Below are positions 1 through 64,000 of a DNA stretch of 64,000 bases, one piece after another (positions within the stretch are counted from its first letter, which is position 1; each line of letters starts with the position of its first letter). The notes beneath the pieces were generated by a model that saw only the letters and a program-made list of their open reading frames with translations, had not been told where the DNA came from and searched no databases. Location of the stretch: assembly GCA_001464125.1 (NCBI GenBank), contig LNEP01000003.1, positions 1-64,000 of the forward strand. Direction: 5' to 3'. Source of the stretch: Betaproteobacteria bacterium Ga0077540 (lineage in GTDB: Bacteria > Pseudomonadota > Gammaproteobacteria > Burkholderiales > Methylophilaceae). The translations under genes and the position numbers were made by a program.

Positions 1-509
1 CCACGGATGATTTGCAGACCGTGTGTGATCCCATGCACATCCTGCATCGGGATAGCCACGGTACCAACACCGCTTGGGGCAAATCTTAAACCGTGCGCTT
101 TTACGGCTTTGCGGTCTAAGTAGTCACTGGCGCCAGTGGCAACATAGGCAGCCCAAACACGCTGTGCTTCTTTGGCTGCAAGCTCGGCATCGCGCTTGCG
201 CATGGCCTCTGCTTTTTTACTGGATTCTGCATGTTGGGCTTTGATTGCTGCCAGCTGATCCTTGCTGAGTTTGGCGCCCTCTCCTGGGCCAATCTTTTCT
301 TTGAATGACTCACCGCCAATGAAATAACCAAAGCTACCAATTAACGCACCATCACCATTGTCCAAGGTAATTTCATGCAGGCTGTACCAGCCCCTTTGCG
401 AATGGCCGGTGCGCTTGACTCTACGCATGCCACCAACATCAAGTCGTTGGATTTCAAACTCATGGCTGATGAGTAGGCTTAACACATCATCGTAGTTGCG
501 CCAGATCAT
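1..509 (-). CDS. Phage/plasmid-type DNA primase-like protein (N-terminal part, runs off the left edge)
   Basis: An open frame starts with ATG at 509 and stays open to the left edge (169 codons seen). It overlaps the stop of the preceding gene by 4 bases (ATGA). The N-terminus is MIWRNYDDVL. A charged helical stretch follows (about residues 95-125), then segments AYLDRK-like (SDYLDRKAVKAHGLRF) and GTVAIPMQDVHG. This order is known from the region before the TOPRIM domain of phage and plasmid primase/helicase proteins that read a bare linker, then YL..KGV..HG.R, then the TOPRIM strand. The catalytic part is outside the window, so the primase call is by resemblance of these segments. It is the last gene seen in the leftward early operon. 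Confidence 0.6.
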   Translation of the reverse strand, partial: MIWRNYDDVLSLLISHEFEIQRLDVGGMRRVKRTGHSQRGWYSLHEITLDNGDGALIGSFGYFIGGESFKEKIGPGEGAKLSKDQLAAIKAQHAESSKKAEAMRKRDAELAAKEAQRVWAAYVATGASDYLDRKAVKAHGLRFAPSGVGTVAIPMQDVHGITHGLQIIR

Positions 510-1306
510 CGTGCAGTCCTAATGGCTTGCTTGAGCGCAAAAGTGAATTGCTGCGAGAAATTTTGCTTGGCGGTGACTGCATATTGCTGCAGGTCAAACC
601 GCTTAGTATATCGAGCACGGCGCACAAACATTAGGATTGGCCTAACATCAGCACCATTAATACCGGTCTTTGCCCAAATACCACGGTGCAGGTGATCATC
701 ACCACGGGCATAGAAATACACCACACCATTGATAGTCACATATTTTGAGCGGCGCTTGCCTTTAGTGTTTTTGTCGGTGCGCTTGGCTAACTTGGCGCGG
801 GTTTGTGCGGTGCTGTTGGCGGTGAAGCCTTGCTGTCCAAAGCCATTAAAGTATGCAATTAGCCGGACTATTAGCGATGACGGGATGTTGCCAAAACCAT
901 TAAGCTCGGCAAGGTTGCTGCCAGGCACAATGTCCTCATCGGGGCCAAGCATACCTAACCGCCTAAATGCATTTTCATAACGAGCGGACACAGCTGCACC
1001 GCCTTTGAAGTGATGCGCCAGCACGTCAGCTGGCGTTAGACCGCCTGATTTCTGAATGAGCGCCTGATCCTTCACGCCAAAACTTGCGGTGAGGTTGCGT
1101 TTATTGGCTGGGCCAACAAAAACAGAACTCAGCGTGTATCTGGTTGGCCTGTCAAACCTACTTTCAAATTCTGATCGCAGCTGCTTGGCCCCTGCCTGTG
1201 CAGTCCGCGTCAAAGCCACTGAAGCGGCAAAGGGAATTTGCGACTGATATTGCCCTAGCAATCCAGCCACCTCTCGCAATTCCACATCAACTTTAATATC
1301 AACCAT
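506..1306 (-). CDS. Phage protein resembling minor tail / head-tail structural proteins
   Basis: A 266-residue frame using ATG at 1306; a longer version would need a TTG at 1327. The start reads MVDIKVDVEL, followed by AASVALTRTAQ, then DRPTRYTLSSVFV and a C-terminal helix ending AIRTAR. This arrangement (N-terminal ALNRTA-type helix, 'RPT.YT....V' strand, then an LMFVRRARYTKR segment and a basic C-terminal helix) is familiar from uncharacterised tail or head-tail proteins of siphophages related to the gpZ type. Position 506-509 overlaps the primase-like gene, so both are in one leftward operon. A structural gene between a CII-like regulator and a primase would be unusual, so the function is uncertain. 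Confidence 0.45.
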   Translation of the reverse strand: MVDIKVDVELREVAGLLGQYQSQIPFAASVALTRTAQAGAKQLRSEFESRFDRPTRYTLSSVFVGPANKRNLTASFGVKDQALIQKSGGLTPADVLAHHFKGGAAVSARYENAFRRLGMLGPDEDIVPGSNLAELNGFGNIPSSLIVRLIAYFNGFGQQGFTANSTAQTRAKLAKRTDKNTKGKRRSKYVTINGVVYFYARGDDHLHRGIWAKTGINGADVRPILMFVRRARYTKRFDLQQYAVTAKQNFSQQFTFALKQAIRTAR

Positions 1307-1500
1307 GCACACTGCCCGCCAAAACAACCAATTAAACTTCTAACATTTCAGTAATAAATATGCCCATCGCCTAGCGGCACATCGAGCCTCGCATTACCCT
1401 CTTTTCATTAAGTCCAGGGAGTACCTTTTGCACCACCAAAACCTTGGCTAAAATTTTTTTTGTCATTTAATGTTTGCCAAATCCAAAGTGGGGCGCGGGG

Positions 1501-1766
1501 CTATTTCCTATGACTTAATCCCAGCCTGCGCTGCCAATCATCACGGCAATCACAGTCACAATACCGCTCACCATCAGACAGTGGCTCTTGGCAGTTAAAG
1601 CAGGCGCCCGTTGGCGCTGGCAACAAGGGTGCGAGCGCCCGTTGGCGCTGGCAACAAGGGTGCGAGCGCCCGTTGGCGCTGGCAACAAGGGTGCGAGCGC
1701 CCGTTGATTAATGGAGTGCTGCAGGAATTGCTCTGCTCGCTCTTGGGCTTTATCTATGTCATCCAT
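1501..1766 (-). pseudogene. Small zinc-ribbon phage protein, put out of frame by a 31-base tandem repeat
   Basis: ATG at 1766 gives MDDIDKAQERAEQFLQHS. The start overlaps the end of the CII-like gene by 8 bases. In the frame that follows the repeat array with three repeat steps, the product ends in an unlikely tail. In another frame, the last 35 codons (about 1606-1501) encode ACFNCQEPLSDGERYC then DCDCRDDWQRR and stop TAG at 1501-1503, a clear four-cysteine zinc ribbon of a type common in phages. Reading passes from the start into the ribbon frame when the number of 31-base steps is 1 or 4, because 31 is 3n+1. With 3 steps, as here, the ribbon is lost. Seen directly: the frames and cysteines. 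Inferred: that the ribbon form is ancestral. Confidence 0.7.
1604..1706. repeat. 31-base tandem repeat, three full units plus a 10-base partial unit
   Basis: The block beginning GCGCCCGTTGGCGCTGGC recurs at 1604, 1635 and 1666, and the first ten bases again at 1697. The spacing is exactly 31 bases and the copies are identical. It lies inside the small zinc-ribbon gene and shifts its frame by one base per unit. Identical copies suggest recent expansion by slippage or unequal exchange. Confidence 0.95.
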
Positions 1767-2223
1767 TGCGCACCATGTTGTCGATTCTGGTTTTAAAGGT
1801 AAGCAATGCGCTTACGGCCTCATCAATCTCATTGGCCAGCACTGATTGATCAATCTTGTCAATTTCGCCATCGGCATAAGCCTTTTGGAAATTGTGGGCA
1901 ACATCCCCCAGCTCTTTGGTGATCTGCAAGAAGTCATCCAGGATCGCCATATCACTCTCAGATACATCTGGCAGCTGCACAACCACTGCATTGGCTTTAT
2001 GCGCAAAGAATTGAGCAACCAATAAATTGCTATTGGTAACGTCTGCAATGGCTTCAAGCTCTTGGATGTACATGTGATGGGTGTCACTGTTAAAGTTGAG
2101 CTTATTAATTAACACCTGCTCAGATAGCTTTGTAGTGCGCCCAATGTTTAAAAAATCTAAAACGCCGCTCACCTTGCCTGGTGAGTTGTGCACCATGCGG
2201 TGCACTAATTGTCGAATGCTCAC
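1759..2223 (-). CDS. CII-like phage regulatory protein (Phage_CP76 type)
   Basis: 154 residues, starting at GTG 2223, which sits 7 bases after a strong AAGGAG. The pattern LSEQVLINKLNFNSDTHH followed by ELEAIADVTN, then FLQITKELGDVAHNFQKA and a helical C-terminus, matches the phage regulatory CII family PF06892. In this family an N-terminal helix-turn-helix with 'L...NK.NP..D.HHLT..E' is typical. It sits downstream of the Cro-like gene on the same strand with a terminator between them, as in lambda. Expected role: transcriptional control of the lysis-lysogeny decision in the cytoplasm. The target site is not identified. Confidence 0.75.
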   Translation of the reverse strand: MSIRQLVHRMVHNSPGKVSGVLDFLNIGRTTKLSEQVLINKLNFNSDTHHMYIQELEAIADVTNSNLLVAQFFAHKANAVVVQLPDVSESDMAILDDFLQITKELGDVAHNFQKAYADGEIDKIDQSVLANEIDEAVSALLTFKTRIDNMVRNG

Positions 2224-2323
2224 GTTTAAACTCCTTTTAACAAAATGTTTTAATAGTTATGTTGCATGCACATAATTAGCCACATGAATAAAATCGGGCT
2301 ACTTATGGACTACTCACCAAACG

Positions 2324-2369
2324 AAAAAAAAGCCGTGCAGATCGTGGATAGATTCACGACTAGCACGGC
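2324..2369 (-). terminator. Intrinsic terminator between the Cro-like and CII-like genes (tR1-like position)
   Basis: On the minus strand an interrupted hairpin with outer arms GCCGTGC / GCACGGC and inner arms TCGTG / CACGA is followed directly by a run of eight T. It stops leftward transcription after the Cro-like gene unless it is antiterminated. The remaining bases between 2223 and 2468 show no convincing gene. Confidence 0.8.
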
Positions 2370-2467
2370 GAACGTTTGGAGTTTGCCAGTTCTCTGGCAT
2401 ATCTTGCCAATATCCGGGCAAGCAGCGGAGCTACAAAAATCGTTAAATAGTCCATTACAGGTCATCG

Positions 2468-2740
2468 CTAAGCAACCTCACGTAAGTGAGATGGCAGGCC
2501 ATCATGTGGGTGTGGGTAAATGTCTGGTCGCAGTTGATGTGGGCTAATTTGATAATTAATCACCTCACATGCGGCTATGACGTACTCAGCCGTAATGCCA
2601 AAGCTGTAGCGATTAAGCCAACCCCAAACATGCCCTTGTTTCAATGGTTTTTCGAGCTGCATGCGCTCAGATATTTTGTCTGCAAGCGCTCTTTGACCGC
2701 CAGCAAGATCAACCACTTTTTCAAGGTTTAATTTAGACAT
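2468..2740 (-). CDS. Cro-like helix-turn-helix regulator (YdaS/Cro type)
   Basis: 90 residues from ATG 2740 (MSKLNLEKVVDLAGGQ). The pattern 'AGGQRALADKI' then 'KQGHVWGWLNR' and 'ITAEYVIAACEV' is the classic Cro/YdaS layout: a helix-turn-helix whose recognition helix carries the W.NR motif, then a segment that lists host-encoded defaults such as 'HQLRPDIYPHP'. It is transcribed away from the CI-like gene and shares an 85-base divergent control region with two operator copies. Expected role: turning down the repressor side and opening the leftward early operon. Confidence 0.8.
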   Translation of the reverse strand: MSKLNLEKVVDLAGGQRALADKISERMQLEKPLKQGHVWGWLNRYSFGITAEYVIAACEVINYQISPHQLRPDIYPHPHDGLPSHLREVA

Positions 2741-2751
2741 GCACACACAAT

Positions 2752-2789
2752 ACAACTACAGTTATATTCCTGTCAATAACTTCGGTTGT
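2752..2789. promoter_or_regulatory. Two operator copies in the cI/cro divergent control region
   Basis: Two 14-base imperfect palindromes related to ATAACTnnAGTTGT are seen. One at 2752-2765 reads ACAACTACAGTTAT (the same motif on the other strand). One at 2776-2789 reads ATAACTTCGGTTGT, with one mismatch in the second arm. Their starts are 24 bases apart. The same motif occurs twice with the same 24-base spacing at 4571-4608, in front of the rightward operon. This fits binding of a CI-like or Cro-like dimer pair. Confidence 0.75.
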
Positions 2790-2825
2790 TTTACACAAAG
2801 AAATTTTGCTTGTATAAAAGACCAT

Positions 2826-3191
2826 ATGAAATATGGCGATAGACTAAAAGCTGCTAGACAGCATGCAAAACTGTCACAAGCATCACTTGCTGAGCTGGTT
2901 AAAGTCAGTCAAGCCAATATCTCAAAGCTTGAAGTTGGCGATGCAACAGGTTCTGAGTACACAGTACAAATTGCAATGGCTTGTAATGTGTCACCAGAGT
3001 GGCTGGCCACTGGTGAAGGTAGTATGGAAAAAAATAGCTACGGATTACCGCCCATACTTATGGAGCATATCAAGGTAATGGAACAACTGCCGGATTATGC
3101 CCAGACTGAGGTGATCCAAAATGCCATTAAAACTGTTGAATTCATCCGCAAAGCACAAGCAGCTACCAAACACAACGGGACCACCCAATAA
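2826..3191 (+). CDS. CI-like XRE-family repressor
   Basis: 121 residues from ATG 2826 (MKYGDRLKAARQHAKLSQ). An in-frame ATG lies further upstream at 2739 but would cross the operators. The N-terminal 65 residues form a canonical XRE helix-turn-helix: LSQASLAELVKVSQANISKLE, then MACNVSPEWLATGEG, a 'Nv...WL..G.G' ending typical of prophage repressors. There is no S24 peptidase domain (no Ser/Lys LexA-type half), so it is a short repressor that would not be inactivated by RecA-stimulated autocleavage. It is divergent from the Cro-like gene. Expected role: maintenance of lysogeny through the paired operators at 2752-2789 and 4571-4608. Confidence 0.8.
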   Translation: MKYGDRLKAARQHAKLSQASLAELVKVSQANISKLEVGDATGSEYTVQIAMACNVSPEWLATGEGSMEKNSYGLPPILMEHIKVMEQLPDYAQTEVIQNAIKTVEFIRKAQAATKHNGTTQ

Positions 3192-3271
3192 TGTAATATG
3201 CCTTAAAAGCTATAAACTTAAATATAAATCCGGCGCGAGCCTAGCGCGCCATCAACAGAAGAGATTCTGCG

Positions 3272-4006
3272 ATGGCTATGATTGTATGCAAAGAATGTAA
3301 AAAAGAAATTAGCAACAATGCGGAAGCCTGCCCTCATTGCGGCTATAAGCCTTACATGCCTAAATTCGGATTCTTTGATTTCTTAATATTTGTTGTCGTC
3401 ATTTTAATGGTTAAATCATGTGTTTTTGATAGTAAATCCACCTCAAAAACTGAAATTCTATACGACGAATCAAACAAAACAGAAGCTATAAATTCTGAAC
3501 TACCTGTAAATTCAACCCAAGAATTACCAGCATCAAATATTCATGAAAAAACCATAGAATTACCAAATTGGAAATACAGCGCATCTGAGGATGAAATGAC
3601 CTCAAAGCAAATTTATTTTGCAAGTTTAATAAGTACAAATACGGTTAATTTTGGTTTCCCATACGATGGCGAACAGAGAGGTCACTTATTGATCAGAGAC
3701 TCTGGCAAAAAAGAGGTGATGTTTTTCATAGAGAAAGGCCAAATTCTATGCCGTAGTTATGATGATTGCACGGTTGAGATAAGGTTTGACGAAAATAAGC
3801 CCGAGACATTTAGCGCATCTGAGACTACCGACAATAGCAGCGAACATATATTTATATCAAACGGAAGCAGATTTTTTAACAAAATGAAAAAAGCAAAAAT
3901 TGTAAAAATAAAAGCCACCATTTATAAAGAGGGATTACAGATTTTTGAATTTAAAACAGATGGCTTTAAAGAAGATTTATTTAAAGGAAATGGCAATGCA
4001 AATTAA
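3272..4006 (+). CDS. Zinc-ribbon protein with one membrane segment, unknown function
   Basis: 244 residues. The N-terminus holds a double-Cys zinc ribbon, CKECKKE and then CPHCGYKPY (residues about 6-27). One hydrophobic segment follows (about 33-50, FFDFLIFVVVILMV), and then a Lys/Ser/Glu-rich region of about 190 residues with beta-strand character, presumably extracytoplasmic. Base composition is AT-rich compared with the host genes. It follows the repressor on the same strand after 80 bases, so it may be expressed in the lysogen; genes in that place often change the host cell (for example superinfection exclusion), but nothing in the sequence proves that here. Confidence 0.65.
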   Translation: MAMIVCKECKKEISNNAEACPHCGYKPYMPKFGFFDFLIFVVVILMVKSCVFDSKSTSKTEILYDESNKTEAINSELPVNSTQELPASNIHEKTIELPNWKYSASEDEMTSKQIYFASLISTNTVNFGFPYDGEQRGHLLIRDSGKKEVMFFIEKGQILCRSYDDCTVEIRFDENKPETFSASETTDNSSEHIFISNGSRFFNKMKKAKIVKIKATIYKEGLQIFEFKTDGFKEDLFKGNGNAN

Positions 4007-4274
4007 TGTAATTGGCATTGCCTGGTATAAGCGTGAACATTACCTGCAATTAAAATCAATGTTCGAAGATGGTGATAAACTCCATAGCACTTATGATGAG
4101 TGGCTTTTGGCTGCTGAAAATGGCCGCAAAGACCTCCAAATCAGGGGGTACAAGACTGTTAGAATTGACATAAACCCTGACAACTTTACCAAGTTCTGTA
4201 GTGCAAATGGGGTCAAATTCAACGTAGAGGGAAGGCAAGCTTTTGTTAATAGCAAGCTTGCTAGCGTCATCTGA
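3996..4274 (+). CDS. Small conserved phage protein (AWY..DGDKL type)
   Basis: 92 residues from ATG 3996, which has AAAGGA seven bases upstream; an alternative ATG at 3990 is too close to that site. The start overlaps the end of the preceding gene by 11 bases. It reads IGIAWYKREHYLQL, then FEDGDKLHSTYDEWL and VRIDINPDNF, a pattern I recognise from a widespread family of uncharacterised proteins in mobile elements. No catalytic motif is evident. More than half of it is antisense to the P-loop gene at 4056-4472. Confidence 0.7.
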   Translation: MQINVIGIAWYKREHYLQLKSMFEDGDKLHSTYDEWLLAAENGRKDLQIRGYKTVRIDINPDNFTKFCSANGVKFNVEGRQAFVNSKLASVI

Positions 4275-4472
4275 ATTGCGATTAATGTTAATTTTACTAT
4301 AATTAAAACCCTCGTTACATCGGCTGTTAGTTAAATGTAGAGTATCCATCTCTAAATCATCGCCTGGCACAAAATCATCGATTGCATGTTTCATTCCCAA
4401 TAAATTCATTAAAGCTTTTGCATTTTTAGTTTTACCGCAGCCCTGCGGTCCATATAAAACAACACCATTCAT
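4056..4472 (-). CDS. Small P-loop (Walker A) protein, overlapping antisense to its neighbour
   Basis: 138 residues from ATG 4472, with AAAGGAG eight bases upstream. The N-terminus MNGVVLYGPQGCGKT is a full Walker A motif, followed by DDFVPGDDLEMDTLHLTN, the pattern of short phage nucleotide-binding proteins. The last 70 or so residues (4056-4274) are read antisense to the AWY-type gene and look non-conserved, so the true functional protein may be mainly the first 65 residues, with read-through into antisense sequence after loss of its own stop. Small P-loop genes of this type occur in accessory regions of beta- and gammaproteobacterial prophages; their function is not known to me. Confidence 0.6.
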   Translation of the reverse strand: MNGVVLYGPQGCGKTKNAKALMNLLGMKHAIDDFVPGDDLEMDTLHLTNSRCNEGFNYSKININRNSDDASKLAINKSLPSLYVEFDPICTTELGKVVRVYVNSNSLVPPDLEVFAAIFSSQKPLIISAMEFITIFEH

Positions 4473-4485
4473 GATTAGCTCCTTT

Positions 4486-4507
4486 AACCCGCAAATGCGG
4501 GTTTTTT
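4486..4507 (+). terminator. Intrinsic terminator (rightward)
   Basis: AACCCGC-AAAT-GCGGGTT followed by a T run: a 7-base stem with a 4-base loop. On the plus strand it would end transcripts from the repressor side (3191-4274) before the next promoter. On the minus strand it lies in the leader of the P-loop gene but is followed by AAAGG, so it would not terminate that transcript. Confidence 0.8.
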
Positions 4508-4570
4508 AATACCTACATTTCACAGCAATAGCGCTGCTTAAAAAAATATTAGCACAATTTTTCTATAAAT

Positions 4571-4613
4571 ATAACTTTAGTTGTTGACATTAATATAACT
4601 ACAGTTGTATTCT
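4571..4613 (+). promoter_or_regulatory. Rightward early promoter with two repressor operators
   Basis: A perfect -35 TTGACA lies at 4584-4589, with a -10 candidate TATTCT at 4608-4613 (18-base spacer) or TGTATT at 4606-4611. Operator copies ATAACTTTAGTTGT (4571-4584) and ATAACTACAGTTGT (4595-4608) touch the -35 and fill the spacer. Their starts are 24 bases apart, the same arrangement as in the cI/cro region. Binding would block RNA polymerase, so the rightward operon, including the DGR target genes, should be silent in the lysogen. Confidence 0.75.
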
Positions 4614-4655
4614 CCATCTTGCATTACTTATTTAACCAAATTTAAGGGGCGCAAG

Positions 4656-4916
4656 ATGATTAAACAAAACCTAGCAGCAACCTCAGTTAAACATTTGAAG
4701 CGTGACGATGTTGTGGTGCATTACGACCATGTGTTTGCAATAAAAGAGGATGCAAAACTTGTCAGCAAAACCCAAAGCGGTGAGCCGGTATATGCCACGG
4801 TAGGCATCTGCATACAGGGTGAAGGCAACGGCTACATGGCCAAAGGTGAGGATTGGACCTTTCAAGGCATTGAGTCTGTGACCTTTCGCACAGTGCAAGT
4901 TGCAATGGCCGCCTAA
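4656..4916 (+). CDS. Hypothetical phage protein, first gene of the rightward operon
   Basis: 86 residues from ATG 4656, preceded by AAGGGG; an in-frame ATG at 4605 would lie inside the promoter. It reads MIKQNLAATSVKHLKRDDVV, with a segment VYATVGICIQGEGNGYM and no membrane or known catalytic motif. The strand-rich pattern suggests a small beta fold. Family not recognised. Confidence 0.65.
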   Translation: MIKQNLAATSVKHLKRDDVVVHYDHVFAIKEDAKLVSKTQSGEPVYATVGICIQGEGNGYMAKGEDWTFQGIESVTFRTVQVAMAA

Positions 4917-4918
4917 CC

Positions 4919-5110
4919 GTGAATAAGCACATTACCCCTACCCAGTTTGACATTACGCGCGCCTTTCATCGCGCACGCCTTGCTGGGTTGGGCTACACCT
5001 TAGAAAAAGCTCTGGCGAATCCAGCATTACGCATATCACTTAATCGATTAGCGCAAGCTCTGGCCAGCCAAAGCCAACCAAAGCATTTAAGAGGAGCTTT
5101 AAATGATTAG
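4919..5110 (+). CDS. Small conserved phage protein
   Basis: 63 residues, GTG start two bases after the preceding stop. It contains DITRAFHRARLAGLGYTLEKAL, then NPALRISLNRLAQAL, an amphipathic all-helical pattern shared by small early genes of betaproteobacterial prophages. No function is known to me. The short spacing places it in the operon. Confidence 0.6.
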   Translation: MNKHITPTQFDITRAFHRARLAGLGYTLEKALANPALRISLNRLAQALASQSQPKHLRGALND

Positions 5111-5324
5111 CACCCCCATGCAAGAAACTATTTATATACGCATCCCGCTCAAGGCCCTGGATGATCTGGCCGCTATTTTTGCAGAGATAGATGGCATACA
5201 AGCCAAACTGCAAGATGGCAACATTAAAGATGAGGTGGCAAAAGGTCACGCCATTGTTGAGAAGTCTGCAGGTAAATACGCCAGCATGATTTATGCCGAG
5301 GATGAAGAACATGCCAACGCTTAG
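5103..5324 (+). CDS. Hypothetical phage protein
   Basis: 73 residues, ATG at 5103, overlapping the preceding gene by 8 bases, with GAGGAG upstream. Sequence is acidic and helical (ALDDLAAIFAEIDGIQAKL). No recognisable motif. Confidence 0.55.
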   Translation: MISTPMQETIYIRIPLKALDDLAAIFAEIDGIQAKLQDGNIKDEVAKGHAIVEKSAGKYASMIYAEDEEHANA

Positions 5325-5613
5325 AGATTTGATTAAACAAGCCAAGCGCATTTTCCCTAACAGTAAAGCCATGCGTAAGCAGTGGGTAAGAAAAACCGCG
5401 TATTTACATCAAACAGGGCGGGCTGCCATTTTAAATGGTGGCTGGGTTGCGGGCACTCGTAGCCAGTTGTTAACCAAGCAACTAGGCAATGCCAGCACAG
5501 AAATGGCGGCACTGGTGGCCACCACCACTACGGCTTGTTTGTTAATTGGGCACAAGGTATCGGCCTATTTAATGGAGTTTTACACCGTATTACTTGGAAA
5601 GTTGGGCGGTTAA
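5311..5613 (+). CDS. Hypothetical phage protein with a hydrophobic C-terminus
   Basis: 100 residues from ATG 5311, overlapping the previous gene by 14 bases; GAGG lies nine bases upstream of this start. The N-terminus is basic (LRDLIKQAKRIF, KAMRKQWVRKTAYL). Residues about 65-90 (MAALVATTTTACLLIG) are hydrophobic enough for a membrane helix. Family not recognised. Confidence 0.5.
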   Translation: MPTLRDLIKQAKRIFPNSKAMRKQWVRKTAYLHQTGRAAILNGGWVAGTRSQLLTKQLGNASTEMAALVATTTTACLLIGHKVSAYLMEFYTVLLGKLGG

Positions 5614-5614
5614 T

Positions 5615-5794
5615 ATGCAAGTAAGCGACCAATTACAACACCAATACATGCGCGAGGCCAACTACTGTGGCCGATTTAAAGCATGGCAACTGGCAGCAAT
5701 GTTTATGGGCGGCGTCATGATTCTATCTGGCGGCTTACCTATGATAGCCCTGCACGTAATCCCTTGGCTTTGCGGTTTGGTGGGGTTGGTATGA
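5615..5794 (+). CDS. Small membrane protein
   Basis: 59 residues from ATG 5615 just after the preceding stop. Residues about 25-58 (WQLAAMFMGGVMILSGGLP...ALHVIPWLCGLVGLV) are strongly hydrophobic, so one or two membrane helices are likely. It ends in an ATGA overlap with the next gene. Its role is not recognised. Confidence 0.5.
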   Translation: MQVSDQLQHQYMREANYCGRFKAWQLAAMFMGGVMILSGGLPMIALHVIPWLCGLVGLV

Positions 5795-6075
5795 GCGTTG
5801 TGATTGAATTAAGCATCACAGAACGTGTGTTGGACATACTGCCTACCAGCAAAGAGGCTGCCTATTCGCCAAAACAAATACTGGCTGCACTAGGCGTTAA
5901 TCGTCGCCCTGATTACATCAGGCAAATATGCCGTGGCTTACTACAAGCTGGCCGCGTCGATGCTGTAAAAATATCTTATAAGGATGTGCGTTACTACAAA
6001 ATCAATAGTGCAATTCCATTAAGCCAAGTGCCAGAGGTGCCTTGGTTAATCAAGCCACAAAGGTCTGCAGCATGA
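5791..6075 (+). CDS. Small winged-helix-like phage protein
   Basis: 94 residues from ATG 5791, overlapping the previous stop by 4 bases. Segments ERVLDILPTSKEAAYSPKQI and LGVNRRPDYIRQICRGLLQAGRV, then VRYYKIN, have the helix-helix-turn-recognition helix-hairpin rhythm of a winged helix. A DNA-binding role is inferred from this pattern alone. Confidence 0.55.
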   Translation: MSVVIELSITERVLDILPTSKEAAYSPKQILAALGVNRRPDYIRQICRGLLQAGRVDAVKISYKDVRYYKINSAIPLSQVPEVPWLIKPQRSAA

Positions 6076-6749
6076 CTAAATCACGTGGCATTTTAAGAAA
6101 ACGCAAACAATGGACTGCGGACGAGCTAGCCCTATTAAAGGCGCTTTACCCCTGCACAAGATGCGAGGCATTGGCAACCCTGTTTAATTGCCAAAAAAAT
6201 CAAGTCTACAAGATGGCCAAAATTCTCGGCGTGGCTAAATCACAATGGTTTAAAGATAGCCCAATGGCCAGCCGGTTGCGCCGTGGCGATAACCTTGGAT
6301 GGGAATATCGATATAAAAAAGGAAATATCCCCGCCAATAAAGGCGTTAAGGGATTGCCTGTGCACCCTAACTCTGTGGCCACGCAATTTAAAAAAGGCAT
6401 ACAGCCACAAAACACCATGCCAATTGGTGCCTACCGCTACGACGCTTCTAACGTACTGCAGCGAAAAGTAAGCAATGCCAAAGGAAGCAACAGCAAGCGC
6501 TGGCGCAGTGTTCACGAATTGGTATGGATTGAACACAACGGCCCAGTCCCTGAAAAGCATTTTTGCGTATTTAAGCCAGGCATGTGGACCAATAAATTAG
6601 AAGAAATCACGATTGATCGCATCGATTGCATAGACCTTGCCGAAAACATGCGCCGCAATTCTTTTCATCGATACGGCAAAGAAGTTGCCCAGCTTTATCA
6701 GCTTAGCGCGCAGATCACCCGACAAATTAACAAAAGGACTGCCCAATGA
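6072..6749 (+). CDS. HNH homing-type endonuclease
   Basis: 225 residues from ATG 6072, again an ATGA overlap. The N-terminus has a Myb/SANT-like helix-turn-helix (QWTADELALLKALYPCTRCEA). Then comes a GNIPANKGVKGLP linker of the type seen in HNH proteins with NUMOD-like spacers. The C-terminal third reads SVHELVWIEHNGPVPEKHFCVF then EITIDRIDCIDLAENMRRNS, which is the HNH_3 layout (H...W....G..P.G..V...NG....N). In this copy the second His and the later Asn are less typical (PEKHFCVFKPG), so activity is not certain. Expected role: DNA nicking or cutting for phage homing or packaging. Confidence 0.75.
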   Translation: MTKSRGILRKRKQWTADELALLKALYPCTRCEALATLFNCQKNQVYKMAKILGVAKSQWFKDSPMASRLRRGDNLGWEYRYKKGNIPANKGVKGLPVHPNSVATQFKKGIQPQNTMPIGAYRYDASNVLQRKVSNAKGSNSKRWRSVHELVWIEHNGPVPEKHFCVFKPGMWTNKLEEITIDRIDCIDLAENMRRNSFHRYGKEVAQLYQLSAQITRQINKRTAQ

Positions 6750-7039
6750 GCGATATAGACAAACTTAGAGACCACTTATTTGCGACCTTAGATGGCATAA
6801 AAGCCGGCACGATTGACGTTGAGAAAGCCAAGGCCATCAATGATGTATCGCAAACCATCATTAACACTGCAAAAGCTGAAATTGATTTTGCCCGGGTCAA
6901 TGGCAGTGTTGATACCAAGTTTTTCTCACGCCCGGGCTTACCAAACCACCCTGCTCTACCACACGAAAAAGAGGTTAAACAAACGGAGACCGGCACACTT
7001 ACGCGTGATGGTAATGTCACCACGCACCGCATGAATTAA
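6746..7039 (+). CDS. Hypothetical phage protein, coiled-coil type
   Basis: 97 residues, ATGA overlap with the HNH gene. It contains LRDHLFATLDGIKAGTIDVEKAKAINDVSQTIINTAKAEIDF, a pattern common in short proteins beside phage replication or HNH genes ('..A..V....Q.IINSAK.E...'). Function unknown. Confidence 0.6.
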   Translation: MSDIDKLRDHLFATLDGIKAGTIDVEKAKAINDVSQTIINTAKAEIDFARVNGSVDTKFFSRPGLPNHPALPHEKEVKQTETGTLTRDGNVTTHRMN

Positions 7040-7041
7040 CT

Positions 7042-7290
7042 ATGAAAGTCTGGCTATTTGCAGCGCTTTTTTGTATCACTGCCAATGCAGCCGATGAAAA
7101 GAAGCCAGAACTTAAATGCGACGGGTACACCATGTACACTCACCCAGACGCAAAGTGCAGAGAGCAGCTGCAGCAGGAATACAAAACATTATTTGAACAG
7201 TTTTTAAAGCAACACCCACCACTAAAGGAGAATGTAAATGAATCAAGTAGCAGAAATTCCAGCACAAGCAGCACCCATGCAAATCACTAA
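7042..7290 (+). CDS. Small exported protein
   Basis: 82 residues, ATG two bases after the previous stop. The N-terminus MKVWLFAALFCITANA is a convincing signal peptide with an A-N-A cleavage site, followed by a charged mature part with three Cys (KCDGY, KCREQL). There is no lipobox. The last 53 bases overlap the first DGR target gene in another frame, including its AAGGAG ribosome site. Could be periplasmic; function unknown. Confidence 0.5.
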   Translation: MKVWLFAALFCITANAADEKKPELKCDGYTMYTHPDAKCREQLQQEYKTLFEQFLKQHPPLKENVNESSSRNSSTSSTHANH

Positions 7291-7633
7291 ACCTGAGCTT
7301 AAAGAAGGTGAGCATTATGCCGGTGCAATCATCCATCCAGATGGCACGGGGCATCATGTAATTCTCTTGCCAGGTGACAAAGATGACGGCACATGGCAAG
7401 ACGCAATGGATTGGGCAAAAGAGCAAGGCGGCGATTTACCTGATCGTGTTGAGCAATCACTGTTATTTGCTAAATCAAGAGACCAATTTCAAAAAGACGT
7501 GTACTGGAGCAATACAACTCACGAACGTGAAACAGAGTGGGCTTGGTACCAGTATTTCAGTTACGGGTACCAGACCAATACCACCAAGACTGGCGAGCTC
7601 CGCGCCCGCGCTGTCCGCAGATTACCCATTTAA
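7238..7633 (+). CDS. DGR-type variable protein 1 (C-type-lectin-like, DUF1566/FGE type)
   Basis: 131 residues from ATG 7238 with AAAGGAG seven bases upstream. The core reads LKEGEHYAGAIIHPDGTG, HHVILLPGDKDD, WQDAMDWAKEQGGDLPDRVEQ and VYWSNTT, and then WAWYQYFSYGYQ, ending ELRARAVRRLPI. This is the C-type-lectin-like (formylglycine-generating-enzyme-like) fold used by DGR variable proteins, where a final W.QNF.NGNQ..ELRARAVRR stretch is the variable surface. No signal peptide. The gene's last 87 bases hold the variable region (7547-7620). Its three neighbours downstream are paralogues. Ligand or partner is unknown; the usual role is binding a variable target. Confidence 0.85.
   Translation: MNQVAEIPAQAAPMQITKPELKEGEHYAGAIIHPDGTGHHVILLPGDKDDGTWQDAMDWAKEQGGDLPDRVEQSLLFAKSRDQFQKDVYWSNTTHERETEWAWYQYFSYGYQTNTTKTGELRARAVRRLPI
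7547..7620 (+). other. DGR variable region 1 (VR1)
   Basis: 74 bases in frame with the gene. Compared with VR2 there are 10 differences, all in codon positions 1 or 2 and none in position 3. The paired codons are TAC/TTC, TAT/GAT, AGT/ATT, TAC/ACC, TAC/AAC, ACC/ATC, ACT/TTT and GGC/CGC. Each pair fits an AAC or AAT codon in a template. The last 26 bases, from GAGCTCCGCG onward, are invariant and GC-rich, as at the initiation-of-mutagenic-homing end of DGR targets. Confidence 0.85.
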
Positions 7634-7669
7634 TAATTTGATCATTTAATTATTTATCAGGAGCCATCC

Positions 7670-8020
7670 ATGAACCAACCAGAACTTAATGAAGGTGAAA
7701 TCTACATCGGCGGGTTTATCCATGCCGATGGCACTGGCCATCACACCATTCTATTGCCAAGCGATTACGATCCAGCGCCATGGAAAACACAGATGGAACG
7801 CGCTGCAGCAGAAAACTCAGACCTACCAACCCGTGCTGAGCTTGTGATTATGTATGAGCAGTTTCCAAATGAGTTTCAAGAAACTTGGTACTGGAGCAAC
7901 ACAACGGACAGTGATGGCGATCAGTGGGCTTGGTTCCAGGATTTCATTACCGGGAACCAGATCAATACCACCAAGTTTCGCGAGCTCCGCGCCCGCGCTG
8001 TCCGCAGAGTGCTTTTTTAA
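7670..8020 (+). CDS. DGR-type variable protein 2 (C-type-lectin-like)
   Basis: 116 residues from ATG 7670 with AGGAG upstream, 36 bases after gene 1; the spacers of the four genes share AT-rich 'ATTTAGTCATTT'-like stretches, so gene plus spacer was duplicated as a unit. Same fold motifs as gene 1: LNEGEIYIGGFIHADGTG, HHTILLPSDYD, DLPTRAELVIM, WYWSNTT, then WAWFQDFITGNQ and ELRARAVRRVLF. Outside the variable part it is clearly diverged from gene 1, including silent sites, so the purely position-1/2 pattern in the VR is not from general divergence. Confidence 0.85.
   Translation: MNQPELNEGEIYIGGFIHADGTGHHTILLPSDYDPAPWKTQMERAAAENSDLPTRAELVIMYEQFPNEFQETWYWSNTTDSDGDQWAWFQDFITGNQINTTKFRELRARAVRRVLF
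7934..8007 (+). other. DGR variable region 2 (VR2)
   Basis: 74 bases, exactly collinear with VR1 without gaps and in the same reading frame. Variable codons are TTC, GAT, ATT, ACC, AAC, ATC, TTT and CGC, all with the third base of VR1 conserved. The constant codons between them (CAG, TTC, GGG, CAG, AAG) are shared with VR1. Confidence 0.85.
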
Positions 8021-8056
8021 TCATTTAGTCATTTAACAATTTTTAAGGGTTCAATT

Positions 8057-8485
8057 ATGAGCACCATTACACTAGACCAAATTAAGGCAGAGCAAACCAA
8101 GCTAAACGCAATGATTGCCAGCTTTGAAGCTACCAATTCCGCAAAAAACATATTCCCCATCACCTTTGATTTTCCGGAGCTTAAAGAAGGCGAGCAATGG
8201 GTAGGCACCATCATCAGCGCAGGTGGCAAAAAAGAGCATGTGATTTTATTGCCCGGTGAAAAAGACGACATCAACTGGCAAGATGCAAACGAGTGGGCAG
8301 CCAGCATTGGTGGTCAGCTGCCAGATAGAGTGGAGTCCGCCCTGCTCTATAGCTGCATGAAAGATGAGTTTAAAGAAGAGGCTTACTGGACGTGTGAGAC
8401 GCACACAGGCAATGCAGAGTGGGCTACCAGAGCTACGACGGCAAGCATGGCGAGCTCCGCGCCCGCGCTGTCCGCAGAGAATTAG
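8057..8485 (+). CDS. DGR-type variable protein 3, frameshifted at the start of its variable region
   Basis: Open frame of 142 residues from ATG 8057. It has an N-terminal helical extension absent from genes 1 and 2 (STITLDQIKAEQTKLNAMIASFEA), then the lectin-like core (LKEGEQWVGTIISAGG, HVILLPGEKDD, WAASIGGQLPDRVES, AYWTCETHTG). Against gene 4 one T is missing at the GCT|TAC junction (8425). After it the frame shifts, and the product ends in an Ala/Ser/Thr-rich tail instead of ELRARAVRR. Restoring the T would give YQSYDGKHG then ELRARAVRRELDI, with a stop at 8491-8493. As it stands, it lacks its presumed binding surface and is probably inactive, unless the VR is rewritten by new retrohoming. 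Confidence 0.8.
   Translation: MSTITLDQIKAEQTKLNAMIASFEATNSAKNIFPITFDFPELKEGEQWVGTIISAGGKKEHVILLPGEKDDINWQDANEWAASIGGQLPDRVESALLYSCMKDEFKEEAYWTCETHTGNAEWATRATTASMASSAPALSAEN
8425..8477 (+). other. DGR variable region 3 (VR3), preceded by a 1-base deletion
   Basis: In the restored frame the codons after CAG are AGC, TAC, GAC, GGC, AAG, CAT and GGC, and then the constant GAGCTCCGCG block. Against VR4 (AAC, ACC, AGC, TAC, AAG, ACT, AGC) there are 10 differences, again all in codon positions 1 and 2, with the third bases C, C, C, C, G, T, C unchanged. Confidence 0.8.
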
Positions 8486-8522
8486 ATATTTAGTCATTTG
8501 ATTTATTTTTAAAGGTTTCATT

Positions 8523-9011
8523 ATGAGCACAGTCACACTAGACCTAATCAAGACCAAGCAGGCAGAGCTAAACGCAATGATTGCCCGCTTTGAAGCTACC
8601 AAATCCGTACAAGATTTATTCCCTATCACCTTCGGGGCGCCACAACTTAACGAAGGCGAACGATGGGTAGGCACTATCATCAGTGCGGGCGGTAAAAAAG
8701 AGCATGTGATTTTACTACCAGGAGAGAAAGACGATATTAACTGGAAAGACGCTACCGAATGGGCAGCCAGCATCGGTGGCCAACTGCCAGACAGAGTGGA
8801 GTCCGCCCTGCTCTATAGCTGCATGAAAGATGAGTTTAAAGAAGAGGCTTACTGGACGTGTGAGACGCACACAGGCAATGCAGAGTGGGCTTACCAGAAC
8901 ACCAGCTACAAGACTAGCGAGCTCCGCGCCCGCGCTGTCCGCAAAGCCTTATGCACCACCACCAAAACCACCAAAGGAGTGAGTGATGCAATACACGCTC
9001 ATAGAAGGTAA
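8523..9011 (+). CDS. DGR-type variable protein 4 (C-type-lectin-like)
   Basis: 162 residues from ATG 8523 with AAAGG upstream. It has the same helical N-terminus as gene 3 (STVTLDLIKTKQAEL), then the core and VR, ending SELRARAVRK. A unique 25-residue tail follows, rich in Thr and Lys (CTTTKTTKGVSD). The tail passes over the ribosome site of the next gene and ends at 9011, overlapping it. Bases 8793-8891, just before the VR, are identical to gene 3 (8327-8425) for 99 bases, although the parts further upstream have diverged at many silent sites. Confidence 0.85.
   Translation: MSTVTLDLIKTKQAELNAMIARFEATKSVQDLFPITFGAPQLNEGERWVGTIISAGGKKEHVILLPGEKDDINWKDATEWAASIGGQLPDRVESALLYSCMKDEFKEEAYWTCETHTGNAEWAYQNTSYKTSELRARAVRKALCTTTKTTKGVSDAIHAHRR
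8892..8943 (+). other. DGR variable region 4 (VR4)
   Basis: In-frame codons TAC, CAG, AAC, ACC, AGC, TAC, AAG, ACT and AGC lead into the constant GAGCTCCGCG block. Several of them still look like or are one step from AAC/AAT. The last template codons before the constant block (AAG AAT AAC) can be inferred to be the same for all four VRs, while the 5' part of the VR1/VR2 template differs from that of VR3/VR4. Confidence 0.85.
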
Positions 9012-9165
9012 AGATTCAACAATTGAGCCATGCCCAATTTGTCACAGCAAAGCCCAATTATGGCGTTTTAGTGAGGATATGGATTCGCCTGTATCTCACG
9101 TTGTGATGTGCTCTCATGACGGAGCTATTGGACAGAGAGGTGGACTTGTTCGCGATGGTTGCTGA
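8986..9165 (+). CDS. Small zinc-finger phage protein (Lar-like)
   Basis: 59 residues from ATG 8986 with AAAGGAG upstream. It holds CPICHSKAQLWRF and later VVMCSHDGAIG; the PCP.C motif at the start followed by a distant Cys resembles the Lar family (restriction alleviation proteins of lambdoid phages). It is short and its second Cys pair is incomplete, so it may be a diverged or degenerate member. Same leader as the gene at 10,579 (CCAAAGGAGTGAGTGATG). Confidence 0.5.
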   Translation: MQYTLIEGKDSTIEPCPICHSKAQLWRFSEDMDSPVSHVVMCSHDGAIGQRGGLVRDGC

Positions 9166-9355
9166 TGCTGAGAGGTATAGATGGTTGCGTGATGAATCGC
9201 CAAAACATAAATGCGCCTCACCTTCAGCAACTATGCCAGATGGTTTTGGCATCAAAGTTAGGATGGGATTTCACGGGGATTACAAATGCCAGCCTTACAT
9301 GGATTTAAGTGGCTATGCGCTTGACCAAGCAATTGATTCAGCGAAAGGGAAATGA
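9116..9355 (+). CDS. Hypothetical phage protein
   Basis: 79 residues from ATG 9116, overlapping the previous gene by 50 bases. Pattern VADAERYRWLRDE near the start and ALDQAIDSA near the end, as in many short phage proteins that read 'DA.RYRWLR..........LD.AID.A'. Function unknown. Confidence 0.6.
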   Translation: MTELLDREVDLFAMVADAERYRWLRDESPKHKCASPSATMPDGFGIKVRMGFHGDYKCQPYMDLSGYALDQAIDSAKGK

Positions 9356-9588
9356 TGAGCTACGACCCAAACGGATGCAGTCATGGTGTTAAGTGGGGTG
9401 AAACGTGTGGTCAATGTGAAAAAATTATCCTAAAGCAAAATATATTTGATTTGTCGCAGGATTGTAAAGCGGTAGCAGAAGCACTATCCAATCAACCAAT
9501 GATGTGCACTAGTCCAGAAGTCATTATTGATTTGTACAGAACAATAGACCGATTGGCTAGCATTCTTTTAAGGATAAACCATGACTGA
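9352..9588 (+). CDS. Small phage protein with a Cys/His cluster
   Basis: 78 residues from ATG 9352 (ATGA overlap with the gene before). CSHGVKWGETCGQC near the start could bind one zinc; the rest is helical. Family not recognised. Confidence 0.55.
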   Translation: MMSYDPNGCSHGVKWGETCGQCEKIILKQNIFDLSQDCKAVAEALSNQPMMCTSPEVIIDLYRTIDRLASILLRINHD

Positions 9589-10120
9589 CACACAAAGAGA
9601 AGCGTTTGAAGCAAAGTTTCCTGCACCTGTTGGAGTGACTTTATTCGGTAAAGAATATGTTTGGTTTGGTGGTAATCACCACGGGAAAACTTGCGAATCA
9701 TACAACAATATGTGGAAAGCATTTCAAGCTGGATTAGAGGCTAACACAATGCAATTGCAAGCCATTTATGACGATATGTACAGGCATAAAGACATAGCTC
9801 AAGTAGCGCAGAAACTTTTCATGCTAATTAACGGGCAAGCCGCACTAGCACATAGCCAGAAGGATGAAAAACCGCTATGGGTAAAGCCTAAAGCTTATCC
9901 CGAAAGTAGCGTTCTTTGTTATTTGAAACTATCAAACGGAAAAGTTATTGAGGGAAGTTGTAGGCATGATTGGGATGGAATTGGCTGGTATAAAGGCTAT
10001 CCCGGCATGTGCAACGGTTTTTCTATGGCAGACCCTGATGTAGTTGGCTGGATGTATAAGCATCAAACAAAACTAACGTTAGAACAGCTTAACGCCATCA
10101 CCAATAGAAAGGATGAATGA
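9581..10120 (+). CDS. Hypothetical phage protein
   Basis: 179 residues from ATG 9581, overlapping the previous gene by 8 bases. The N-terminal half reads REAFEAKFPAPVGV and later YNNMWKAFQAGLEAN, the common phage segment 'FE.W......W..W.AR'. The C-terminal half has many aromatic residues (GIGWYKGYPGMCNG). Function unknown; it may be a fusion of two short phage modules. Confidence 0.6.
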   Translation: MTDTQREAFEAKFPAPVGVTLFGKEYVWFGGNHHGKTCESYNNMWKAFQAGLEANTMQLQAIYDDMYRHKDIAQVAQKLFMLINGQAALAHSQKDEKPLWVKPKAYPESSVLCYLKLSNGKVIEGSCRHDWDGIGWYKGYPGMCNGFSMADPDVVGWMYKHQTKLTLEQLNAITNRKDE

Positions 10121-10563
10121 TGGGAACCCATAACGGAGTATTTTGCGAAGAAGATGAAGCCCCTATTAAACCGACTTATGAGCAACTAGAACAATTGTAC
10201 TTTGCTCAATGCGAAGCCACAGATGAATGGGCTGATAAATGCGAACAACTCAAGCAAGAAAACGCTAGTTTAATACATGATTTGAATCAGTATATTTTAA
10301 TTGCTAATACAACTTCCACGGATTTAGCCCAAGCCCAAGCCGAAAAAGCGGAGTTAGTGAGACAGTGTGCGGAGATAGTTGGAAGATACGACCCTGATAC
10401 AGATGACGCTTTGGGCGCTTATGTATCGAGAAACGCAGTCTACGATGCAATACTTTCCCTACTACCAAAGGAGCAATCTGTGAAATATGAACAAAAATAT
10501 AAAGGTACTTTTGATGACTTTTCATCAGTGCCTTTTAGAGATTACAGACCAAATGGTGATTAA
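10117..10563 (+). CDS. Coiled-coil phage protein
   Basis: 148 residues, ATG at 10117 with AAAGGA upstream, ATGA overlap. The middle (about 18-90) is a long helix with heptad-like pattern (LEQLYFAQCEATDEWADKCEQLKQEN), followed by CAEIVGRYDPDTDD and AVYDAILSLLP. Function unknown. Confidence 0.55.
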   Translation: MMGTHNGVFCEEDEAPIKPTYEQLEQLYFAQCEATDEWADKCEQLKQENASLIHDLNQYILIANTTSTDLAQAQAEKAELVRQCAEIVGRYDPDTDDALGAYVSRNAVYDAILSLLPKEQSVKYEQKYKGTFDDFSSVPFRDYRPNGD

Positions 10564-10578
10564 CCAAAGGAGTGAGTG

Positions 10579-10773
10579 ATGGAATTTGAACGTAAAGAAA
10601 AGTACATCGTTTTAAAGATTAGTAAATTATCTGATATTGAAATTAACGAAGTAAAAGAAAAATACAGCCGTGCTATGACTGAATCGGTAGTAGTGCCTTC
10701 AACATGGACACAAGAGTATGAAGCGGCTTGGAAACTAGTTGAGGATAAAATAGTTAAGGACACAACCAAATGA
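10579..10773 (+). CDS. Small hypothetical phage protein
   Basis: 64 residues from ATG 10579, with leader CCAAAGGAGTGAGTGATG as before the gene at 8986. Reads MEFERKEKYIVLKISKLSD, then WTQEYEAAWKLVEDKI. Highly charged. Function unknown. Confidence 0.55.
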   Translation: MEFERKEKYIVLKISKLSDIEINEVKEKYSRAMTESVVVPSTWTQEYEAAWKLVEDKIVKDTTK

Positions 10774-11384
10774 AAGAACGCCCAATACTTTTTAGTGCCC
10801 CTATGGTGAATGCCATATTGAATGGCACCAAGACGGTGACTAGGCGCACAGTAAAGCTGCCAAATGGCTGTGTGTTTGGCAATGATTATGCCGGCCAAAT
10901 AATTGATACAAAGCATCAAAACATGCCTGGCCATGACATAGAGTTTCCAATAGATGAACTGCACTGCTCCTACGGGCAAGTTGGCGATCAGTTATGGGTG
11001 CGTGAGGCGTGGCGTTGGAATGATGGCACAGAATGCGGATGTTCTGAATTTTGCCATCATAGTGGCGCAGGCTATGAGTATCGGGCAACAGGTGCAGGCG
11101 ATGAAGATACCAAGTGGAAACCATCTATTCACATGCCACGCAAAGCAAGCCGCATACAGCTTGAAATTACTGGTGTGCGCGTTGAGCGATTGCAGGATAT
11201 TAGCGAGGAAGATGCAAAGGCAGAAGGTGGACCAGACATACTTGGCTTTGAACACGATACTGTGAAGCATGGTTGGCAAAGCTACAGTGAGTGGTATCTA
11301 TGGCTTTGGGAATCAATTAACGGCGCTGGATCATGGGCGGCTAATCCATGGGTGTGGGTGATTGAGTTTAGGAGGGTTGAGTAA
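10770..11384 (+). CDS. ASCH-domain phage protein
   Basis: 204 residues, ATGA overlap. It begins KERPILFSAPMVNAILNGTKTVTRR, the hallmark of phage ASCH-like proteins, and continues VGDQLWVREAWRW, then SRIQLEITGVRVERLQDISEEDA, and ends NPWVWVIEFRRVE. ASCH (PUA-like) domains bind RNA or modified nucleotides; the phage role is not established. The Cys-rich insert (CGCSEFCHH) is found in several phage members. Confidence 0.8.
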   Translation: MKERPILFSAPMVNAILNGTKTVTRRTVKLPNGCVFGNDYAGQIIDTKHQNMPGHDIEFPIDELHCSYGQVGDQLWVREAWRWNDGTECGCSEFCHHSGAGYEYRATGAGDEDTKWKPSIHMPRKASRIQLEITGVRVERLQDISEEDAKAEGGPDILGFEHDTVKHGWQSYSEWYLWLWESINGAGSWAANPWVWVIEFRRVE

Positions 11385-11386
11385 AA

Positions 11387-11593
11387 ATGGTTGAATGGGT
11401 TACTATCCAAAAACTTGCCGCCGATACAGGCTACAGCGTGCAAGCGTTACGGGCAAAAATAAACAGGGGCGATTTTATCCAGGGGTTACATTGGCGCAAA
11501 TCGCGTGATGGCCGCATACAATTTAACATAGAGGCATACAACTCATGGGTCAAAGGCGAGAGGCTGGAATTGAAGAGCGTGGTAGCAGCATAA
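11387..11593 (+). CDS. Excisionase / helix-turn-helix DNA-binding protein
   Basis: 68 residues. WVTIQKLAADTGYSVQALRAKINRGDF is an AlpA/Xis-type winged helix-turn-helix, with GLHWRKSRDGRIQFNIEAYNSWV after it, the typical ending of small excisionases beside a tyrosine integrase. It overlaps the integrase start by 49 bases. Expected role: directing excision together with the integrase. Confidence 0.8.
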   Translation: MVEWVTIQKLAADTGYSVQALRAKINRGDFIQGLHWRKSRDGRIQFNIEAYNSWVKGERLELKSVVAA

Positions 11594-12705
11594 GGATAGT
11601 TTTTCAATGGCGCGGCATGCGCTGCCGTGAAACCCTAAAGATTGAGCCTACCAAGACCAACAAACAGTATGCAGCAGGCCTACTGGCAGAGATAAAACGC
11701 AAGATACAGATCGGCACGTTCAACTATGCCGATTATTTTCCAAACTCAGCCAAGGCGGCAACCGGCAAAAACATCCACTTAACGTTTGCTGATGCTGCAG
11801 ATACCTGGTTAAAAGCCAACGCGCAACTGGCCAAGTCATCATTTATTACTTATCAAAAGCACTTAAACAAGCACTGGCTGCCAGAGTTTGGTAAGCGCAG
11901 ACTAAGTGAAATTACCTACACCGAATTGATGGCGCACCTGGCACAAATCAAAGTCACGCCAAAAACCCGCAACAACATACTGATCCCCATGCGCAGAATA
12001 CTCGATGCAGCATTCTTGGACGGTGTGATCGAGACTAACCCTGCAGCGCGCATCCGCAATGTGAAAGCACAAAAGGCTGAGCCTGATCCATTCACGCTTC
12101 CAGAGGTTGACAGGATCCTTGGCCATATTAAAAACACCTATGATGAACAGATATTAAATTATTTTGAATTTGCCTTTTTTAGCGGCCTAAGAACATCAGA
12201 GCTGATAGATCTAAAGTGGGGTGATGTTGAGGCGGACTTGGTGGTGGTTCGCAGTGCCAAGGTGGAAGGTGAAAGTAAATCAACTAAAACTAGCCAGATC
12301 CGTTATGTTGAATTAAACGCCAGGGCAAAGGCCGCTTTAAAACGCCAAAAATTACACACCCACCTTAAATCAAACTATGTGTTTTTAAACCCAATCACCG
12401 GCAAAACATGGAGTGATCAACGGTCACAAAGCCAAGTCTACTGGACGCCAACTCTTAAAAAGCTAGAGCTGCACCACCGGACGCCATATCAAACCAGACA
12501 CACCTTTGCCACATTAATGCTGATGGCCGGAGCTAACCCCATGTGGGTGGCCAGACAACTTGGCCATGCGAACATGAAAATAACGCTAGAGGTATACAGC
12601 AAGTGGATTGATCTGGCGGATAAATCGAGAGAGCTGGACAAAGTAAATAACGCTCTATTTGCCCCAAATATGCCCCAAGAAAAAACCAGTGCCGCTGGAA
12701 GCTAG
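11545..12705 (+). CDS. int: Tyrosine site-specific recombinase (prophage integrase)
   Basis: 386 residues from ATG 11545. The N-terminus has an arm-type DNA-binding segment (GIEERGSSIRIVFQWRGMRCRETL, DUF3596-like), and a core-binding SAM-like domain lies around residues 85-170 (TFADAADTWL). The catalytic domain has Arg in GLRTSELIDLKW, the H-x-x-R box in YQTRHTFATL, His in QLGHANM and the Tyr nucleophile in LEVYSKWI. It integrates the element into the tRNA-Ser 3' end, 17 bases away. All catalytic residues are present, so it should be active. Confidence 0.93.
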   Translation: MGQRREAGIEERGSSIRIVFQWRGMRCRETLKIEPTKTNKQYAAGLLAEIKRKIQIGTFNYADYFPNSAKAATGKNIHLTFADAADTWLKANAQLAKSSFITYQKHLNKHWLPEFGKRRLSEITYTELMAHLAQIKVTPKTRNNILIPMRRILDAAFLDGVIETNPAARIRNVKAQKAEPDPFTLPEVDRILGHIKNTYDEQILNYFEFAFFSGLRTSELIDLKWGDVEADLVVVRSAKVEGESKSTKTSQIRYVELNARAKAALKRQKLHTHLKSNYVFLNPITGKTWSDQRSQSQVYWTPTLKKLELHHRTPYQTRHTFATLMLMAGANPMWVARQLGHANMKITLEVYSKWIDLADKSRELDKVNNALFAPNMPQEKTSAAGS

Positions 12706-12717
12706 CACTGGCTTTAT
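12686..12717 (+). terminator. Intrinsic terminator at the integrase end
   Basis: CCAGTGC and GCACTGG pair (7-base stem, 12-base loop), followed by CTTTATT. The stem covers the last integrase codons and would end the rightward operon just before the tRNA gene. Confidence 0.6.
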
Positions 12718-12722
12718 TGTAT

Positions 12723-12812
12723 TGGCGGAAGAGGTGAGATTCGAACTCACGGAGGGCGTGAACCCTCGACAGTTTTCAAGACTGTAGCATTAAACCGCTC
12801 TGCCACTCTTCC
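12723..12812 (-). tRNA. tRNA-Ser(TGA), phage attachment site
   Basis: Cloverleaf on the minus strand: acceptor GGAAGAG pairs with CTCTTCC, the anticodon loop CTTGAAA gives TGA, there is a long variable arm typical of class II tRNA, then T-arm GTTCGAATC, with CCA encoded. The 3' end faces the integrase, so it should carry the attachment core; the other core copy is outside the window. Confidence 0.95.
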
Positions 12813-12871
12813 AAATTAAAACGCTATCGCTTTGTTACGACATCAGCGAAAGACGGCATTATAGCAAAGAT

Positions 12872-13405
12872 TTAGTCGTCTTGAATATCCTGATTTGGAA
12901 AAAGTACGTCTGTAAAGCCAAATTTTGTTAAGTCTTGAATACGCATTGGGTACAAAATGCCATCCAAATGGTCACACTCATGCTGAACCACCCTCGCATG
13001 AAAACCTGATACCAGTCTGTCAATCGCATTTCCGTACTGATCAAATCCGGTGTAATGCAAGCGTTGATAGCGAGGTACAACTCCTCTGAATCCAGGCACA
13101 GATAAACAGCCTTCCCAACCGTCTTCTTGGGCATCACCCACAGGATTAAGCGTGGGATTAATCAACACCGTATAAGGCACTTGCTCAGCATCTGGATAAC
13201 GCGGGTTGCCGCCCACACCAAAAATAACCACGCGCAAACTCACGCCTATTTGTGGCGCAGCAATGCCAGCACCGTTCATATGCGCCATTGTATCTTGCAA
13301 ATCCTGTATCAAGGCGTGCAACTCAGGAGTATCAAAGCTGGTTACCGGCGCTGCTTTTTGTAAAAGCACCGGATCGCCCATTCTAAGTACGGTTTTGATT
13401 GCCAT
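12872..13405 (-). CDS. def: Peptide deformylase
   Basis: 177 residues. Removes the formyl group from the N-terminal Met of new proteins in the cytoplasm. The three active-site motifs are present: [18 protein letters not shown] (Cys metal ligand) and QHECDHLDG (two His ligands and catalytic Glu). It lies 6 bases after the phosphorylase gene, in the same leftward unit. It is not the def that usually sits beside fmt, so it is probably a second copy in the genome. Confidence 0.95.
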
Positions 13406-13411
13406 GGTGTA

Positions 13412-14152
13412 TTAAGATTCTTTTGCTATTTGCTCAATCAAACGCATGACTTTTAGCATAGTTTGATTGAGCAACGGAATCACCCCTTCAAATTGAATGC
13501 CATTAATGCTATCACCACGCCCGGCCGCATAATTGGCTACTGGACACACTGCGGCATACGCCACGCCCAATTCACGCGCTAGCGCAGCTTCTGGCATCCC
13601 TGTCATGCCTACAATCGTTGCGCCATCGCGCTCAAGCTTATTAATTTCCGCCGCGGTTTCTAAACGAGGTCCTTGCACACAAGCGTATACGCCCTCATCA
13701 ATCATTGGCTGTGCAATTTCTTGTGCAGCACGTAAACATTTCTGACGCATTTCTGTTGAGTATGGTTCTGTAAAGTCAATGTGCTTAACCGGCAACTCTA
13801 TCCCGTCATGGTATGTATTCTTGCGGCCGTGTGTGTAATCAATAATCTGGTTAGGCAAGACAATATCGGCCGGACGCAATTGCAGATGGATGCTACCTAC
13901 TGTAGCCACGGCCAATAGCTCACACACACCTACTGAGTGTAGCGCCCAAATATTGGCGCGATAATTCACCGCATGTGGTGGAATAGTATGGCCGCCGCCG
14001 TGTCTGGCCAAAAACACCACTTCTACACCATCCACATCGCCAAATACAAGCGGCTGTGACGGCTCGCCATAGGGAGTTCGCGCAATCAAACGCCGGTGAA
14101 TATTTAAATTTGGCAGCTCGGTTAAGCCTGTGCCTCCAATGATTCCTAACAT
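13412..14152 (-). CDS. S-methyl-5'-thioinosine / thioadenosine phosphorylase
   Basis: 246 residues, purine nucleoside phosphorylase family 2. The phosphate-binding start GIIGGTGL and RHGGGHTIPPH are visible, then VGSI, GPRLETAAEI and GMTGMPEAALARELG, and VANYAAGRGDS. The combination TGMPEA.LARE and NYAAG matches the bacterial methylthioinosine phosphorylase group (Pseudomonas type) more than strict MTA phosphorylase, although substrate choice cannot be settled from sequence. It salvages the thionucleoside made by polyamine synthesis. Upstream gene of def in one unit. Confidence 0.85.
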   Translation of the reverse strand: MLGIIGGTGLTELPNLNIHRRLIARTPYGEPSQPLVFGDVDGVEVVFLARHGGGHTIPPHAVNYRANIWALHSVGVCELLAVATVGSIHLQLRPADIVLPNQIIDYTHGRKNTYHDGIELPVKHIDFTEPYSTEMRQKCLRAAQEIAQPMIDEGVYACVQGPRLETAAEINKLERDGATIVGMTGMPEAALARELGVAYAAVCPVANYAAGRGDSINGIQFEGVIPLLNQTMLKVMRLIEQIAKES

Positions 14153-14219
14153 AACAGTCTTCTTTCAATAATTTTTCCTATTGTAACGTATGCTTTTAAT
14201 CGTGGTGCATGCTTAGTCC

Positions 14220-15143
14220 ATGAATAATTTATGGCATACTTTACGCCTGATGAATGCCAACTCCCACACTCCAACGTCTACGCACCGCCACGCTTCCGTT
14301 GCACAAGCCAGTTTAGCGCACGCACAGCAGCATTATGAAAACTTTCCGGTCGCTTCTATCTTATTGCCTAATCGTTACCGCGCTGCCGTTGGCATGATTT
14401 ACAGCTTCGCACGTCAGGCGGATGATTTTGCGGATGAGGGTGATGCGGCGCCTGACCTACGTTTGGCTAACTTACAGCGTTTTAGAGATGAGCTAGAGCT
14501 TATTCAGGCGTATATTCAGCCTAATACGGATTTTTTTCGTGCATTGCAGCACACCATTCAAACACATCGCTTACCACTTAAGCCTTTTTTGGATTTACTG
14601 GATGCCTTTAGCCAAGATGTAAGCAAAACACGCTACGCCAATTTTGATGAGGTCATAGACTACTGCCAGCGTTCAGCCAATCCAGTGGGTAATCTATTGT
14701 TACACTTATACGGTCATGCCACGCCTGAAAAACTTAAGCTATCAGATGACATTTGCAGCGCACTGCAGCTGATCAATTTTTATCAGGATATCGCCATCGA
14801 CTTTGATAAAAATGAAGGTAAAAGCCGCATCTACTTGTGCCAAGATGAGATGCAAGCTGTTGGTATTGATGAATCTACCATTGCCCAAAAACAGGCAAAT
14901 GCTCAATGGCAAGCTTTTATGTTAATGAACATTAACCGAGCGGAACAGCTACTGAAACGTGGCAAGCCTTTGGGTAAACAATTGCCCGGAAGGTTAGGAT
15001 TTGAATTGCGCATGATTATCGCCGGTGGAGAGCGCATTATCAGTAAACTAAAAGCTTGTCATGGTGATATTTTTTATCACCGCCCACAATTAACCAAGCT
15101 GGATTGGGTTATTATTTTGCTTAAAGCTCTGTCTCAACGATAA
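14220..15143 (+). CDS. hpnC: Hydroxysqualene synthase HpnC
   Basis: 307 residues from ATG 14220; a second ATG at 14250 is equally possible and neither has a clear ribosome site. Squalene/phytoene synthase fold with both Asp-rich motifs: RQADDFADEGD (first) and NFYQDIAIDFDKNEGKSRIYL (second). With HpnD and HpnE it makes squalene from farnesyl diphosphate by a route through presqualene diphosphate and hydroxysqualene; HpnC turns presqualene diphosphate into hydroxysqualene. First gene of the hpnC-hpnD-hpnE operon (14 and 8 base gaps). Confidence 0.9.
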   Translation: MNNLWHTLRLMNANSHTPTSTHRHASVAQASLAHAQQHYENFPVASILLPNRYRAAVGMIYSFARQADDFADEGDAAPDLRLANLQRFRDELELIQAYIQPNTDFFRALQHTIQTHRLPLKPFLDLLDAFSQDVSKTRYANFDEVIDYCQRSANPVGNLLLHLYGHATPEKLKLSDDICSALQLINFYQDIAIDFDKNEGKSRIYLCQDEMQAVGIDESTIAQKQANAQWQAFMLMNINRAEQLLKRGKPLGKQLPGRLGFELRMIIAGGERIISKLKACHGDIFYHRPQLTKLDWVIILLKALSQR

Positions 15144-15157
15144 CACCAAGTCCAACG

Positions 15158-15994
15158 ATGACACCCCAAGAATACTGCAAACAAAAAACCGCTGAAAGTG
15201 GCTCTAGCTTTACGCTGAGTTTTATATTTTTACCCAAAGCAAAACGTGAGGCGATGACGGCACTGTATGCATTTTGTCGTGAGGTGGACGATGTAGTGGA
15301 TGAATGCACCGATTATCAAGTGGCGCAAACCAAACTCAATTGGTGGAAAGCGGAAATCCAGCGTTTGTTTCTTAAGCAAGCACAACATCCAGTGACCAAA
15401 GCGTTGACGCCTATCGTACAGCAATACCACCTAGCTGAAGAACACTTTCAGGAAATCATAGACGGTATGGAAATGGACTTGAAGTTCAACCGTTATGAAG
15501 ACTTTAAACAATTACAGCTTTACTGTTATCGCGTTGCCAGCGTTGTTGGACTGCTTTCCGCCCAAATTTTTGGATTCCAACACCGTAAGACGCTTAAATA
15601 TGCGCATGATTTGGGCATGGCGTTTCAGCTCACCAATATCATCCGTGATGTTGGCGAAGATGCGCGTAGAGGCCGTATTTACTTGCCTTTGGATGAGTTA
15701 GCAAAAGCTGGTGTAAGCGAAGAGGATATTTTGCAAGGTCGAGAAACCGCTGCAGTAAAAACTTTAATTGAGTTTCAAATAGAGCGTGCTGAAAGTTTTT
15801 ATGACAAAGCGTTAAACGAGCTGCCTAAAGAAGATACTAAGCAACAACGTACCGGATTGATGATGGCTGCAATTTACCGCACGTTGCTGCGTGAAATTAA
15901 AACCGAGCCAGAAAAAGTATTAAACAGCAAAACCTCAATCCCGCCATTCAGGAAATTACGGCTCGCCCTCCATACCTATTTTAAATATGCCTAA
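15158..15994 (+). CDS. hpnD: Presqualene diphosphate synthase HpnD
   Basis: 278 residues. Condenses two farnesyl diphosphates. Motifs: FYRVEV-type start replaced here by FCREVDDVVDEC (first Asp-rich), and NIIRDVGEDARRGRIYLP (second), the latter in the form typical of HpnD and phytoene synthases. Starts 14 bases after hpnC. The products feed hopanoid membrane lipids; the cyclase gene (shc) is not in the window. Confidence 0.92.
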   Translation: MTPQEYCKQKTAESGSSFTLSFIFLPKAKREAMTALYAFCREVDDVVDECTDYQVAQTKLNWWKAEIQRLFLKQAQHPVTKALTPIVQQYHLAEEHFQEIIDGMEMDLKFNRYEDFKQLQLYCYRVASVVGLLSAQIFGFQHRKTLKYAHDLGMAFQLTNIIRDVGEDARRGRIYLPLDELAKAGVSEEDILQGRETAAVKTLIEFQIERAESFYDKALNELPKEDTKQQRTGLMMAAIYRTLLREIKTEPEKVLNSKTSIPPFRKLRLALHTYFKYA

Positions 15995-16002
15995 TCCCCA
16001 AT

Positions 16003-17304
16003 ATGCGCCCTGCTAAAGTTGCGATTATTGGCGGAGGAGTGGCGGGCCTATCTGCTGCAGTAACACTCGCCCATGCTGGTGTCAATGTCACCGTGTTTGA
16101 AGCAAGCTCACAATTGGGTGGTAGGGCTAGGGGTGTCGCCTACAAAGGACTAACGCTAGATAATGGTCAGCATATTCTCTTAGGCGCTTACCGCGAAACC
16201 TTAAGATTGCTAGCGCTAGCAGACGCTAAAACAAGCACATCACTTTTACGTTTGCCACTTTCTTTGCGTGTGACTGATTTACAACGTAACACAACGCTGT
16301 TGTTACAGACGCCAAGGCAACTACCCGCCCCACTCCACCTGTTATTTGGATTACTCAATGCCAACGGGTTGAGCGTCAGAGATAAATGGTTTGCCATCTG
16401 CATGATGCTATGGCTTAAGCTGCACCACTTTCAACTGGAACAAGACCAACCATTATTGGCATTTCTGTCGCTACAAAAACAAACAGAGCCGCTCATTCAA
16501 AAGCTATGGGAGCCACTTTGCCTAGCAGCGCTGAATACACCTTTGCAGATTGCAAGTGCACAAGTTTTTCTGAATGTATTAAAAGATAGCTTTAACCAAA
16601 AAACGCAAGACTCAGACTTGCTCTTAGCCGCAACCGATTTAACCAGTTTAATCAGCACTCCATTTGCAAACTTCGTGACAGAGCATGGCGGTGAAGTGCT
16701 ACTTAACGCCCCTGTAAAACAGATTACGCCTCAATCGGACGGCTATCTTATTGCCACAGCAGCGCAATCCATGGACTTTAGTCACGTGGTGATTGCCTGT
16801 GGTCCACATCAGCTTACGCAAATCACTAGTGATTTACCTAGCCTGCATGGTCTTGTTGAACAGTTGACATATCAACCAATCACCACCGTGTATCTACAAT
16901 ATGAACAGCACATCCAATTAGCGCAGCCGATGCAGGGGTTGATTAACAGCGTGTCGCAATGGGTATTTGATCGAGGGCAACTCTGTGGTCAGCCCGGCCT
17001 GTTTGCTGTTGTGATCAGTGCCCATGCGCCATTTGAACAAACGCAACAAGCACTAGCAGATAGCGTGCATCAAGAACTATTAGGTTTAATACCAAGCCTG
17101 AAACAACCGCTTTGGCACAAAGTGATTACCGAAAAACGCGCGACGTTTAGTTGTGAAGTTAAGTTAAACCGACCTAATAATCAAACCAGCTACAAAGACT
17201 TATATATTGCCGGTGACTATACAGCTGGAGATTACCCAGCAACGATTGAAGGTGCTGTGCGTAGCGGAGTTAATGCAGCTAATTTGCTGCTAGCGTCAGC
17301 TTAA
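16003..17304 (+). CDS. hpnE: Hydroxysqualene dehydroxylase HpnE
   Basis: 433 residues, FAD-dependent amine-oxidase/phytoene-desaturase fold. N-terminal dinucleotide motif VAIIGGGVAGLSAAVTLAHAG and FEAS-QLGGRARG; C-terminal FAD-binding motif LYIAGDYTAGDYPATIEGAVRSG. Reduces hydroxysqualene to squalene. The stop overlaps the convergent radA by 4 bases. Confidence 0.92.
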   Translation: MRPAKVAIIGGGVAGLSAAVTLAHAGVNVTVFEASSQLGGRARGVAYKGLTLDNGQHILLGAYRETLRLLALADAKTSTSLLRLPLSLRVTDLQRNTTLLLQTPRQLPAPLHLLFGLLNANGLSVRDKWFAICMMLWLKLHHFQLEQDQPLLAFLSLQKQTEPLIQKLWEPLCLAALNTPLQIASAQVFLNVLKDSFNQKTQDSDLLLAATDLTSLISTPFANFVTEHGGEVLLNAPVKQITPQSDGYLIATAAQSMDFSHVVIACGPHQLTQITSDLPSLHGLVEQLTYQPITTVYLQYEQHIQLAQPMQGLINSVSQWVFDRGQLCGQPGLFAVVISAHAPFEQTQQALADSVHQELLGLIPSLKQPLWHKVITEKRATFSCEVKLNRPNNQTSYKDLYIAGDYTAGDYPATIEGAVRSGVNAANLLLASA

Positions 17305-18674
17305 GATTGTCGAATGGCTTGTAATGCTTGATCTAAGCGATCAATCGCAACCACTTCCATTCCGGTAATCTTGGTTTTGGGCGCGTTGGCTTTAGGCACT
17401 ATGGCTTGGGTAAAACCTAATTTCGCGGCTTCTTTTAAGCGTACCAGTCCACCGGAAATCGGTCGCACTTCCCCCGCCAAACCAACCTCACCAAACACTA
17501 TAAGTTTATCGTTTAATGGTTTGTTTTTTATGGAAGAAACAATAGACAGCAACACCGCAAGATCGACCGCAGGCTCACTAATCTTAACGCCACCCACCGC
17601 GTTAATAAATACATCCTGATCAAAACAAGCTACGCCGGCATGCCGATGCAACACAGCTAGCAACATGGCTAAACGGTTTTGCTCTAACCCTACACATAAA
17701 CGCTTGGGGCTGGGGGCATGGCTCTCGTCTACCAAGGCTTGCACTTCAATTAGCAAAGGCCGGGTACCTTCCATGGTGACGGTAATACAACTGCCTGCTA
17801 CTTGGCTTTCGTGATGCGATAAAAATAAGGCCGAAGGGTTAGCGACCTCCCGTAAACCTTTTTCCGTCATAGCGAATACGCCTAGCTCATTCACCGCACC
17901 AAAACGGTTTTTAAAAGCACGGATGAGTCTAAACGATGAGTTTTGATCACCTTCAAAGTACAACACGGTATCAACGATGTGTTCCAATACGCGTGGACCA
18001 GCAAGCGCTCCTTCTTTGGTGACATGCCCCACCAGAATCACGGTAATGCCTAATTGCTTAGCTAAGCGTGTCAGTTGTGCGGAGCATTCTCGGACTTGCG
18101 CCACAGAGCCTGGGGCTGATTGCAAGGCTTCGGAATAAACTGTTTGAATCGAGTCAATGACCGCAATATTGGGTTTGTGTGTCTGCAATGTTGCTAGAAT
18201 TTTTTCCAGGTTGATTTCAGCCAACAAGTCCAATTCAGTTGCATCTAGCCCCAAACGCTGCGCGCGCATAGCAATTTGCTGTGGAGACTCTTCACCACTG
18301 ACATAAATGGCTTTGCTGTTGCGTCCTAAATGGCATAGTGTTTGCAGCAGCAGCGTAGATTTACCAATACCAGGATCACCGCCGATGAGAATCACACCAC
18401 CTTCCACCAAACCACCGCCTAATACACGGTCAAATTCACTAATGCCTGTGGGAATCCGCGCAATTTCAGCGGCTTGTACACTAGAAAGTTTTTGAAGTTG
18501 GCCGGTGGTTGCCAACCCTTCAAACTTGGTGGCATAGCGATTGGTAGAGCTGCTCGCTTCTGCCACCGTTTCCACTAAGGTATTCCATGCATTACAACTC
18601 GGGCATTGGCCCTGCCACTTTGGCTCGGCTGCGCCGCATTCGGTACAGGTATAGACCGATTTTACCTTTGCCAT
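17301..18674 (-). CDS. radA: DNA repair protein RadA (Sms)
   Basis: 457 residues. Zinc finger CTECGAAEPKWQGQCPSC at 10-27, RecA-like ATPase with Walker A GGDPGIGKSTL, the RadA-specific FKNRFG motif, and a Lon-like C-terminal domain (GGVKISEPAVDLAVLL). A branch-migration helicase in recombination. It begins one base inside the alr stop (TAATG), so the unit dnaB-alr-radA is co-transcribed. Confidence 0.96.
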   Translation of the reverse strand: MAKVKSVYTCTECGAAEPKWQGQCPSCNAWNTLVETVAEASSSTNRYATKFEGLATTGQLQKLSSVQAAEIARIPTGISEFDRVLGGGLVEGGVILIGGDPGIGKSTLLLQTLCHLGRNSKAIYVSGEESPQQIAMRAQRLGLDATELDLLAEINLEKILATLQTHKPNIAVIDSIQTVYSEALQSAPGSVAQVRECSAQLTRLAKQLGITVILVGHVTKEGALAGPRVLEHIVDTVLYFEGDQNSSFRLIRAFKNRFGAVNELGVFAMTEKGLREVANPSALFLSHHESQVAGSCITVTMEGTRPLLIEVQALVDESHAPSPKRLCVGLEQNRLAMLLAVLHRHAGVACFDQDVFINAVGGVKISEPAVDLAVLLSIVSSIKNKPLNDKLIVFGEVGLAGEVRPISGGLVRLKEAAKLGFTQAIVPKANAPKTKITGMEVVAIDRLDQALQAIRQS

Positions 18675-19765
18675 TAATCCACTACTTTCATGGGAACTCT
18701 AGGCGCAACGGCACATAGCAGCTCATAACCTACCGTACCGGAAGCCTCGGCCACTGCATCTACGGGTACCGCACTGCCCCATAACTCAACTGGCGCGCTT
18801 ATGTTAGCTTCAGGAATATCTGTGATATCGCAAAACAACATATCCATCGAGACACGCCCCACTGTTTGGGTGACTTTGCCAGCCACAGCAATAGGGGCGC
18901 CATGCTGGTTTTCACCAGCAGGATATTGGCCTGCATGTCTTGGATAACCATCGGCATAGCCGCATGCGACTATGCCAATGCGGGTGGACTTGGTCGCAGT
19001 GAAACGCTGTCCGTAACCCACACTCTGGCCAGCTGCTAAGGTTTGTACAGCAATCAACTGGCTTGTAAACTGCATCACTGGCTTCAAATTAAAATACTCT
19101 ACTGGTGTTCTACTGACCGGTGATGCGCCATACAACATAATGCCCGGTCTGACCCAATCCAAATGCGACTCTTGGTAGCGCAAAATGCTTGCGGAATTAG
19201 CCACGGATTTGGAATTGGGTAATGCTTGCGAGATGCTGTTGAATATATCTAAAGGCGCATCAATGCCAACCTCTTCATCCGCTGTCGCAAAATGCGTCAT
19301 AAGTGTGATGCCAGACACATTTACGCATGTATTCAGCGCGTTGTAGGCCTGCATGTAGTCTGTAGGTGTAAAACCCAATCGATTCATGCCAGTATTCATT
19401 TTTAAATGTATATGCAACGGTGCAATTAAACTGGCTTGCAACAACATATCCAGTTGCTGCTGACAATGCACAACCACCTCGACATTATAGGACGCTGCAA
19501 TATTTAGCTCGCGCGCATCAAACACGCCTTCCAGCAGCAAAATTGTTTGCGTAAAACCCGCTTCACGCAGGTCAATCGCTTCGTTCAAACCCAGCACAGC
19601 AAAGCCATCAGCCTCGTTTAAGCCATGTGCCACATTAAACAAGCCATGACCATAGCCATTGGCTTTGACCACAGCCATTACTTTGGATCGCGGCGCAAGC
19701 TGTCTGACCACATTTAGATTGTGGGCGAGCGCTTGTTGCGAAACTGTTGCAAGAATAGGACGCAT
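18674..19765 (-). CDS. alr: Alanine racemase
   Basis: 363 residues from ATG 19765; a GTG one codon earlier is possible. PLP-dependent enzyme making D-alanine for peptidoglycan. The PLP lysine is in [11 protein letters not shown], and the second catalytic base (Tyr) lies in the C-terminal half near [11 protein letters not shown]...GYADGYPRH. Family fold-type III features such as MNRLGF and LWG are present. Sits 2 bases after dnaB. Confidence 0.95.
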
Positions 19766-19767
19766 CA

Positions 19768-21150
19768 CTAATATTCGTCTGCCATATGACCTGAATTTGC
19801 AAAATTCTCAAAACGCGTATTAGCGCCAATAAAGGTGAGACGCACACGCCCAATCGGACCGTTACGTTGCTTACCAATAATAATTTCAGCAGTCCCTTTG
19901 TCCGGACTATCGGGGTTATAGACTTCATCACGATAAATAAACAGTATCAAGTCCGCATCCTGTTCAATCGCACCGGACTCGCGTAAGTCACTCATTACAG
20001 GACGCTTGTCTGGGCGCTGCTCCACGCTTCGGTTGAGCTGAGACAAAGCAATCACCGGAACATCCAGCTCTTTGGCCAGTGCTTTAAGTGAGCGTGAGAT
20101 TTCAGAAATCTCAGTGGCGCGGTTCTCACCTTGCTTGCCCGCAGGTGCTGACATCAGCTGCAAATAGTCGATGACGATTAAACCCAATTTACCAGTTTGG
20201 CGATGCAAGCGGCGTGCACGTGCACGTACGTCAAAGCTGCTTAAACCGGCACCTTCGTCAATAAACACAGGCGCTTCATTCAACTTACCTAAGGCGGTAG
20301 TAAGCTTTTCCCAGTCCTCATCTTCCAAACGGCCGGTACGCATGCGGTGCTGATCCAAACGCCCAACCGAGCCAATCATACGCATCGCCAGTTGTGTAGA
20401 TGCCATCTCCATGGAGAACACGGCGACTGGCAAGCCAGTATCTAAAGCTACGTTTTCAGCAATATTGAGTGAAAAAGCAGTTTTACCCATTGATGGCCGC
20501 CCTGCCACGATAATCAAATCTCCTGGCTGTAAACCGGAGGTCATCGAATCTAAATCGGCAAAACCTGAAGGGATGCCAGTAACGTCACTCGCGCTATCAC
20601 GTGAGAACAGCATATCAATGCGCTCAGCCACTTGTGGCAATAACTCTTTAATGTCTTGGAAACCTTCCGACTTGCGGTTGCCACCTTCGGCAATCTGAAA
20701 AATCTTGGCTTCTGCTTCATCCAATAATTGCTGTGCATCGCGGCCATTCGGGCTGTAAGCGCTGCCTGCAATGTCGGAACCTACTGCTACTAGCTTACGC
20801 ATGATGGCGCGCTCACGCACGATTTCCGCATAGCGACGAATATTGGCAGCGGTTGGTGTGTTTTGCGCCAACGCGCCTAAATAGGCTATGCCGCCCATGG
20901 CAGAAAGCTCGGCCGTGCTTTCTAAGGATTCAGCCACCGTCACAATATCTGCCGGGCGGTTACGCTCAATCAATTTGGCAATATGCTGATAAATCGTCTT
21001 GTGGTCGTACTGATAGAAGTCATCCGGCGACAAAATATCTGCGATTTTGTCCAGCGCTTCGTTTTCGAGCAACAAGCCACCGATGACAGATTGCTCTGCT
21101 TCGATGGAATGTGGGGGGAGTTTTAATGCGTCTAATTGTTCATCTGCCAT
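19768..21150 (-). CDS. dnaB: Replicative DNA helicase DnaB
   Basis: 460 residues. N-terminal domain ([18 protein letters not shown]) followed by the RecA-like helicase domain: Walker [24 protein letters not shown] (Walker B), [11 protein letters not shown] and [12 protein letters not shown]. The hexameric motor of the chromosomal replication fork. No intein or unusual insertion. Confidence 0.97.
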
Positions 21151-21186
21151 ACAACGATTATAGCAGTCGGCAAAGAAATTCTGACG

Positions 21187-21861
21187 CTAAAATTGCGTGT
21201 TAATGGTAATCGCTAAAACGTGATTCTCAACATCTGTAGTTGGTCTATTCACATACTGGTTTAAATAGCCAACATCCATATTAGCGTGTTTATTGAACAG
21301 ATAATTGACACCAACAAAAGCACGGTTTTGATCAAAGCCACGATGTACGCCCCAACTGGCGTCATTCATATTGAGGAAATACTCATCATAAAACACGGCA
21401 CTTAACCCACCGACTAGTTGTGTTGGTATTGAGAACCTTACAGTCTGACGAAAGCGATGTGAAACATCTGCTCGACCTTCCAAATGGCGTTGCTCTAACC
21501 TAGACCTAGACAAAAATCTGATCTCTTCAGTTAGGTTGGTTTGGTAAATCACATCCTCCCACAAGCGTTGCTCATGTGTATTACCACCACTTGTCAGATG
21601 TGTGAGAATATAGGCATACCCCACGCCCAAACTAAGGTTTGGCGACACTTTGTAATAGAGTCCGGGACGATAAAGAATCTGATCAAACTCATGCCCTTCT
21701 TGTCGCCAACGCGGCTGCAAATGCAAATTAAGGCGCCAACGTTCATTGATATGATAATCATGACTAAGGGTAAGCCACATACGGCCATCTTCGATGGTGT
21801 CTTCAGCATGAGCCACGCTAACTGTACTCAACAAAATCAGTGAAAGTAATATCTTATTCAT
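21187..21861 (-). CDS. DUF2490 outer-membrane-type protein
   Basis: 224 residues with signal peptide (MNKILLSLILLSTVSVAHA). The mature part alternates in beta-strand fashion, with WRLNLHLQPRWRQEGHEFDQILYRPG and ending INTQF, an aromatic C-terminus as in outer membrane beta-barrels. DUF2490 proteins have no proven function. It lies alone between dnaB and the rplI terminator. Confidence 0.8.
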   Translation of the reverse strand: MNKILLSLILLSTVSVAHAEDTIEDGRMWLTLSHDYHINERWRLNLHLQPRWRQEGHEFDQILYRPGLYYKVSPNLSLGVGYAYILTHLTSGGNTHEQRLWEDVIYQTNLTEEIRFLSRSRLEQRHLEGRADVSHRFRQTVRFSIPTQLVGGLSAVFYDEYFLNMNDASWGVHRGFDQNRAFVGVNYLFNKHANMDVGYLNQYVNRPTTDVENHVLAITINTQF

Positions 21862-21908
21862 AATGTTTATTTTATCTCAGCGATGGCAGTAATCAGAAAC
21901 ATAGGTAT

Positions 21909-21938
21909 AAAAAAAGCCGACCATGAAGATCGGCTTTC
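21909..21938 (-). terminator. Intrinsic terminator of the ribosomal protein operon
   Basis: On the minus strand AAAGCCGAT-CTTCAT-GGTCGGCTTTTTTT: an 8-base stem with a T tract, 16 bases after the rplI stop. Confidence 0.9.
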
Positions 21939-21953
21939 TAAATTGCTTAAAAC

Positions 21954-22403
21954 TTAAGCTTCTGCAACCACAGTCACATTGATATCAACAACCACATCAT
22001 GATGCAAGGCAACAGACACAGGGAACTCACCAATGGTTTTTAATGGGCCTGTTGGCAAACGCACTTCAGATTTAACAATATCGTGACCTTGCGCTTTTAG
22101 CGCTTCGGCAATGTCAATGTTAGTTACTGAACCGAATAAACGGCCATCTACACCAGCTTTTTGTGTGATTTGCACATTTGTACCAGCCAATTTTTCGCCA
22201 CGGGCTTTTGCCGCAACCAAAATATCCGCTTGTTGTTTTTCCAACTCAGCACGACGTGCAGCAAATTCAGCTTTGTTAGCTTCAGTTGCGCGCTTTGCTT
22301 TGCCTTGTGGAATCAAAAAGTTACGGCCAAAACCGTCTTTTACTTTAACAATATCGCCCAACACACCAAGGTTGGCTACTTTTTCTAATAAAATCACTTG
22401 CAT
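21954..22403 (-). CDS. rplI: 50S ribosomal protein L9
   Basis: 149 residues, standard length. N-terminal L9 domain [32 protein letters not shown], a long connecting helix, and the C-terminal domain ending [19 protein letters not shown]. Last gene of rpsF-priB-rpsR-rplI. Confidence 0.98.
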
Positions 22404-22413
22404 GTTGCTCTCC

Positions 22414-22647
22414 TTAGCCTGGGTGTTTATCTGTGTAAGGCATTAAAGCCAAGAAACGTGCGCGTTTAACGGCTGTCGTTAATTGACGTTGATACTTAGC
22501 TTTTGTACCAGTCATACGTGCTGGAATAATTTTTGCGTTTTCTGAAACAAAATCTTTCAGCAAATCTACATCTTTGTAATCTACTTCTTTGATGCCTTCT
22601 GCACTAAAACGGCAGTAACGGCGGCGTTTGTACATATCTCTTGCCAT
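22414..22647 (-). CDS. rpsR: 30S ribosomal protein S18
   Basis: 77 residues, with typical CRFSAEG...[12 protein letters not shown], then ITKLRP-like region replaced by [17 protein letters not shown] and [16 protein letters not shown]. 10 bases before rplI. Binds next to S6 on the 30S platform. Confidence 0.98.
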
Positions 22648-22672
22648 GGTAAAACTCCTAAACTTTTAATAT

Positions 22673-22957
22673 TTAAATAAGCGCTATATTCTGTATATGC
22701 ATCACCAGTTGTGTACTTTTTGCACTGCGTTTTGCTAAAAAGCCAGCCGCTTTAATTTGGCTGCCTAGTTGAAGCGCTGTGTTGGCTAATTCGCCTATCA
22801 TCACAGCATTGACTTCACATTCAACTTTTCGCTTTAACCCTGCTTCAGTCACTTCTGAAACATGGTGCATTACAAAACTTAACAACGGTATGCCTGCTGG
22901 TGTATATCTCAACGGCTCGATGGCTGTTACTGAACCACTCAGCACTAACTTGTTCAA
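22673..22957 (-). CDS. priB: Primosomal replication protein N (PriB)
   Basis: 94 residues, OB fold single-strand DNA-binding protein: LVLSGSVTAIEPLRYTPAGIP, FVMHHVSEV and GFLAKRSAKST. Takes part in replication restart with PriA. Its position between rpsF and rpsR is typical of beta- and gammaproteobacteria. Its start adjoins the rpsF stop directly. Confidence 0.93.
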   Translation of the reverse strand: MNKLVLSGSVTAIEPLRYTPAGIPLLSFVMHHVSEVTEAGLKRKVECEVNAVMIGELANTALQLGSQIKAAGFLAKRSAKSTQLVMHIQNIALI

Positions 22958-23335
22958 TTACGCTGCTGCTGCCTCTGTCGGTGCTGCCGGTGCATCTGCC
23001 AATACTGATTTAGATTTCTCTTCTTTCATCATTGGGCTTGGTGCTGTTACAGCAGATTTGGTAGACAATGTTAAGTGACGCAATACTGCATCATTGAATT
23101 TAAAGCCGTGCTCTAACTCTTCGAGCACTTCTTGGCTACATTCAATGTTCATCAACACGTAGTGCGCTTTGTGAATTTTTTGAATAGGATAAGCAAGTTG
23201 ACGACGGCCCCAGTCTTCTAAGCGGTGAATGTTGCCACCACCTGAAGTGATTTGCGTACGATAACGCTCAATCATGGCTGGCACTTGCTCGCTTTGGTCT
23301 GGGTGCACAATAAATACTACTTCATAATGTCGCAT
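22958..23335 (-). CDS. rpsF: 30S ribosomal protein S6
   Basis: 125 residues. Begins [21 protein letters not shown] and contains [21 protein letters not shown]. The last 25 residues are an Ala/Pro/Lys-rich extension ([13 protein letters not shown]), longer than the E. coli glutamate tail but common in betaproteobacteria. First gene of the operon. Confidence 0.97.
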
Positions 23336-23575
23336 GTAATCTCCTTTTGGTTAAAGCCACCCATATGCGTTGTGGTGTGGCAAGGTTAGAAAGTCCGCGA
23401 TTATAGTGTAAAAGCATTTATGAATCAAACAGTTTAGCGTTTTCAGGAAAAATAGTTACGCGACATTTTTCACTTTAAAAAACTGCCACCTCAACAAAAG
23501 CCTCTTAATCTGCAACAAACTGGTAAATTGATTGACTAAACTTACGTAAATATCACATGTTTAAGAAGAGATTTT

Positions 23576-24196
23576 ATGTCTAGCAACTCCGAGCTTACCC
23601 TTCATCACTCACCTAACGATTTGTCAGACAGAGTGGCACTTGCTCTCACCAAGTTTCTGCGCTTTTTCGCCGATCAATTTTTCAGTGGCCGTTATGGTCA
23701 CCGCGCCGTTGTACTAGAGACAGTAGCTGCTGTTCCCGGCATGGTCGGTGGCGCATTACAACATCTGCGTTCTTTGCGTTTAATGAAGTCTGACCAAGGC
23801 TGGATCAGAACATTGCTGGATGAAGCGGAAAATGAGCGCATGCACCTGATGACATTTGTAGAGATTGCGCAGCCAAATGCATTTGAGCGCTTTCTTATCG
23901 TGCTTGCCCAAGGCATTTTTTATAACTGCTTCTTTGTCTTGTATTTGATTTCTAACAGAACCGCTCACCGACTAGTTGGCTACTTTGAGGAAGAGGCGGT
24001 TTACAGCTATACCGAATACCTAGCTGGCATAGACAATGGTCAGTACGAAAACACCCCTGCTCCGCAAATTGCGATTGATTACTGGAAGTTGCCTGCGGAT
24101 GCCAAGCTAAGAGATGTGATTATTGCCGTGCGTGCCGATGAGGCCAATCACCGAGATGTAAATCATGATTTTGCAAATCAGTTATTGGCCAACTAG
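23576..24196 (+). CDS. aox: Alternative oxidase (ubiquinol oxidase, non-cytochrome)
   Basis: 206 residues. The di-iron ligand motifs of AOX are all present: LET ([11 protein letters not shown]), [18 protein letters not shown] and [15 protein letters not shown] passes electrons from ubiquinol to oxygen without proton pumping, in the inner membrane leaflet. Two hydrophobic helices support interfacial binding ([21 protein letters not shown]). AOX is frequent in mitochondria but patchy in bacteria. Single gene with its own AT-rich upstream region (23,335-23,576) in which I see no confident operator. Confidence 0.95.
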
Positions 24197-24212
24197 AAAA
24201 TAAATTTTCAAA

Positions 24213-24557
24213 TCAAAACAACGGCTTATTTTGTTTGTTTTCTAGCTCAGGGTTCTCTTTGGGTAAATCATAAGGGTCTGCCACATAAGCCGGCCCTTTC
24301 ATAATCATCACAACCACACAGACAATAGCTACCGTGCCAATCATAAACCAGTAGCTAAATATCAATCCCAACGACATGTATATGGTTTTTTGTTTATCTA
24401 AATCAATCGGTTGGTCGAAGAAGTAGATATGCAGCATGGGGATGGCAGCAAACAGCGTCCCTAACAAAAACAGCAAAGGTAATTTTTTAAATAAAGCCCA
24501 TTCAAACCCAGAGGGTGCTTGAATGAAACCCGGTAGTTTGGTGAAAAATTTACTCAT
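24213..24557 (-). CDS. Small membrane protein, unknown
   Basis: 114 residues with two predicted membrane helices (about 27-46, LPLLFLLGTLFAAIPMLHIYF, and 65-88, IFSYWFMIGTVAIVCVVVMIM) and a soluble tail ending PYDLPKENPELENKQ. The segment KGPAYVADPYDLP is conserved in proteins I recall beside respiratory genes, but I cannot name a function. Convergent with aox, 16 bases from its stop. Confidence 0.6.
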   Translation of the reverse strand: MSKFFTKLPGFIQAPSGFEWALFKKLPLLFLLGTLFAAIPMLHIYFFDQPIDLDKQKTIYMSLGLIFSYWFMIGTVAIVCVVVMIMKGPAYVADPYDLPKENPELENKQNKPLF

Positions 24558-24613
24558 ACCTGTGTGGATACAATGTTGGTCGAATAAGTTCTGTGTACTG
24601 CACTTAAATCTAA

Positions 24614-24886
24614 TTAGCGTTTAAAAGACTGCTGAATCTTTAACCCCAGCACTATCGCTGCCAGACAAAATGTAATGCTGTTAGCAAGAATTAACGGCCA
24701 GTCTTGCTTAATAACCCCATACAACAACCACAAGCCCACCCCCAGCGTAAAGATGCTGTACATAGAAAGCGACACACCGGACAAATCACGTGTTCGGTAG
24801 GAGTGAATGACTTGTGGCACAAAGGATATCGTCGTAAGCACCGCTGCCATGCTGCCAATCCACCCAGAAAAATCTTGAATATTCAT
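24614..24886 (-). CDS. SemiSWEET sugar transporter
   Basis: 90 residues, three membrane helices of the MtN3/PQ-loop fold. The PQ motif is in TISFVPQVIHSYRTRDLSGVS and the second helix pair in SMYSIFTLGVGLWLLYG, with NSITFCLAAIVLGLK. Such proteins work as dimers in sugar passage across the inner membrane; the substrate is unknown. 44 bases downstream of uvrB's other side, with no link in function. Confidence 0.88.
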   Translation of the reverse strand: MNIQDFSGWIGSMAAVLTTISFVPQVIHSYRTRDLSGVSLSMYSIFTLGVGLWLLYGVIKQDWPLILANSITFCLAAIVLGLKIQQSFKR

Positions 24887-24930
24887 TATATTTAACTTTA
24901 AATATATTTATTAAGTAACTAATTATTAAT

Positions 24931-26976
24931 CTATTTTAAATCTGGCATTTCTGCACCAAACACTTTGAGTTTAAGCTTTTTAAGCTGATCTCTAAAATCT
25001 GCCGCTTTTTCAAACTCTAGGTTTTTGGCTGCGTCATGCATGGCTTTTTCAATACGCTTAAGTTCTTTAGTCAGTTGCTTCTCGCTCAAGCTCTCATAAT
25101 TGGCTTGCTCTTGTGCGGCTTTACGTTCGCGCTTGCCATCTTCCACATCATAGACACCATCAATAATATCTTTAATGCGTTTGCTGACGCCTTTAGGGGT
25201 AATGCCATTGGCCTCATTAAAAGCCGTTTGGATAGTGCGGCGCCGATTGGTCTCGTCCATCGCCAATTTCATACTGCGCGTAATTCGGTTCGCATAAAAA
25301 ATCACACTACCATTTAGGTTACGCGCTGCACGGCCAGCGGTTTGAATCAAGCTACGTTCAGATCGCAAAAAGCCCTCTTTATCTGCATCCAATACAGCCA
25401 CCAAAGACACTTCCGGAATATCCAAGCCTTCGCGTAGGAGGTTAATCCCCACCAACACATCAAACTCACCCAAACGTAAATCACGGATAATCTCCACACG
25501 CTCAACCGTATCAATATCGCTGTGCAAGTAACGTACTTTCACACCATGCTCCGATAAATAATCCGTCAAGTCTTCGGCCATACGCTTAGTCAACGTAGTG
25601 GCCAATACGCGTTCGCCCACTTCCGTGCGCTTTTTTATTTCCCCTAATAAATCATCCACTTGCGTATCAGCAGGTTTCACAATGATTTCTGGGTCAATCA
25701 ATCCAGTTGGGCGTGCAATCATCTCCACCACTTGTTCCTGATGATTCTTCTCATAATCCGCAGGCGTAGCAGAGATAAACACGCATTGACGCATAATGCG
25801 CTCAAACTCTTCAAACTTAAGCGGACGGTTATCCATAGCCGATGGCAAACGCCAGCCGTAATCCACTAAGTTAGATTTACGCGAACGGTCGCCTAAATAC
25901 ATACCGCCAATTTGCGGCACGGTGACATGACTCTCGTCGATAATCATCAGCGCATCATCCGGTAGATAATCAATCAGTGTCGGTGGTGGATCGCCTGGCT
26001 TAGCGCCTGACAAATGGCGAGAGTAATTCTCAATCCCCTTACAAAAGCCAATCTCATTCAGCATTTCCAAATCAAAGCGTGTACGTTGCTCAATGCGTTG
26101 CGCTTCCACCAGCTTGTTTTCTTTTATAAAAAAAGCTACGCGGTCACGCAGCTCTTGCTTAATGCCTTCCATAGCACGGATGGTGGTCTCTCTTGATGTT
26201 ACGTAATGACTTGAAGGATATATTGTAAACCTTTGAATTTTATTGAATACTTGCCCAGTCAAAGGATCAAACAATGTGATTGTTTCCACTTCATCATCAA
26301 ACAAACTCACCCGTACCGCTGTCTCATTATTCTCGGCAGGGAAAATATCAATCACATCGCCGCGCACTCTAAAACAGCCCCGACTAAAATCAAAATCATT
26401 GCGGTCATACTGCATCCCAATCAAGCGGTCAATCGCATCGCGCTGACTCATTTTATCGCCCTGCTTCAGGTGCAACACCATGCTGTGATAATCGGTTGGG
26501 TCGCCAATCCCGTAAATCGCGGATACCGTAGCGACAATAATGCTGTCTTCACGCTCTAACAAAGCCTTAGTCGCTGAAAGCCGCATTTGCTCAATATGCT
26601 CGTTGATACTGGAATCTTTTTCAATAAACAAATCACGCGAAGGTACATAGGCCTCAGGCTGGTAGTAATCGTAATAACTCACGAAATACTCCACAGAATT
26701 ATTAGGAAAAAACTCCCTAAACTCGCTATAAAGCTGCGCTGCCAATGTTTTATTGGGTGCCATCACAATCGCCGGCTTGCCAGTACGCGCAATGACGTTG
26801 GCCATGGTATAGGTTTTGCCAGACCCCGTAACGCCTAACAGGGTTTGGAATTTCAACCCATCTTCAATGCCACGCGTAAGCTTTTCGATGGCTTGCGGCT
26901 GATCCCCTGCGGGTGGAAACGGTTGATGTAACTGATATTTACTATTGGGAAACGTAACAAACACAGGTTGACTCAA
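24931..26976 (-). CDS. uvrB: Excinuclease ABC subunit B
   Basis: 681 residues. Helicase-like damage-recognition subunit of nucleotide excision repair. Walker [12 protein letters not shown], beta-hairpin [19 protein letters not shown], helicase motif QTAGRAARN and the C-terminal UVR domain ([21 protein letters not shown]). Complete and of normal length. Confidence 0.98.
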
Positions 26977-27123
26977 TCGCTAAAAAGCAAACCTCAATTT
27001 TAGCAGGCTTATGCAATTTACCTAACGGCATAATCACCTCAAATATCATGCAAGAGAACTTTGTGCATGGTTAACAGTCCATTTACAAAACTAGAAACTT
27101 AAAAATCAATTTCCGGGGCCACC

Positions 27124-28137
27124 ATGCGTAATCTCTTTCTCTTAGCTAGTCTATTTTCTACTGTTTTGCCTGCAAAAGCCTATGATATGCAGGGCTTAAT
27201 GGATGCGTTTTATAGTGTTGTGATGATACGTGGCTATAACACGAATGGTGGGCTTGCTTATGGCTCTGGTGTTGTTGTAGGCGATAACCAAGTCATTACT
27301 AACTGCCATGTGCTACGTTCAACAAAACAGCCGTGGATTTCACGCGGGGAAGACACTTATGCAATCACTAGCGTTAGAGCAGACGCATGGCATGATTTAT
27401 GTTTAGTATCTACCCACAATATGCCCTTTAAATCAGCCAAACTCGGTAGTAGCTTAGGGCTTAAACGCGGCCAAGAAGTTGCAGGAATCGGACATTCAAA
27501 TGGTGTGCCAGCGCCGCTCACCTCTCGTGGCAATGTAAAGGGTTTGCATTTAGATAGTCCTGGCTATGTGATTCGTACCAGCGCAAAATTCATGATGGGT
27601 GCCAGTGGTAGCGGCCTATTTGATATGGACGGTAAATTGGTCGGCATCAACACATTCAAAACTGCGGGCATTGGTGGATCCATTCACTTTGCCTTACCGA
27701 TTGAATGGCTAGACTCCTTACGAAAACAGCCTGAAATCACTACTTTTCCCATTCAAGGCAAAGCGCTATGGGAAGAAGACGAAGATAAAAAACCTTATTA
27801 CATGCAAGCTGCAGTACCGGAATCACGTGAAGATTGGCCTAAACTTGCTGAAGTAGCTGAAAAATGGACTGCGGCAGAACCCAAAGCGGCGGAAGCATGG
27901 TACACCCTTGGTGTTGCGTTAGAAAATCTACGACAGAAAGATTTGGCTTCAAAAGCATTTAACCAAGCATTTTTGCTGGATGGCAACAATTACGACGCAT
28001 TAGTGCATCTAGGGTTAATCGCAAAAGAGAAAGGTGATTCAGCTGAAATGCATCGCATTCAAGTGGCTTTAGCAAACATTGATGAAGATTTAGCCAATGA
28101 GTATATTGAGCTACTTGGTTGTGGTAAATCTTGTTAA
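27124..28137 (+). CDS. Exported trypsin-like serine protease with TPR repeats
   Basis: 337 residues. Signal peptide MRNLFLLASLFSTVLPAKA. Catalytic triad of the S1/HtrA type: His in TNCHVL, Asp in HDLCLV, Ser in GASGSGLFD. No PDZ domain; instead residues about 245-320 form two TPR-like units (AEAWYTLGVALENLRQKD and NYDALVHLGLIAKEKGD). So a periplasmic protease that probably holds a partner with its TPRs. Target not known. Transcribed alone; ATG at 27124 follows GGGGCC. Confidence 0.85.
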   Translation: MRNLFLLASLFSTVLPAKAYDMQGLMDAFYSVVMIRGYNTNGGLAYGSGVVVGDNQVITNCHVLRSTKQPWISRGEDTYAITSVRADAWHDLCLVSTHNMPFKSAKLGSSLGLKRGQEVAGIGHSNGVPAPLTSRGNVKGLHLDSPGYVIRTSAKFMMGASGSGLFDMDGKLVGINTFKTAGIGGSIHFALPIEWLDSLRKQPEITTFPIQGKALWEEDEDKKPYYMQAAVPESREDWPKLAEVAEKWTAAEPKAAEAWYTLGVALENLRQKDLASKAFNQAFLLDGNNYDALVHLGLIAKEKGDSAEMHRIQVALANIDEDLANEYIELLGCGKSC

Positions 28138-28210
28138 AACTACGCCTTAGGTTACGTTAACTTTTCAAAGCGAAATTTCTCTGTAAATAGCTACGCTTTT
28201 TGCGTAAAAT

Positions 28211-28234
28211 AATGTTTTTTATATAAAAAACATT
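28211..28234. repeat. Perfect 24-base palindrome upstream of the aminotransferase
   Basis: AATGTTTTTTAT is followed directly by its reverse complement, 27 bases before the aminotransferase start. It could be an operator, a dyad overlapping the promoter (TATAAA lies inside), or a weak bidirectional terminator for the protease gene. Confidence 0.7.
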
Positions 28235-28260
28235 CATTCAGCACGCCTAAGGAAGTTATT

Positions 28261-29472
28261 TTGAGCAACTCTGCATCAGCCGTTTTATCGCAACGCGTTC
28301 AATCCATCAAAGAATCACCAACGTTAGCCATTACCGCAAAAGCCGCTAAATATAAGGCCGAAGGTCGTCCAATTATTGGCTTAGCGGCTGGCGAGCCTGA
28401 TTTTGACACACCTCAGCACATTAAAGATGCCGCAAAAGCTGCGATTGATGCTGGGTACACCAAATACACTCCGGTCAGTGGTATTCCTGCCCTCAAAAAA
28501 GCAATCGTTGCCAAATTTAAAAATGAAAACGGCTTTGACTACCAATTGAATGAAGTCATCGTTGGCGTAGGTGGGAAGCAAACTATTTTCAACCTATGCT
28601 TGGCCGTATTGAATAAAGGCGATGAAGTGATTGTGCCTGCGCCTTACTGGGTGTCGTACGCGGATATCGCCATGGTGGCCGAAGCTACGCCGGTGATTAT
28701 TGAATGTGGTATTGAGCAAGGCTTTAAATTATTGCCTGCGCAACTAGAAGCAGCCATTAATGCCAACACAAAATTAGTGATGTTTAACTCCCCTTCCAAC
28801 CCTACAGGCGCTGTATATAGTTTTGAAGAATTAAAAGCATTGGGTGAAGTGTTGCTCAAGCACCCGCACGTATTAGTTGCTACTGACGATATGTATGAGC
28901 ACGTGAACCTAACCGGTGAGAAATTCCATAACATTCTCAACGCGGCGCCAGGTCTTAAAGATCGCTGTATCGTGTTAAACGGTGTATCTAAAGCTTACTC
29001 CATGACAGGTTGGCGTATTGGTTATGCCGCAGGCCCTGCATACATTATCAAAGCCATGGAGATATTACAGAGCCAATCTACAAGCAACCCTGCCTCCATT
29101 TCACAATACGCAGCAGAAGCTGCGCTGAGCGGCTCTCAAGATTGTATTAAACCAATGGTGGCTGCTTTTAAAGAGCGTCACAAATATGTGGTAGACCGCT
29201 TTAATGCCATGCCCGGCTTAAGTTGTTTAATGGCCGGTGGCGCGTTTTACGCTTTTCCAGATGCACGCGGTGCAATTGCCAACCTGCATAAAGCTGGCAA
29301 AATTTCAGACACTACAGATATGGCATTGGCTGAGTATTTACTTGAGAAGTTTGATGTAGCGGTTGTACCCGGCTCAGCTTTTGGTGCCGAAGGTTACTTT
29401 AGAATTTCGTTTGCCACCAGCATGGCTAACTTACAAGAAGCGCTGGATCGTATTGAAAAAGCGCTCAGCTAA
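28261..29472 (+). CDS. Aspartate aminotransferase (class I, Ib type)
   Basis: 403 residues, TTG start preceded by AAGGAAG. Fold-type I PLP enzyme: LAAGEPDFDTP at the start, N (NSPSNPTGAVY), PLP lysine in NGVSKAYSMTGWRIGYA, and Arg in FRISFATSM near the end. The Ib group often also accepts prephenate or other amino acids, so the exact substrate is open. Its neighbours do not add information. Confidence 0.9.
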   Translation: MSNSASAVLSQRVQSIKESPTLAITAKAAKYKAEGRPIIGLAAGEPDFDTPQHIKDAAKAAIDAGYTKYTPVSGIPALKKAIVAKFKNENGFDYQLNEVIVGVGGKQTIFNLCLAVLNKGDEVIVPAPYWVSYADIAMVAEATPVIIECGIEQGFKLLPAQLEAAINANTKLVMFNSPSNPTGAVYSFEELKALGEVLLKHPHVLVATDDMYEHVNLTGEKFHNILNAAPGLKDRCIVLNGVSKAYSMTGWRIGYAAGPAYIIKAMEILQSQSTSNPASISQYAAEAALSGSQDCIKPMVAAFKERHKYVVDRFNAMPGLSCLMAGGAFYAFPDARGAIANLHKAGKISDTTDMALAEYLLEKFDVAVVPGSAFGAEGYFRISFATSMANLQEALDRIEKALS

Positions 29473-29484
29473 ATCTGGCTAATA

Positions 29485-29513
29485 TTTGGCGGAGACTTTT
29501 AATCTCCGCCAAA
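29485..29513. terminator. Hairpin between convergent aminotransferase and AsmA genes
   Basis: TTTGGCGGAGA pairs with TCTCCGCCAAA (11 bases, 7-base loop). One arm contains the last codons of the AsmA-like gene. There is no long T run on either side, so it may serve as a two-way end or 3' protecting hairpin. Confidence 0.6.
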
Positions 29514-30857
29514 CAAATCTTTTAAACCCTCTACAGCACTACCAGCCTTTGAACCAAGACTGGTTCCCAAACCCGGTCCTAATATTGCGGTGCCCACGGC
29601 TGCACCAGCCAACGCTGCCTTTGACGGATAGACCAATGGATTTTGCAAGGTGCCTGAAACAGTCATCGGCACTGAGACCAAGCCCACGCTTTGTTTAATC
29701 GCCACCTCGCCTTTGCCGTCCAGTTTTTCCTGCTCGTTGATTTTTACGTCACCCTTGGCTGAAATTAACCCAGAACTCACCTGTAATCGCTTGAGGTGGT
29801 AGCGCTTACCTGAGATGGACAACTGACCAGTAAACGTATCAAATTGGGTTTGCCCTCCTTTTGGGGTCTGTTTAATCAACAAACTAGCCAGCTTGACTAA
29901 ATCTAACCCATACAGCACACCATTATTGATAGTAAAAGTGAATTCCGCCCGTAATTGATCCATCAATTGACCTGCATTTTTTGCGCTGGCGCCAAAGCGG
30001 CCATTGCCTACCAAGCGACCATCCATGTAAGTGTTGGGGTTAAGCATTTTGGTGGGCGCTTTCAGTGACACCTCTTTCACATACAATTGCCCGTTCAATT
30101 GCCATGCCTTTTGCCAATTGAGCTTGGCATTGCCATTGACGGTGCCTCCATACATTTGCATGCTAATTTTTGACACATCTAATTGACTGCCCACCAGCGC
30201 CATATCTACCCTACCTTCGTTCACCACAAATGGCTTAGAGAGCGGCATCACCCAATCCTTCATTTTCAATACAACGGTATGACCTGCATCACTGGGCAGA
30301 ATATTCGCTACCAACTGACCATCTTCACTGTTGATTTCTGCATCTAAAAACTGCATGCCTTTGGCGAAGTTTGCCTGTGCATTTAACAAAGGTAGTTTGA
30401 GAGACGGCCATACCAGCTTAAGGTCATTAATTTCAATACTGGAAATCTCAACTGGTGATGGGCCAGAACTGCTAGATTTAGCGTCTAGCAATTGAGTGAC
30501 TATGGCCACCGCAGAATGCTTAATGGTGGGCTGATGGATATTAAGTGCAATGGTGCGCGTCTCGGAAAACAAAGTACTTAAGCTGGGTACAACACTAATC
30601 GACTCAATGGTGACATCTTCTTTACCAATCACAACCCCATCCACGCTCAAGCGCGGCGTAGGAATAAAATACAAACGGGCATGCGCAATCTGCACAGGCA
30701 CCCCTAGCATCTCAGTAGCTGTGCGTTCAAATTGCGTTAAATATTTCTCTGTAGGAATCAAAAAAGGCAAAACCGCTAGCACTAGCAATATGCCTATTAC
30801 GCCTACAATTATTTTTTTAGATTTTTTCAAAAAATTACCCAATTTTTGATTGACCAA
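29499..30857 (-). CDS. AsmA-like inner-membrane protein
   Basis: 452 residues. One N-terminal membrane helix (KIIVGVIGILLVLAVLPFLIP), then a long beta-rich part with FERTATEMLGVPVQIAHARLYFIPTPRLSVDGVVIG, the AsmA N-terminal pattern. The C-terminal part repeats 'G.G.......G.K...' strands (GVLYGLDLVKLASLL, SGLISAKGDVKI). AsmA-like proteins sit in the inner membrane and are linked to phospholipid transport to the outer membrane. Ends in a glycine-rich hydrophobic tail (GAAVGTAILGPGLGTSLGS). Confidence 0.85.
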   Translation of the reverse strand: MVNQKLGNFLKKSKKIIVGVIGILLVLAVLPFLIPTEKYLTQFERTATEMLGVPVQIAHARLYFIPTPRLSVDGVVIGKEDVTIESISVVPSLSTLFSETRTIALNIHQPTIKHSAVAIVTQLLDAKSSSSGPSPVEISSIEINDLKLVWPSLKLPLLNAQANFAKGMQFLDAEINSEDGQLVANILPSDAGHTVVLKMKDWVMPLSKPFVVNEGRVDMALVGSQLDVSKISMQMYGGTVNGNAKLNWQKAWQLNGQLYVKEVSLKAPTKMLNPNTYMDGRLVGNGRFGASAKNAGQLMDQLRAEFTFTINNGVLYGLDLVKLASLLIKQTPKGGQTQFDTFTGQLSISGKRYHLKRLQVSSGLISAKGDVKINEQEKLDGKGEVAIKQSVGLVSVPMTVSGTLQNPLVYPSKAALAGAAVGTAILGPGLGTSLGSKAGSAVEGLKDLFGGD

Positions 30858-30902
30858 GTACCGCTAAGCCAGTATTATCACGCCTTCACAAGTACTACCG
30901 AT

Positions 30903-30978
30903 TCCTCGATAGCTCAGTCGGTAGAGCAACGGACTGTTAATCCGTGTGTCCCTGGTTCGAGCCCAGGTCGAGGAGCCA
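30903..30978 (+). tRNA. tRNA-Asn(GTT)
   Basis: Acceptor TCCTCGA pairs with TCGAGGA, anticodon loop CTGTTAA gives GTT, T-arm GGTTCGAGCC, CCA encoded. Confidence 0.97.
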
Positions 30979-30984
30979 AATTCT

Positions 30985-31014
30985 AAAAGCCTTACAGCAA
31001 TGTAAGGCTTTTTT
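30985..31014 (+). terminator. Intrinsic terminator after tRNA-Asn
   Basis: AAGCCTTAC-AGCAAT-GTAAGGCTT with TTTT after it: a 9-base stem. Between it and 31,278 I see no gene, only the sigma-54-like site listed below. Confidence 0.9.
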
Positions 31015-31087
31015 CATTGCTTTAACTCGCTTAAACACATCAATTATACGCCGAATCATGTCTCCCAATTAACACCGCCAACACACT

Positions 31088-31103
31088 TGGCACACAATTA
31101 GCT
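31088..31103 (+). promoter_or_regulatory. Candidate sigma-54 (-24/-12) promoter
   Basis: TGGCACACAATTAGCT fits the sigma-54 consensus TGGCACRNNNNTTGCW with one mismatch; the GG and GC pairs are at the right distance. It is about 175 bases before the gene at 31278, in the same direction. By eye only, so tentative. Confidence 0.35.
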
Positions 31104-31277
31104 ATTACTATCTATATGTAGCGCTGTAAAACCGAGTGTATGTTGGTATCTTATTGATTACTCAAAGATTTAAAGCGCAATCTATTTAATTGATAGCTGG
31201 CTTATGCCTACATAAAGTCGCTTGGGTTAGCAATTGCACCAATATGGTGAGCTTTTTATAAAGATTTAGGTGTGTGG

Positions 31278-32498
31278 ATGAACTCATTACAGTTTGACCG
31301 TCATGGTGATAAAGAAAACTCACCATTTTTTGAAGAGTATTTACAGCGCTTGCTAGAGGAGCGTGACCGGCTGGGTCTGACCGAGATGGTGCATGACATT
31401 GATGCGCTGATGATTACCGTGGACCCTGACCATTCCATTAGCTATATTGCCGAGTTGTGCCTAATGACGCCCTACCACTACTTGGTGACGTTGGAGAGTG
31501 AGTCGCACTGGACGCATATTTTGCGGATTGATTTGAACTCGCCTGATTTGATTGTACGCGAGGTGAAAGACCCTAATTTTAGAGGTATTTTCCGCGCATT
31601 AAATGAAATCTATCCAGTGGGCTCACAAAAACCCAACAGCCGCTATATGGGTGAGATTATTCGGGTGACGAATTTGCATGAGGTTGAAAAAATCCAGCAA
31701 GCGCGTGAGTTTCGATTCTTTAATCAAAATGACGTACGTAAACTAGAGTTGCCCGGCAACTTGGCGATTAGTAAGCCATCCCCTTACACACACAATATTG
31801 TGGCGTATCTGGAGCGTCAGCCGGGAGATTTACGCGTGTATGCTTTAGGCATGAGTACGATACGCAGTGATGTACAGGCCGCCTATGAAGGCGCCAAGCA
31901 GTTGCAGGCAGATTTGCGCATTGATGATTTGATTTTGCCGGTGGATCATTTAGCCACACGCGTTTACAGCCAAAACCGTGAAGTGGCAATTTTGGAATAC
32001 CTCTCCTGGAGCAGCTATTACTTTTGGGGAGCTTATAACATATGGGATCAAAACTCATCGACCAACGTGACGAAGAGCGTGCACCAAGTGCCTGAATCCA
32101 AAAGTCCCGCCAAAGTATTTACGGCTAATAACACGCCGTATTTTGTGAATCACTTGGAAAAGCTACCCTCACCCACTGAGACCTTTGTTCGCAACTATGG
32201 TCCGCGCTTGCACCATATGGCGCTGGCGGTGAAAGATGGCGAGCGCGACGGGCTGGAGAATATTGAGTTTGTGGTCAATGCGATTACCCAACAAGGCAAA
32301 GGCTTCTTGCTCGATGTGATTGGCTCTAAAGAGCAAGGACTCAAACAGATTTTCTCTAACGCATCCGAGCATTCCTCTTTGATTATTGAATATGTGCAGC
32401 GCTACGGTAGTTTTGACGGGTTCTTTACCAAAGAAAATGTGGCCGCATTGACAGAAGCCGCTGGCGTGGAAGAAGGCGTTAAAAGTATGAAATTTTAG
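31278..32498 (+). CDS. VOC / 4-hydroxyphenylpyruvate-dioxygenase-like protein
   Basis: 406 residues from ATG 31278, with AGGTG upstream; a GTG lies two codons before. The C-terminal third reads GPRLHHMALAVKDGE, GFLLDVIGSKEQGLKQIFS and SSLIIEYVQRYGSFDGFFTKENV. This is the layout of the metal-binding half of HPPD-like vicinal-oxygen-chelate enzymes (LHH...V, LKQIF, IE..QR.G...F...N). The substrate is unknown. It is opposite to the transglutaminase/ATP-grasp cluster and overlaps its end by 4 bases, so the functional link is open. Confidence 0.65.
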   Translation: MNSLQFDRHGDKENSPFFEEYLQRLLEERDRLGLTEMVHDIDALMITVDPDHSISYIAELCLMTPYHYLVTLESESHWTHILRIDLNSPDLIVREVKDPNFRGIFRALNEIYPVGSQKPNSRYMGEIIRVTNLHEVEKIQQAREFRFFNQNDVRKLELPGNLAISKPSPYTHNIVAYLERQPGDLRVYALGMSTIRSDVQAAYEGAKQLQADLRIDDLILPVDHLATRVYSQNREVAILEYLSWSSYYFWGAYNIWDQNSSTNVTKSVHQVPESKSPAKVFTANNTPYFVNHLEKLPSPTETFVRNYGPRLHHMALAVKDGERDGLENIEFVVNAITQQGKGFLLDVIGSKEQGLKQIFSNASEHSSLIIEYVQRYGSFDGFFTKENVAALTEAAGVEEGVKSMKF

Positions 32499-33385
32499 CT
32501 ATTAGTTAGCAACGGCACTGGTGTGACCGTGACGCGTACGGTGAGTTTTTGTGCGCCACCACCCAACGCTACGCCACGCATGGGGGAAACATCACTAAAA
32601 TCTCTACCCCATGCCACAGTAATATGCTCACTTTGCACCATGCAGTTGTTGGTAGGATCAAAGTCAATCCAGCCATACGTTGGACAATACACAGATACCC
32701 ACGCATGCGATGCATCCGCACCTACCATGCGTTCCTTACCTTCTGGCGGCGTGGTTAAAATATAGCCGCTGACATAACGGCAAGCCAAACCCAATGAGCG
32801 TAAACAGCCTATCATCAAGTGCGCAAAATCCTGACAAACACCACGTTTACCTTCTAACACCTCGTCCAATGGCGTTGAGACGTTAGTGGCTTCCGGATCA
32901 AATTCAAATGTTTGATAAATACGTTGTGTTAAATCCAGCACGGCTTCCATCAACGGCCGGCCTGGCCAAAAACTGGGGGAGGCAAAAGCCAAAAGAGCAG
33001 GACTGCTTTTAACATTAGGTGAGCTATAGAGATACCCAACCACATCTAAATCGACATTATTTGAATCTTGCAGTTGTTGCGCCACGGCATCCCATGCTTG
33101 GCTATTTTGTAGTTCAGACCAATAGGGGCGACGTTGTAACGACACAGTAAAACTAGAGCTTACAGTGAGTAACTCATGCGGTATAAACACGGCAATGTAG
33201 TCGCTGTAATTTTTAAAGTAATCAAAATATTGCTTATGCTCAGTTGGGCTTGGGCTGATATTGAGTGAATACTGCTCGCAATACTGAGCGTTACTATTGC
33301 GTGGCGTCATATGCAGTAATTGCTGCGATAACGTGACAACGCTATCGTAGTGGTACTCTGTCTCATGTAACACATGGTAGCGCAT
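32495..33385 (-). CDS. Transglutaminase-like protein (bacterial, cysteine protease fold)
   Basis: 296 residues. N-terminal 'transglutaminase N' half (YHVLHETEYHYDSVVTLSQQLLHMTPR), then the papain-like triad: Cys in KRGVCQDFAHLMI, His in DASHAWVSVYC and Asp in DFDPTNNC. It belongs to a conserved gene set with a circularly permuted ATP-grasp and alpha-E proteins that comparative studies predict to form or cut peptide bonds in a dedicated peptide product. Ends 3 bases after the ATP-grasp gene. Confidence 0.88.
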   Translation of the reverse strand: MRYHVLHETEYHYDSVVTLSQQLLHMTPRNSNAQYCEQYSLNISPSPTEHKQYFDYFKNYSDYIAVFIPHELLTVSSSFTVSLQRRPYWSELQNSQAWDAVAQQLQDSNNVDLDVVGYLYSSPNVKSSPALLAFASPSFWPGRPLMEAVLDLTQRIYQTFEFDPEATNVSTPLDEVLEGKRGVCQDFAHLMIGCLRSLGLACRYVSGYILTTPPEGKERMVGADASHAWVSVYCPTYGWIDFDPTNNCMVQSEHITVAWGRDFSDVSPMRGVALGGGAQKLTVRVTVTPVPLLTNS

Positions 33386-33387
33386 GA

Positions 33388-35940
33388 TTAATAACGCTCC
33401 GTAGCCTGTGAGCCGCTATAGCTAAAAAAGCGCAAATTAAGTTGGTCTGAAATTTCGATACTTTTTCTATGGGTATCGCTAAGCCAAATCAACAATGTGG
33501 AACTTCCGTGGTATAGCGCCAAATCTGGATCTAGTGCTTTCAAACTTTCCAAACGCTCGATAAATACACCTTCTTGCGCTCCACCACCGTAATTAGTAGA
33601 GACTTCAGTTAAATACTTAACCATGCCTTTTAATTGAAAAATCATGGCGTTGGGGTTGTGCTCATCCATCAACAATAAATCCAGCACTGGTAACCACTCC
33701 GGCTGTGCTGAGTAACGCGCACGGTAAGTCACAATGCTGTCGGTCAACTCTAGCAACCAATCCAAATTACTCTCTGGGGGCATAGTGAGCGCATGTTGTA
33801 ATAGCACACACAAAAACTGTAGGCGTTCAATACGCCTGCCCAGTGACATAAAGCGCCAACCCTGGTCGCGCGTCATGCCATCTAAGGTAAAACCAGACAA
33901 TGTGACTAGCGAAGCAGAAGTCTCGTTTAAATGCTGCAATGTCTCGGTCAGTGCAGGCATATGCTTGCTATGGGTAAACCGTTGAGACATCTGATTGATA
34001 ATGCGCCAATTATCATTGGATAAACGCTCACGAATATTGAATGCAAGCTGAAAAAACTGATGAATGCTGCTCTGCAAACTATGGTCTTTGCTTGAGAATA
34101 CGGCCTGTATGAGTAAGCGCTCAATTTCTTCATCACTCAGCATTTCAGCTTGGATTGGCGTATCGGTGGCATTGTCTAAGCTGTCCGTACTTGGCATCAA
34201 GCCATACCACACACACAAATTATGTAGCGTCATCCATTCCATTGGCCGATGCTCACCGGAAAACTCCATCAAAAACTGGATTGCAATCCGAATCAAACGT
34301 GTGGTGTGCGCATTGCGGATGGTGTAACGGCCAAACCAAAACAAATTTTCCACCATGCGGCTAGAAAGGTAGGTATTACCACGCACTAAATCTTTGCTCG
34401 ACATCGTGCGCCGCAACAAACTGCTATGGTAAGTGGCGTGGGGAGACGTAATCCAAGTGTCTTTACTGGTGCCACCGCGCTGCATAGTAATCACACGCTC
34501 ATCTTTACCACTTGCAATACGCGCCAAGCCGCCTGGCATAACGGCATATCCATTAGGGGTAGCGCAAGCATATACGCGCAAGCCTATGGCCAACGAATTT
34601 AGGTTAGGCTTATGGTGTGCGCTCCAAGCCGGCGCTTGCGAAATCTTCACTTGCTCTTGCGCAATATAGTTTTGTGGATTTTCACGTAACTTTTCGATCA
34701 AGGCTGCGCGGCCATCAGCGGTTAAATCCTCACCAAAAATTGGGTACTGATTGATTTGCGGAAATGCAGGTTTAATTACCAATTCATGCAAATTTGCAAT
34801 GACGGTCGCCAGTGCGCCGGGCTCTCCACACCACCACGTAGCGACTGATGGCATTTTTAATGGCTCATTCAGAAAACGCTCACATAGCTTGGGTAAAAAG
34901 CCCAACAAAGCGCCTGACTGTAAAATATTTGACCCCAATGAGTTGGCGACTACAACAAAGCCTTGCCTAGTGGCTTGCGCCAGCCCAGCCACTCCCAGCA
35001 ACGAATCCGCATTCAACTCCAATGGGTCGCAAAAATCGTCATCCAACCGTCTTAAAATGACATGCACAGCTTTGAGGCCAGAAATAGTCTTGAGCCAAAC
35101 AATGCCATTACGCACCGTTAAATCACTGCCTTGTACCAGCGGAAAACCAAGGTAGCCCGCTAAATATGATTGCTCATGATAGGTTTCGTTATACGGCCCC
35201 GGCGTCAAAATCACAATCAGCGGTTGCTCACCCTCACTCAATGGCACGATCTCAGGGTGTGCCGCACTTTGTTTTTGCGCACACGCACGGCCCCAGTGGG
35301 ACAAGCTGTCGCGCATACTAGTAAAAAAGCCACTCAAGCGCTGAATATTTAAATCTCGGAATAAATCTGGGAACGCATTGGAAATAATGGTTCGGTTTTC
35401 AAGCGCATAGCCTGCGCCGGTAGGTGCTTGCGTTCTATCCGAGACCACCCACCATTGTCCGTTTGGCGCGCGCGCAATATCTACCGCATACATGTGCAAG
35501 GCAATGTTGTCCTCATGCTGCACACCATGGCAAGGACGCAAAAATCCAGCATGTCCGTGCACCAATGCCGCAGGCAGCAGTCCTTCACTTAGAGTCTGCT
35601 GAGGGCCGTATATATCTAATAGCAATTGATTAAGCAAGGACGCTCGCTGCGCAACTGCAGCGGCAATATGCGCCCATTCTTCATGCGGCAGAATAAACGG
35701 CAACGCATCCAAATCCCATGGTCGTTGCAGGCCATTCGTATCCGCATATACGTTGTAAGTCACCCCGTTATCACGAACTTGGCGCTGAATAGCTTCCACG
35801 CGGTGACGCATCTGTGATGCTGGTTCGTTTGCCAGTGTGTCTATCAGTGCTTGCCAATGCGGATGTGGCAAACCATTAACATCTAACAGTTCGTTGTAAT
35901 GATCCGCTTGACATGGGATTTGATAAAGAATGGATTGCAT
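33388..35940 (-). CDS. Circularly permuted ATP-grasp / alpha-E domain fusion (predicted amide ligase)
   Basis: 850 residues. Residues about 60-480 match the circularly permuted ATP-grasp: VTYNVYADTNGLQRPWDLDALPFILP, VVSDRTQAPTGAGYALENR, ILTPGPYNETYHEQSYLAGYLG (metal/ATP region) and GAVANALGTGVLE-like segment VVANSLGSNILQSGALLGFLP. About residue 515 onward is the alpha-E domain (YLSSRMVENLFWFGRYTIRNAHTTRL). In many genomes the two are separate genes; here they are fused. Predicted to join amino acids to a peptide or other acceptor; substrate unknown. Middle gene of the cluster. Confidence 0.85.
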   Translation of the reverse strand: MQSILYQIPCQADHYNELLDVNGLPHPHWQALIDTLANEPASQMRHRVEAIQRQVRDNGVTYNVYADTNGLQRPWDLDALPFILPHEEWAHIAAAVAQRASLLNQLLLDIYGPQQTLSEGLLPAALVHGHAGFLRPCHGVQHEDNIALHMYAVDIARAPNGQWWVVSDRTQAPTGAGYALENRTIISNAFPDLFRDLNIQRLSGFFTSMRDSLSHWGRACAQKQSAAHPEIVPLSEGEQPLIVILTPGPYNETYHEQSYLAGYLGFPLVQGSDLTVRNGIVWLKTISGLKAVHVILRRLDDDFCDPLELNADSLLGVAGLAQATRQGFVVVANSLGSNILQSGALLGFLPKLCERFLNEPLKMPSVATWWCGEPGALATVIANLHELVIKPAFPQINQYPIFGEDLTADGRAALIEKLRENPQNYIAQEQVKISQAPAWSAHHKPNLNSLAIGLRVYACATPNGYAVMPGGLARIASGKDERVITMQRGGTSKDTWITSPHATYHSSLLRRTMSSKDLVRGNTYLSSRMVENLFWFGRYTIRNAHTTRLIRIAIQFLMEFSGEHRPMEWMTLHNLCVWYGLMPSTDSLDNATDTPIQAEMLSDEEIERLLIQAVFSSKDHSLQSSIHQFFQLAFNIRERLSNDNWRIINQMSQRFTHSKHMPALTETLQHLNETSASLVTLSGFTLDGMTRDQGWRFMSLGRRIERLQFLCVLLQHALTMPPESNLDWLLELTDSIVTYRARYSAQPEWLPVLDLLLMDEHNPNAMIFQLKGMVKYLTEVSTNYGGGAQEGVFIERLESLKALDPDLALYHGSSTLLIWLSDTHRKSIEISDQLNLRFFSYSGSQATERY

Positions 35941-35952
35941 AGCCCAAACAGT

Positions 35953-38900
35953 TTAATGGGCTTGCCATCTTAGGTCTAGTGTAAATGGAAAACGCGGATT
36001 CTTGGGTTCCGGCTCCACCTTCATTTCTCCTGGCGTATGGCCGTAACTCCAAAACCGTGCAAAGCGCCTTGCTTCTGCTTCATTAGCATTTACCGGAAAA
36101 CTATCATAGTTACGCCCACCGGGATGTGATACATGATAGGTACAACCGCCAACCGCACGACCACTCCATGTATCCACCAAATCAAACACCAATGGCGCTT
36201 GTACACCAATTGTAGGATGCAATGCTGACCAAGGTCGCCAGGCACGGAATCGGACCCCAGCCACAAACTCACCTGCTACCCCTGTTGGCTGTAATGGTAA
36301 TGGGCGACCATTACACGTGACAATATGACGGCCATCGGTCATGCCACGTACACGTAATTGCATGCGCTCTACAGATGAATCCACATAACGTGCAGTACCG
36401 CCTCCACTCATTTCTTCACCCAGCACATTCCATGGCTCTATAGCTTGTCTTAACTCAAGCTCCACGCCTTGATACGCCACTGTGCCATAGCGTGGAAATC
36501 TAAATTCGACAAACGGGTCAAACCAGTGCTTTTCAAACTTGTAACCGAATGCACGCAAGTCCTCCACAACATCGGCAATATCTTGCGCGACAAAGTGAGG
36601 CAACATCCAACGGTCATGTAACTCAGTGCCCCAGTGTATAAGCTTGCCTTGATATGGCGTTTTCCAAAAACGTGCCACCAAGGCACGTAACAATAGGCTT
36701 TGCAACAAGCTCATGCGCGCATGCGGAGGCATTTCAAACGCGCGGAACTCTACCAATCCCAAGCGCCCAGTCGGGCCATCTGGTGAGTACAGCTTATCAA
36801 TTGAAAACTCAGCGCGATGGGTATTACCGGTTAAATCCACCAGCAAATTACGCAATAAGCGGTCTACCAGCCATGGCTTTTCACTCTCAGCCATGGTCGG
36901 CAATGCTTTATCCATTTGCTGGAAAGCGATTGATAGCTCATACAAATTATCGTCTCTGGCCTCATCCACGCGAGGTGATTGACTGGTAGGCCCAATAAAT
37001 GTTCCAGAAAATAAATAAGACAAAGCTGGGTGATTTTGCCAATAGGTTATTAAACTTTTCAGCACATCTGGGCGGCGCAGCATTGGGCTATCGGCAGCAG
37101 TAGCGCCGCCAAGTGTGGCGTGGTTTCCCCCACCAGTACCGGTATGTCTGCCATCCAGCATAAATTTCTCAGTGCCCAGTCTACTTAGCCTAGCCTCTTC
37201 ATATAGCACGGTCATTTTGTCCACCAGCTCATTCCAAGTAGATGATGGATGAATATTCACCTCAATTACACCTGGGTCAGGCGTTACACTCAGGACTTGA
37301 ACACGCGAATCACGTGGTGGTGCATAACCTTCTATCCAAAGCTTTAACTGCAGCTTAGCCGCAGTATTCTCAACAGATGTGAGCAACGCCAGGTAGTCCT
37401 CTAAGCGTGTTACCGGTGGCATAAACACATGCAGCCGTCCACCACGCACCTGTATGCAAAGCGCAGTATGAATCACTTCTTTAGGGAGCGGTTTTGCTGA
37501 CTTATGCTTAACTGTGACTGAGGGCTTAACACTTACTTTTTCATACTCGGATAAAGACGCTAGCTCTGCAAAGGTATCAATAGGAAAATCTGGCTCGACG
37601 TCTTTAGGCAGCTTCCAAGGTAGAGAAGCTAATGGCAAGCGCAATCCCATAGGTGAGTCGCCGCTCAGCAAATACAAATGCTCGCGTTTCAAAGGCCATT
37701 TACTCGTCAGCCACTCGCCTGCTTTGCCAGTTTCTATCGGCTTAATCGGCATCACAAAACCAACCACCGCACCTAATCCAGTTTCTAATAGTCTTGCTAG
37801 GCGTCGACGATCTTCACTGTCTTTTAAATCGACCGTCAGCGGATCAATATTTTCTGGGAGATTTTGCTCAAAATTAATTTGTGACAAGACGTCTTCATAA
37901 GCAGGAATCAAACAGGCTTGCGGAAAACGTAACTCCATAGCCAAGTGACGTGCAAATAGCTCGGCTTCCTTAGCAGTGTAATCGTCGGGCGCATCTTCTT
38001 TAGAGAATAAACTCGCATCGCGCCATATCGGTTTGCCATCGACCCGCCAGTAAATATTGATGGCCCAACGTGGCAATGGCTCGCCTGGGTACCATTTACC
38101 TTGCCCGTAATGTAACAAGCCTCCCTTTGCAAAATGATCCTTTAGCTTTAGAGCCAACTTACCAGCCAACGTACGCTTATCCTCGCCGTGTGCCAATGTA
38201 TTCCACTCTGGACCATCCATATCATCGATGGATACAAAAGTTGGCTCACCCCCTTGGGTAAGCCGCACATCCAGTTTCTTCAAGTCTTTATCTACTTGGT
38301 TGCCCAGCTTATCTATTTTTAGCCAATCAACTTCGCTATAAGGCTTGGTTACACGTGGGTCTTCGTGAATACGCGTCACGGTCATTTCATGTTGAAATGT
38401 CACTTCCGCAATATCGGTAAACCCAGTAACAGGTGCGGCAGAAGACGGTACAGCGGTACAGGCCAGTGGAATGTGTCCTTCCCCCGCCATTAAACCTGAG
38501 GTTGGATCTAAGCCTATCCAACCAGCACCTGGAATGTAGACCTCAGTCCAAGCATGCAAATCGGTAAAGTCCACAGTAGTACCACTGGGCCCATCCAAAG
38601 CTTTAACATCTGCTGTAAGCTGAATTAAGTAACCGGAAACAAAACGTGCTGCCAAGCCTAAGTTGCGCAGGATCTGTACTAGTAGCCAAGCGCTATCGCG
38701 GCATGAGCCGGTACGTTTAATTAATGTCTCTTCAGGTGTTTGCACGCCCGGCTCCATGCGCACCAAATAACCAATATCGCGCTGCAAACGCTGATTGACA
38801 GCGACTAAAAAATTAGCAATCCCCAGCGCAGGCTGCATAATGTCGCGCTTGGCTGCAACTATCCATTCTGTCAGTAAAGCAGAGGAAGCCTCAGGCTTTA

Positions 38901-39252
38901 AATATGCACCAAGTTCGTACGCTTGCTGCTCCGTATAGTTAAACGGAAAATGTTCTGCGTACTTTTCCACAAAGAAATCAAACGGATTAATCACGGTCAT
39001 GTCTGCCACTAAATCGACCGTAAAATCGAGCGAGCGCACCTTTTCGGGGAATACATACCGCGCAATGTAGTTTCCGTAAGGGTCTTGCTGCCAATTAACG
39101 AAATGTTGCGCAGGATTGACCGTAATAGAATAGGCCAAGATTGGTGTACGTGCGTGGGCGGCAGGTTTTAGGCGGACTTCATGGGGAGAGAGGCTGACAG
39201 GCCGATCAAAATGATAGCTGGTTTTATGGTGTAATGCGACGCGAATTGCCAC
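35953..39252 (-). CDS. Transglutaminase-like + DUF2126 fusion protein
   Basis: 1099 residues. The first 290 are a transglutaminase-like domain: RLKPAAHARTPI region, Cys in KRTGSCRDSAWLLVQIL, His in DLHAWTEVYIPG, Asp in GLDPTSGLMAGEGHIPLA. The rest is DUF2126, with the blocks LTQGGEPTFVSIDDMDGPEWN, GQGKWYPGEPLPRWAI and the late GRAVGGCTYHVSHPGGRNYDSFPVNANEAEARR. DUF2126 is found almost only in this gene set. First gene of the cluster, 12 bases from the ATP-grasp gene. Confidence 0.88.
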   Translation of the reverse strand: MAIRVALHHKTSYHFDRPVSLSPHEVRLKPAAHARTPILAYSITVNPAQHFVNWQQDPYGNYIARYVFPEKVRSLDFTVDLVADMTVINPFDFFVEKYAEHFPFNYTEQQAYELGAYLKPEASSALLTEWIVAAKRDIMQPALGIANFLVAVNQRLQRDIGYLVRMEPGVQTPEETLIKRTGSCRDSAWLLVQILRNLGLAARFVSGYLIQLTADVKALDGPSGTTVDFTDLHAWTEVYIPGAGWIGLDPTSGLMAGEGHIPLACTAVPSSAAPVTGFTDIAEVTFQHEMTVTRIHEDPRVTKPYSEVDWLKIDKLGNQVDKDLKKLDVRLTQGGEPTFVSIDDMDGPEWNTLAHGEDKRTLAGKLALKLKDHFAKGGLLHYGQGKWYPGEPLPRWAINIYWRVDGKPIWRDASLFSKEDAPDDYTAKEAELFARHLAMELRFPQACLIPAYEDVLSQINFEQNLPENIDPLTVDLKDSEDRRRLARLLETGLGAVVGFVMPIKPIETGKAGEWLTSKWPLKREHLYLLSGDSPMGLRLPLASLPWKLPKDVEPDFPIDTFAELASLSEYEKVSVKPSVTVKHKSAKPLPKEVIHTALCIQVRGGRLHVFMPPVTRLEDYLALLTSVENTAAKLQLKLWIEGYAPPRDSRVQVLSVTPDPGVIEVNIHPSSTWNELVDKMTVLYEEARLSRLGTEKFMLDGRHTGTGGGNHATLGGATAADSPMLRRPDVLKSLITYWQNHPALSYLFSGTFIGPTSQSPRVDEARDDNLYELSIAFQQMDKALPTMAESEKPWLVDRLLRNLLVDLTGNTHRAEFSIDKLYSPDGPTGRLGLVEFRAFEMPPHARMSLLQSLLLRALVARFWKTPYQGKLIHWGTELHDRWMLPHFVAQDIADVVEDLRAFGYKFEKHWFDPFVEFRFPRYGTVAYQGVELELRQAIEPWNVLGEEMSGGGTARYVDSSVERMQLRVRGMTDGRHIVTCNGRPLPLQPTGVAGEFVAGVRFRAWRPWSALHPTIGVQAPLVFDLVDTWSGRAVGGCTYHVSHPGGRNYDSFPVNANEAEARRFARFWSYGHTPGEMKVEPEPKNPRFPFTLDLRWQAH

Positions 39253-39371
39253 TTCGTTTCCTCAACTGCTTGGTTTCTGGATTGTTTTATCAATATCAAT
39301 GCAGGAACCATGCCAAAGCAACTTTTGTTTGATGTCACCCAATAAAACGGGCTTACATGTTAGTAACCATA

Positions 39372-39421
39372 AAAAATGGCCCTTTACGGGCCATTTTTAA
39401 GAATTCTATTGTTTAGAATTC
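39372..39421 (-). terminator. Terminator and second hairpin downstream of the cold-shock gene
   Basis: Two structures: TAGAATTC/GAATTCTA (39,401-39,421, 8-base stem) and, after it in the gene's direction, TGGCCC-GTAAA-GGGCCA followed by a T run (39,372-39,398). The second is a standard intrinsic terminator; the first may help to protect the 3' end. Confidence 0.8.
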
Positions 39422-39443
39422 GCAAGTTTGAATTCTAGGTGAA

Positions 39444-39647
39444 TTAAGCTTTTTGAATGTTAGAAGCTTGTTTACCTTTTGGACCATCCGTCACGTCAAA
39501 GCTAACGCGATCATTTTCTTTCAAACTTTTGTAACCACTATCAACGATAGCTGAGAAATGAGCGAATAAATCGTCGCCGCCTGCGTCAGGAGTAATGAAA
39601 CCAAAACCTTTAGCGTCATTAAACCATTTTACAATACCTGTTGCCAT
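39444..39647 (-). CDS. Cold-shock protein (CspA family)
   Basis: 67 residues. RNA-binding motifs KGFGFI (RNP1) and DLFAHFSA (RNP2) intact. GTVKWFN start has the common form [14 protein letters not shown] chaperone; whether it is cold-induced cannot be read. The long upstream stretch to 40,016 also holds the leader of infA on the other strand. Confidence 0.93.
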
Positions 39648-39857
39648 AATATTACTTTCTTACTTTAAATAGGGAGGCGCCCTGAAAGTTTTTACTTCCC
39701 AATAAAAATGAGCCACTAGGACTCATCAAATTAGAATTTAAAAACGCCTAATGCACCTTTTACGCCCTATATAAAATTGAGTCAAGCTTTATTTTAACTC
39801 TTTGATATAATCAGCTCATTATTAGTCTGATTGCAACAAATTTGCTATAAACCAACA

Positions 39858-39957
39858 TCAGGTCTATACTTCGCGCACCTGAATGCGCGTTAATGCGGAT
39901 TCAGCTAATATTTTTAGAAATATCCCCAGCAGTGCTTAGCTAGCACTGTAATTTTTC
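39858..39957 (+). promoter_or_regulatory. Structured leader of infA
   Basis: TCAGGT (39,858) can pair with ACCTGA (39,877), or CGCGCA (39,872) with TGCGCG (39,884); the two share bases and exclude each other. A hairpin CAGTGCT/AGCACTG (39,930-39,948) followed by TAATTTTT comes next, then the gene at 40,016. This could be an attenuator or a temperature-sensing leader. Apart from this the stretch 39,648-40,015 shows no gene. Confidence 0.45.
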
Positions 39958-40015
39958 TGCAAGCTCCTTCGAGATTGTTGCTTAAAACGGGTCTCATATA
40001 GATTGGAGTGTTGTC

Positions 40016-40276
40016 ATGGCAAAAGAAGAGTTGATTGAAATGAATGGTGTGGTCGATGAAATACTACCCGACTCACGCTACCGCGTGACCCTAGACAATG
40101 GCCACAAATTGATTGCTTATACCGGCGGAAAAATGAAGAAAAATCATATTCGCATTCTGGCTGGAGACAAAGTCACTTTAGAGCTTTCTCCATACGATAC
40201 CAATAACGGTCGCATTACCTTCAGGCACATTGAATCTAAAGGTAACTTTACACCCGTAAAAAGACGCTCATACTAA
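40016..40276 (+). CDS. infA: Translation initiation factor IF-1
   Basis: 86 residues, about 14 longer than E. coli IF-1. The S1/OB fold is clear: [48 protein letters not shown] and [18 protein letters not shown]. The C-terminal extension ([16 protein letters not shown]) occurs in the second infA copy of many betaproteobacteria, which is often beside a cold-shock gene, as here. So the organism probably has another infA in the ribosomal operon. Confidence 0.93.
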
Positions 40277-40306
40277 TAATCGTATTTAAAACTAGCAGAA
40301 TCACTT

Positions 40307-40334
40307 GCCAGCCTTTGCGCTGGCTTTTTATTTT
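40307..40334 (+). terminator. Intrinsic terminator after infA
   Basis: GCCAGC-CTTTGC-GCTGGC with TTTTTATTTT after it. Confidence 0.88.
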
Positions 40335-40394
40335 AAAAGCGGACTAGTCAAATTATAATGCTAGCTTTGCTATGTTGAATGGTGGAAGTAACAC

Positions 40395-41888
40395 GTGGCG
40401 CATCTAGAAACAGATATATTGTTGGTCGGCGGTGGCATCATGAGTGCGACCTTAGGGACATTGCTTCAAGCGCTAGACCCTAGCCTTAGCATTACCATGG
40501 TAGAACAGTTGACCGACGTTGCTATGGAAAGCTCTGATGCGCTGAATAATGCAGGCACCGGCCACGCTGGTTATTGCGAGCTAAATTACACCCCACAAGC
40601 GGAAGACGGCACTATTAGCATACAGCGCGCTCTGAACATCAACGCCGCATTTGAGGTATCCCTGCAATACTGGTCATACTTGGTGAACTCAGGCGCACTG
40701 CCCTCACCTAATCGCTTTATTACGAGAACACCGCACCTTAGTTTTGTCTGGGGTGACAAAAACGTTGCATTTTTACGCCAACGCGTCGCACAGTTGCAAC
40801 AGCACCCTCTGTTTGCTGATATGCAATACTCGGAGGCTTTTGAACAGTTGCAAGCATGGATGCCTCTGATGATGGCTAACCGTGGCAATCAAGAATCATT
40901 AGCTGCTAGCTACATTGCCCATGGTGCGGATATTGATTTCGGCGCATTAACACGTTACATGGTCAACTATATACAAGCCAGCCCTAACTTCACTTTGCTT
41001 AAGCAAACCAAAGTCAGCAATCTCACCAAGGTAAAAAACCGCGCCAAGGACAATACTTGGCACGTGCACTTGCAAGATTTGCAAACCAAACACAAACAAA
41101 CCATTAAAGCCAAGTTTGTATTTTTGGGGGCAGGCGGTGGCGCATTGCCACTGCTACAAAAAGCCAACATCGACGAAAGCAAAGGCTACGGCGGTTTCCC
41201 GGTCAGTGGGCAATGGTTGATTTGCCACAATGAAGCCGTGATTGAGCAACACTATGCCAAAGTGTATGGCAAAGCCGCTGTAGGTGCCCCGCCTATGTCG
41301 GTGCCGCATTTGGATACGCGCGTCATTAATGGCAAACGCGCTTTGTTGTTTGGCCCATTTGCTGGATTTACCACCAAATTTTTAAAGCGTGGTTCTAAGT
41401 TGGATTTAGCGAAATCGCTGAAAGTAAACAATATCAAGGCCATGATTAGCGTGGGTCGCCATAATATGGATCTCACCAAATACCTGATTAAAGAAACAAA
41501 ACAAACCCATGAGCAACGCATGAATGCATTACGTGAATTTTTGCCCGATGCAAACTCGAATGACTGGACCTTGGAAAACGCTGGTCAACGCGTGCAAATT
41601 ATTAAAAACTGCGAAAAAAAATGGGGCAAGCTGGAGTTTGGTACCGAGATAGTGGCCGCGAAAGATGGCACCCTAGCCGCTTTGTTAGGTGCTTCTCCAG
41701 GTGCGTCAGTGAGCGTACAAGCCATGTTAGATGTGCTACAACGCTGTTTTAAAGACCGGGTCATGAGCGCAGACTGGCAAGAAAAGCTAAAAGCAGCAAT
41801 TCCATCCTATGGAGAGTCTCTGGTAGAAAATACAGATTTGCTAAAACAGGTTAGAAAGCATTCTCATCAAACCCTTGGGTTAATGTAG
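40395..41888 (+). CDS. mqo: Malate:quinone oxidoreductase
   Basis: 497 residues, GTG start with GGTGGAAG upstream. Oxidises malate to oxaloacetate at the inner membrane, giving electrons to quinone. N-terminal FAD motif ILLVGGGIMSATLG, then MEQL-like MVEQLTDVAMESSDALNNAGTGHAG and CELNYTP, RGNQESLAASYIAHGADIDFG, and the late GASPGASVSV. Length normal. Stop is directly adjacent to the convergent DUF1294 gene. Confidence 0.97.
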   Translation: MAHLETDILLVGGGIMSATLGTLLQALDPSLSITMVEQLTDVAMESSDALNNAGTGHAGYCELNYTPQAEDGTISIQRALNINAAFEVSLQYWSYLVNSGALPSPNRFITRTPHLSFVWGDKNVAFLRQRVAQLQQHPLFADMQYSEAFEQLQAWMPLMMANRGNQESLAASYIAHGADIDFGALTRYMVNYIQASPNFTLLKQTKVSNLTKVKNRAKDNTWHVHLQDLQTKHKQTIKAKFVFLGAGGGALPLLQKANIDESKGYGGFPVSGQWLICHNEAVIEQHYAKVYGKAAVGAPPMSVPHLDTRVINGKRALLFGPFAGFTTKFLKRGSKLDLAKSLKVNNIKAMISVGRHNMDLTKYLIKETKQTHEQRMNALREFLPDANSNDWTLENAGQRVQIIKNCEKKWGKLEFGTEIVAAKDGTLAALLGASPGASVSVQAMLDVLQRCFKDRVMSADWQEKLKAAIPSYGESLVENTDLLKQVRKHSHQTLGLM

Positions 41889-42236
41889 TTATTGCCAGCG
41901 GGACAGTAGCCAGCCCAGCACCAGCAGATTAACTACCACCGTTACCCAAAATATCAATCTAAATTCTCTTTTAACAGACTTGTGGCGCAATAGCGTTTGC
42001 GCCAGCATGGCACCCGGCCAACCGCCGAGCAAACCTAATACGTGCAAAGTGCTTTCAGGAATACGCCAACGATCACTCTTAGCCGCAGCTTTATCTATCG
42101 CATAAGCGATAAATGCCAAGCTTGCAATCACTGCATAGACTTTAGTAATGAGCACTGACTGTTGGCTGGTAATAATCAACCAAGCCAGCACCGCCAACGA
42201 TACGACAACAAGCACTCTGCGTACCCAAGTATGCAT
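41889..42236 (-). CDS. DUF1294 membrane protein
   Basis: 115 residues, about three membrane helices (VLVVVSLAVLAWLII, VYAVIASLAFIAYAID, FWVTVVVNLLVLGWLL). The signature YAIDKAAAKSDRWRIPESTLHVLGLLGGWPGAMLAQTLLRHKSVKREFR is DUF1294. Many members have an N-terminal cold-shock domain; this one has not. Function unknown. Three bases after rlmB on the same strand. Confidence 0.85.
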   Translation of the reverse strand: MHTWVRRVLVVVSLAVLAWLIITSQQSVLITKVYAVIASLAFIAYAIDKAAAKSDRWRIPESTLHVLGLLGGWPGAMLAQTLLRHKSVKREFRLIFWVTVVVNLLVLGWLLSRWQ

Positions 42237-42239
42237 GGG

Positions 42240-42992
42240 CTATGTGTGCAAGCTACGTTGTCTACGCACTTCGTATAGACACATACCGCTGGCCACGCTT
42301 ACGTTCAAACTCTCTACCGAGCCATACATCGGTATCGTCACCAGTGCGTCACAGGTTTCAGCGGTTAGGCGGCGTATGCCCTCGCCTTCGGAGCCAAGCA
42401 CAATCGCAATCGGGCCATCCAGTTTGGTATTAAGTAATGTACTTGGTGCATCCATTGTGGTTCCCACCACTGTCACACCAGCCTCTTTTAGCTCGCGTAA
42501 GGTCCTGGCTAAATTGGTCACGGCGATAAATGGCACAGTCTCAGCAGCGCCACTGGCTACTTTTCTGACTGTTGCGTTTAAGCCCACCGCACGGTCTTTT
42601 GGTGCAATCACAGCATGCACACCCATGGCATCCGCAACACGCAAACATGCGCCTAAATTATGCGGGTCTTCCACACCATCCAGTACCAAGAAAAATGGTG
42701 GCTCAGTAAGGTCAGACTCTAAGATATCGTGAATATCCTTGTAGGGAATTGGCGTATCGACCACCCGTGCAATCACGCCTTGGTGACGCCCATTAATGCC
42801 CGCCATACCGTCCAAGCGGCTACGCTCTACTTGCATCACACGTACACCGGCGCTATCTGCCATACTCAGCAAATCTTTCATGCGTGCATCCACGCGATCG
42901 CGATCAATCAAGATTTCTTGAATGCTTGTACTGTGTTGGCGCATACGGCTTAATACCGCATGAAAGCCAAATAAAATTCTGGATTCCGACAT
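42240..42992 (-). CDS. rlmB: 23S rRNA (guanosine-2'-O-)-methyltransferase RlmB
   Basis: 250 residues, SPOUT (TrmH) family. Small substrate-binding domain at the start ([13 protein letters not shown]), then motif 1 [21 protein letters not shown], motif 2 [16 protein letters not shown] and motif 3 [24 protein letters not shown]. Methylates G2251 of 23S rRNA. Its pair with rnr is conserved in proteobacteria. Confidence 0.96.
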
Positions 42993-43014
42993 ACTTCTTA
43001 CTCACTCATTTCAT

Positions 43015-43039
43015 AAGAAAACTAGGCATGACAGCCTAT
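43015..43039 (-). terminator. Weak terminator-like hairpin between rnr and rlmB
   Basis: TAGGC-TGTCA-TGCCTA with GTTTTCTT following on the minus strand; a short stem, so partial read-through to rlmB is likely. Confidence 0.4.
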
Positions 43040-45549
43040 TAGCGTTTGGGTTTGCCTTTGCTTTTTTGATGCTTTAGGCGATTCTTGGTTTTAGCAGGCG
43101 ACTTGTTAGCATCAGCAATACCTGTTTTAGGGCGTGAAGACTTAGGCGCATTTGTGTTTGTCGCATTCGGTCTCTTGGCTGATTTCTGTGCAACAGAGCG
43201 CTCTTTCTTTGCTTTATCCAAGGCACGCGTGGTTTTAGGCTTACTTTCCACTTCGCGCTCTACTGATGGCTTGCTTACATGCAACGTTTTTTTGTTGATA
43301 TCATTCCCCGGCGCTAGCGGTTTTGCTTGCGTACTACTTACCGTCTCATCAGCAATCTGCTTAGACTTGCCGTTGCTGACCAGCGTGAAATCCATCTTGC
43401 TGGTTTCCAAATCCACACGCGCAACTTTAATGGTCAAGCGATCCCCAAGACGATAACGCACGCCTGTACGTTCGCCCAACATTTCGTGACGGGCTTTATC
43501 AAATACAAAATAGTCATTACCTAACTCGGTCACGTGGAGCAAACCTTCTACATACACTTCATCTAATGCGACAAACAAGCCAAAGTTGGTCACACCTGCC
43601 ACTGTACCCTCAAAGATTTCACCAATCTTATCCTGCATGTAAAAGCATTTCAGCCAATTGGTCACATCGCGTGTAGCATCATCGGCACGGCGTTCGGTCA
43701 TGGAACAATGTGTACCTAAAGCATGCCAGTCTTTCGCATTATATTTCTCGCCACTCACAACCGCTTTAATCGCGCGGTGAATCAGCAAGTCCGGATAACG
43801 GCGTATCGGTGAGGTGAAGTGCGCATATGCGTCGTAAGCCAAACCAAAGTGACCTACATTATCCGGGCTATATACAGCCTGCTGCATAGAACGCAGCATC
43901 ACCGTTTGCAATAGCTGTGCATCGGGGCGTTCTTTAATACGCGCCATCAATTTGCCGTAGTCTTTGGCTTGCGGTTTCTCTCCTCCACCTACCCCAAATC
44001 CAAACTCGCCCATAAATAAGCGTAAGGCCTCTAGCTTCTCAGGTGTAGGGCCTTCATGGATACGATAGAGTGCTGCGTGCTCATGTTTCATCAAAAACTC
44101 TGCGGCGCATACATTAGCTGCCAACATGCACTCTTCAATCAACTTGTGCGCTTCATTACGCGTGCTAGGGACAATCTTATCGACTTTGCCATTTTCATTA
44201 AACATCATCATGGTTTCAGATGATTCAAACTCAATGGCACCACGTTTTTCGCGTTGTTTGAGCATTAATTGATACACGCTATACAAGTGCTGCAAATGCG
44301 GCATTAACCAAGTGTATTCTTGTGCAAGTTCACTTTCCGGATTTTGCAATATGTCATACACCTTGGTGTAGGTCATACGCGCTTTTGAGCGCATTACGGA
44401 TGGGTAGAATTTGTATTGTTTGACCACACCCAAACCATCTACCTGCATATCGCACACCATGCATAATCGCTCAACGTCTGGGTTAAGTGAACACAATCCA
44501 TTGGACAATGCTTCCGGCAACATAGGAATCACACGCCGAGGAAAATACACAGAATTACCACGGTCGAATGCTTCTTTATCAAGAGCATCGCCCGGCTTCA
44601 CATAAAAACTCACATCGGCAATCGCCACCACTAAGCGCCAACCCTTACCTTGAGGCTCAGCAAACACAGCATCGTCAAAGTCGCGCGCTGTTTCACCATC
44701 AATAGTAATAAGGGGTAGCTCGCGTAAATCAATACGACCTTTATAATCGGCGGGCTGGACTGTTTTAGGATAACTCTCCGCTTGCTTAATAGCATCTGGC
44801 TTAAACTCGTAAGGCAGTTTATGCTTGCGCAGGGCGATTTCAATCTCCATGCCGCTATCGGCGTAATTACCCAGAATCTGAATAATCTTGCCCATGGGCA
44901 TCGCGTGCGATGAAGGCTGTTCTGTGAGTTCAACAACGACGACTTGTCCAACCTTCGCATCCATATCCAAATGATAGGGAATCAGAATATCTTGATTGAT
45001 ACGTTTATCTTCGGCGGCTACAATCGTCACACCTTGGCCGCGCATCACACGCCCTACCAACGTTTTATTGGCGCGCTCAAGAACCTCGACAATCCGGCCT
45101 TCCGGGCGGCCTTTTCTATCCAAGCCAGCCATACGCACCATGGCGCGGTCACCATGCATGACTTGCGCCATTTCACGCGGCCCTAAAAACAGGTCATCGG
45201 GGTGTTTTACTTTGTCATCTGGCACCAAAAAACCAAAGCCATCTGGATGGCCGAACACCACACCAGAAATGAGATGAATTTTTTCAGGCAAACACAAAGC
45301 GCCCTTGCGGTTGCGGATTATTTGGCCTTCACGCTCCATCGCATTCAGGCGTTTACCAAAAATCTCTCGCTCGCTGGTATCTATGTCCAGCAACACGTAT
45401 AATTGCTCTGTACTTAAGGGAATGCCTTGGTCAGAGAGCACTTGCAATATTAGCTCGCGGCTTGGTAAAGGCGTTTCATACTGCGCAGCCTCACGCTTTG
45501 CATATGGATCGTTTTCACGCGAACTATGTTTACTTTTTTTAATTGACAA
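43039..45549 (-). CDS. rnr: Ribonuclease R
   Basis: 836 residues. Two N-terminal cold-shock-like OB domains, RNB exonuclease domain with PLITIDGETARDFDDAVFAE and the Asp ligands, HFTSPIRRYPDLLIHRA, then the S1 domain (GTVAGVTNFGLFVALDEVYVEGLLHV) and a very basic tail of about 95 residues (PKTTRALDKAKKERS, ending KSKGKPKR). The tail acts in ribosome and double-stranded RNA binding in known RNase R. Complete. Confidence 0.97.
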   Translation of the reverse strand: MSIKKSKHSSRENDPYAKREAAQYETPLPSRELILQVLSDQGIPLSTEQLYVLLDIDTSEREIFGKRLNAMEREGQIIRNRKGALCLPEKIHLISGVVFGHPDGFGFLVPDDKVKHPDDLFLGPREMAQVMHGDRAMVRMAGLDRKGRPEGRIVEVLERANKTLVGRVMRGQGVTIVAAEDKRINQDILIPYHLDMDAKVGQVVVVELTEQPSSHAMPMGKIIQILGNYADSGMEIEIALRKHKLPYEFKPDAIKQAESYPKTVQPADYKGRIDLRELPLITIDGETARDFDDAVFAEPQGKGWRLVVAIADVSFYVKPGDALDKEAFDRGNSVYFPRRVIPMLPEALSNGLCSLNPDVERLCMVCDMQVDGLGVVKQYKFYPSVMRSKARMTYTKVYDILQNPESELAQEYTWLMPHLQHLYSVYQLMLKQREKRGAIEFESSETMMMFNENGKVDKIVPSTRNEAHKLIEECMLAANVCAAEFLMKHEHAALYRIHEGPTPEKLEALRLFMGEFGFGVGGGEKPQAKDYGKLMARIKERPDAQLLQTVMLRSMQQAVYSPDNVGHFGLAYDAYAHFTSPIRRYPDLLIHRAIKAVVSGEKYNAKDWHALGTHCSMTERRADDATRDVTNWLKCFYMQDKIGEIFEGTVAGVTNFGLFVALDEVYVEGLLHVTELGNDYFVFDKARHEMLGERTGVRYRLGDRLTIKVARVDLETSKMDFTLVSNGKSKQIADETVSSTQAKPLAPGNDINKKTLHVSKPSVEREVESKPKTTRALDKAKKERSVAQKSAKRPNATNTNAPKSSRPKTGIADANKSPAKTKNRLKHQKSKGKPKR

Positions 45550-45570
45550 GAATTGTGCTTTCTATAAAAT
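45543..45570 (+). promoter_or_regulatory. Promoter of tRNA-Leu
   Basis: TTGACA at 45,543-45,548, 16-base spacer, TAAAAT at 45,565-45,570, 18 bases before the tRNA. The -35 box overlaps the rnr start on the opposite strand. Confidence 0.65.
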
Positions 45571-45587
45571 GCGCCGCAGTACGGTAT

Positions 45588-45672
45588 GCCCAGATGGCGG
45601 AATTGGTAGACGCGCTAGTTTCAGGTACTAGTATCGAAAGATGTGGAGGTTCGAGTCCTCTTCTGGGCACCA
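45588..45672 (+). tRNA. tRNA-Leu(CAG)
   Basis: Acceptor GCCCAGA pairs with TCTGGGC, anticodon loop TTCAGGT gives CAG, long variable arm, T-arm GGTTCGAGTCC and CCA encoded. Between here and 45,809 nothing else is seen. Confidence 0.95.
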
Positions 45673-45808
45673 ATGAATTGTTCGCCTCAAATCGATAAGT
45701 TGGATTGAATGCAACCACGCCTTAATTTTTATCGCCCAACTGTTAAATTGTACATTGAAACGCTACTCTTTGCTGATGCATCCTAAGAGTTGCAAGCCCA
45801 GTCTAAAG

Positions 45809-47353
45809 TTAATTTGGAATAAATTGATGAAATTTTGGATAATTTAGACGGATAAACTCAGTCAACACTTGGTCAGCTTGCTCTTCCGATTTATAAATGG
45901 TGGTGGTAAACCTCACAATTGCACCATCAGTTCGATTGCGCTGAATAGCATCATACAACAGTGCAAACTTCATTGGGAATTCATTGGACAAGTCTCTTCC
46001 GCGTTGATGAAACCAATAATAAATCAACTGCTTAGCTTCACCTTTTGCAATCACCATACGTGTCACTTCAAAACTTTTGTTTGTATCCAGATCGATGCGA
46101 TGCAGTTTAGTGTCTGCGATTTCCCAACCTCCTCCGGGTATGCACGCCTTCGGCGAGTGAGGTACAAAACCTCTACGTTGTGATTCGGTATAACCCAGAT
46201 AAATACCAACATTAGTATTTGCTCGATTATAGTCAGCTAAGAAGTAGTCTTTTAACTTCAGTATTTCATTTTCACCATTTTGGAACTCATGGCGACGCCC
46301 TACCCAACCTGCAATTTCTAATGGGTATTGATCAAAAGTCACACGTGCTGGAATCACCTCTTCACGATGATGAATCGTGAGTGTGGATAAAGTGGTGATG
46401 AGTATACAAGCAAATGCAACCATGATAGGCAACTTGTGGACATGCGCTTTGGCTGGCTTGATGGCAGCGTTGGTCTTGGCTTCAAGATAATCAAATGAAT
46501 CTGCTAGAGACTCGCGTTTACCCAATATACGATTGAAAATTTTAACTTCGATTAAAAGGGTACAAATACAGATAATAAAAATGACCCACCCTTCGAAATA
46601 GTGCATAAAGCCTTCAGCAGCTTTGATGCCTGAGTGGTTCACAAATAAGGCCACGACCGCAATTCTGAAGCTGTTCATAACAATGCTGATTGGAATCGTG
46701 GAGATAAACAGCATAAATCGGGCAAAGAGTGGTGCTTTGTACATGTACCCCATCATGAGACCGATGGTCATGAGTGGATAGGTATAATTCAAGCCACTAC
46801 ATGCTTCTACCACTTGCAGCTTGTATAGTCCCAAATCAATGATGTTACCTTCTTGAAATACTGACATCCCTAACAGACGAATAATGCTGACGCCAAGGTC
46901 TGATGACATTAATTGAAATTTGCCTGAGAGCATAACATCGAGCATATAAGGCAAAGGAATGACGACCAAAATATGTAAAAATGGGATGGTGACCTTTTTA
47001 ATCTGGGTGCCAAGAATGGTCCAAGCAAACCCAAATAACAAAATCACTAGCGCGTATTGCACTATGGTCCATATCGCGCTCAGTTCACCAATAATCAGTA
47101 TCAAACCGGAGAGCACTACTATGCCAACGCCATACCATGCGTGCGCATTCACTGCATTGAGTTCGTTACGTTTTATCCAAGCCAAATAAATAGCCAGTAA
47201 AAACACAATAGGTGCATGGCTATAGCGTTCCTCGCCCCAACGCACCCAAATCTCAAGAATGGCATCGTTAAAGATAAGCAATAACGCGGATGCGACACAT
47301 GCAAACAGAAATAATCGCCAGTGCTCACTTAATTTATTTTTAATGCGATGCAT
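45809..47353 (-). CDS. xrtA: Exosortase A with C-terminal EpsI domain
   Basis: 514 residues. About eight membrane helices in the first 300. Exosortase catalytic residues: Cys in VVEACSGLNYTYPL, Arg in MNSFRIAVVALF, His in EGFMHYFEGW. After residue 320 comes the EpsI (DUF3485) domain, with LEIAGWVGRRHEF and GYTESQRRGFVPHSPKACIPGGGW. Fusion of XrtA and EpsI is typical. It cuts and anchors PEP-CTERM proteins at the inner membrane while the neighbouring genes make exopolysaccharide. No PEP-CTERM substrate is seen in the window. Last gene of the leftward cluster. Confidence 0.92.
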   Translation of the reverse strand: MHRIKNKLSEHWRLFLFACVASALLLIFNDAILEIWVRWGEERYSHAPIVFLLAIYLAWIKRNELNAVNAHAWYGVGIVVLSGLILIIGELSAIWTIVQYALVILLFGFAWTILGTQIKKVTIPFLHILVVIPLPYMLDVMLSGKFQLMSSDLGVSIIRLLGMSVFQEGNIIDLGLYKLQVVEACSGLNYTYPLMTIGLMMGYMYKAPLFARFMLFISTIPISIVMNSFRIAVVALFVNHSGIKAAEGFMHYFEGWVIFIICICTLLIEVKIFNRILGKRESLADSFDYLEAKTNAAIKPAKAHVHKLPIMVAFACILITTLSTLTIHHREEVIPARVTFDQYPLEIAGWVGRRHEFQNGENEILKLKDYFLADYNRANTNVGIYLGYTESQRRGFVPHSPKACIPGGGWEIADTKLHRIDLDTNKSFEVTRMVIAKGEAKQLIYYWFHQRGRDLSNEFPMKFALLYDAIQRNRTDGAIVRFTTTIYKSEEQADQVLTEFIRLNYPKFHQFIPN

Positions 47354-47383
47354 AGAATTTAAAGTTAATTTGGGTTAAGTTGG

Positions 47384-48625
47384 TTATGAAGCACGCGGTT
47401 TATGAGAAACATCTTGATAGTGATGAATCATTGTTTCAATTTTTTTATCCCACATAAAATGCTGTTTAACGCGTGCAATCGCGGCGGCACCGACTTGATA
47501 ACGTAGCTTTGGATTTACGGCAAGCGTATCAATATGCTGCGCAAAAGCTTTGACCATTGCATCTCTAGAGGTTGGGCTTACCAAATAACCGTTACCTTCT
47601 GTAATATAGTCAGCTGGGCCGCCCCAATTGGTCGCTATGACAGGCAAACCACGTGCCATAGCCTCTAGCACAACCGCCCCTCCACACTCTCGTACGCTGG
47701 GCAACACAAAAATATCTGCATCATCATAATATTGATTCACTGCTGAGTGCGGTACCAAACCCACAAAACTGATATTGGCGTAGCCTTTTTCTTTGGCATA
47801 TTGCTCAAGAAAGGCGCGCTGGTCACCGTCGCCAACAATAATCAAATTGACCTGCTGTTGAGTGATGGCCACAGCGTCCATCACAATATCGACCGTTTTC
47901 CAATCGACTAAACGTCCTACAAACAATACGTTAATATTGCTGGTTTTATGTGTCTCTATGGGTACATCTCTAATTGAAAACACACCGTTTTCTACCAATT
48001 CCACCACCTTGCCTAGCTTAAATCGCGGCAGGCTATTGGAAGTTCTTTGGTTTGCCACTAGTAACATGTCGGCAAACAATTTACCGGGAATCAATACATT
48101 GTAAAAAGTGGCGACCATCCGCATTAAGCAGTACACCACTTTTTCAAACTTACCAGACATGTAGTCAAATGCATCAGGAAAGGTCATGCCACCATTCATC
48201 GGTCCGATAATCACAGGCACGCCTAGGCCAAACATAGCCGACGGTTGTGTGGCAGAGACTGGTGCCGGCTCGTGAATCACATCAATATGCTTTTCGCGGA
48301 TGACTCTTCTAGCGATCTTCCACTGATAATATTGGGTAATCAAATGCATTAAGAACCCAATCATCACCACTCTTACGCGCTCAGGCAAAAATCCAAAACT
48401 GCGATGCAAAAACCGATGCATCCAAGTATCCGGAATGTAAAACACGTGATCTTGTGGCACGTCTGAAATTTGCTCAATAGAAGCTTTGACACGCTCATGC
48501 GTAATTAAATACGCTTGATGTTGTGTTTTTGAAAGCAGCCTAAAATAATTAAGCGGAAGCATCGCCTCACCTCCAAACACATTGGAAGCGTGCTCACAAA
48601 CAATCAAAATATTAAGTGGGCGCAT
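47384..48625 (-). CDS. Glycosyltransferase family 4
   Basis: 413 residues, GT-B fold. N-terminal LNILIVCEHASNVFGGEAMLPLNYF; C-terminal donor-binding part NVLFVGRLVDWKTVDIVMDA and the motif SVRECGGAVVLEAMARGLPVIATNWGGPADYI (E-x7-E). Transfers a nucleotide sugar to the growing polysaccharide unit at the cytoplasmic face. Sugar unknown. Confidence 0.88.
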   Translation of the reverse strand: MRPLNILIVCEHASNVFGGEAMLPLNYFRLLSKTQHQAYLITHERVKASIEQISDVPQDHVFYIPDTWMHRFLHRSFGFLPERVRVVMIGFLMHLITQYYQWKIARRVIREKHIDVIHEPAPVSATQPSAMFGLGVPVIIGPMNGGMTFPDAFDYMSGKFEKVVYCLMRMVATFYNVLIPGKLFADMLLVANQRTSNSLPRFKLGKVVELVENGVFSIRDVPIETHKTSNINVLFVGRLVDWKTVDIVMDAVAITQQQVNLIIVGDGDQRAFLEQYAKEKGYANISFVGLVPHSAVNQYYDDADIFVLPSVRECGGAVVLEAMARGLPVIATNWGGPADYITEGNGYLVSPTSRDAMVKAFAQHIDTLAVNPKLRYQVGAAAIARVKQHFMWDKKIETMIHHYQDVSHKPRAS

Positions 48626-48671
48626 AGATCCGCAAGAACGTCATTGAAGATTCGAGATAGCTCAGAATCTG

Positions 48672-49490
48672 CTAACTACCTAGCACACCAAAGTCATTGC
48701 GATCTTTAATCACTTCACGGATTAAACCCACATCAATTTTGTCAGCGCCTGTAGAAAAACCATACACCAAAGCGGTGTCACACAAAATATTGATACTACG
48801 TGGGATGCCTCTGGTGGTTGAGGCGATTTGCTTGATAGCCACCGGCGTAAACAACGGCGTTTCTCTGCCCGCAATCAACAAACGATGGTTAATATATTTT
48901 TCCACTTCGAAATCTTCAAGTGGTGGGATATAAAAATCCACAGAAACACGTTGGAAAAACTGGGTGAGTTCAGGTTTTCTTAGTAAGTCACGCAATTGCG
49001 GCTGACCTACTAAAATGATTTGTAACAGCTGGTCTTTGTCTGCGTTGATGTTCGATAACATGCGCAGCGATTCGAGCGCGTCCGCAGTTAAATTCTGAGC
49101 CTCGTCCACAATCAGTACGACCTTTTTATCTTCGGCATAACTTTTAATCAAAAACTGCTGAAATGCATCAAACAAGGCAATATTGGATTTACCTTCGTAC
49201 GGTTGACCAAATGCCAACATAATCCAGCCGAGCAGGTCATCAATATGTTTGTGCGTGTTATACACAATCCCCACTTGCAGTTGATCGCTCAAGTTATTGA
49301 GCAAATGCCTAACCAACGTGGTTTTACCACAACCAATTTCGCCGCAAATGACTGAAAAACCGGCCCGATTCTGAATGCCGTATTCCAGCATGGCATAAGC
49401 CATACTGTGCCGTAAGCTAAAGAACAGAAAATCCGGGTCGGGTTGAATTGAAAATGGCTTTTCTTTCAATCCGTAAAAGTGCTCATACAT
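48672..49490 (-). CDS. XrtA/PEP-CTERM-associated ATPase (ExeA-like)
   Basis: 272 residues. AAA ATPase with YEHFYGLKEKPFSIQPDPDFLFFS at the start (conserved in this family), Walker A CGEIGCGKTTLVRHLL, Walker B VVLIVDEAQNL and sensor ILVGQPQLRDLLRK. Regularly present in exosortase A clusters; the precise task there is not known. Confidence 0.9.
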   Translation of the reverse strand: MYEHFYGLKEKPFSIQPDPDFLFFSLRHSMAYAMLEYGIQNRAGFSVICGEIGCGKTTLVRHLLNNLSDQLQVGIVYNTHKHIDDLLGWIMLAFGQPYEGKSNIALFDAFQQFLIKSYAEDKKVVLIVDEAQNLTADALESLRMLSNINADKDQLLQIILVGQPQLRDLLRKPELTQFFQRVSVDFYIPPLEDFEVEKYINHRLLIAGRETPLFTPVAIKQIASTTRGIPRSINILCDTALVYGFSTGADKIDVGLIREVIKDRNDFGVLGS

Positions 49491-49523
49491 AGGTGTAATG
49501 CCTTAATGTTTTATCTTTAAACG

Positions 49524-51908
49524 TTATACGATTTTCAGTAGCGCTGCAATTTCAGTTGCTAGCGCCTGATCCTGATTTTTAGACAAAGACAGCGCTTTCT
49601 CTAAACTTGCCTTGGCTTTGGTTTGGTCCTTTTTAGCCAAATACACTTTACCCAAATGGTAATGGAACGTGGCGTTGTCAGGTAACTTGGCAATGGCCTC
49701 ATTCAACTGTTGCTCAGCCTCATCCAGTTTTTCCACACGGTAGCTAATCCAGCCCACACTATCCGCAAACTGTGGCACGCCGGCAGATTTAAGTTTCTGC
49801 GCACGTGTGTAAGCATCCCCTAATACTTTAGGATCAGTCTCATAATCAGCCACGATACTGACATAATTATTAAGCGCCACCAATTGGCTGGAGTTTTGCT
49901 GCAAAATTTTATCGTATACAGCAATCGCTGCTTTGTGCTGTTTATTCATCTGGTGCACTTCAGCCAGCAACATATACAGGGGCTCACTGTTGGGGTTGGC
50001 AGCTAAGCCACTTTCAATGGCTGTTTTTGCTGCAGCCAAGTTTCCAGCTTTAGCATAAGAAGAAGCCAACTGCTGATATGCCTCAATTCTTTTGGGCTCC
50101 AGCGCAATAATATTGGTAAAGATTTCTTGCGCTTTTGCGGATTCTTTTGAAGCCTCATACACTTGAGCAAGCAAAAGCTTTGCGTCGTAATTATTGGGGT
50201 CTGTAACCAAAACCGTATCCAAAAACGCTTTGGCAGCATCGGTACGTTGCTTGCTAAGATGAATGCGAACAATGGCAGTAATGGTTTGCATGTCCTGAGG
50301 CATTTTTTTGTAAGCAGTTTCTAGCAAAGCAATACTGCCCGCATCATCGCCTTGGCGCATCAGCATTTCAGCTTCTATCAATTCGGACAGGTTAGAGTTT
50401 GAAGCATTTTTTACACTGTCAGCTATCGCTTTAGCTCCTGCAAAATCGTTTTTGGCTAGCTTGATTTGTGCAAGCAATCTGGTTGCGATAATGTTGCTAG
50501 GATGACGTTTAAGCGTATTTTGCAATACGTCCTCTGCACGTGTTATCTCCTTTTTGCCCATCAGTGTTTTTGCATAAGGCACTGCGTAACTGGCAGAGTA
50601 TTTACTGAGATCTAAAGCTTTGGTGTAGCTCTCTTCCGCCAGTGCTTTAGAGCCGGTAAGTTCGTACGCACGAGCGATAAAATAATAAGCTTGGGCGGAG
50701 CTAGGCTGATCACGCAGCACTGAGCGTAAATCCAAGATTGCAGATTCATATTGCATATCATCAATGGCCACACCGGCTTTCACAATCAGCGCATCGACAA
50801 ATCTAGGGTCTGTATCCAGTACTTCCTGAATCAACTGCATGCCTTCTGCTTTCTTCTGACGACTCAATAATTTAGTCGCCACCTTCACTTTGGCATTCAG
50901 CCCTTCTTGTTTATTACCAGCCGTGTCTATAATTTGACGCAGTTGTTTTTCAGCGGCGACCAAATCTTTTTGTGATTCGTATAAATCCACCAGATGGAAA
51001 TTCAACTCAAAATTATCGGGTGTTTGCTTCACAAACTCTTCAAGCGCCAGCCTGCCCTCTTTAGGCCCTTTCGTTCTGAGTAAGAACTGCACAAGATTAA
51101 GCTTGTATTGGAGGGAAGCATCATCTAACGCAATAATTTTTCTTAATTGCACTTCCGCTTCCTGTGGATTGTCATGTTGCAGTAAGAACTCAGAATATTT
51201 CTTGCGTAACTCAATGTCATTTGGCAACGCATCTACCAATGATTTAAAAGTGCTCTCAGCAGCTTTCACATTACCTAAAGCCACTTGCACATTCACCTTA
51301 AATAATTGCAAAAGTACGCTTTTTGGGTCGATGGCAATGCCTTTATCCAAAAAACTTAAGGCGCCTGTTAAATCTTTTTGAGCAAAGCGCTCAGAAGCAA
51401 GCAGCATATGCGCATCGATATTTTTGGGGTCTTTTTGCAAGACCTGATTTGCTTTTTCAACCGCTCCTGCTAGTTGGTTGTCTTTTAAGTCAATCGCCGC
51501 GAGCACCATAGTGGCGCCCAGATGACCCGGAGAGATGACTAATGCGTTATTGGCATTGTCTTTCGCTTTTGTAACATCACCGGCTGCTAAGAATAGCTGC
51601 GCCAGTTTCACAATGGCTTCAGTGTGCTTGGGCTGGTTATCCAATACTTGGTTCAGCAATGCAAAACAAGCTTTCCAATCCGATTGTTTTTCCGCCACCA
51701 TTGCAAGACCATACAAAGCATCGGTCATATTGTTCTTCATTTGCAGTGCATTTTGGAACTCAAGTTTGGCCTTAGCGGGATCACTCTCCAACAAGCTCAA
51801 CCCTTTTTCATAGTAAGACTTAGCTTTTTCTTCGGGCGAAGCGCAGCCAACCAACGCCAACACTAGTAGGGCACTGGTTAACAGCATCAAACTATTACTA
51901 CTTTTCAT
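49524..51908 (-). CDS. prsT: PrsT, XrtA-system TPR-repeat lipoprotein
   Basis: About 794 residues from ATG 51908 (MKSSNSLMLLTSALLVLALVGCAS), a lipoprotein signal with lipobox LVGC; an in-frame ATG at 52046 would add a poor N-terminus. The rest is a chain of about 20 TPR-like helices pairs from residue 30 on (KSYYEKGLSLLESDPAKAKLEF, then KALSLSKNQDQALATEI at the end). The family is specific for PEP-CTERM/XrtA loci and probably is an outer-membrane-anchored assembly factor in export. Confidence 0.88.
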   Translation of the reverse strand: MKSSNSLMLLTSALLVLALVGCASPEEKAKSYYEKGLSLLESDPAKAKLEFQNALQMKNNMTDALYGLAMVAEKQSDWKACFALLNQVLDNQPKHTEAIVKLAQLFLAAGDVTKAKDNANNALVISPGHLGATMVLAAIDLKDNQLAGAVEKANQVLQKDPKNIDAHMLLASERFAQKDLTGALSFLDKGIAIDPKSVLLQLFKVNVQVALGNVKAAESTFKSLVDALPNDIELRKKYSEFLLQHDNPQEAEVQLRKIIALDDASLQYKLNLVQFLLRTKGPKEGRLALEEFVKQTPDNFELNFHLVDLYESQKDLVAAEKQLRQIIDTAGNKQEGLNAKVKVATKLLSRQKKAEGMQLIQEVLDTDPRFVDALIVKAGVAIDDMQYESAILDLRSVLRDQPSSAQAYYFIARAYELTGSKALAEESYTKALDLSKYSASYAVPYAKTLMGKKEITRAEDVLQNTLKRHPSNIIATRLLAQIKLAKNDFAGAKAIADSVKNASNSNLSELIEAEMLMRQGDDAGSIALLETAYKKMPQDMQTITAIVRIHLSKQRTDAAKAFLDTVLVTDPNNYDAKLLLAQVYEASKESAKAQEIFTNIIALEPKRIEAYQQLASSYAKAGNLAAAKTAIESGLAANPNSEPLYMLLAEVHQMNKQHKAAIAVYDKILQQNSSQLVALNNYVSIVADYETDPKVLGDAYTRAQKLKSAGVPQFADSVGWISYRVEKLDEAEQQLNEAIAKLPDNATFHYHLGKVYLAKKDQTKAKASLEKALSLSKNQDQALATEIAALLKIV

Positions 51909-51969
51909 ACGCACCCCAATTAAACATATCTCGTAGCGATAGTCGATGCATGAAGACATCGAATACGCA

Positions 51970-52740
51970 TTATTCAAACTTTGTTTTCCACTCTTTAAAC
52001 ACAAGCACCGGAAAAATAAATGCATCCACCAAATAGCGTTTAGCAAGTCGCTTTGGCTCGGTCATCATTCGATGTAACCATTCCATGCCGATTTTGCGTA
52101 CCCAAATAGGTGCTCTAGCCTTTTCACCAGCTAAAAAATCAATTGTGGCGCCTACGCATAATATTACTTTTGTATTGAGTAGTTGCGCATATTGTTTGGA
52201 CCACAACTCTTGTTTAGGCGCACCAACCCCAAACACCACCACATCAGCTTTGGCTGCACTCACTAATTGGCAAATATGGTGACTCTGTTCTGCTGATTTC
52301 TCAAAACCAAAATTTGGGCTAAATACCCCAACCACTTCTACGTTTGGCCATTGGTGATGAATATTCTCTCGCGCTTTATCGGCAACGCCAGGCATAGCTC
52401 CAAGCAAAAAAACACGCAATGGTTGCTTTTTCTGATACTGAAAATAATCGAATATGGCTGGCACTAAATCACTGCCAGGTACTACCTCTGGCAACGATTT
52501 ACCCAACAATCTTGAGGCCAACACCACAGGACGGCCATCGGCTACAATCAAAGACGCGCCTACATAAGCGTTTTTGAATTGCGGGTTACTATGCAAATTC
52601 ACAATATGGTCAACATTGGGCGTCACCACATAATGATTACGCACCTCGTCCGACAGAATCCAGTGGCTAATTTTTTCCACTGTTTCTTGCATCGTAAGTT
52701 GGTCAATGTCGATATTAAATAATCTAATTTTTTTATGCAT
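51970..52740 (-). CDS. WecG/TagA/CpsF-family glycosyltransferase
   Basis: 256 residues from ATG 52740; the TTG at 52752 overlaps the previous stop. GT26 signature: YVVTPNVDHIVNL, ADGRPVVLASRLLG, VPGSDLVPAIFDYFQ, FGVGAPKQELWSKQY and AFDFLAGEKARAPIWVRKIGMEWLHRMMTEP (here ATIDFLAGEKARAP). Transfers a sugar, often N-acetylmannosamine or uronic type, to a lipid carrier; exact sugar unknown. Confidence 0.9.
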   Translation of the reverse strand: MHKKIRLFNIDIDQLTMQETVEKISHWILSDEVRNHYVVTPNVDHIVNLHSNPQFKNAYVGASLIVADGRPVVLASRLLGKSLPEVVPGSDLVPAIFDYFQYQKKQPLRVFLLGAMPGVADKARENIHHQWPNVEVVGVFSPNFGFEKSAEQSHHICQLVSAAKADVVVFGVGAPKQELWSKQYAQLLNTKVILCVGATIDFLAGEKARAPIWVRKIGMEWLHRMMTEPKRLAKRYLVDAFIFPVLVFKEWKTKFE

Positions 52741-52748
52741 TGCTTGTA

Positions 52749-53945
52749 TCAATCATGGTCTCGTTTTGATCTCACCCAGCTCACCTGACGATTCACCATA
52801 AACTTTAAATAGACAGGTATCTTCATAAGCAATACCCAAGGTGCCATCAACAACGTGCTAAAGGAGATAATGCTTCTCGCAAAGCAGTACCAAGCAATTA
52901 ATATACCAACACCCAGAGCAGATAAAGCAACTGTCATCAATATCATAAACAATGCAATACCAAGCATAATATACACAATCAGCGAAAATCCCCATAAAGC
53001 TAAGGTCGCGATAAACAGCAACGCAAGTGGCGGGATAATCAAATCGAAGGCTTGCGCTAACAGCATAGCGTTCCTTTGTAGGACAGCGATGCGTAAGTAG
53101 TGTGGGAAATCTTTGAATATTAGGCCCAAGTGGCCATGTTCCCAACGTAATCGTTGTGTCGCAATTCCTTGTTCAGAAGTCGGAAAATAACTACTCACCG
53201 ATACCGTCGCATCATAGTAAGGGGCTTTTCTCAAGGCTGCTAAATCAAGGCCTAGCTTCATATCCTCTACCAGATGCCCATTGGCCAGTGGTGACTTGGA
53301 TAAATCTGTCCATAAAAATGCCATGCCAGTGCCCATCAGTTGGCATGGAAAACCAAGGAATTGATACCCCAAAGGACGTACCGTATTTTTAACTAACCAA
53401 GCAAACTCTGTGACTTGCTGCTTTACCCCGCCCTTGGTGGGGAAGCGCATCACATAATCTGCTTGTACTGGGCGCTGTAGCGATATACAACGTCTCGAAA
53501 TGCGGTCAATCAACTGTTCAGAAATCACACAATCTGCATCAATAATCATCACTACTTCTGGTGGATCCTCTCGAAGATATTGCATGCCGTAATCAAGCGC
53601 AAACCCTTTTCCACGCTCATCTTGATTAAAGCGCTCAAGTGCAATCGCTCCATGGCTTCTAGCGACCTCTGCAGTGTTATCCGTGCAGTTATCGGCAATA
53701 ATCACCAGTCTGTCTTGCAAGGTCAACTGTGGCTGGATGGAGCGAATCGTCTCTGGCAAACCCAGCGCTTCGTTGTGCGCAGGCACAATGATTGCAATGC
53801 TGGGACGGGGCACATTTGATAGTGTATTTGTCTGACGTTTTGAATGCAGCGCAATGACTGCAAACATAATTTGAATCAACAGCAACCCTATCGGGATGAT
53901 GACGATCGCAGATACCAATACTAAAAATATATGAAGGATAGTCAT
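52749..53945 (-). CDS. Glycosyltransferase family 2, membrane-bound
   Basis: 398 residues from ATG 53945; TTG at 53981 lies inside the previous gene. N-terminal helix (LHIFLVLVSAIVIIPIGLLL), then GT-A core: SIAIIVPAHNEALGLPETIRSI, DNCTDN, MIIDADCV, and the QxxRW-type motif TQRLRWEHGH, with three C-terminal helices. QxxRW suggests a processive or beta-type glycosyltransferase, as in cellulose-synthase-like enzymes. Confidence 0.88.
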   Translation of the reverse strand: MTILHIFLVLVSAIVIIPIGLLLIQIMFAVIALHSKRQTNTLSNVPRPSIAIIVPAHNEALGLPETIRSIQPQLTLQDRLVIIADNCTDNTAEVARSHGAIALERFNQDERGKGFALDYGMQYLREDPPEVVMIIDADCVISEQLIDRISRRCISLQRPVQADYVMRFPTKGGVKQQVTEFAWLVKNTVRPLGYQFLGFPCQLMGTGMAFLWTDLSKSPLANGHLVEDMKLGLDLAALRKAPYYDATVSVSSYFPTSEQGIATQRLRWEHGHLGLIFKDFPHYLRIAVLQRNAMLLAQAFDLIIPPLALLFIATLALWGFSLIVYIMLGIALFMILMTVALSALGVGILIAWYCFARSIISFSTLLMAPWVLLMKIPVYLKFMVNRQVSWVRSKRDHD

Positions 53946-53956
53946 AAATGCGCCAC

Positions 53957-55162
53957 TTAAATATCCTGCTTGCGTATCCAAGTTGCCAATTTTTCAGCTT
54001 CTCTGTCTATATGATGACGCTCTGTTACGCGTAAAAACGCAGCCTCACCCATCGCTGTAAGTGCTTCGATAGATACTGACAAGGCACTTTTCATTGCCTC
54101 AGCAAGCATGCCAACATCGCCTGCCGGTACTAGCCAACCAGACTTTTCTGATTCAACCAGCTCAGGAATGCCAGCGATATAGGTAGAGATAACGGGGCGT
54201 TTGAGTGACATCGCCTCCATAATGACCACGGGTAATCCTTCTGCAAAGCTAGGCAGCACCATTGCTCTGGATTCTAAAATAAACTCACGCACTTGCGCGC
54301 TACTAATCCAACCAGTTATTTTGATGTGATTGCTTAGATTGTACTGCTGAATCAAGGCTTCTATCGGCTGCCTCAACTCTCCATCACCAGCCAATACCAA
54401 TTCAAAATCAATACCTTGCTTTGCAAGCAGATTAGCTGCTTCTACTAACAGCAGTTGCCCTTTTTGTTCACACAGCCGACCAACACAAACCAGTTTGTTC
54501 GAAGATGGCACATTGTTACTGACATTTTCATAAAAGCTGGGCTCCAGCCCACAATGCACCACTTTGATTTTTGGCCAATGCGCATAATCTACCCATCGTT
54601 GTAGCTGGCTTCGACCAAAACTTGAAATAGCCACCACAAATTTAGACTGTTCGATTTTCTGTTTCAATTTCAAAAACCGCGGACGATCGAACTCCTCAGG
54701 ACCATGCACAGTAAAACTGTAAGGAACACCGGAGAGTATATGGACCAACAAAGCAATTTCACTTGGGTTAGTTCCAAAGTGTGCATGGATATGCTGGGAG
54801 TTAAACTGTTGCATCAGGCGCACAGTTTGGCAAGCTTCAAGTAAATAGATCAAGTGATACGGGACAGGTCTATCTGCACGCATACCCAGTTTCATCGCAC
54901 AAATAAATGCTTTAAAAAAACGAACCGGGTGCTGAAGCTTGATACAGAGGGTGCTCCACAACAAACCAAGCATACCTTGCTTTAATACATATTGTGTAAG
55001 AGTTTGCTCATGAATGTCATCCGCATCCAGCAATTGCTCATCCCAGCCGCGCAGTGCAATTCGTTGCACCTCAAAGCCTTGACGCTCCAACGCCATAATC
55101 TCACGACGAATAAATGTATGACTGACTTTGGGATATTGATTGATGAAATGTGTGATGCGCAT
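53957..55162 (-). CDS. Glycosyltransferase family 4
   Basis: 401 residues, GT-B fold. Starts MRITHFINQYPKVSHTFIRREIMALERQG, typical of exopolysaccharide GT4 enzymes, and has VCVGRLCEQKGQLLL and PSFAEGLPVVIMEAMSLKRPVISTYIAGIPELVE (E-x7-E). Ends before the GT2 gene start. Confidence 0.9.
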   Translation of the reverse strand: MRITHFINQYPKVSHTFIRREIMALERQGFEVQRIALRGWDEQLLDADDIHEQTLTQYVLKQGMLGLLWSTLCIKLQHPVRFFKAFICAMKLGMRADRPVPYHLIYLLEACQTVRLMQQFNSQHIHAHFGTNPSEIALLVHILSGVPYSFTVHGPEEFDRPRFLKLKQKIEQSKFVVAISSFGRSQLQRWVDYAHWPKIKVVHCGLEPSFYENVSNNVPSSNKLVCVGRLCEQKGQLLLVEAANLLAKQGIDFELVLAGDGELRQPIEALIQQYNLSNHIKITGWISSAQVREFILESRAMVLPSFAEGLPVVIMEAMSLKRPVISTYIAGIPELVESEKSGWLVPAGDVGMLAEAMKSALSVSIEALTAMGEAAFLRVTERHHIDREAEKLATWIRKQDI

Positions 55163-55170
55163 TATGCTTT

Positions 55171-55695
55171 TTATTCAGATGTGAAAGTCTTTTTTAAAAT
55201 AATTCTAGCTGGCACACCCACTGCTGTAGCGTAAGCAGGCACATCAGTTAATACCACAGCGTTAGCGCCAATTTTAGCATGCTTCCCAACACGAATATTC
55301 CCAATCAGTTTTGCTCCTGCGCCAATGTCGACCTGCCCCTCTATGATAGGTGTATCGCCTGTTTCATTACTACCAAGCGTTACTTGCTGCAGTATCAAAC
55401 AGTTCGGTCCAATAGTGACGCTCGGATGAATCACAATTCCATTCGGATGGGGAATCAATAAGCCACCACCAATCTTAGTGTTAATTGGGATATCAGCGCC
55501 TGTGACGACTGTCCATAAACGATGCTGAAATACCGATACCACCTGAATAAACTTGGAGAATGGTAATATTAAACGCTTGGCATTTTGATAGCGACGGATG
55601 CTCGCCAGTAGCGATTTTGATGGCGACCACGCTAAAAATGATTTATGTTCTCGTTGCCAATCCGGTGTTTCTGCTGAAATGATTGAATCAGCCAT
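55171..55695 (-). CDS. Left-handed beta-helix acyltransferase (CysE-like)
   Basis: 174 residues with hexapeptide repeats: ADIPINTKIGGGLLIPHPNGIVIHPSVTIGPNCLI, VDIGAGAKLIGNIRVGKHAKIGANAVVLTDVPAYATAVGVPARI. The fold of serine acetyltransferases, but without the CysE N-terminal helical domain of full length; here it probably O-acetylates a sugar of the polysaccharide. 8 bases from the GT4 gene. Confidence 0.85.
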   Translation of the reverse strand: MADSIISAETPDWQREHKSFLAWSPSKSLLASIRRYQNAKRLILPFSKFIQVVSVFQHRLWTVVTGADIPINTKIGGGLLIPHPNGIVIHPSVTIGPNCLILQQVTLGSNETGDTPIIEGQVDIGAGAKLIGNIRVGKHAKIGANAVVLTDVPAYATAVGVPARIILKKTFTSE

Positions 55696-55725
55696 CCGAT
55701 ATGCTCACTGTGGTAGTTATACCCA

Positions 55726-56703
55726 TTACTTATACTCGATTAAAGTAGACTTAACATTAAAGAAACGATGCCATACGTATTTAAACTGACCAAGCGCTTC
55801 AGCAAACTTACCCACGATCAAAAAATATGCGTACTTTGGTGCAAATGACCCCAAGGCTCTGTGTTGCCAACTTAACCGTAAAAACTGCACTACTATTAAC
55901 AACAGTACCAGCCACGACCAAATAGGCGCAAACACAAATAACAATAACCAAGCCAATGGCATGAATCCGCCCCAAATCCAAGCGCGTCTAGATTCCTTCA
56001 CCCAATGATACTCTGGGGCAGCTCCATGCAAATGGCTTCCTTCCGCGTATGCATAACCTGCTCTGATGGTACGTTTCCACCATTGGCTAAATCGAAATAT
56101 TGCAGCATCATGCAGGGTCATCACGTGGTCTAGCCGCCATACATCATAACCAAGCTGCCTAATTCGTATACATAGCTCTGGTTCTTCACCAGCTATCAAG
56201 GTGTTGTTAAATCCATTAACCTGCTTAACTACATCCACTCGCATGAATGCATCGCCGCCACAGGCTTTCGCTTTGCCAATTGGCGTATTCCATTCAATGT
56301 CACAAAGTTGATTGTAAACACTGTTTGTTGGGAAGCGCTCTTTGCGCCTGCCACAAACAACAGCAACCTGCGGATGCATTTCTAAGAAATTTAGAGCATT
56401 GATAACCCAATCTTGATTGACAATACAATCACCATCAACAAAATGGACGTATTGAACATCCGGATAGAGAGCAATCAGCTTTTCAAACCCTGCATTTCTT
56501 GCGCGAGCGGCAGTAAATTTAACCGTCATATCGAGCTCAACCACATGAACTTGCATTGCCAGCGCTTCACTTACTGATGAATCAGTTGAAGCAGAGTCGA
56601 CATAGACAATAAATGGCAAATAGTTGGCAACTGAGTTGAAACAGTCAATAAGACGTTCGCCTTCATTTCTGCCAATCACCACAAAACCTATAGTTCCAGT
56701 CAT
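55726..56703 (-). CDS. Glycosyltransferase family 2
   Basis: 325 residues from ATG 56703; an upstream in-frame ATG at 56754 lies inside the previous gene. IGFVVIGRNEGERLIDCFNSV, YVDSASTDSSV, VHFVDGDCIVN (DxD-like), GGDAFMRVDVV and AGEEPELCIRIRQLGYDVWRLDHVMTLHDA. C-terminal helix pair (WIWGGFMPLAWLLLFVFAP) anchors it in the membrane. Confidence 0.9.
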   Translation of the reverse strand: MTGTIGFVVIGRNEGERLIDCFNSVANYLPFIVYVDSASTDSSVSEALAMQVHVVELDMTVKFTAARARNAGFEKLIALYPDVQYVHFVDGDCIVNQDWVINALNFLEMHPQVAVVCGRRKERFPTNSVYNQLCDIEWNTPIGKAKACGGDAFMRVDVVKQVNGFNNTLIAGEEPELCIRIRQLGYDVWRLDHVMTLHDAAIFRFSQWWKRTIRAGYAYAEGSHLHGAAPEYHWVKESRRAWIWGGFMPLAWLLLFVFAPIWSWLVLLLIVVQFLRLSWQHRALGSFAPKYAYFLIVGKFAEALGQFKYVWHRFFNVKSTLIEYK

Positions 56704-56716
56704 ATTACGTCTATTA

Positions 56717-57223
56717 TTAGTTCTGTTTTTTGGGTTTAATTTTTGCCGGAACACCTACTGCAATCGAGTAATCAGGCACATCACACAACACAACCGCATT
56801 GGCACCAATGGTCACATGATTACCAATTCTAATGTTTCCTAACACTTTAGCACCGGCACCAATGTCTACATGATCCCCTATAGTTGGTGCGCAAGGCTCA
56901 TCAACATTTTTCAAACCTACTACTACACCGTTTCTGATTCGACAGTAGTCACCAAATTTCGCATAACCGCTTACAACAATCCCACCAAAATGGTCTATCA
57001 CAAAATGCTTTCCAACTTTCACCTCACAAGGAAATTCAATGCCTGTGAGGATTTGTACTAACTTGTATAAAATCTTGTAAATTAACGAGAAGCACTTTCT
57101 TAATATCGTATTACCAATTTGATAACGCCAACGGCCAAATCGATAGATAAGCATCACCCAAAAGCCCTGAGCTCCCCAATCATTTTGGTATGTGGTTAAA
57201 TCTGCGCGTATATTTTCAAACAT
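56717..57223 (-). CDS. Serine-acetyltransferase-like hexapeptide protein
   Basis: 168 residues. GAQGFWVMLIYRFGRWRYQIGN at the start, then IEFPCEVKVGKHFVIDHFGGIVVSGYAKFGDYCRIRNGVVVGL and the beta-helix VDIGAGAKVLGNIRIGNHVTIGANAVVLCDVPDYSIAVGVPAKI. A paralogue of the gene at 55171; the pair suggests two acetylation steps or two acceptor sites. Confidence 0.85.
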   Translation of the reverse strand: MFENIRADLTTYQNDWGAQGFWVMLIYRFGRWRYQIGNTILRKCFSLIYKILYKLVQILTGIEFPCEVKVGKHFVIDHFGGIVVSGYAKFGDYCRIRNGVVVGLKNVDEPCAPTIGDHVDIGAGAKVLGNIRIGNHVTIGANAVVLCDVPDYSIAVGVPAKIKPKKQN

Positions 57224-57239
57224 AACTGTTTATCCCATA

Positions 57240-58202
57240 CTAGCGTAAAGATTGACTACCTAGTCGGGTAAGAAATGACAACTTCACAAACAGTCCCAAT
57301 GCTTTGAAATTTAAGATTTGAAGCACTTTTTGAGGGGTTTTGATGAATTGTTTCATCATCAGTACGCACTCAGCAACAATACTTAAAAACACATGCAAAA
57401 TCACAAAAAACAAACCCCAGTTTTTTCGGAAATAAAGCAACTCACTCTCAATTTGCAAAGCACTCACCTGTCGACTAACCGATGAAATCGCATGATCAGT
57501 TTTGGCACTCTCGCCACCAATGTGTACAACTGGTGTATCAGGGAAATAAGTCACTTGCCATCCCGCGCGTTTTGTAGCAAAACAATGATCTACTTCTTCA
57601 TAGTACAGAAAATAGCGTGGATCAAACAACCCTACTTGGTCAATGACTTGCCTCCTAATCAAATAGTAACAACCTGGAACCCAATCACACTCACGGACAG
57701 CATCGTGGTTCCATGTCATGTCATCGACCAATTGTACGTTTGAAAATAGCCTATTCAAGCCCGTCTTGGTTAAGAACAAGTTCCATGGCGTAGGGAAGTA
57801 TCGACACGAAGGCTGGAGCACTCCATCTCTACCCAGCAATTTCACCCCTAGAATACCGGTTTGTGGATGGCTATCCATAAAATCCACTGTCTTCTGCAGT
57901 GTGTCTTGCTCCACAAAAGCATCAGTATTAAGCAACAACATATAGCGACCTTGGTAGAGTGGCAACACTTGATTATTAGCGCGACCAAATCCAACGTTTG
58001 TCAGATTAGATATTAATTGTACGTCAGGAAATTCTCTGGCAACCAAGGCACTAGAACCATCCCTAGATGCATTATCGACTACGAAAATTTCAATATTGAG
58101 TTGGCATAGTGATGCCTTCACAAGGTCTATGGCCTTTTTTGTCATCTCAGCTGTGTTATAGCTCACTAATACTACGCTTACGTCTACCAAGTTCATTCCC
58201 AT
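57240..58202 (-). CDS. Glycosyltransferase family 2 (rhamnosyltransferase-like)
   Basis: 320 residues. VSVVLVSYNTAEMTKKAIDLV, VDNASRDGSSALV, NVGFGRANNQVLP, LLLNTDAFVEQDTL, GCYYLIRRQVIDQVGLFDPRYFLYYEEVDHCFA. This group includes dTDP-rhamnosyltransferases, but the donor is not fixed by sequence. C-terminal hydrophobic segment (LFFVILHVFLSIVAECVLMM). First gene of the leftward unit 58,202-45,809. Confidence 0.9.
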   Translation of the reverse strand: MGMNLVDVSVVLVSYNTAEMTKKAIDLVKASLCQLNIEIFVVDNASRDGSSALVAREFPDVQLISNLTNVGFGRANNQVLPLYQGRYMLLLNTDAFVEQDTLQKTVDFMDSHPQTGILGVKLLGRDGVLQPSCRYFPTPWNLFLTKTGLNRLFSNVQLVDDMTWNHDAVRECDWVPGCYYLIRRQVIDQVGLFDPRYFLYYEEVDHCFATKRAGWQVTYFPDTPVVHIGGESAKTDHAISSVSRQVSALQIESELLYFRKNWGLFFVILHVFLSIVAECVLMMKQFIKTPQKVLQILNFKALGLFVKLSFLTRLGSQSLR

Positions 58203-58372
58203 CTGGCTAATTTTTGGATGTTGATAAGTAAGAATTTCTCTGAATTGTATAAGTATATAAGGCCGTTGAAAATTTAAACTAACATCATGACCTTACTTGT
58301 TATAATCATTGCATATTTTAGGTAAATTCTCTGCCACAAACACTGTTTTTTATTATTTGAGTCTTCATTTTC

Positions 58373-59893
58373 ATGCCTGAGTTTATCAAAGCCTATATTG
58401 CGATAATGTTTTTATCAACAGTCGCTTTTTATTACGCTAAAAAAGTAACCTCCAACATTCTTCCTGAAAAAGAATTTAAACTCTATAAAAACAGTTGGTA
58501 TATCCTCACTAGCCTGGCTTTTCTCACAATGAATTATTGGCTTTTTTGGGGATTATCGCTTTTATTGGTCGCCACCAGAGTAAAAAAAGCGCTGTACCCT
58601 ACTGGTCTTTATATGGCCATTATTGCAGCGGTGCCACCTATCAATGCCGCTTTATCTGGTTTTGGTTTAATAAATTATCTGATGTATGTTGATTATTTAG
58701 TCATGCTATCTATGGCATTACTTTTAGTTATCTTCTTAAAAATTCAATCCAGTCAATTACCTATCGGCAGAATCAAGACTGATATATTCGTTATTAGCTA
58801 TCTTTTATTGAATATTATTCTAAATGTATCTGGTACCACTTTTACCGATATTTTGCGTCAGTCTGCTGTTTTATTTCTTAGCAACTTTCTTCCTTACTAC
58901 GTGCTGAGTAGAGCGATTCGAGACAAAGATCAACTCAAAGTTACATTGGGAGCCTTTGTATTTGCATGTTTTCCAGCGGCTATCATCGGTTTCTTTGAAG
59001 CAGGTAAAGGATGGCTACTATACTCTTCTTTGCAGTCGGCTTTAAATCAATATTGGGCATTTGGAGGCTATCTAAGTAGAGATGGTGCTTTACGCGCAAG
59101 CTCTTCTTTCGGTCACTCAATTGCATTTGGTTTTGTGATGGCAGTTGGCTTAGGCGCATATCTATTTATACAAACCACCATTAAACAAAAAACAACTAAA
59201 TTAATCGGCTTCGGAATTATGGCGCTAGGCTTGATTGCGCCATTGTCTAGAGGACCATGGGTTGGTGCTGCAGCATTGGTGACAATTTATCTATATCTTG
59301 GTAAAAACGGTGTGTCAAATCTGTTGAAACTCATGATGGGGGGCTTGTTGGTGCTATCTTTTGTTTTGGTACTTCCGTTTGGTGACAAGATCATTAACTT
59401 AATTCCATTTGTGGGCAAAACAGACTCTCAAAATATGGATTACAGACAACAGCTTCTTGACGCCTCTATGATCGTCATCGCTAAATCGCCTATTTTTGGC
59501 AACAAACACTATGCCGACGAGCCAGAAATGCAAAAAATGATTCAGGGTGAAAAAATTATTGATTTAGTAAATATATACGTTTCTGTTCTTCTCAACACTG
59601 GCATCGTTGGTTTATTTTTATATTCATGTATATTTATTAGTGCCTGTTTTTTAACGTATAAATCTATGCGAAAAATCAAATCGGTAGATTATGAGCTTTT
59701 CCAAATTGGGCAATCGCTTTTGTCAATACTTATTGCAATTATGATAATGATATCTGCTTTAAGCGATCAGTTAATCATTCCCTATCTTTACTATGCAACT
59801 GTTGGAATCAGTGTCGCATATGCTCAAGTTGTGAAAAAAGCTTTACAGCTCAACCTTAATGCTGGAACCGTTAATAATATAACCTCAGTATGA
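58373..59893 (+). CDS. O-antigen ligase / polysaccharide polymerase-like membrane protein
   Basis: 506 residues, about 10-12 membrane helices. The large loop contains RASSSFGHSIAFGFVMAVGLGAYLF and LGLIAPLSRGPWVGAAALVTIYL, the Wzy_C/O-antigen ligase pattern (Arg in SRGPW). Then PIFGNKHYADEPEM and a C-terminal helix region. Expected role: polymerising or ligating repeat units in the periplasm. It is the only gene of the cluster on the plus strand, with 170 bases to the divergent GT2 gene. Confidence 0.85.
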   Translation: MPEFIKAYIAIMFLSTVAFYYAKKVTSNILPEKEFKLYKNSWYILTSLAFLTMNYWLFWGLSLLLVATRVKKALYPTGLYMAIIAAVPPINAALSGFGLINYLMYVDYLVMLSMALLLVIFLKIQSSQLPIGRIKTDIFVISYLLLNIILNVSGTTFTDILRQSAVLFLSNFLPYYVLSRAIRDKDQLKVTLGAFVFACFPAAIIGFFEAGKGWLLYSSLQSALNQYWAFGGYLSRDGALRASSSFGHSIAFGFVMAVGLGAYLFIQTTIKQKTTKLIGFGIMALGLIAPLSRGPWVGAAALVTIYLYLGKNGVSNLLKLMMGGLLVLSFVLVLPFGDKIINLIPFVGKTDSQNMDYRQQLLDASMIVIAKSPIFGNKHYADEPEMQKMIQGEKIIDLVNIYVSVLLNTGIVGLFLYSCIFISACFLTYKSMRKIKSVDYELFQIGQSLLSILIAIMIMISALSDQLIIPYLYYATVGISVAYAQVVKKALQLNLNAGTVNNITSV

Positions 59894-59938
59894 TTTGGAA
59901 CAGTATTAGCTTAGCTTTGTACTAGCGAATTCTCAACC

Positions 59939-59952
59939 TTGATTTACATCAA
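59939..59952. promoter_or_regulatory. FNR/Anr-type binding site
   Basis: TTGATTTACATCAA is a perfect match to the consensus TTGATNNNNATCAA. It lies in the 325-base gap between two converging genes, so there is no obvious target start. A TAAAAT at 59,964 could be a -10 to the right, but not at the usual class II distance. Confidence 0.6.
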
Positions 59953-60060
59953 GCTGAATTGGCTAAAATTAACGCAACGACTTTCTGTTCAGTATATTTA
60001 TTATCAAGCGTTGCAATGATAATCTGAAACTTTTCTTACAATCTATTCTAAAAAGTTTAT

Positions 60061-60105
60061 CAGTCATGATATGAGAGAAAAATACATTCATATCCTGTAT
60101 GACTG
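60061..60105. other. Long imperfect hairpin in a convergent gap
   Basis: CAGTCAT...ATGACTG outer arms and GATATGA...TCATATC inner arms (7 + 7 base pairs, one 4-base bulge, 13-base loop). On the minus strand it is followed by ATAAACTTTTT. It could be a terminator for the kinase gene's strand or part of a small RNA. A further inverted repeat TACCATC/GATGGTA lies at about 60,155-60,185. Confidence 0.6.
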
Positions 60106-60217
60106 TGAAAGCTAGCACAGATTTACTTACCGCAAATTTTCCTAAAAGTCCTTACCATCATCAAGTCGAATCACTTAGATGGTAGTCCTTTGAATTAGCT
60201 CAAGTTAAAAGGAAGTG

Positions 60218-61057
60218 CTAATAGTAATAATCTTCCGCACTCACTTCAGCTTTGTTTAACACCACACCAAGTAACTTGTCCTTAGGGATATGGTGCATTG
60301 CCTCCTCAATCTCGGTTTCTTTCACCATGCCATTACCCACCACTAGCAATGCACAATCCACTTTTTTGAGCATAATTAGGGCATCATCCGCATTTAAAAT
60401 CGGTGGCAAATCATAAATAATAATGCGTGATTCGTAACGAGAAGAGATTTCTTGCATGAGCGCATTAACTCTAGCAGATGAAAGCACCTCCGCCGGGTGG
60501 CTCACTGGTCTCATGGTTGGCAACACAACCAAATGCGGCAAACCTGGATTAACTAAAGTCTCCTGTAGTACAGCGCGGCCATCTAAATAATCATTCAACG
60601 ATTTTTCACATTCCAGCCCCAAGTACTTAGCAACTCTTGGTTTACGCAAATCAAAGTCGACCAACATCGCAGTTTTCTGTGGTTGATTAGCAATACTGAT
60701 TGCCAAATTAATCGCCACAAACGACTTACCTGATGCCGGTGTGGGTGACAGCACAGCAATCGTATTCCAGTTGTTTTCCTGCATTTTTTGCAGAACTTGT
60801 GTTCTCAACTTATCGAATATCCACGTTGCAGATTCACTCTTGTTATAAGCAACTATGCGGTTTTTTTCTAAATGCTGTGCACTCAACTCTACAGTTTTTG
60901 TATTGGTATAGTTAATCGCATTCAAATTGGTTTCATTAGCCAACTCTTGTATATTTTCTTGGGTTGGCCCTGCAGCTGGCGCTAAAGTTGCTGTATGCAC
61001 AGGTTTTTGCTCAGCTCTGCTTTTGGCCTTCTCTAAAGCATCTTTAATTTTTTCCAT
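60218..61057 (-). CDS. XrtA-associated tyrosine autokinase (BY-kinase, chain-length partner)
   Basis: 279 residues. Walker A AVLSPTPASGKSFVAINLAISI, Walker A' MLVDFDLRKPRVAKYLGL, Walker B IIIYDLPPILNADDALIM. The C-terminus ends EDYYY, a short Tyr cluster for autophosphorylation. Works with the Wzz-like protein next to it to control exopolysaccharide length and export. 11 bases after that gene. Confidence 0.92.
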   Translation of the reverse strand: MEKIKDALEKAKSRAEQKPVHTATLAPAAGPTQENIQELANETNLNAINYTNTKTVELSAQHLEKNRIVAYNKSESATWIFDKLRTQVLQKMQENNWNTIAVLSPTPASGKSFVAINLAISIANQPQKTAMLVDFDLRKPRVAKYLGLECEKSLNDYLDGRAVLQETLVNPGLPHLVVLPTMRPVSHPAEVLSSARVNALMQEISSRYESRIIIYDLPPILNADDALIMLKKVDCALLVVGNGMVKETEIEEAMHHIPKDKLLGVVLNKAEVSAEDYYY

Positions 61058-61068
61058 TCCAATACGCC

Positions 61069-62673
61069 TTATGCAAATCTATTCAATATTTTTACGACTA
61101 ATATATCTAATGGCATGATGAGGAAATGCACAATAACGCAAGAGATGAGAACAAATGCCAATATACCCATGAACAAGTATCTGTAAAAATATTTCTTACG
61201 GTTAATTTCAGCCTGCGTGTAAATATACGGCAATGTCACCATTGTGCGAACCTTGGTAATCGACTCTAATGCTTCGACACCCCGCACGCGAGCATTCACA
61301 GATTCGAGTAAAAATACCAAGCCCAAAGCTGCTGCAATACCACCGAAAAATCCTAAGCCTATCAACTTCTGACGGTTTGGTTTCACAGGTTTCTCAGGAA
61401 AAATAGGCGGCTCAAGCATGGTAAACCGCTCAGCTTTGTTTTCTTGTTCCAAATTCTCAGCAATTTTTGCATTGATTTGTTTAGATTTAACTTCTTCGTA
61501 TTTCTCTTTTGCGTTTTCGTAATCACGCATCAGTTTGAACAATCCTTTTTCCACTTCCGGGCTCATTGAAATGCGGGCTTGCAATTGCTCAACTTTTTTG
61601 CGCATGGCGATCTTTTGTTCAGCCAACGACTCAAGTCTCGCTTTTGTCGCCTGAATCTGCGCCTGAACTTTCGCCACCATTAAATCGGTTTCAATATCTC
61701 CACGACGCGCTTTCGTTCCATCTTCAGGATTTGTCGATTTTGTAGCACTTACAGATTCTAATTTTTCAATTCTGCGCTTTAATGCTTTAACCGTTGGATG
61801 TGAATCGCTGTATATTGACTGGGCCCTCTCGAGCTCAAGTTTCAACTTGTCGATTTCAGCTTCACTGGACAACACCACTGGCGCGTCAGGTGACCTACGA
61901 TTATTGATACCAGAGCGCGCAGAAGCCAACTCTACATCAAGATATCTTAGTTCTTCTTGAGCCGCTTTATAATCACGGTCAATTTCCTTGATATCCATTT
62001 CTGAGCGCTGCAGCATGGACATGTGCATGTCCATATGTTCAGGTAATGCTCCAGAATATTGCTCTTTGAAAGTTGCTACTTTGCTCTCTGTAGACTCAAG
62101 TTCTTTACGCAGCAATTCAACCTCTTGGCTCAAGAACTCCGTCGTTTCGGTCGCTTTTTCCGTACGAGACTTCACATTTTCATCCAAGAACAGTGTGACC
62201 AGTTCATTGGCTACTTTGTGGGTTATATCAGGGCTTTTGTATGAAAATGAGACGTTAAAAGCGATGGTTGCTTTCTTCTCCCATGGGTTTCCAGAGTCAG
62301 AACTCACCAATTCAACCAGAATATTGTTACGCATTTCGTTAAGCAATATCGAAGTCGAGTCTTTGTTAATTCTGTCTTCGTACAAACCATACTTTTGCAT
62401 GATTCTGTAGAGATTCTCGCGTGTCATCACGCGTTGCTTTATTAATTCAATACGTTCATCAGCCAAGCCATTCACGCTAGACTGAACAATATCTTTTGAA
62501 ATCTGCTGAGACTCAACAAGAATCGTGCCGGTGGACTGATAAACTGGAGGTAAAAGAATGGCTACAAGAATTGAAGCGACAATAATCGTACTTGCCACAA
62601 TGATAATTTGCCATATTCTGCGTTTAAAAATGGATAGATAGTCATTAAACGTGAGTTCGTATTCAGCAGCCAT
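61069..62673 (-). CDS. XrtA-system chain-length determinant protein (Wzz/EpsF type)
   Basis: 534 residues. Membrane helix near the N-terminus (IIIVASTIIVASILVAILLPPVYQSTGTILVE), Wzz domain, a long coiled coil (about residues 180-400, with REN and EQK repeats), C-terminal helix pair (KLIGLGFFGGIAAALGLVFLLE and YLFMGILAFVLISCVIVHFL). It contains the proline-rich segment PPIFPEKPVKPNR before the last part, as in Wzz proteins. Inner-membrane co-polymerase. Confidence 0.92.
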   Translation of the reverse strand: MAAEYELTFNDYLSIFKRRIWQIIIVASTIIVASILVAILLPPVYQSTGTILVESQQISKDIVQSSVNGLADERIELIKQRVMTRENLYRIMQKYGLYEDRINKDSTSILLNEMRNNILVELVSSDSGNPWEKKATIAFNVSFSYKSPDITHKVANELVTLFLDENVKSRTEKATETTEFLSQEVELLRKELESTESKVATFKEQYSGALPEHMDMHMSMLQRSEMDIKEIDRDYKAAQEELRYLDVELASARSGINNRRSPDAPVVLSSEAEIDKLKLELERAQSIYSDSHPTVKALKRRIEKLESVSATKSTNPEDGTKARRGDIETDLMVAKVQAQIQATKARLESLAEQKIAMRKKVEQLQARISMSPEVEKGLFKLMRDYENAKEKYEEVKSKQINAKIAENLEQENKAERFTMLEPPIFPEKPVKPNRQKLIGLGFFGGIAAALGLVFLLESVNARVRGVEALESITKVRTMVTLPYIYTQAEINRKKYFYRYLFMGILAFVLISCVIVHFLIMPLDILVVKILNRFA

Positions 62674-62684
62674 GCATTAAATCT

Positions 62685-63842
62685 TTAAAATAATTGAGGA
62701 TGGTTGTAACTTAAAGAAACGCCGATCAAGTAAGCGTTTGCATCGACACCTACAGCTTGTAAAGTGCGGTACTGAATATAAGTTCTCAGACCCCAGTCAT
62801 CAGCAAGGTCATATCCATAAAATCCATTCAAACGCTTAAAGCTGGAGTCATTAACATCTCTGGTGATCGACCAGTTAGCATCTGCACCCAAATGATTTTT
62901 TTGATTAATATCGTATTGGTAATTGACAGATAAATTATCCACCTCTAGGAATCCACCCAAACCCGAAGGTGTGACATTTCTTGAGATAGAGCCTGCAACC
63001 GTGGATCTTTCGTCAATGACATAGTTAACATTCGCATTACCTACCCAGCCAGTGCCAGCAGAACTGACACGATTCATCCCCACCGCGACACTGTAATCAA
63101 GCTGTGGACTAGCTTTGTAATCGAAACCAACCAAAATATTTCTGGATATGCTAGTACCATTGTTATCAAGCTCAGACACTATCTCGTTACTTAAGGTATT
63201 AGTTTCGTTTTCAAAACGACTAAGGGAAAACTGGACAAAAGGTGTCAGCTTTTCACTATAGAGATAGTTGAGTCGGACGTTGAAATTTTTAGCATTAAAG
63301 TCATCTAAACCTGCGCCTGAGAATACAGTTTCTTGGTAACCCAAGCCTGTAGACATACTTAGTTTCTCTGATATTAAATAACTTACACCTGCGTTGTAGG
63401 ATCTGCTAATCGCACTTCCGTCACTAAACACTAAACCTGTAACACGCTGCTCAGAAACACGAGTACTAGTTTTGGAATAATTGGTAGAAAGAGAAAACTC
63501 TCCTCGTTCAAAACCCCTTACCCATGACAATCCTAAGTTAGGGTCTTTCCTATCCTCACTGATTTCCTCATCGTTTGATCTTTGCAAAAGCACACTGCCG
63601 TTGAAGTTAATAGTATTGACACCATCGCTCCCAACAAAAGTGACTCTAGGTATGACGTTATAAAAAACGACAGACTCTTCATTCGAGTCTGCCATTTGAA
63701 TATTGCTGTCATAGTTAACCGAGACAGGTATAAAAAACCCTGCTGTATATTCCATCGCCGAGACCGAACTGGGCAAAACAGTTAAACCCATGACAAATAA
63801 AATCGGAAGGTTTGCTTTTATTTTTGAAGGCCTTATTGACAT
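62685..63842 (-). CDS. XrtA-system outer-membrane beta-barrel protein (TIGR03016 type)
   Basis: 385 residues. Signal peptide (ILFVMGLTVLPSSVSAMEY), then long repeats of amphipathic strands (GVSYLISEKLSMSTGLGYQE, LNYLYSEKLTPFVQFSLSR) and a C-terminal aromatic YNHPQLF. Family members accompany exosortase A clusters and probably help polysaccharide or protein pass the outer membrane. Confidence 0.85.
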   Translation of the reverse strand: MSIRPSKIKANLPILFVMGLTVLPSSVSAMEYTAGFFIPVSVNYDSNIQMADSNEESVVFYNVIPRVTFVGSDGVNTINFNGSVLLQRSNDEEISEDRKDPNLGLSWVRGFERGEFSLSTNYSKTSTRVSEQRVTGLVFSDGSAISRSYNAGVSYLISEKLSMSTGLGYQETVFSGAGLDDFNAKNFNVRLNYLYSEKLTPFVQFSLSRFENETNTLSNEIVSELDNNGTSISRNILVGFDYKASPQLDYSVAVGMNRVSSAGTGWVGNANVNYVIDERSTVAGSISRNVTPSGLGGFLEVDNLSVNYQYDINQKNHLGADANWSITRDVNDSSFKRLNGFYGYDLADDWGLRTYIQYRTLQAVGVDANAYLIGVSLSYNHPQLF

Positions 63843-63871
63843 ACCACTACCCTGTATATTGTTTAACGTAA

Positions 63872-64000
63872 TTATGGCACAAGAATGGTGTCACCAGGCT
63901 GTAACAATAAATTACTTTCTAGGTTTTGACCCTGCATCAAGCGCTCATAATTTACAGGTGTTACAGTCTGTTTATTATTGACGTTTCTGAGCACCTTAAT
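63872..64000 (-). CDS. Polysaccharide export protein (C-terminal end, runs off the right edge)
   Basis: 42 codons before the stop TAA at 63,872-63,874. Reads VTPVNYERLMQGQNLESNLLL then QPGDTILVP, the conserved last strand of Wza/EpsE-like export proteins (G...DN..L.PGD.I.VP). It should be the outer-membrane channel of the cluster. Only the last 42 residues are visible. Confidence 0.8.
   Translation of the reverse strand: MKVLRNVNNKQTVTPVNYERLMQGQNLESNLLLQPGDTILVP

What the first reader, a model, noticed from the sequence alone, without database searches (positions are those of the whole stretch)
7238..9011. Four tandem genes with the signature of diversity-generating retroelement (DGR) target genes
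Seen directly: the 3' ends of the paired genes line up without gaps. VR1 against VR2 differs at 10 positions and VR3 against VR4 (in restored frame) at 10 positions. All 20 differences fall in codon positions 1 or 2 and none in position 3. Every variable codon pair ends in C or T, as expected if the template codon were AAC or AAT (examples TAC/TTC, GAT/TAT, GGC/CGC, CAT/ACT). Constant codons (CAG, GGG, AAG) sit between them and an invariant GC-rich block GAGCTCCGCG... closes each VR. Established: DGR reverse transcriptases mutate at template adenines and rewrite the 3' end of C-type-lectin-fold genes, and this protein pattern (W.QNF.NGNQ..ELRARAVRR) is a known DGR target type. Outside the VR the paralogues differ at silent sites, so selection alone would not explain the pattern.
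Basis: partly seen in the sequence, partly recalled or inferred. Interest (0 to 1): 0.92.

Follow-up and report, generated by a model that had tools for sequence, protein, structure and literature searches.

The report
Phage hypermutation targets without their mutator
Four neighbouring prophage genes carry the clear fingerprint of a known natural protein-diversifying machine, but the machine itself (template and reverse transcriptase) is neither where relatives keep it nor found in the incomplete assembled genome, and some related phages look the same.

Summary
Four tandem C-type-lectin-fold genes (7238-9011) end in a near-identical GC-rich block. All 20 differences inside the paired variable regions (VRs) fall in adenine columns of a template repeat (TR) found independently in a related viral contig (L015). 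They are targets of a diversity-generating retroelement (DGR). Genes 3 and 4 are identical for 99 bases before the VR, then differ at 10 VR sites, so rewriting was recent. The rest of the DGR was not found: relatives place Avd, TR and reverse transcriptase (RT) after the last target and before the integrase, and here that stretch is contiguous and empty. No RT or further block copy was found in the assembly, and no RT or Avd remnant in the window. The assembly is 88.6% complete and most of the prophage is missing, so a distant cassette is not excluded. Loci without a full RT recur: 10 of 63 evaluable related viral loci, plus Pseudomonas phage Aurca01, whose sister Cruim01 has the full DGR. In four of these an HNH endonuclease lies between the last target and an RT C-terminal remnant. 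RT-less DGR targets are already described elsewhere: a new member of a known kind, with the HNH link as a new, weakly tested lead.

The parts
7238..7633 (+). Target gene 1, C-type-lectin (Lcl_C-like) fold, 131 aa
   Evidence: ORF; Lcl_C 1.6e-6, below Pfam cut-off; AlphaFold and Foldseek
7670..8020 (+). Target gene 2, same family, 116 aa
   Evidence: ORF; Lcl_C 2.8e-6, below Pfam cut-off
8057..8485 (+). Target gene 3, frame shifted inside its VR so the encoded C-terminus is lost
   Evidence: ORF; comparison with gene 4; no Pfam match
8523..9011 (+). Target gene 4, shortened VR and a 21-residue tail after the VR
   Evidence: ORF; no Pfam match
7541..7594 (+). VR1
   Evidence: all differences from VR2 in L015 TR adenine columns
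7928..7981 (+). VR2
8425..8451 (+). VR3 (short form)
8892..8918 (+). VR4 (short form)
7595..7621 (+). 3' block after VR1, like an initiation-of-mutagenic-homing (IMH) site
7982..8008 (+). 3' block after VR2
8452..8478 (+). 3' block after VR3
8919..8945 (+). 3' block after VR4, one base changed near its 3' end
8327..8425 (+). 99-base tract identical to 8793-8891 in gene 4, directly 5' of the VR; upstream divergence is 53 of 270 sites
8970..8988 (+). 19-base exact repeat, also at 10563-10581, just after gene 4's VR; possible rearrangement junction (inferred)
9012..11544 (+). Contiguous stretch where relatives keep Avd-TR-RT; here only small ORFs without RT or Avd match
6042..6749 (+). HNH endonuclease-like gene upstream of the array (phrog_1891 1.4e-40; Pfam HNH_3 below cut-off)
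11545..12705 (+). Tyrosine integrase of the prophage
12723..12812 (-). tRNA-Ser next to the integrase, probable attachment site
   Evidence: role inferred
3..509 (-). Phage primase cut by the contig end; no further part of it was found in the assembly (one other match, E 0.09)

Best explanation
The four genes are DGR targets in a partial prophage. In the past a DGR reverse transcriptase copied a template repeat, randomised its adenines and pasted the copies into the 3' ends of these genes, anchored by the shared GC-rich block; this changes the predicted binding face of small C-type-lectin-fold proteins of unknown role. The Avd-TR-RT cassette that relatives carry between the last target and the integrase is absent here, most likely because it was lost or displaced after recent activity, leaving an RT-less target array. 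Shown: target identity, adenine-limited variation, recent rewriting of genes 3 and 4, absence of the cassette at the expected place, and no RT match in the incomplete assembly. Inferred: that the cassette was lost rather than lying elsewhere, and how; the copying mechanism itself is established knowledge on DGRs, not tested here.
For: All 20 differences inside the VRs lie in adenine columns of an independent TR. Family membership in DGRs: 53 of 74 viral loci with an RT of 300 codons or more, G043, Magia, Cruim01. No RVT_1 match in own genome (control genomes ring), no match to the G043 RT (without a control), no extra block or VR copy beyond short chance hits, no RT or Avd profile match in the window at E <= 1, with profiles that detect remnants in controls. 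In 11 of 11 RT-bearing viral loci where an integrase was recognised (42 others had none in the locus) it lies after the RT, so the expected slot is within the contiguous window. Gene 4's tail and the 19-base repeat fit a junction there. Sister-phage precedent Cruim01/Aurca01 with a leftover RT C-terminus.
Against: The assembly is 88.6% complete, the window starts at a contig end inside the prophage, and the rest of the primase was not found in the assembly, so much of the prophage is unseen. Several relatives have extra targets thousands of bases from the cassette, so a distant cassette is possible. No RT or Avd remnant was found in the window, so loss is not directly shown. Three of 163 relatives have as long a tail as gene 4. 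None of 54 extracted templates matches the window VRs at all non-adenine sites (best: 23 mismatches over four VRs). No read data were available.
Confidence: 0.66

Rival explanations
1. The DGR is complete, but its template, Avd and RT lie in the unassembled part of the prophage or elsewhere in the genome and act on this array at a distance.
For: Genome 88.6% complete and prophage cut at the contig start. Distal targets exist in Magia and in loci such as L130 and L131. Trans activity on remote targets is inferred for Thiohalocapsa (PMC10907252, passages).
Against: In the RT-bearing loci where an integrase was recognised the cassette lies before it (11 of 11), and here that stretch is contiguous without it; no block copy or RT in the assembled 2.33 Mb.
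Confidence: 0.23
2. The source population is mixed: some cells carry the intact cassette and the assembly shows a deletion form.
For: Reported for DGR 7 of Thiohalocapsa PB-PSB1, where long reads showed structural variants with intact RT (PMC10907252, passages). The incomplete assembly would fit, though whether it comes from a metagenome is not told.
Against: Nothing in the window points to it; no reads available.
Confidence: 0.08
3. The genes are ordinary lectin-like paralogues and the pattern arose by diversifying selection and gene conversion without a retroelement.
For: A gene-conversion-like identical tract is present.
Against: All 20 differences inside the VRs sit at template adenines of an unrelated contig; between genes 3 and 4 there are 0 changes in the 99 bases before, 1 in the 27-base block after and 10 in between; the family is linked to an RT in 53 of 74 loci.
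Confidence: 0.03

Closest known systems
DGR of Burkholderia phage Magia (PMC7883833, passages)
   Same: Same lectin-fold target family, early region between recombination genes and integrase, several targets
   Different: Magia has Avd and RT right after its targets; the window has neither
IMG/VR contig L015 (3300042337_000460)
   Same: Same 24-base block letter for letter; two targets of the family, 50-65% identical to window gene 1
   Different: Has Avd, TR and the start of the RT
Pseudomonas phages Cruim01 (full DGR) and Aurca01 (RT-less)
   Same: Aurca01 keeps three VRs with almost only adenine-site changes but no Avd, TR or intact RT, like the window
   Different: Aurca01 keeps the last 29 RT codons after an HNH gene; the window has no such remnant
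RT-less VRs reported in Nanoarchaeota (PMC4372165), a cyanobacterial gene all3226 (PMC7517822) and Thiohalocapsa (PMC10907252)
   Same: VRs with past or present diversification at sites lacking an RT (passages)
   Different: Those are cellular genomes; here a prophage array of four targets
Bordetella phage BPP-1 DGR
   Same: Adenine-directed rewriting of a lectin-fold gene (established knowledge, recalled)
   Different: Its target is a tail receptor-binding protein (recalled); these sit in an early region and have no assigned role

Membership tests
DGR target (variable) gene | 3'-end VR whose changes fall at template adenines | tested here: met
   10 of 10 and 10 of 11 differences in L015 TR adenine columns; with the L101 TR 8 of 10 and 8 of 11
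DGR target (variable) gene | C-type-lectin (or other DGR) scaffold | tested here: met
   Gene 1: AlphaFold pLDDT 91.6, Foldseek best hit Lcl C-terminal domain, then C-type lectins
DGR target (variable) gene | IMH-like block at the VR 3' end shared with a TR | tested here: met
   Identical 24-base block in L015 TR; homing function itself not tested
Complete DGR | Reverse transcriptase | tested here: not met
   No RVT_1 or G043-RT match in own assembly nor profile match in the window; assembly 88.6% complete
Complete DGR | Template repeat | tested here: not met
   No further copy of the block's 17-base core beyond 3-mismatch hits, no further VR match beyond short chance hits; assembly incomplete
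Complete DGR | Accessory protein Avd | tested here: not met
   No Avd profile hit in the window; elsewhere in the genome only contig ends were searched
Complete DGR | Live diversification | not testable with these tools
   Needs reads or culture

The most novel reading that the evidence does not exclude
In this phage group HNH homing endonucleases repeatedly displace the Avd-TR-RT cassette and leave RT-less target arrays. These arrays keep the conserved block and could still be rewritten in trans by RT-bearing relatives in the same cell, so DGR machinery would be a shared, exchangeable good that surveys anchored on the RT do not see.
Probability: 0.15. Interest if true: 0.7.

Novelty: new member of a known kind. 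Interest (0 to 1): 0.45.

Why it matters
It shows that target arrays can be recognised, and placed on a template from a relative, without an RT nearby. A large metagenomic survey states that its approach would not detect remote targets (PMC8144416, passage). If RT loss is as frequent as 10 of 63 evaluable loci (a sample biased to close relatives, with near-duplicates) suggests, the number of once-diversified phage proteins is underestimated, and pairs such as Cruim01 and Aurca01 allow a direct look at what happens to targets after the mutator goes.

Tried and rejected
Related loci of window gene 2 as a single-protein query in viral contigs gave none; the alignment query worked. Integrase relatives (20 loci) show no targets in the stretches held. 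The 21-base core of the block in 12 genome contigs was not followed up. Among 399 genomes of the order, own included, only the own genome has that core with up to one mismatch. In 22 genomes of the genus (own included) only G009 has one distant relative of the target family. The idea that the rest of the cassette or prophage sits at another contig end was tested with ORFs of four relatives: no RT or Avd match, and outside the window's own contig only one 29-residue hit (L060). The idea that an HNH gene removed the cassette in the window itself is not supported: the window's HNH gene lies before the array and no RT remnant is left. tblastn of 105 relatives' RT and Avd proteins gave only chance-level hits (best E 0.11 in the first 13 kb, 0.011 in the rest of the window). 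The HNH association is only suggestive: HNH_3 within 1.5 kb after the last target in 4 of 10 loci without a full RT against within 1.5 kb after the RT in 5 of 40 RT-bearing ones, p = 0.065 (a sixth lies at 1.6 kb); anywhere in the record, over cut-off, 7 of 10 against 11 of 40, p = 0.018. Loci are not independent: L149 and L151 share 11,279 bases, and others are near-duplicates.
Full report
Check of the observation. Four tandem ORFs at 7238-7633, 7670-8020, 8057-8485 and 8523-9011 share a 24-base GC-rich block at 7595, 7982, 8452 and 8919. VR1 and VR2 differ at 10 sites; VR3 and VR4 at 10 in the VR plus one near the block's 3' end; all are in codon positions 1 or 2. The third gene is out of frame within its VR, so its product lacks the family's C-terminus.

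A template from a relative. A scan for the 21-base core of the block found two viral contigs. One, L015, carries two targets, an Avd gene (bAvd 1e-14), an adenine-rich copy of the VR between Avd and the contig end, and the first codons of an RT. That copy was found through the invariant block, not chosen for its fit at variable sites. Its adenine columns contain 10 of 10 VR1/VR2 differences (28 adenine columns of 81, p = 7e-6) and 10 of 11 VR3/VR4 differences (20 of 54, p = 6.7e-5); the eleventh is the block-end change. With the L101 template the fit is 8 of 10 and 8 of 11. None of the 54 templates extracted matches the window VRs at all non-adenine sites; the best, L015 (listed as L104), leaves 23 mismatches summed over the four VRs, so the window's own template is unseen.

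Recency. Genes 3 and 4 differ at 53 of 270 sites upstream (13, 6 and 34 in codon positions 1, 2 and 3), then are identical for 99 bases (8327-8425; chance 4e-10 at the upstream rate), then differ at 10 VR sites and by one base of length, then are identical through the 27-base block but for one base. A recent conversion between the two genes followed by template-driven rewriting of the VR explains this; ordinary divergence does not.

What the proteins are. Window gene 1 models as a C-type-lectin fold (mean pLDDT 91.6, 22-row alignment). Foldseek's only match at E <= 0.001 is the Legionella Lcl C-terminal domain 8q4e (2.9e-5), followed by C-type lectins. Lcl_C is matched in Pfam below its curated cut-off for genes 1 and 2 and not for 3 and 4. 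By sequence no PDB chain is found at E <= 1. What they bind is unknown.

Context. The window is the start of contig C3 of a 15-contig, 2,330,242-base assembly, 88.64% complete. The left 12.7 kb is prophage: a cut primase, a minor-tail-like gene, CII-like and repressor genes, an HNH gene, the targets, small genes, and an integrase beside tRNA-Ser. Only the edge fragment of the primase is found in the assembly, apart from a match at E 0.09 elsewhere, so most of the prophage is probably missing.

The machine is not there. RVT_1 has no match in the own genome (control genomes rang in 3 of 14). The G043 RT has none either, in a search without a positive control. The block and VR have no further copy beyond short chance hits. 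Profiles built from relatives' RT and Avd proteins (105 sequences in all) find nothing in the window at E <= 1, while they find remnants in L105, L118, L157, L138 and Aurca01 and intact genes in L103; tblastn with the same proteins gives only chance-level hits in the window.

Where it should be. G043 (same order) has three targets, Avd, template and RT, then a methylase-like and an integrase-like gene (the last two by eye). In Magia and QDWS the RT lies before the annotated integrase too. Among the 53 RT-bearing viral loci an integrase was recognised in 11, always after the RT; in the other 42 none was seen within the locus. In the window that stretch (9012-11544) is contiguous and holds only small ORFs. 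Gene 4's tail is 21 residues, against 3-10 in 160 of 163 relatives (the other three have 21), and a 19-base repeat lies just beyond the VR (8970 and 10563): a possible junction, not proof.

How common this is. The alignment query matched 336 stretches, 254 of them confirmed relatives; the best 80 were kept, giving 74 distinct loci. By a mechanical rule 53 have an RT of 300 codons or more, 11 are cut by an end, and 10 lack a full RT although at least 2.5 kb follows the last target: L105, L118, L126, L138, L149, L156, L157, L161, L169, L170. A whole-record RVT_1 search of these ten found none. Of three further records in that call, L103 rang, while L101 (RT cut by the contig end) and L115 did not, so the search can miss truncated RTs. 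L149 still has a template-like copy and an RT fragment of 303 bases. L156 has one target only and may have a cassette outside the record. The records may be fragments.

Precedents. Phages Cruim01 and Aurca01, both from apricot soil on P. syringae CC1557, have targets in the same place. Cruim01 has Avd, template and RT; in Aurca01 none was found, but the last 29 RT codons remain (93% identical) after an HNH gene. Their three VR pairs differ at 47 sites, 46 of them template adenines. A term search of the main text of the paper describing them counts 0 for 'retroelement' and 0 for 'reverse transcriptase' (PMC11256456). L105's three VRs show no non-adenine difference from the template of L111 over 96 bases; its target array is 91% identical to that of L111.

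A lead. In L105, L118, L157 and Aurca01 an HNH endonuclease gene lies between the last target and an RT C-terminal remnant (in L157 the two overlap slightly). In L169 and L170 an HNH gene directly follows the last target. L126 has a short ORF that resembles the start of such a gene by eye, with no family match. The RT remnants begin at profile positions 286, 289, 319 and 344, so about three break points exist. This suggests that homing-type endonucleases displace the cassette. Against it: HNH genes also lie near the cassette in RT-bearing phages, the other loci without a full RT (L138, L149, L156, L161) have no HNH gene in that slot, and the tests are weak (p = 0.065 and 0.018). The window itself has no HNH gene in that slot.

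What is in print. RT-less VRs are described in Nanoarchaeota (fossil or remote; PMC4372165, passage), for a cyanobacterial gene all3226 (PMC7517822, passages) and in Thiohalocapsa, with trans activity and structural variants (PMC10907252, passages). Some crAss-like phages contain cassette fragments (PMC12386605, passage). Magia's DGR is announced in PMC7883833 (passages). Those pairing DGR with homing or HNH endonuclease listed 8 and 6 papers; I searched only one of these for passages and saw no link there. I do not claim that none exists. Term searches in PMC10743442 and PMC11792537 gave nothing on RT-less targets.

Verdict. The array is a new member of a known kind, DGR targets without a visible mutator, most likely RT-less by loss; a distant cassette in the missing prophage part is the main rival.

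Noticed in passing
window 1604-1706: A 31-base unit repeated head to tail (three identical 41-base copies at 31-base spacing) in the prophage between the tail-like and CII-like genes.
   Followed up: no
L105:10887-12262, L118:10465-11825, L157:10365-11289, L095:9906-10488: HNH endonuclease genes sit between the last DGR target and a leftover RT C-terminus.
   Followed up: partly
L138:10867-11079 and L157:10365-10556: Avd is cut at nearly the same codon (profile positions 55 and 58) in two different phages, with an HNH gene following in only one.
   Followed up: no
L095:9906-10400: Aurca01 gene annotated as RecB matches NUMOD4 and HNH_3, that is an HNH homing-type endonuclease.
   Followed up: yes
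window 8425-8451 and 8892-8918: VR3 and VR4 lack about 8 codons present in VR1 and VR2; gene 4's segment is shorter than all 163 VR segments measured in relatives.
   Followed up: partly
L049 (own genome contig C8): A 526-base contig translates to unknown residues throughout, that is it reads as N.
   Followed up: no
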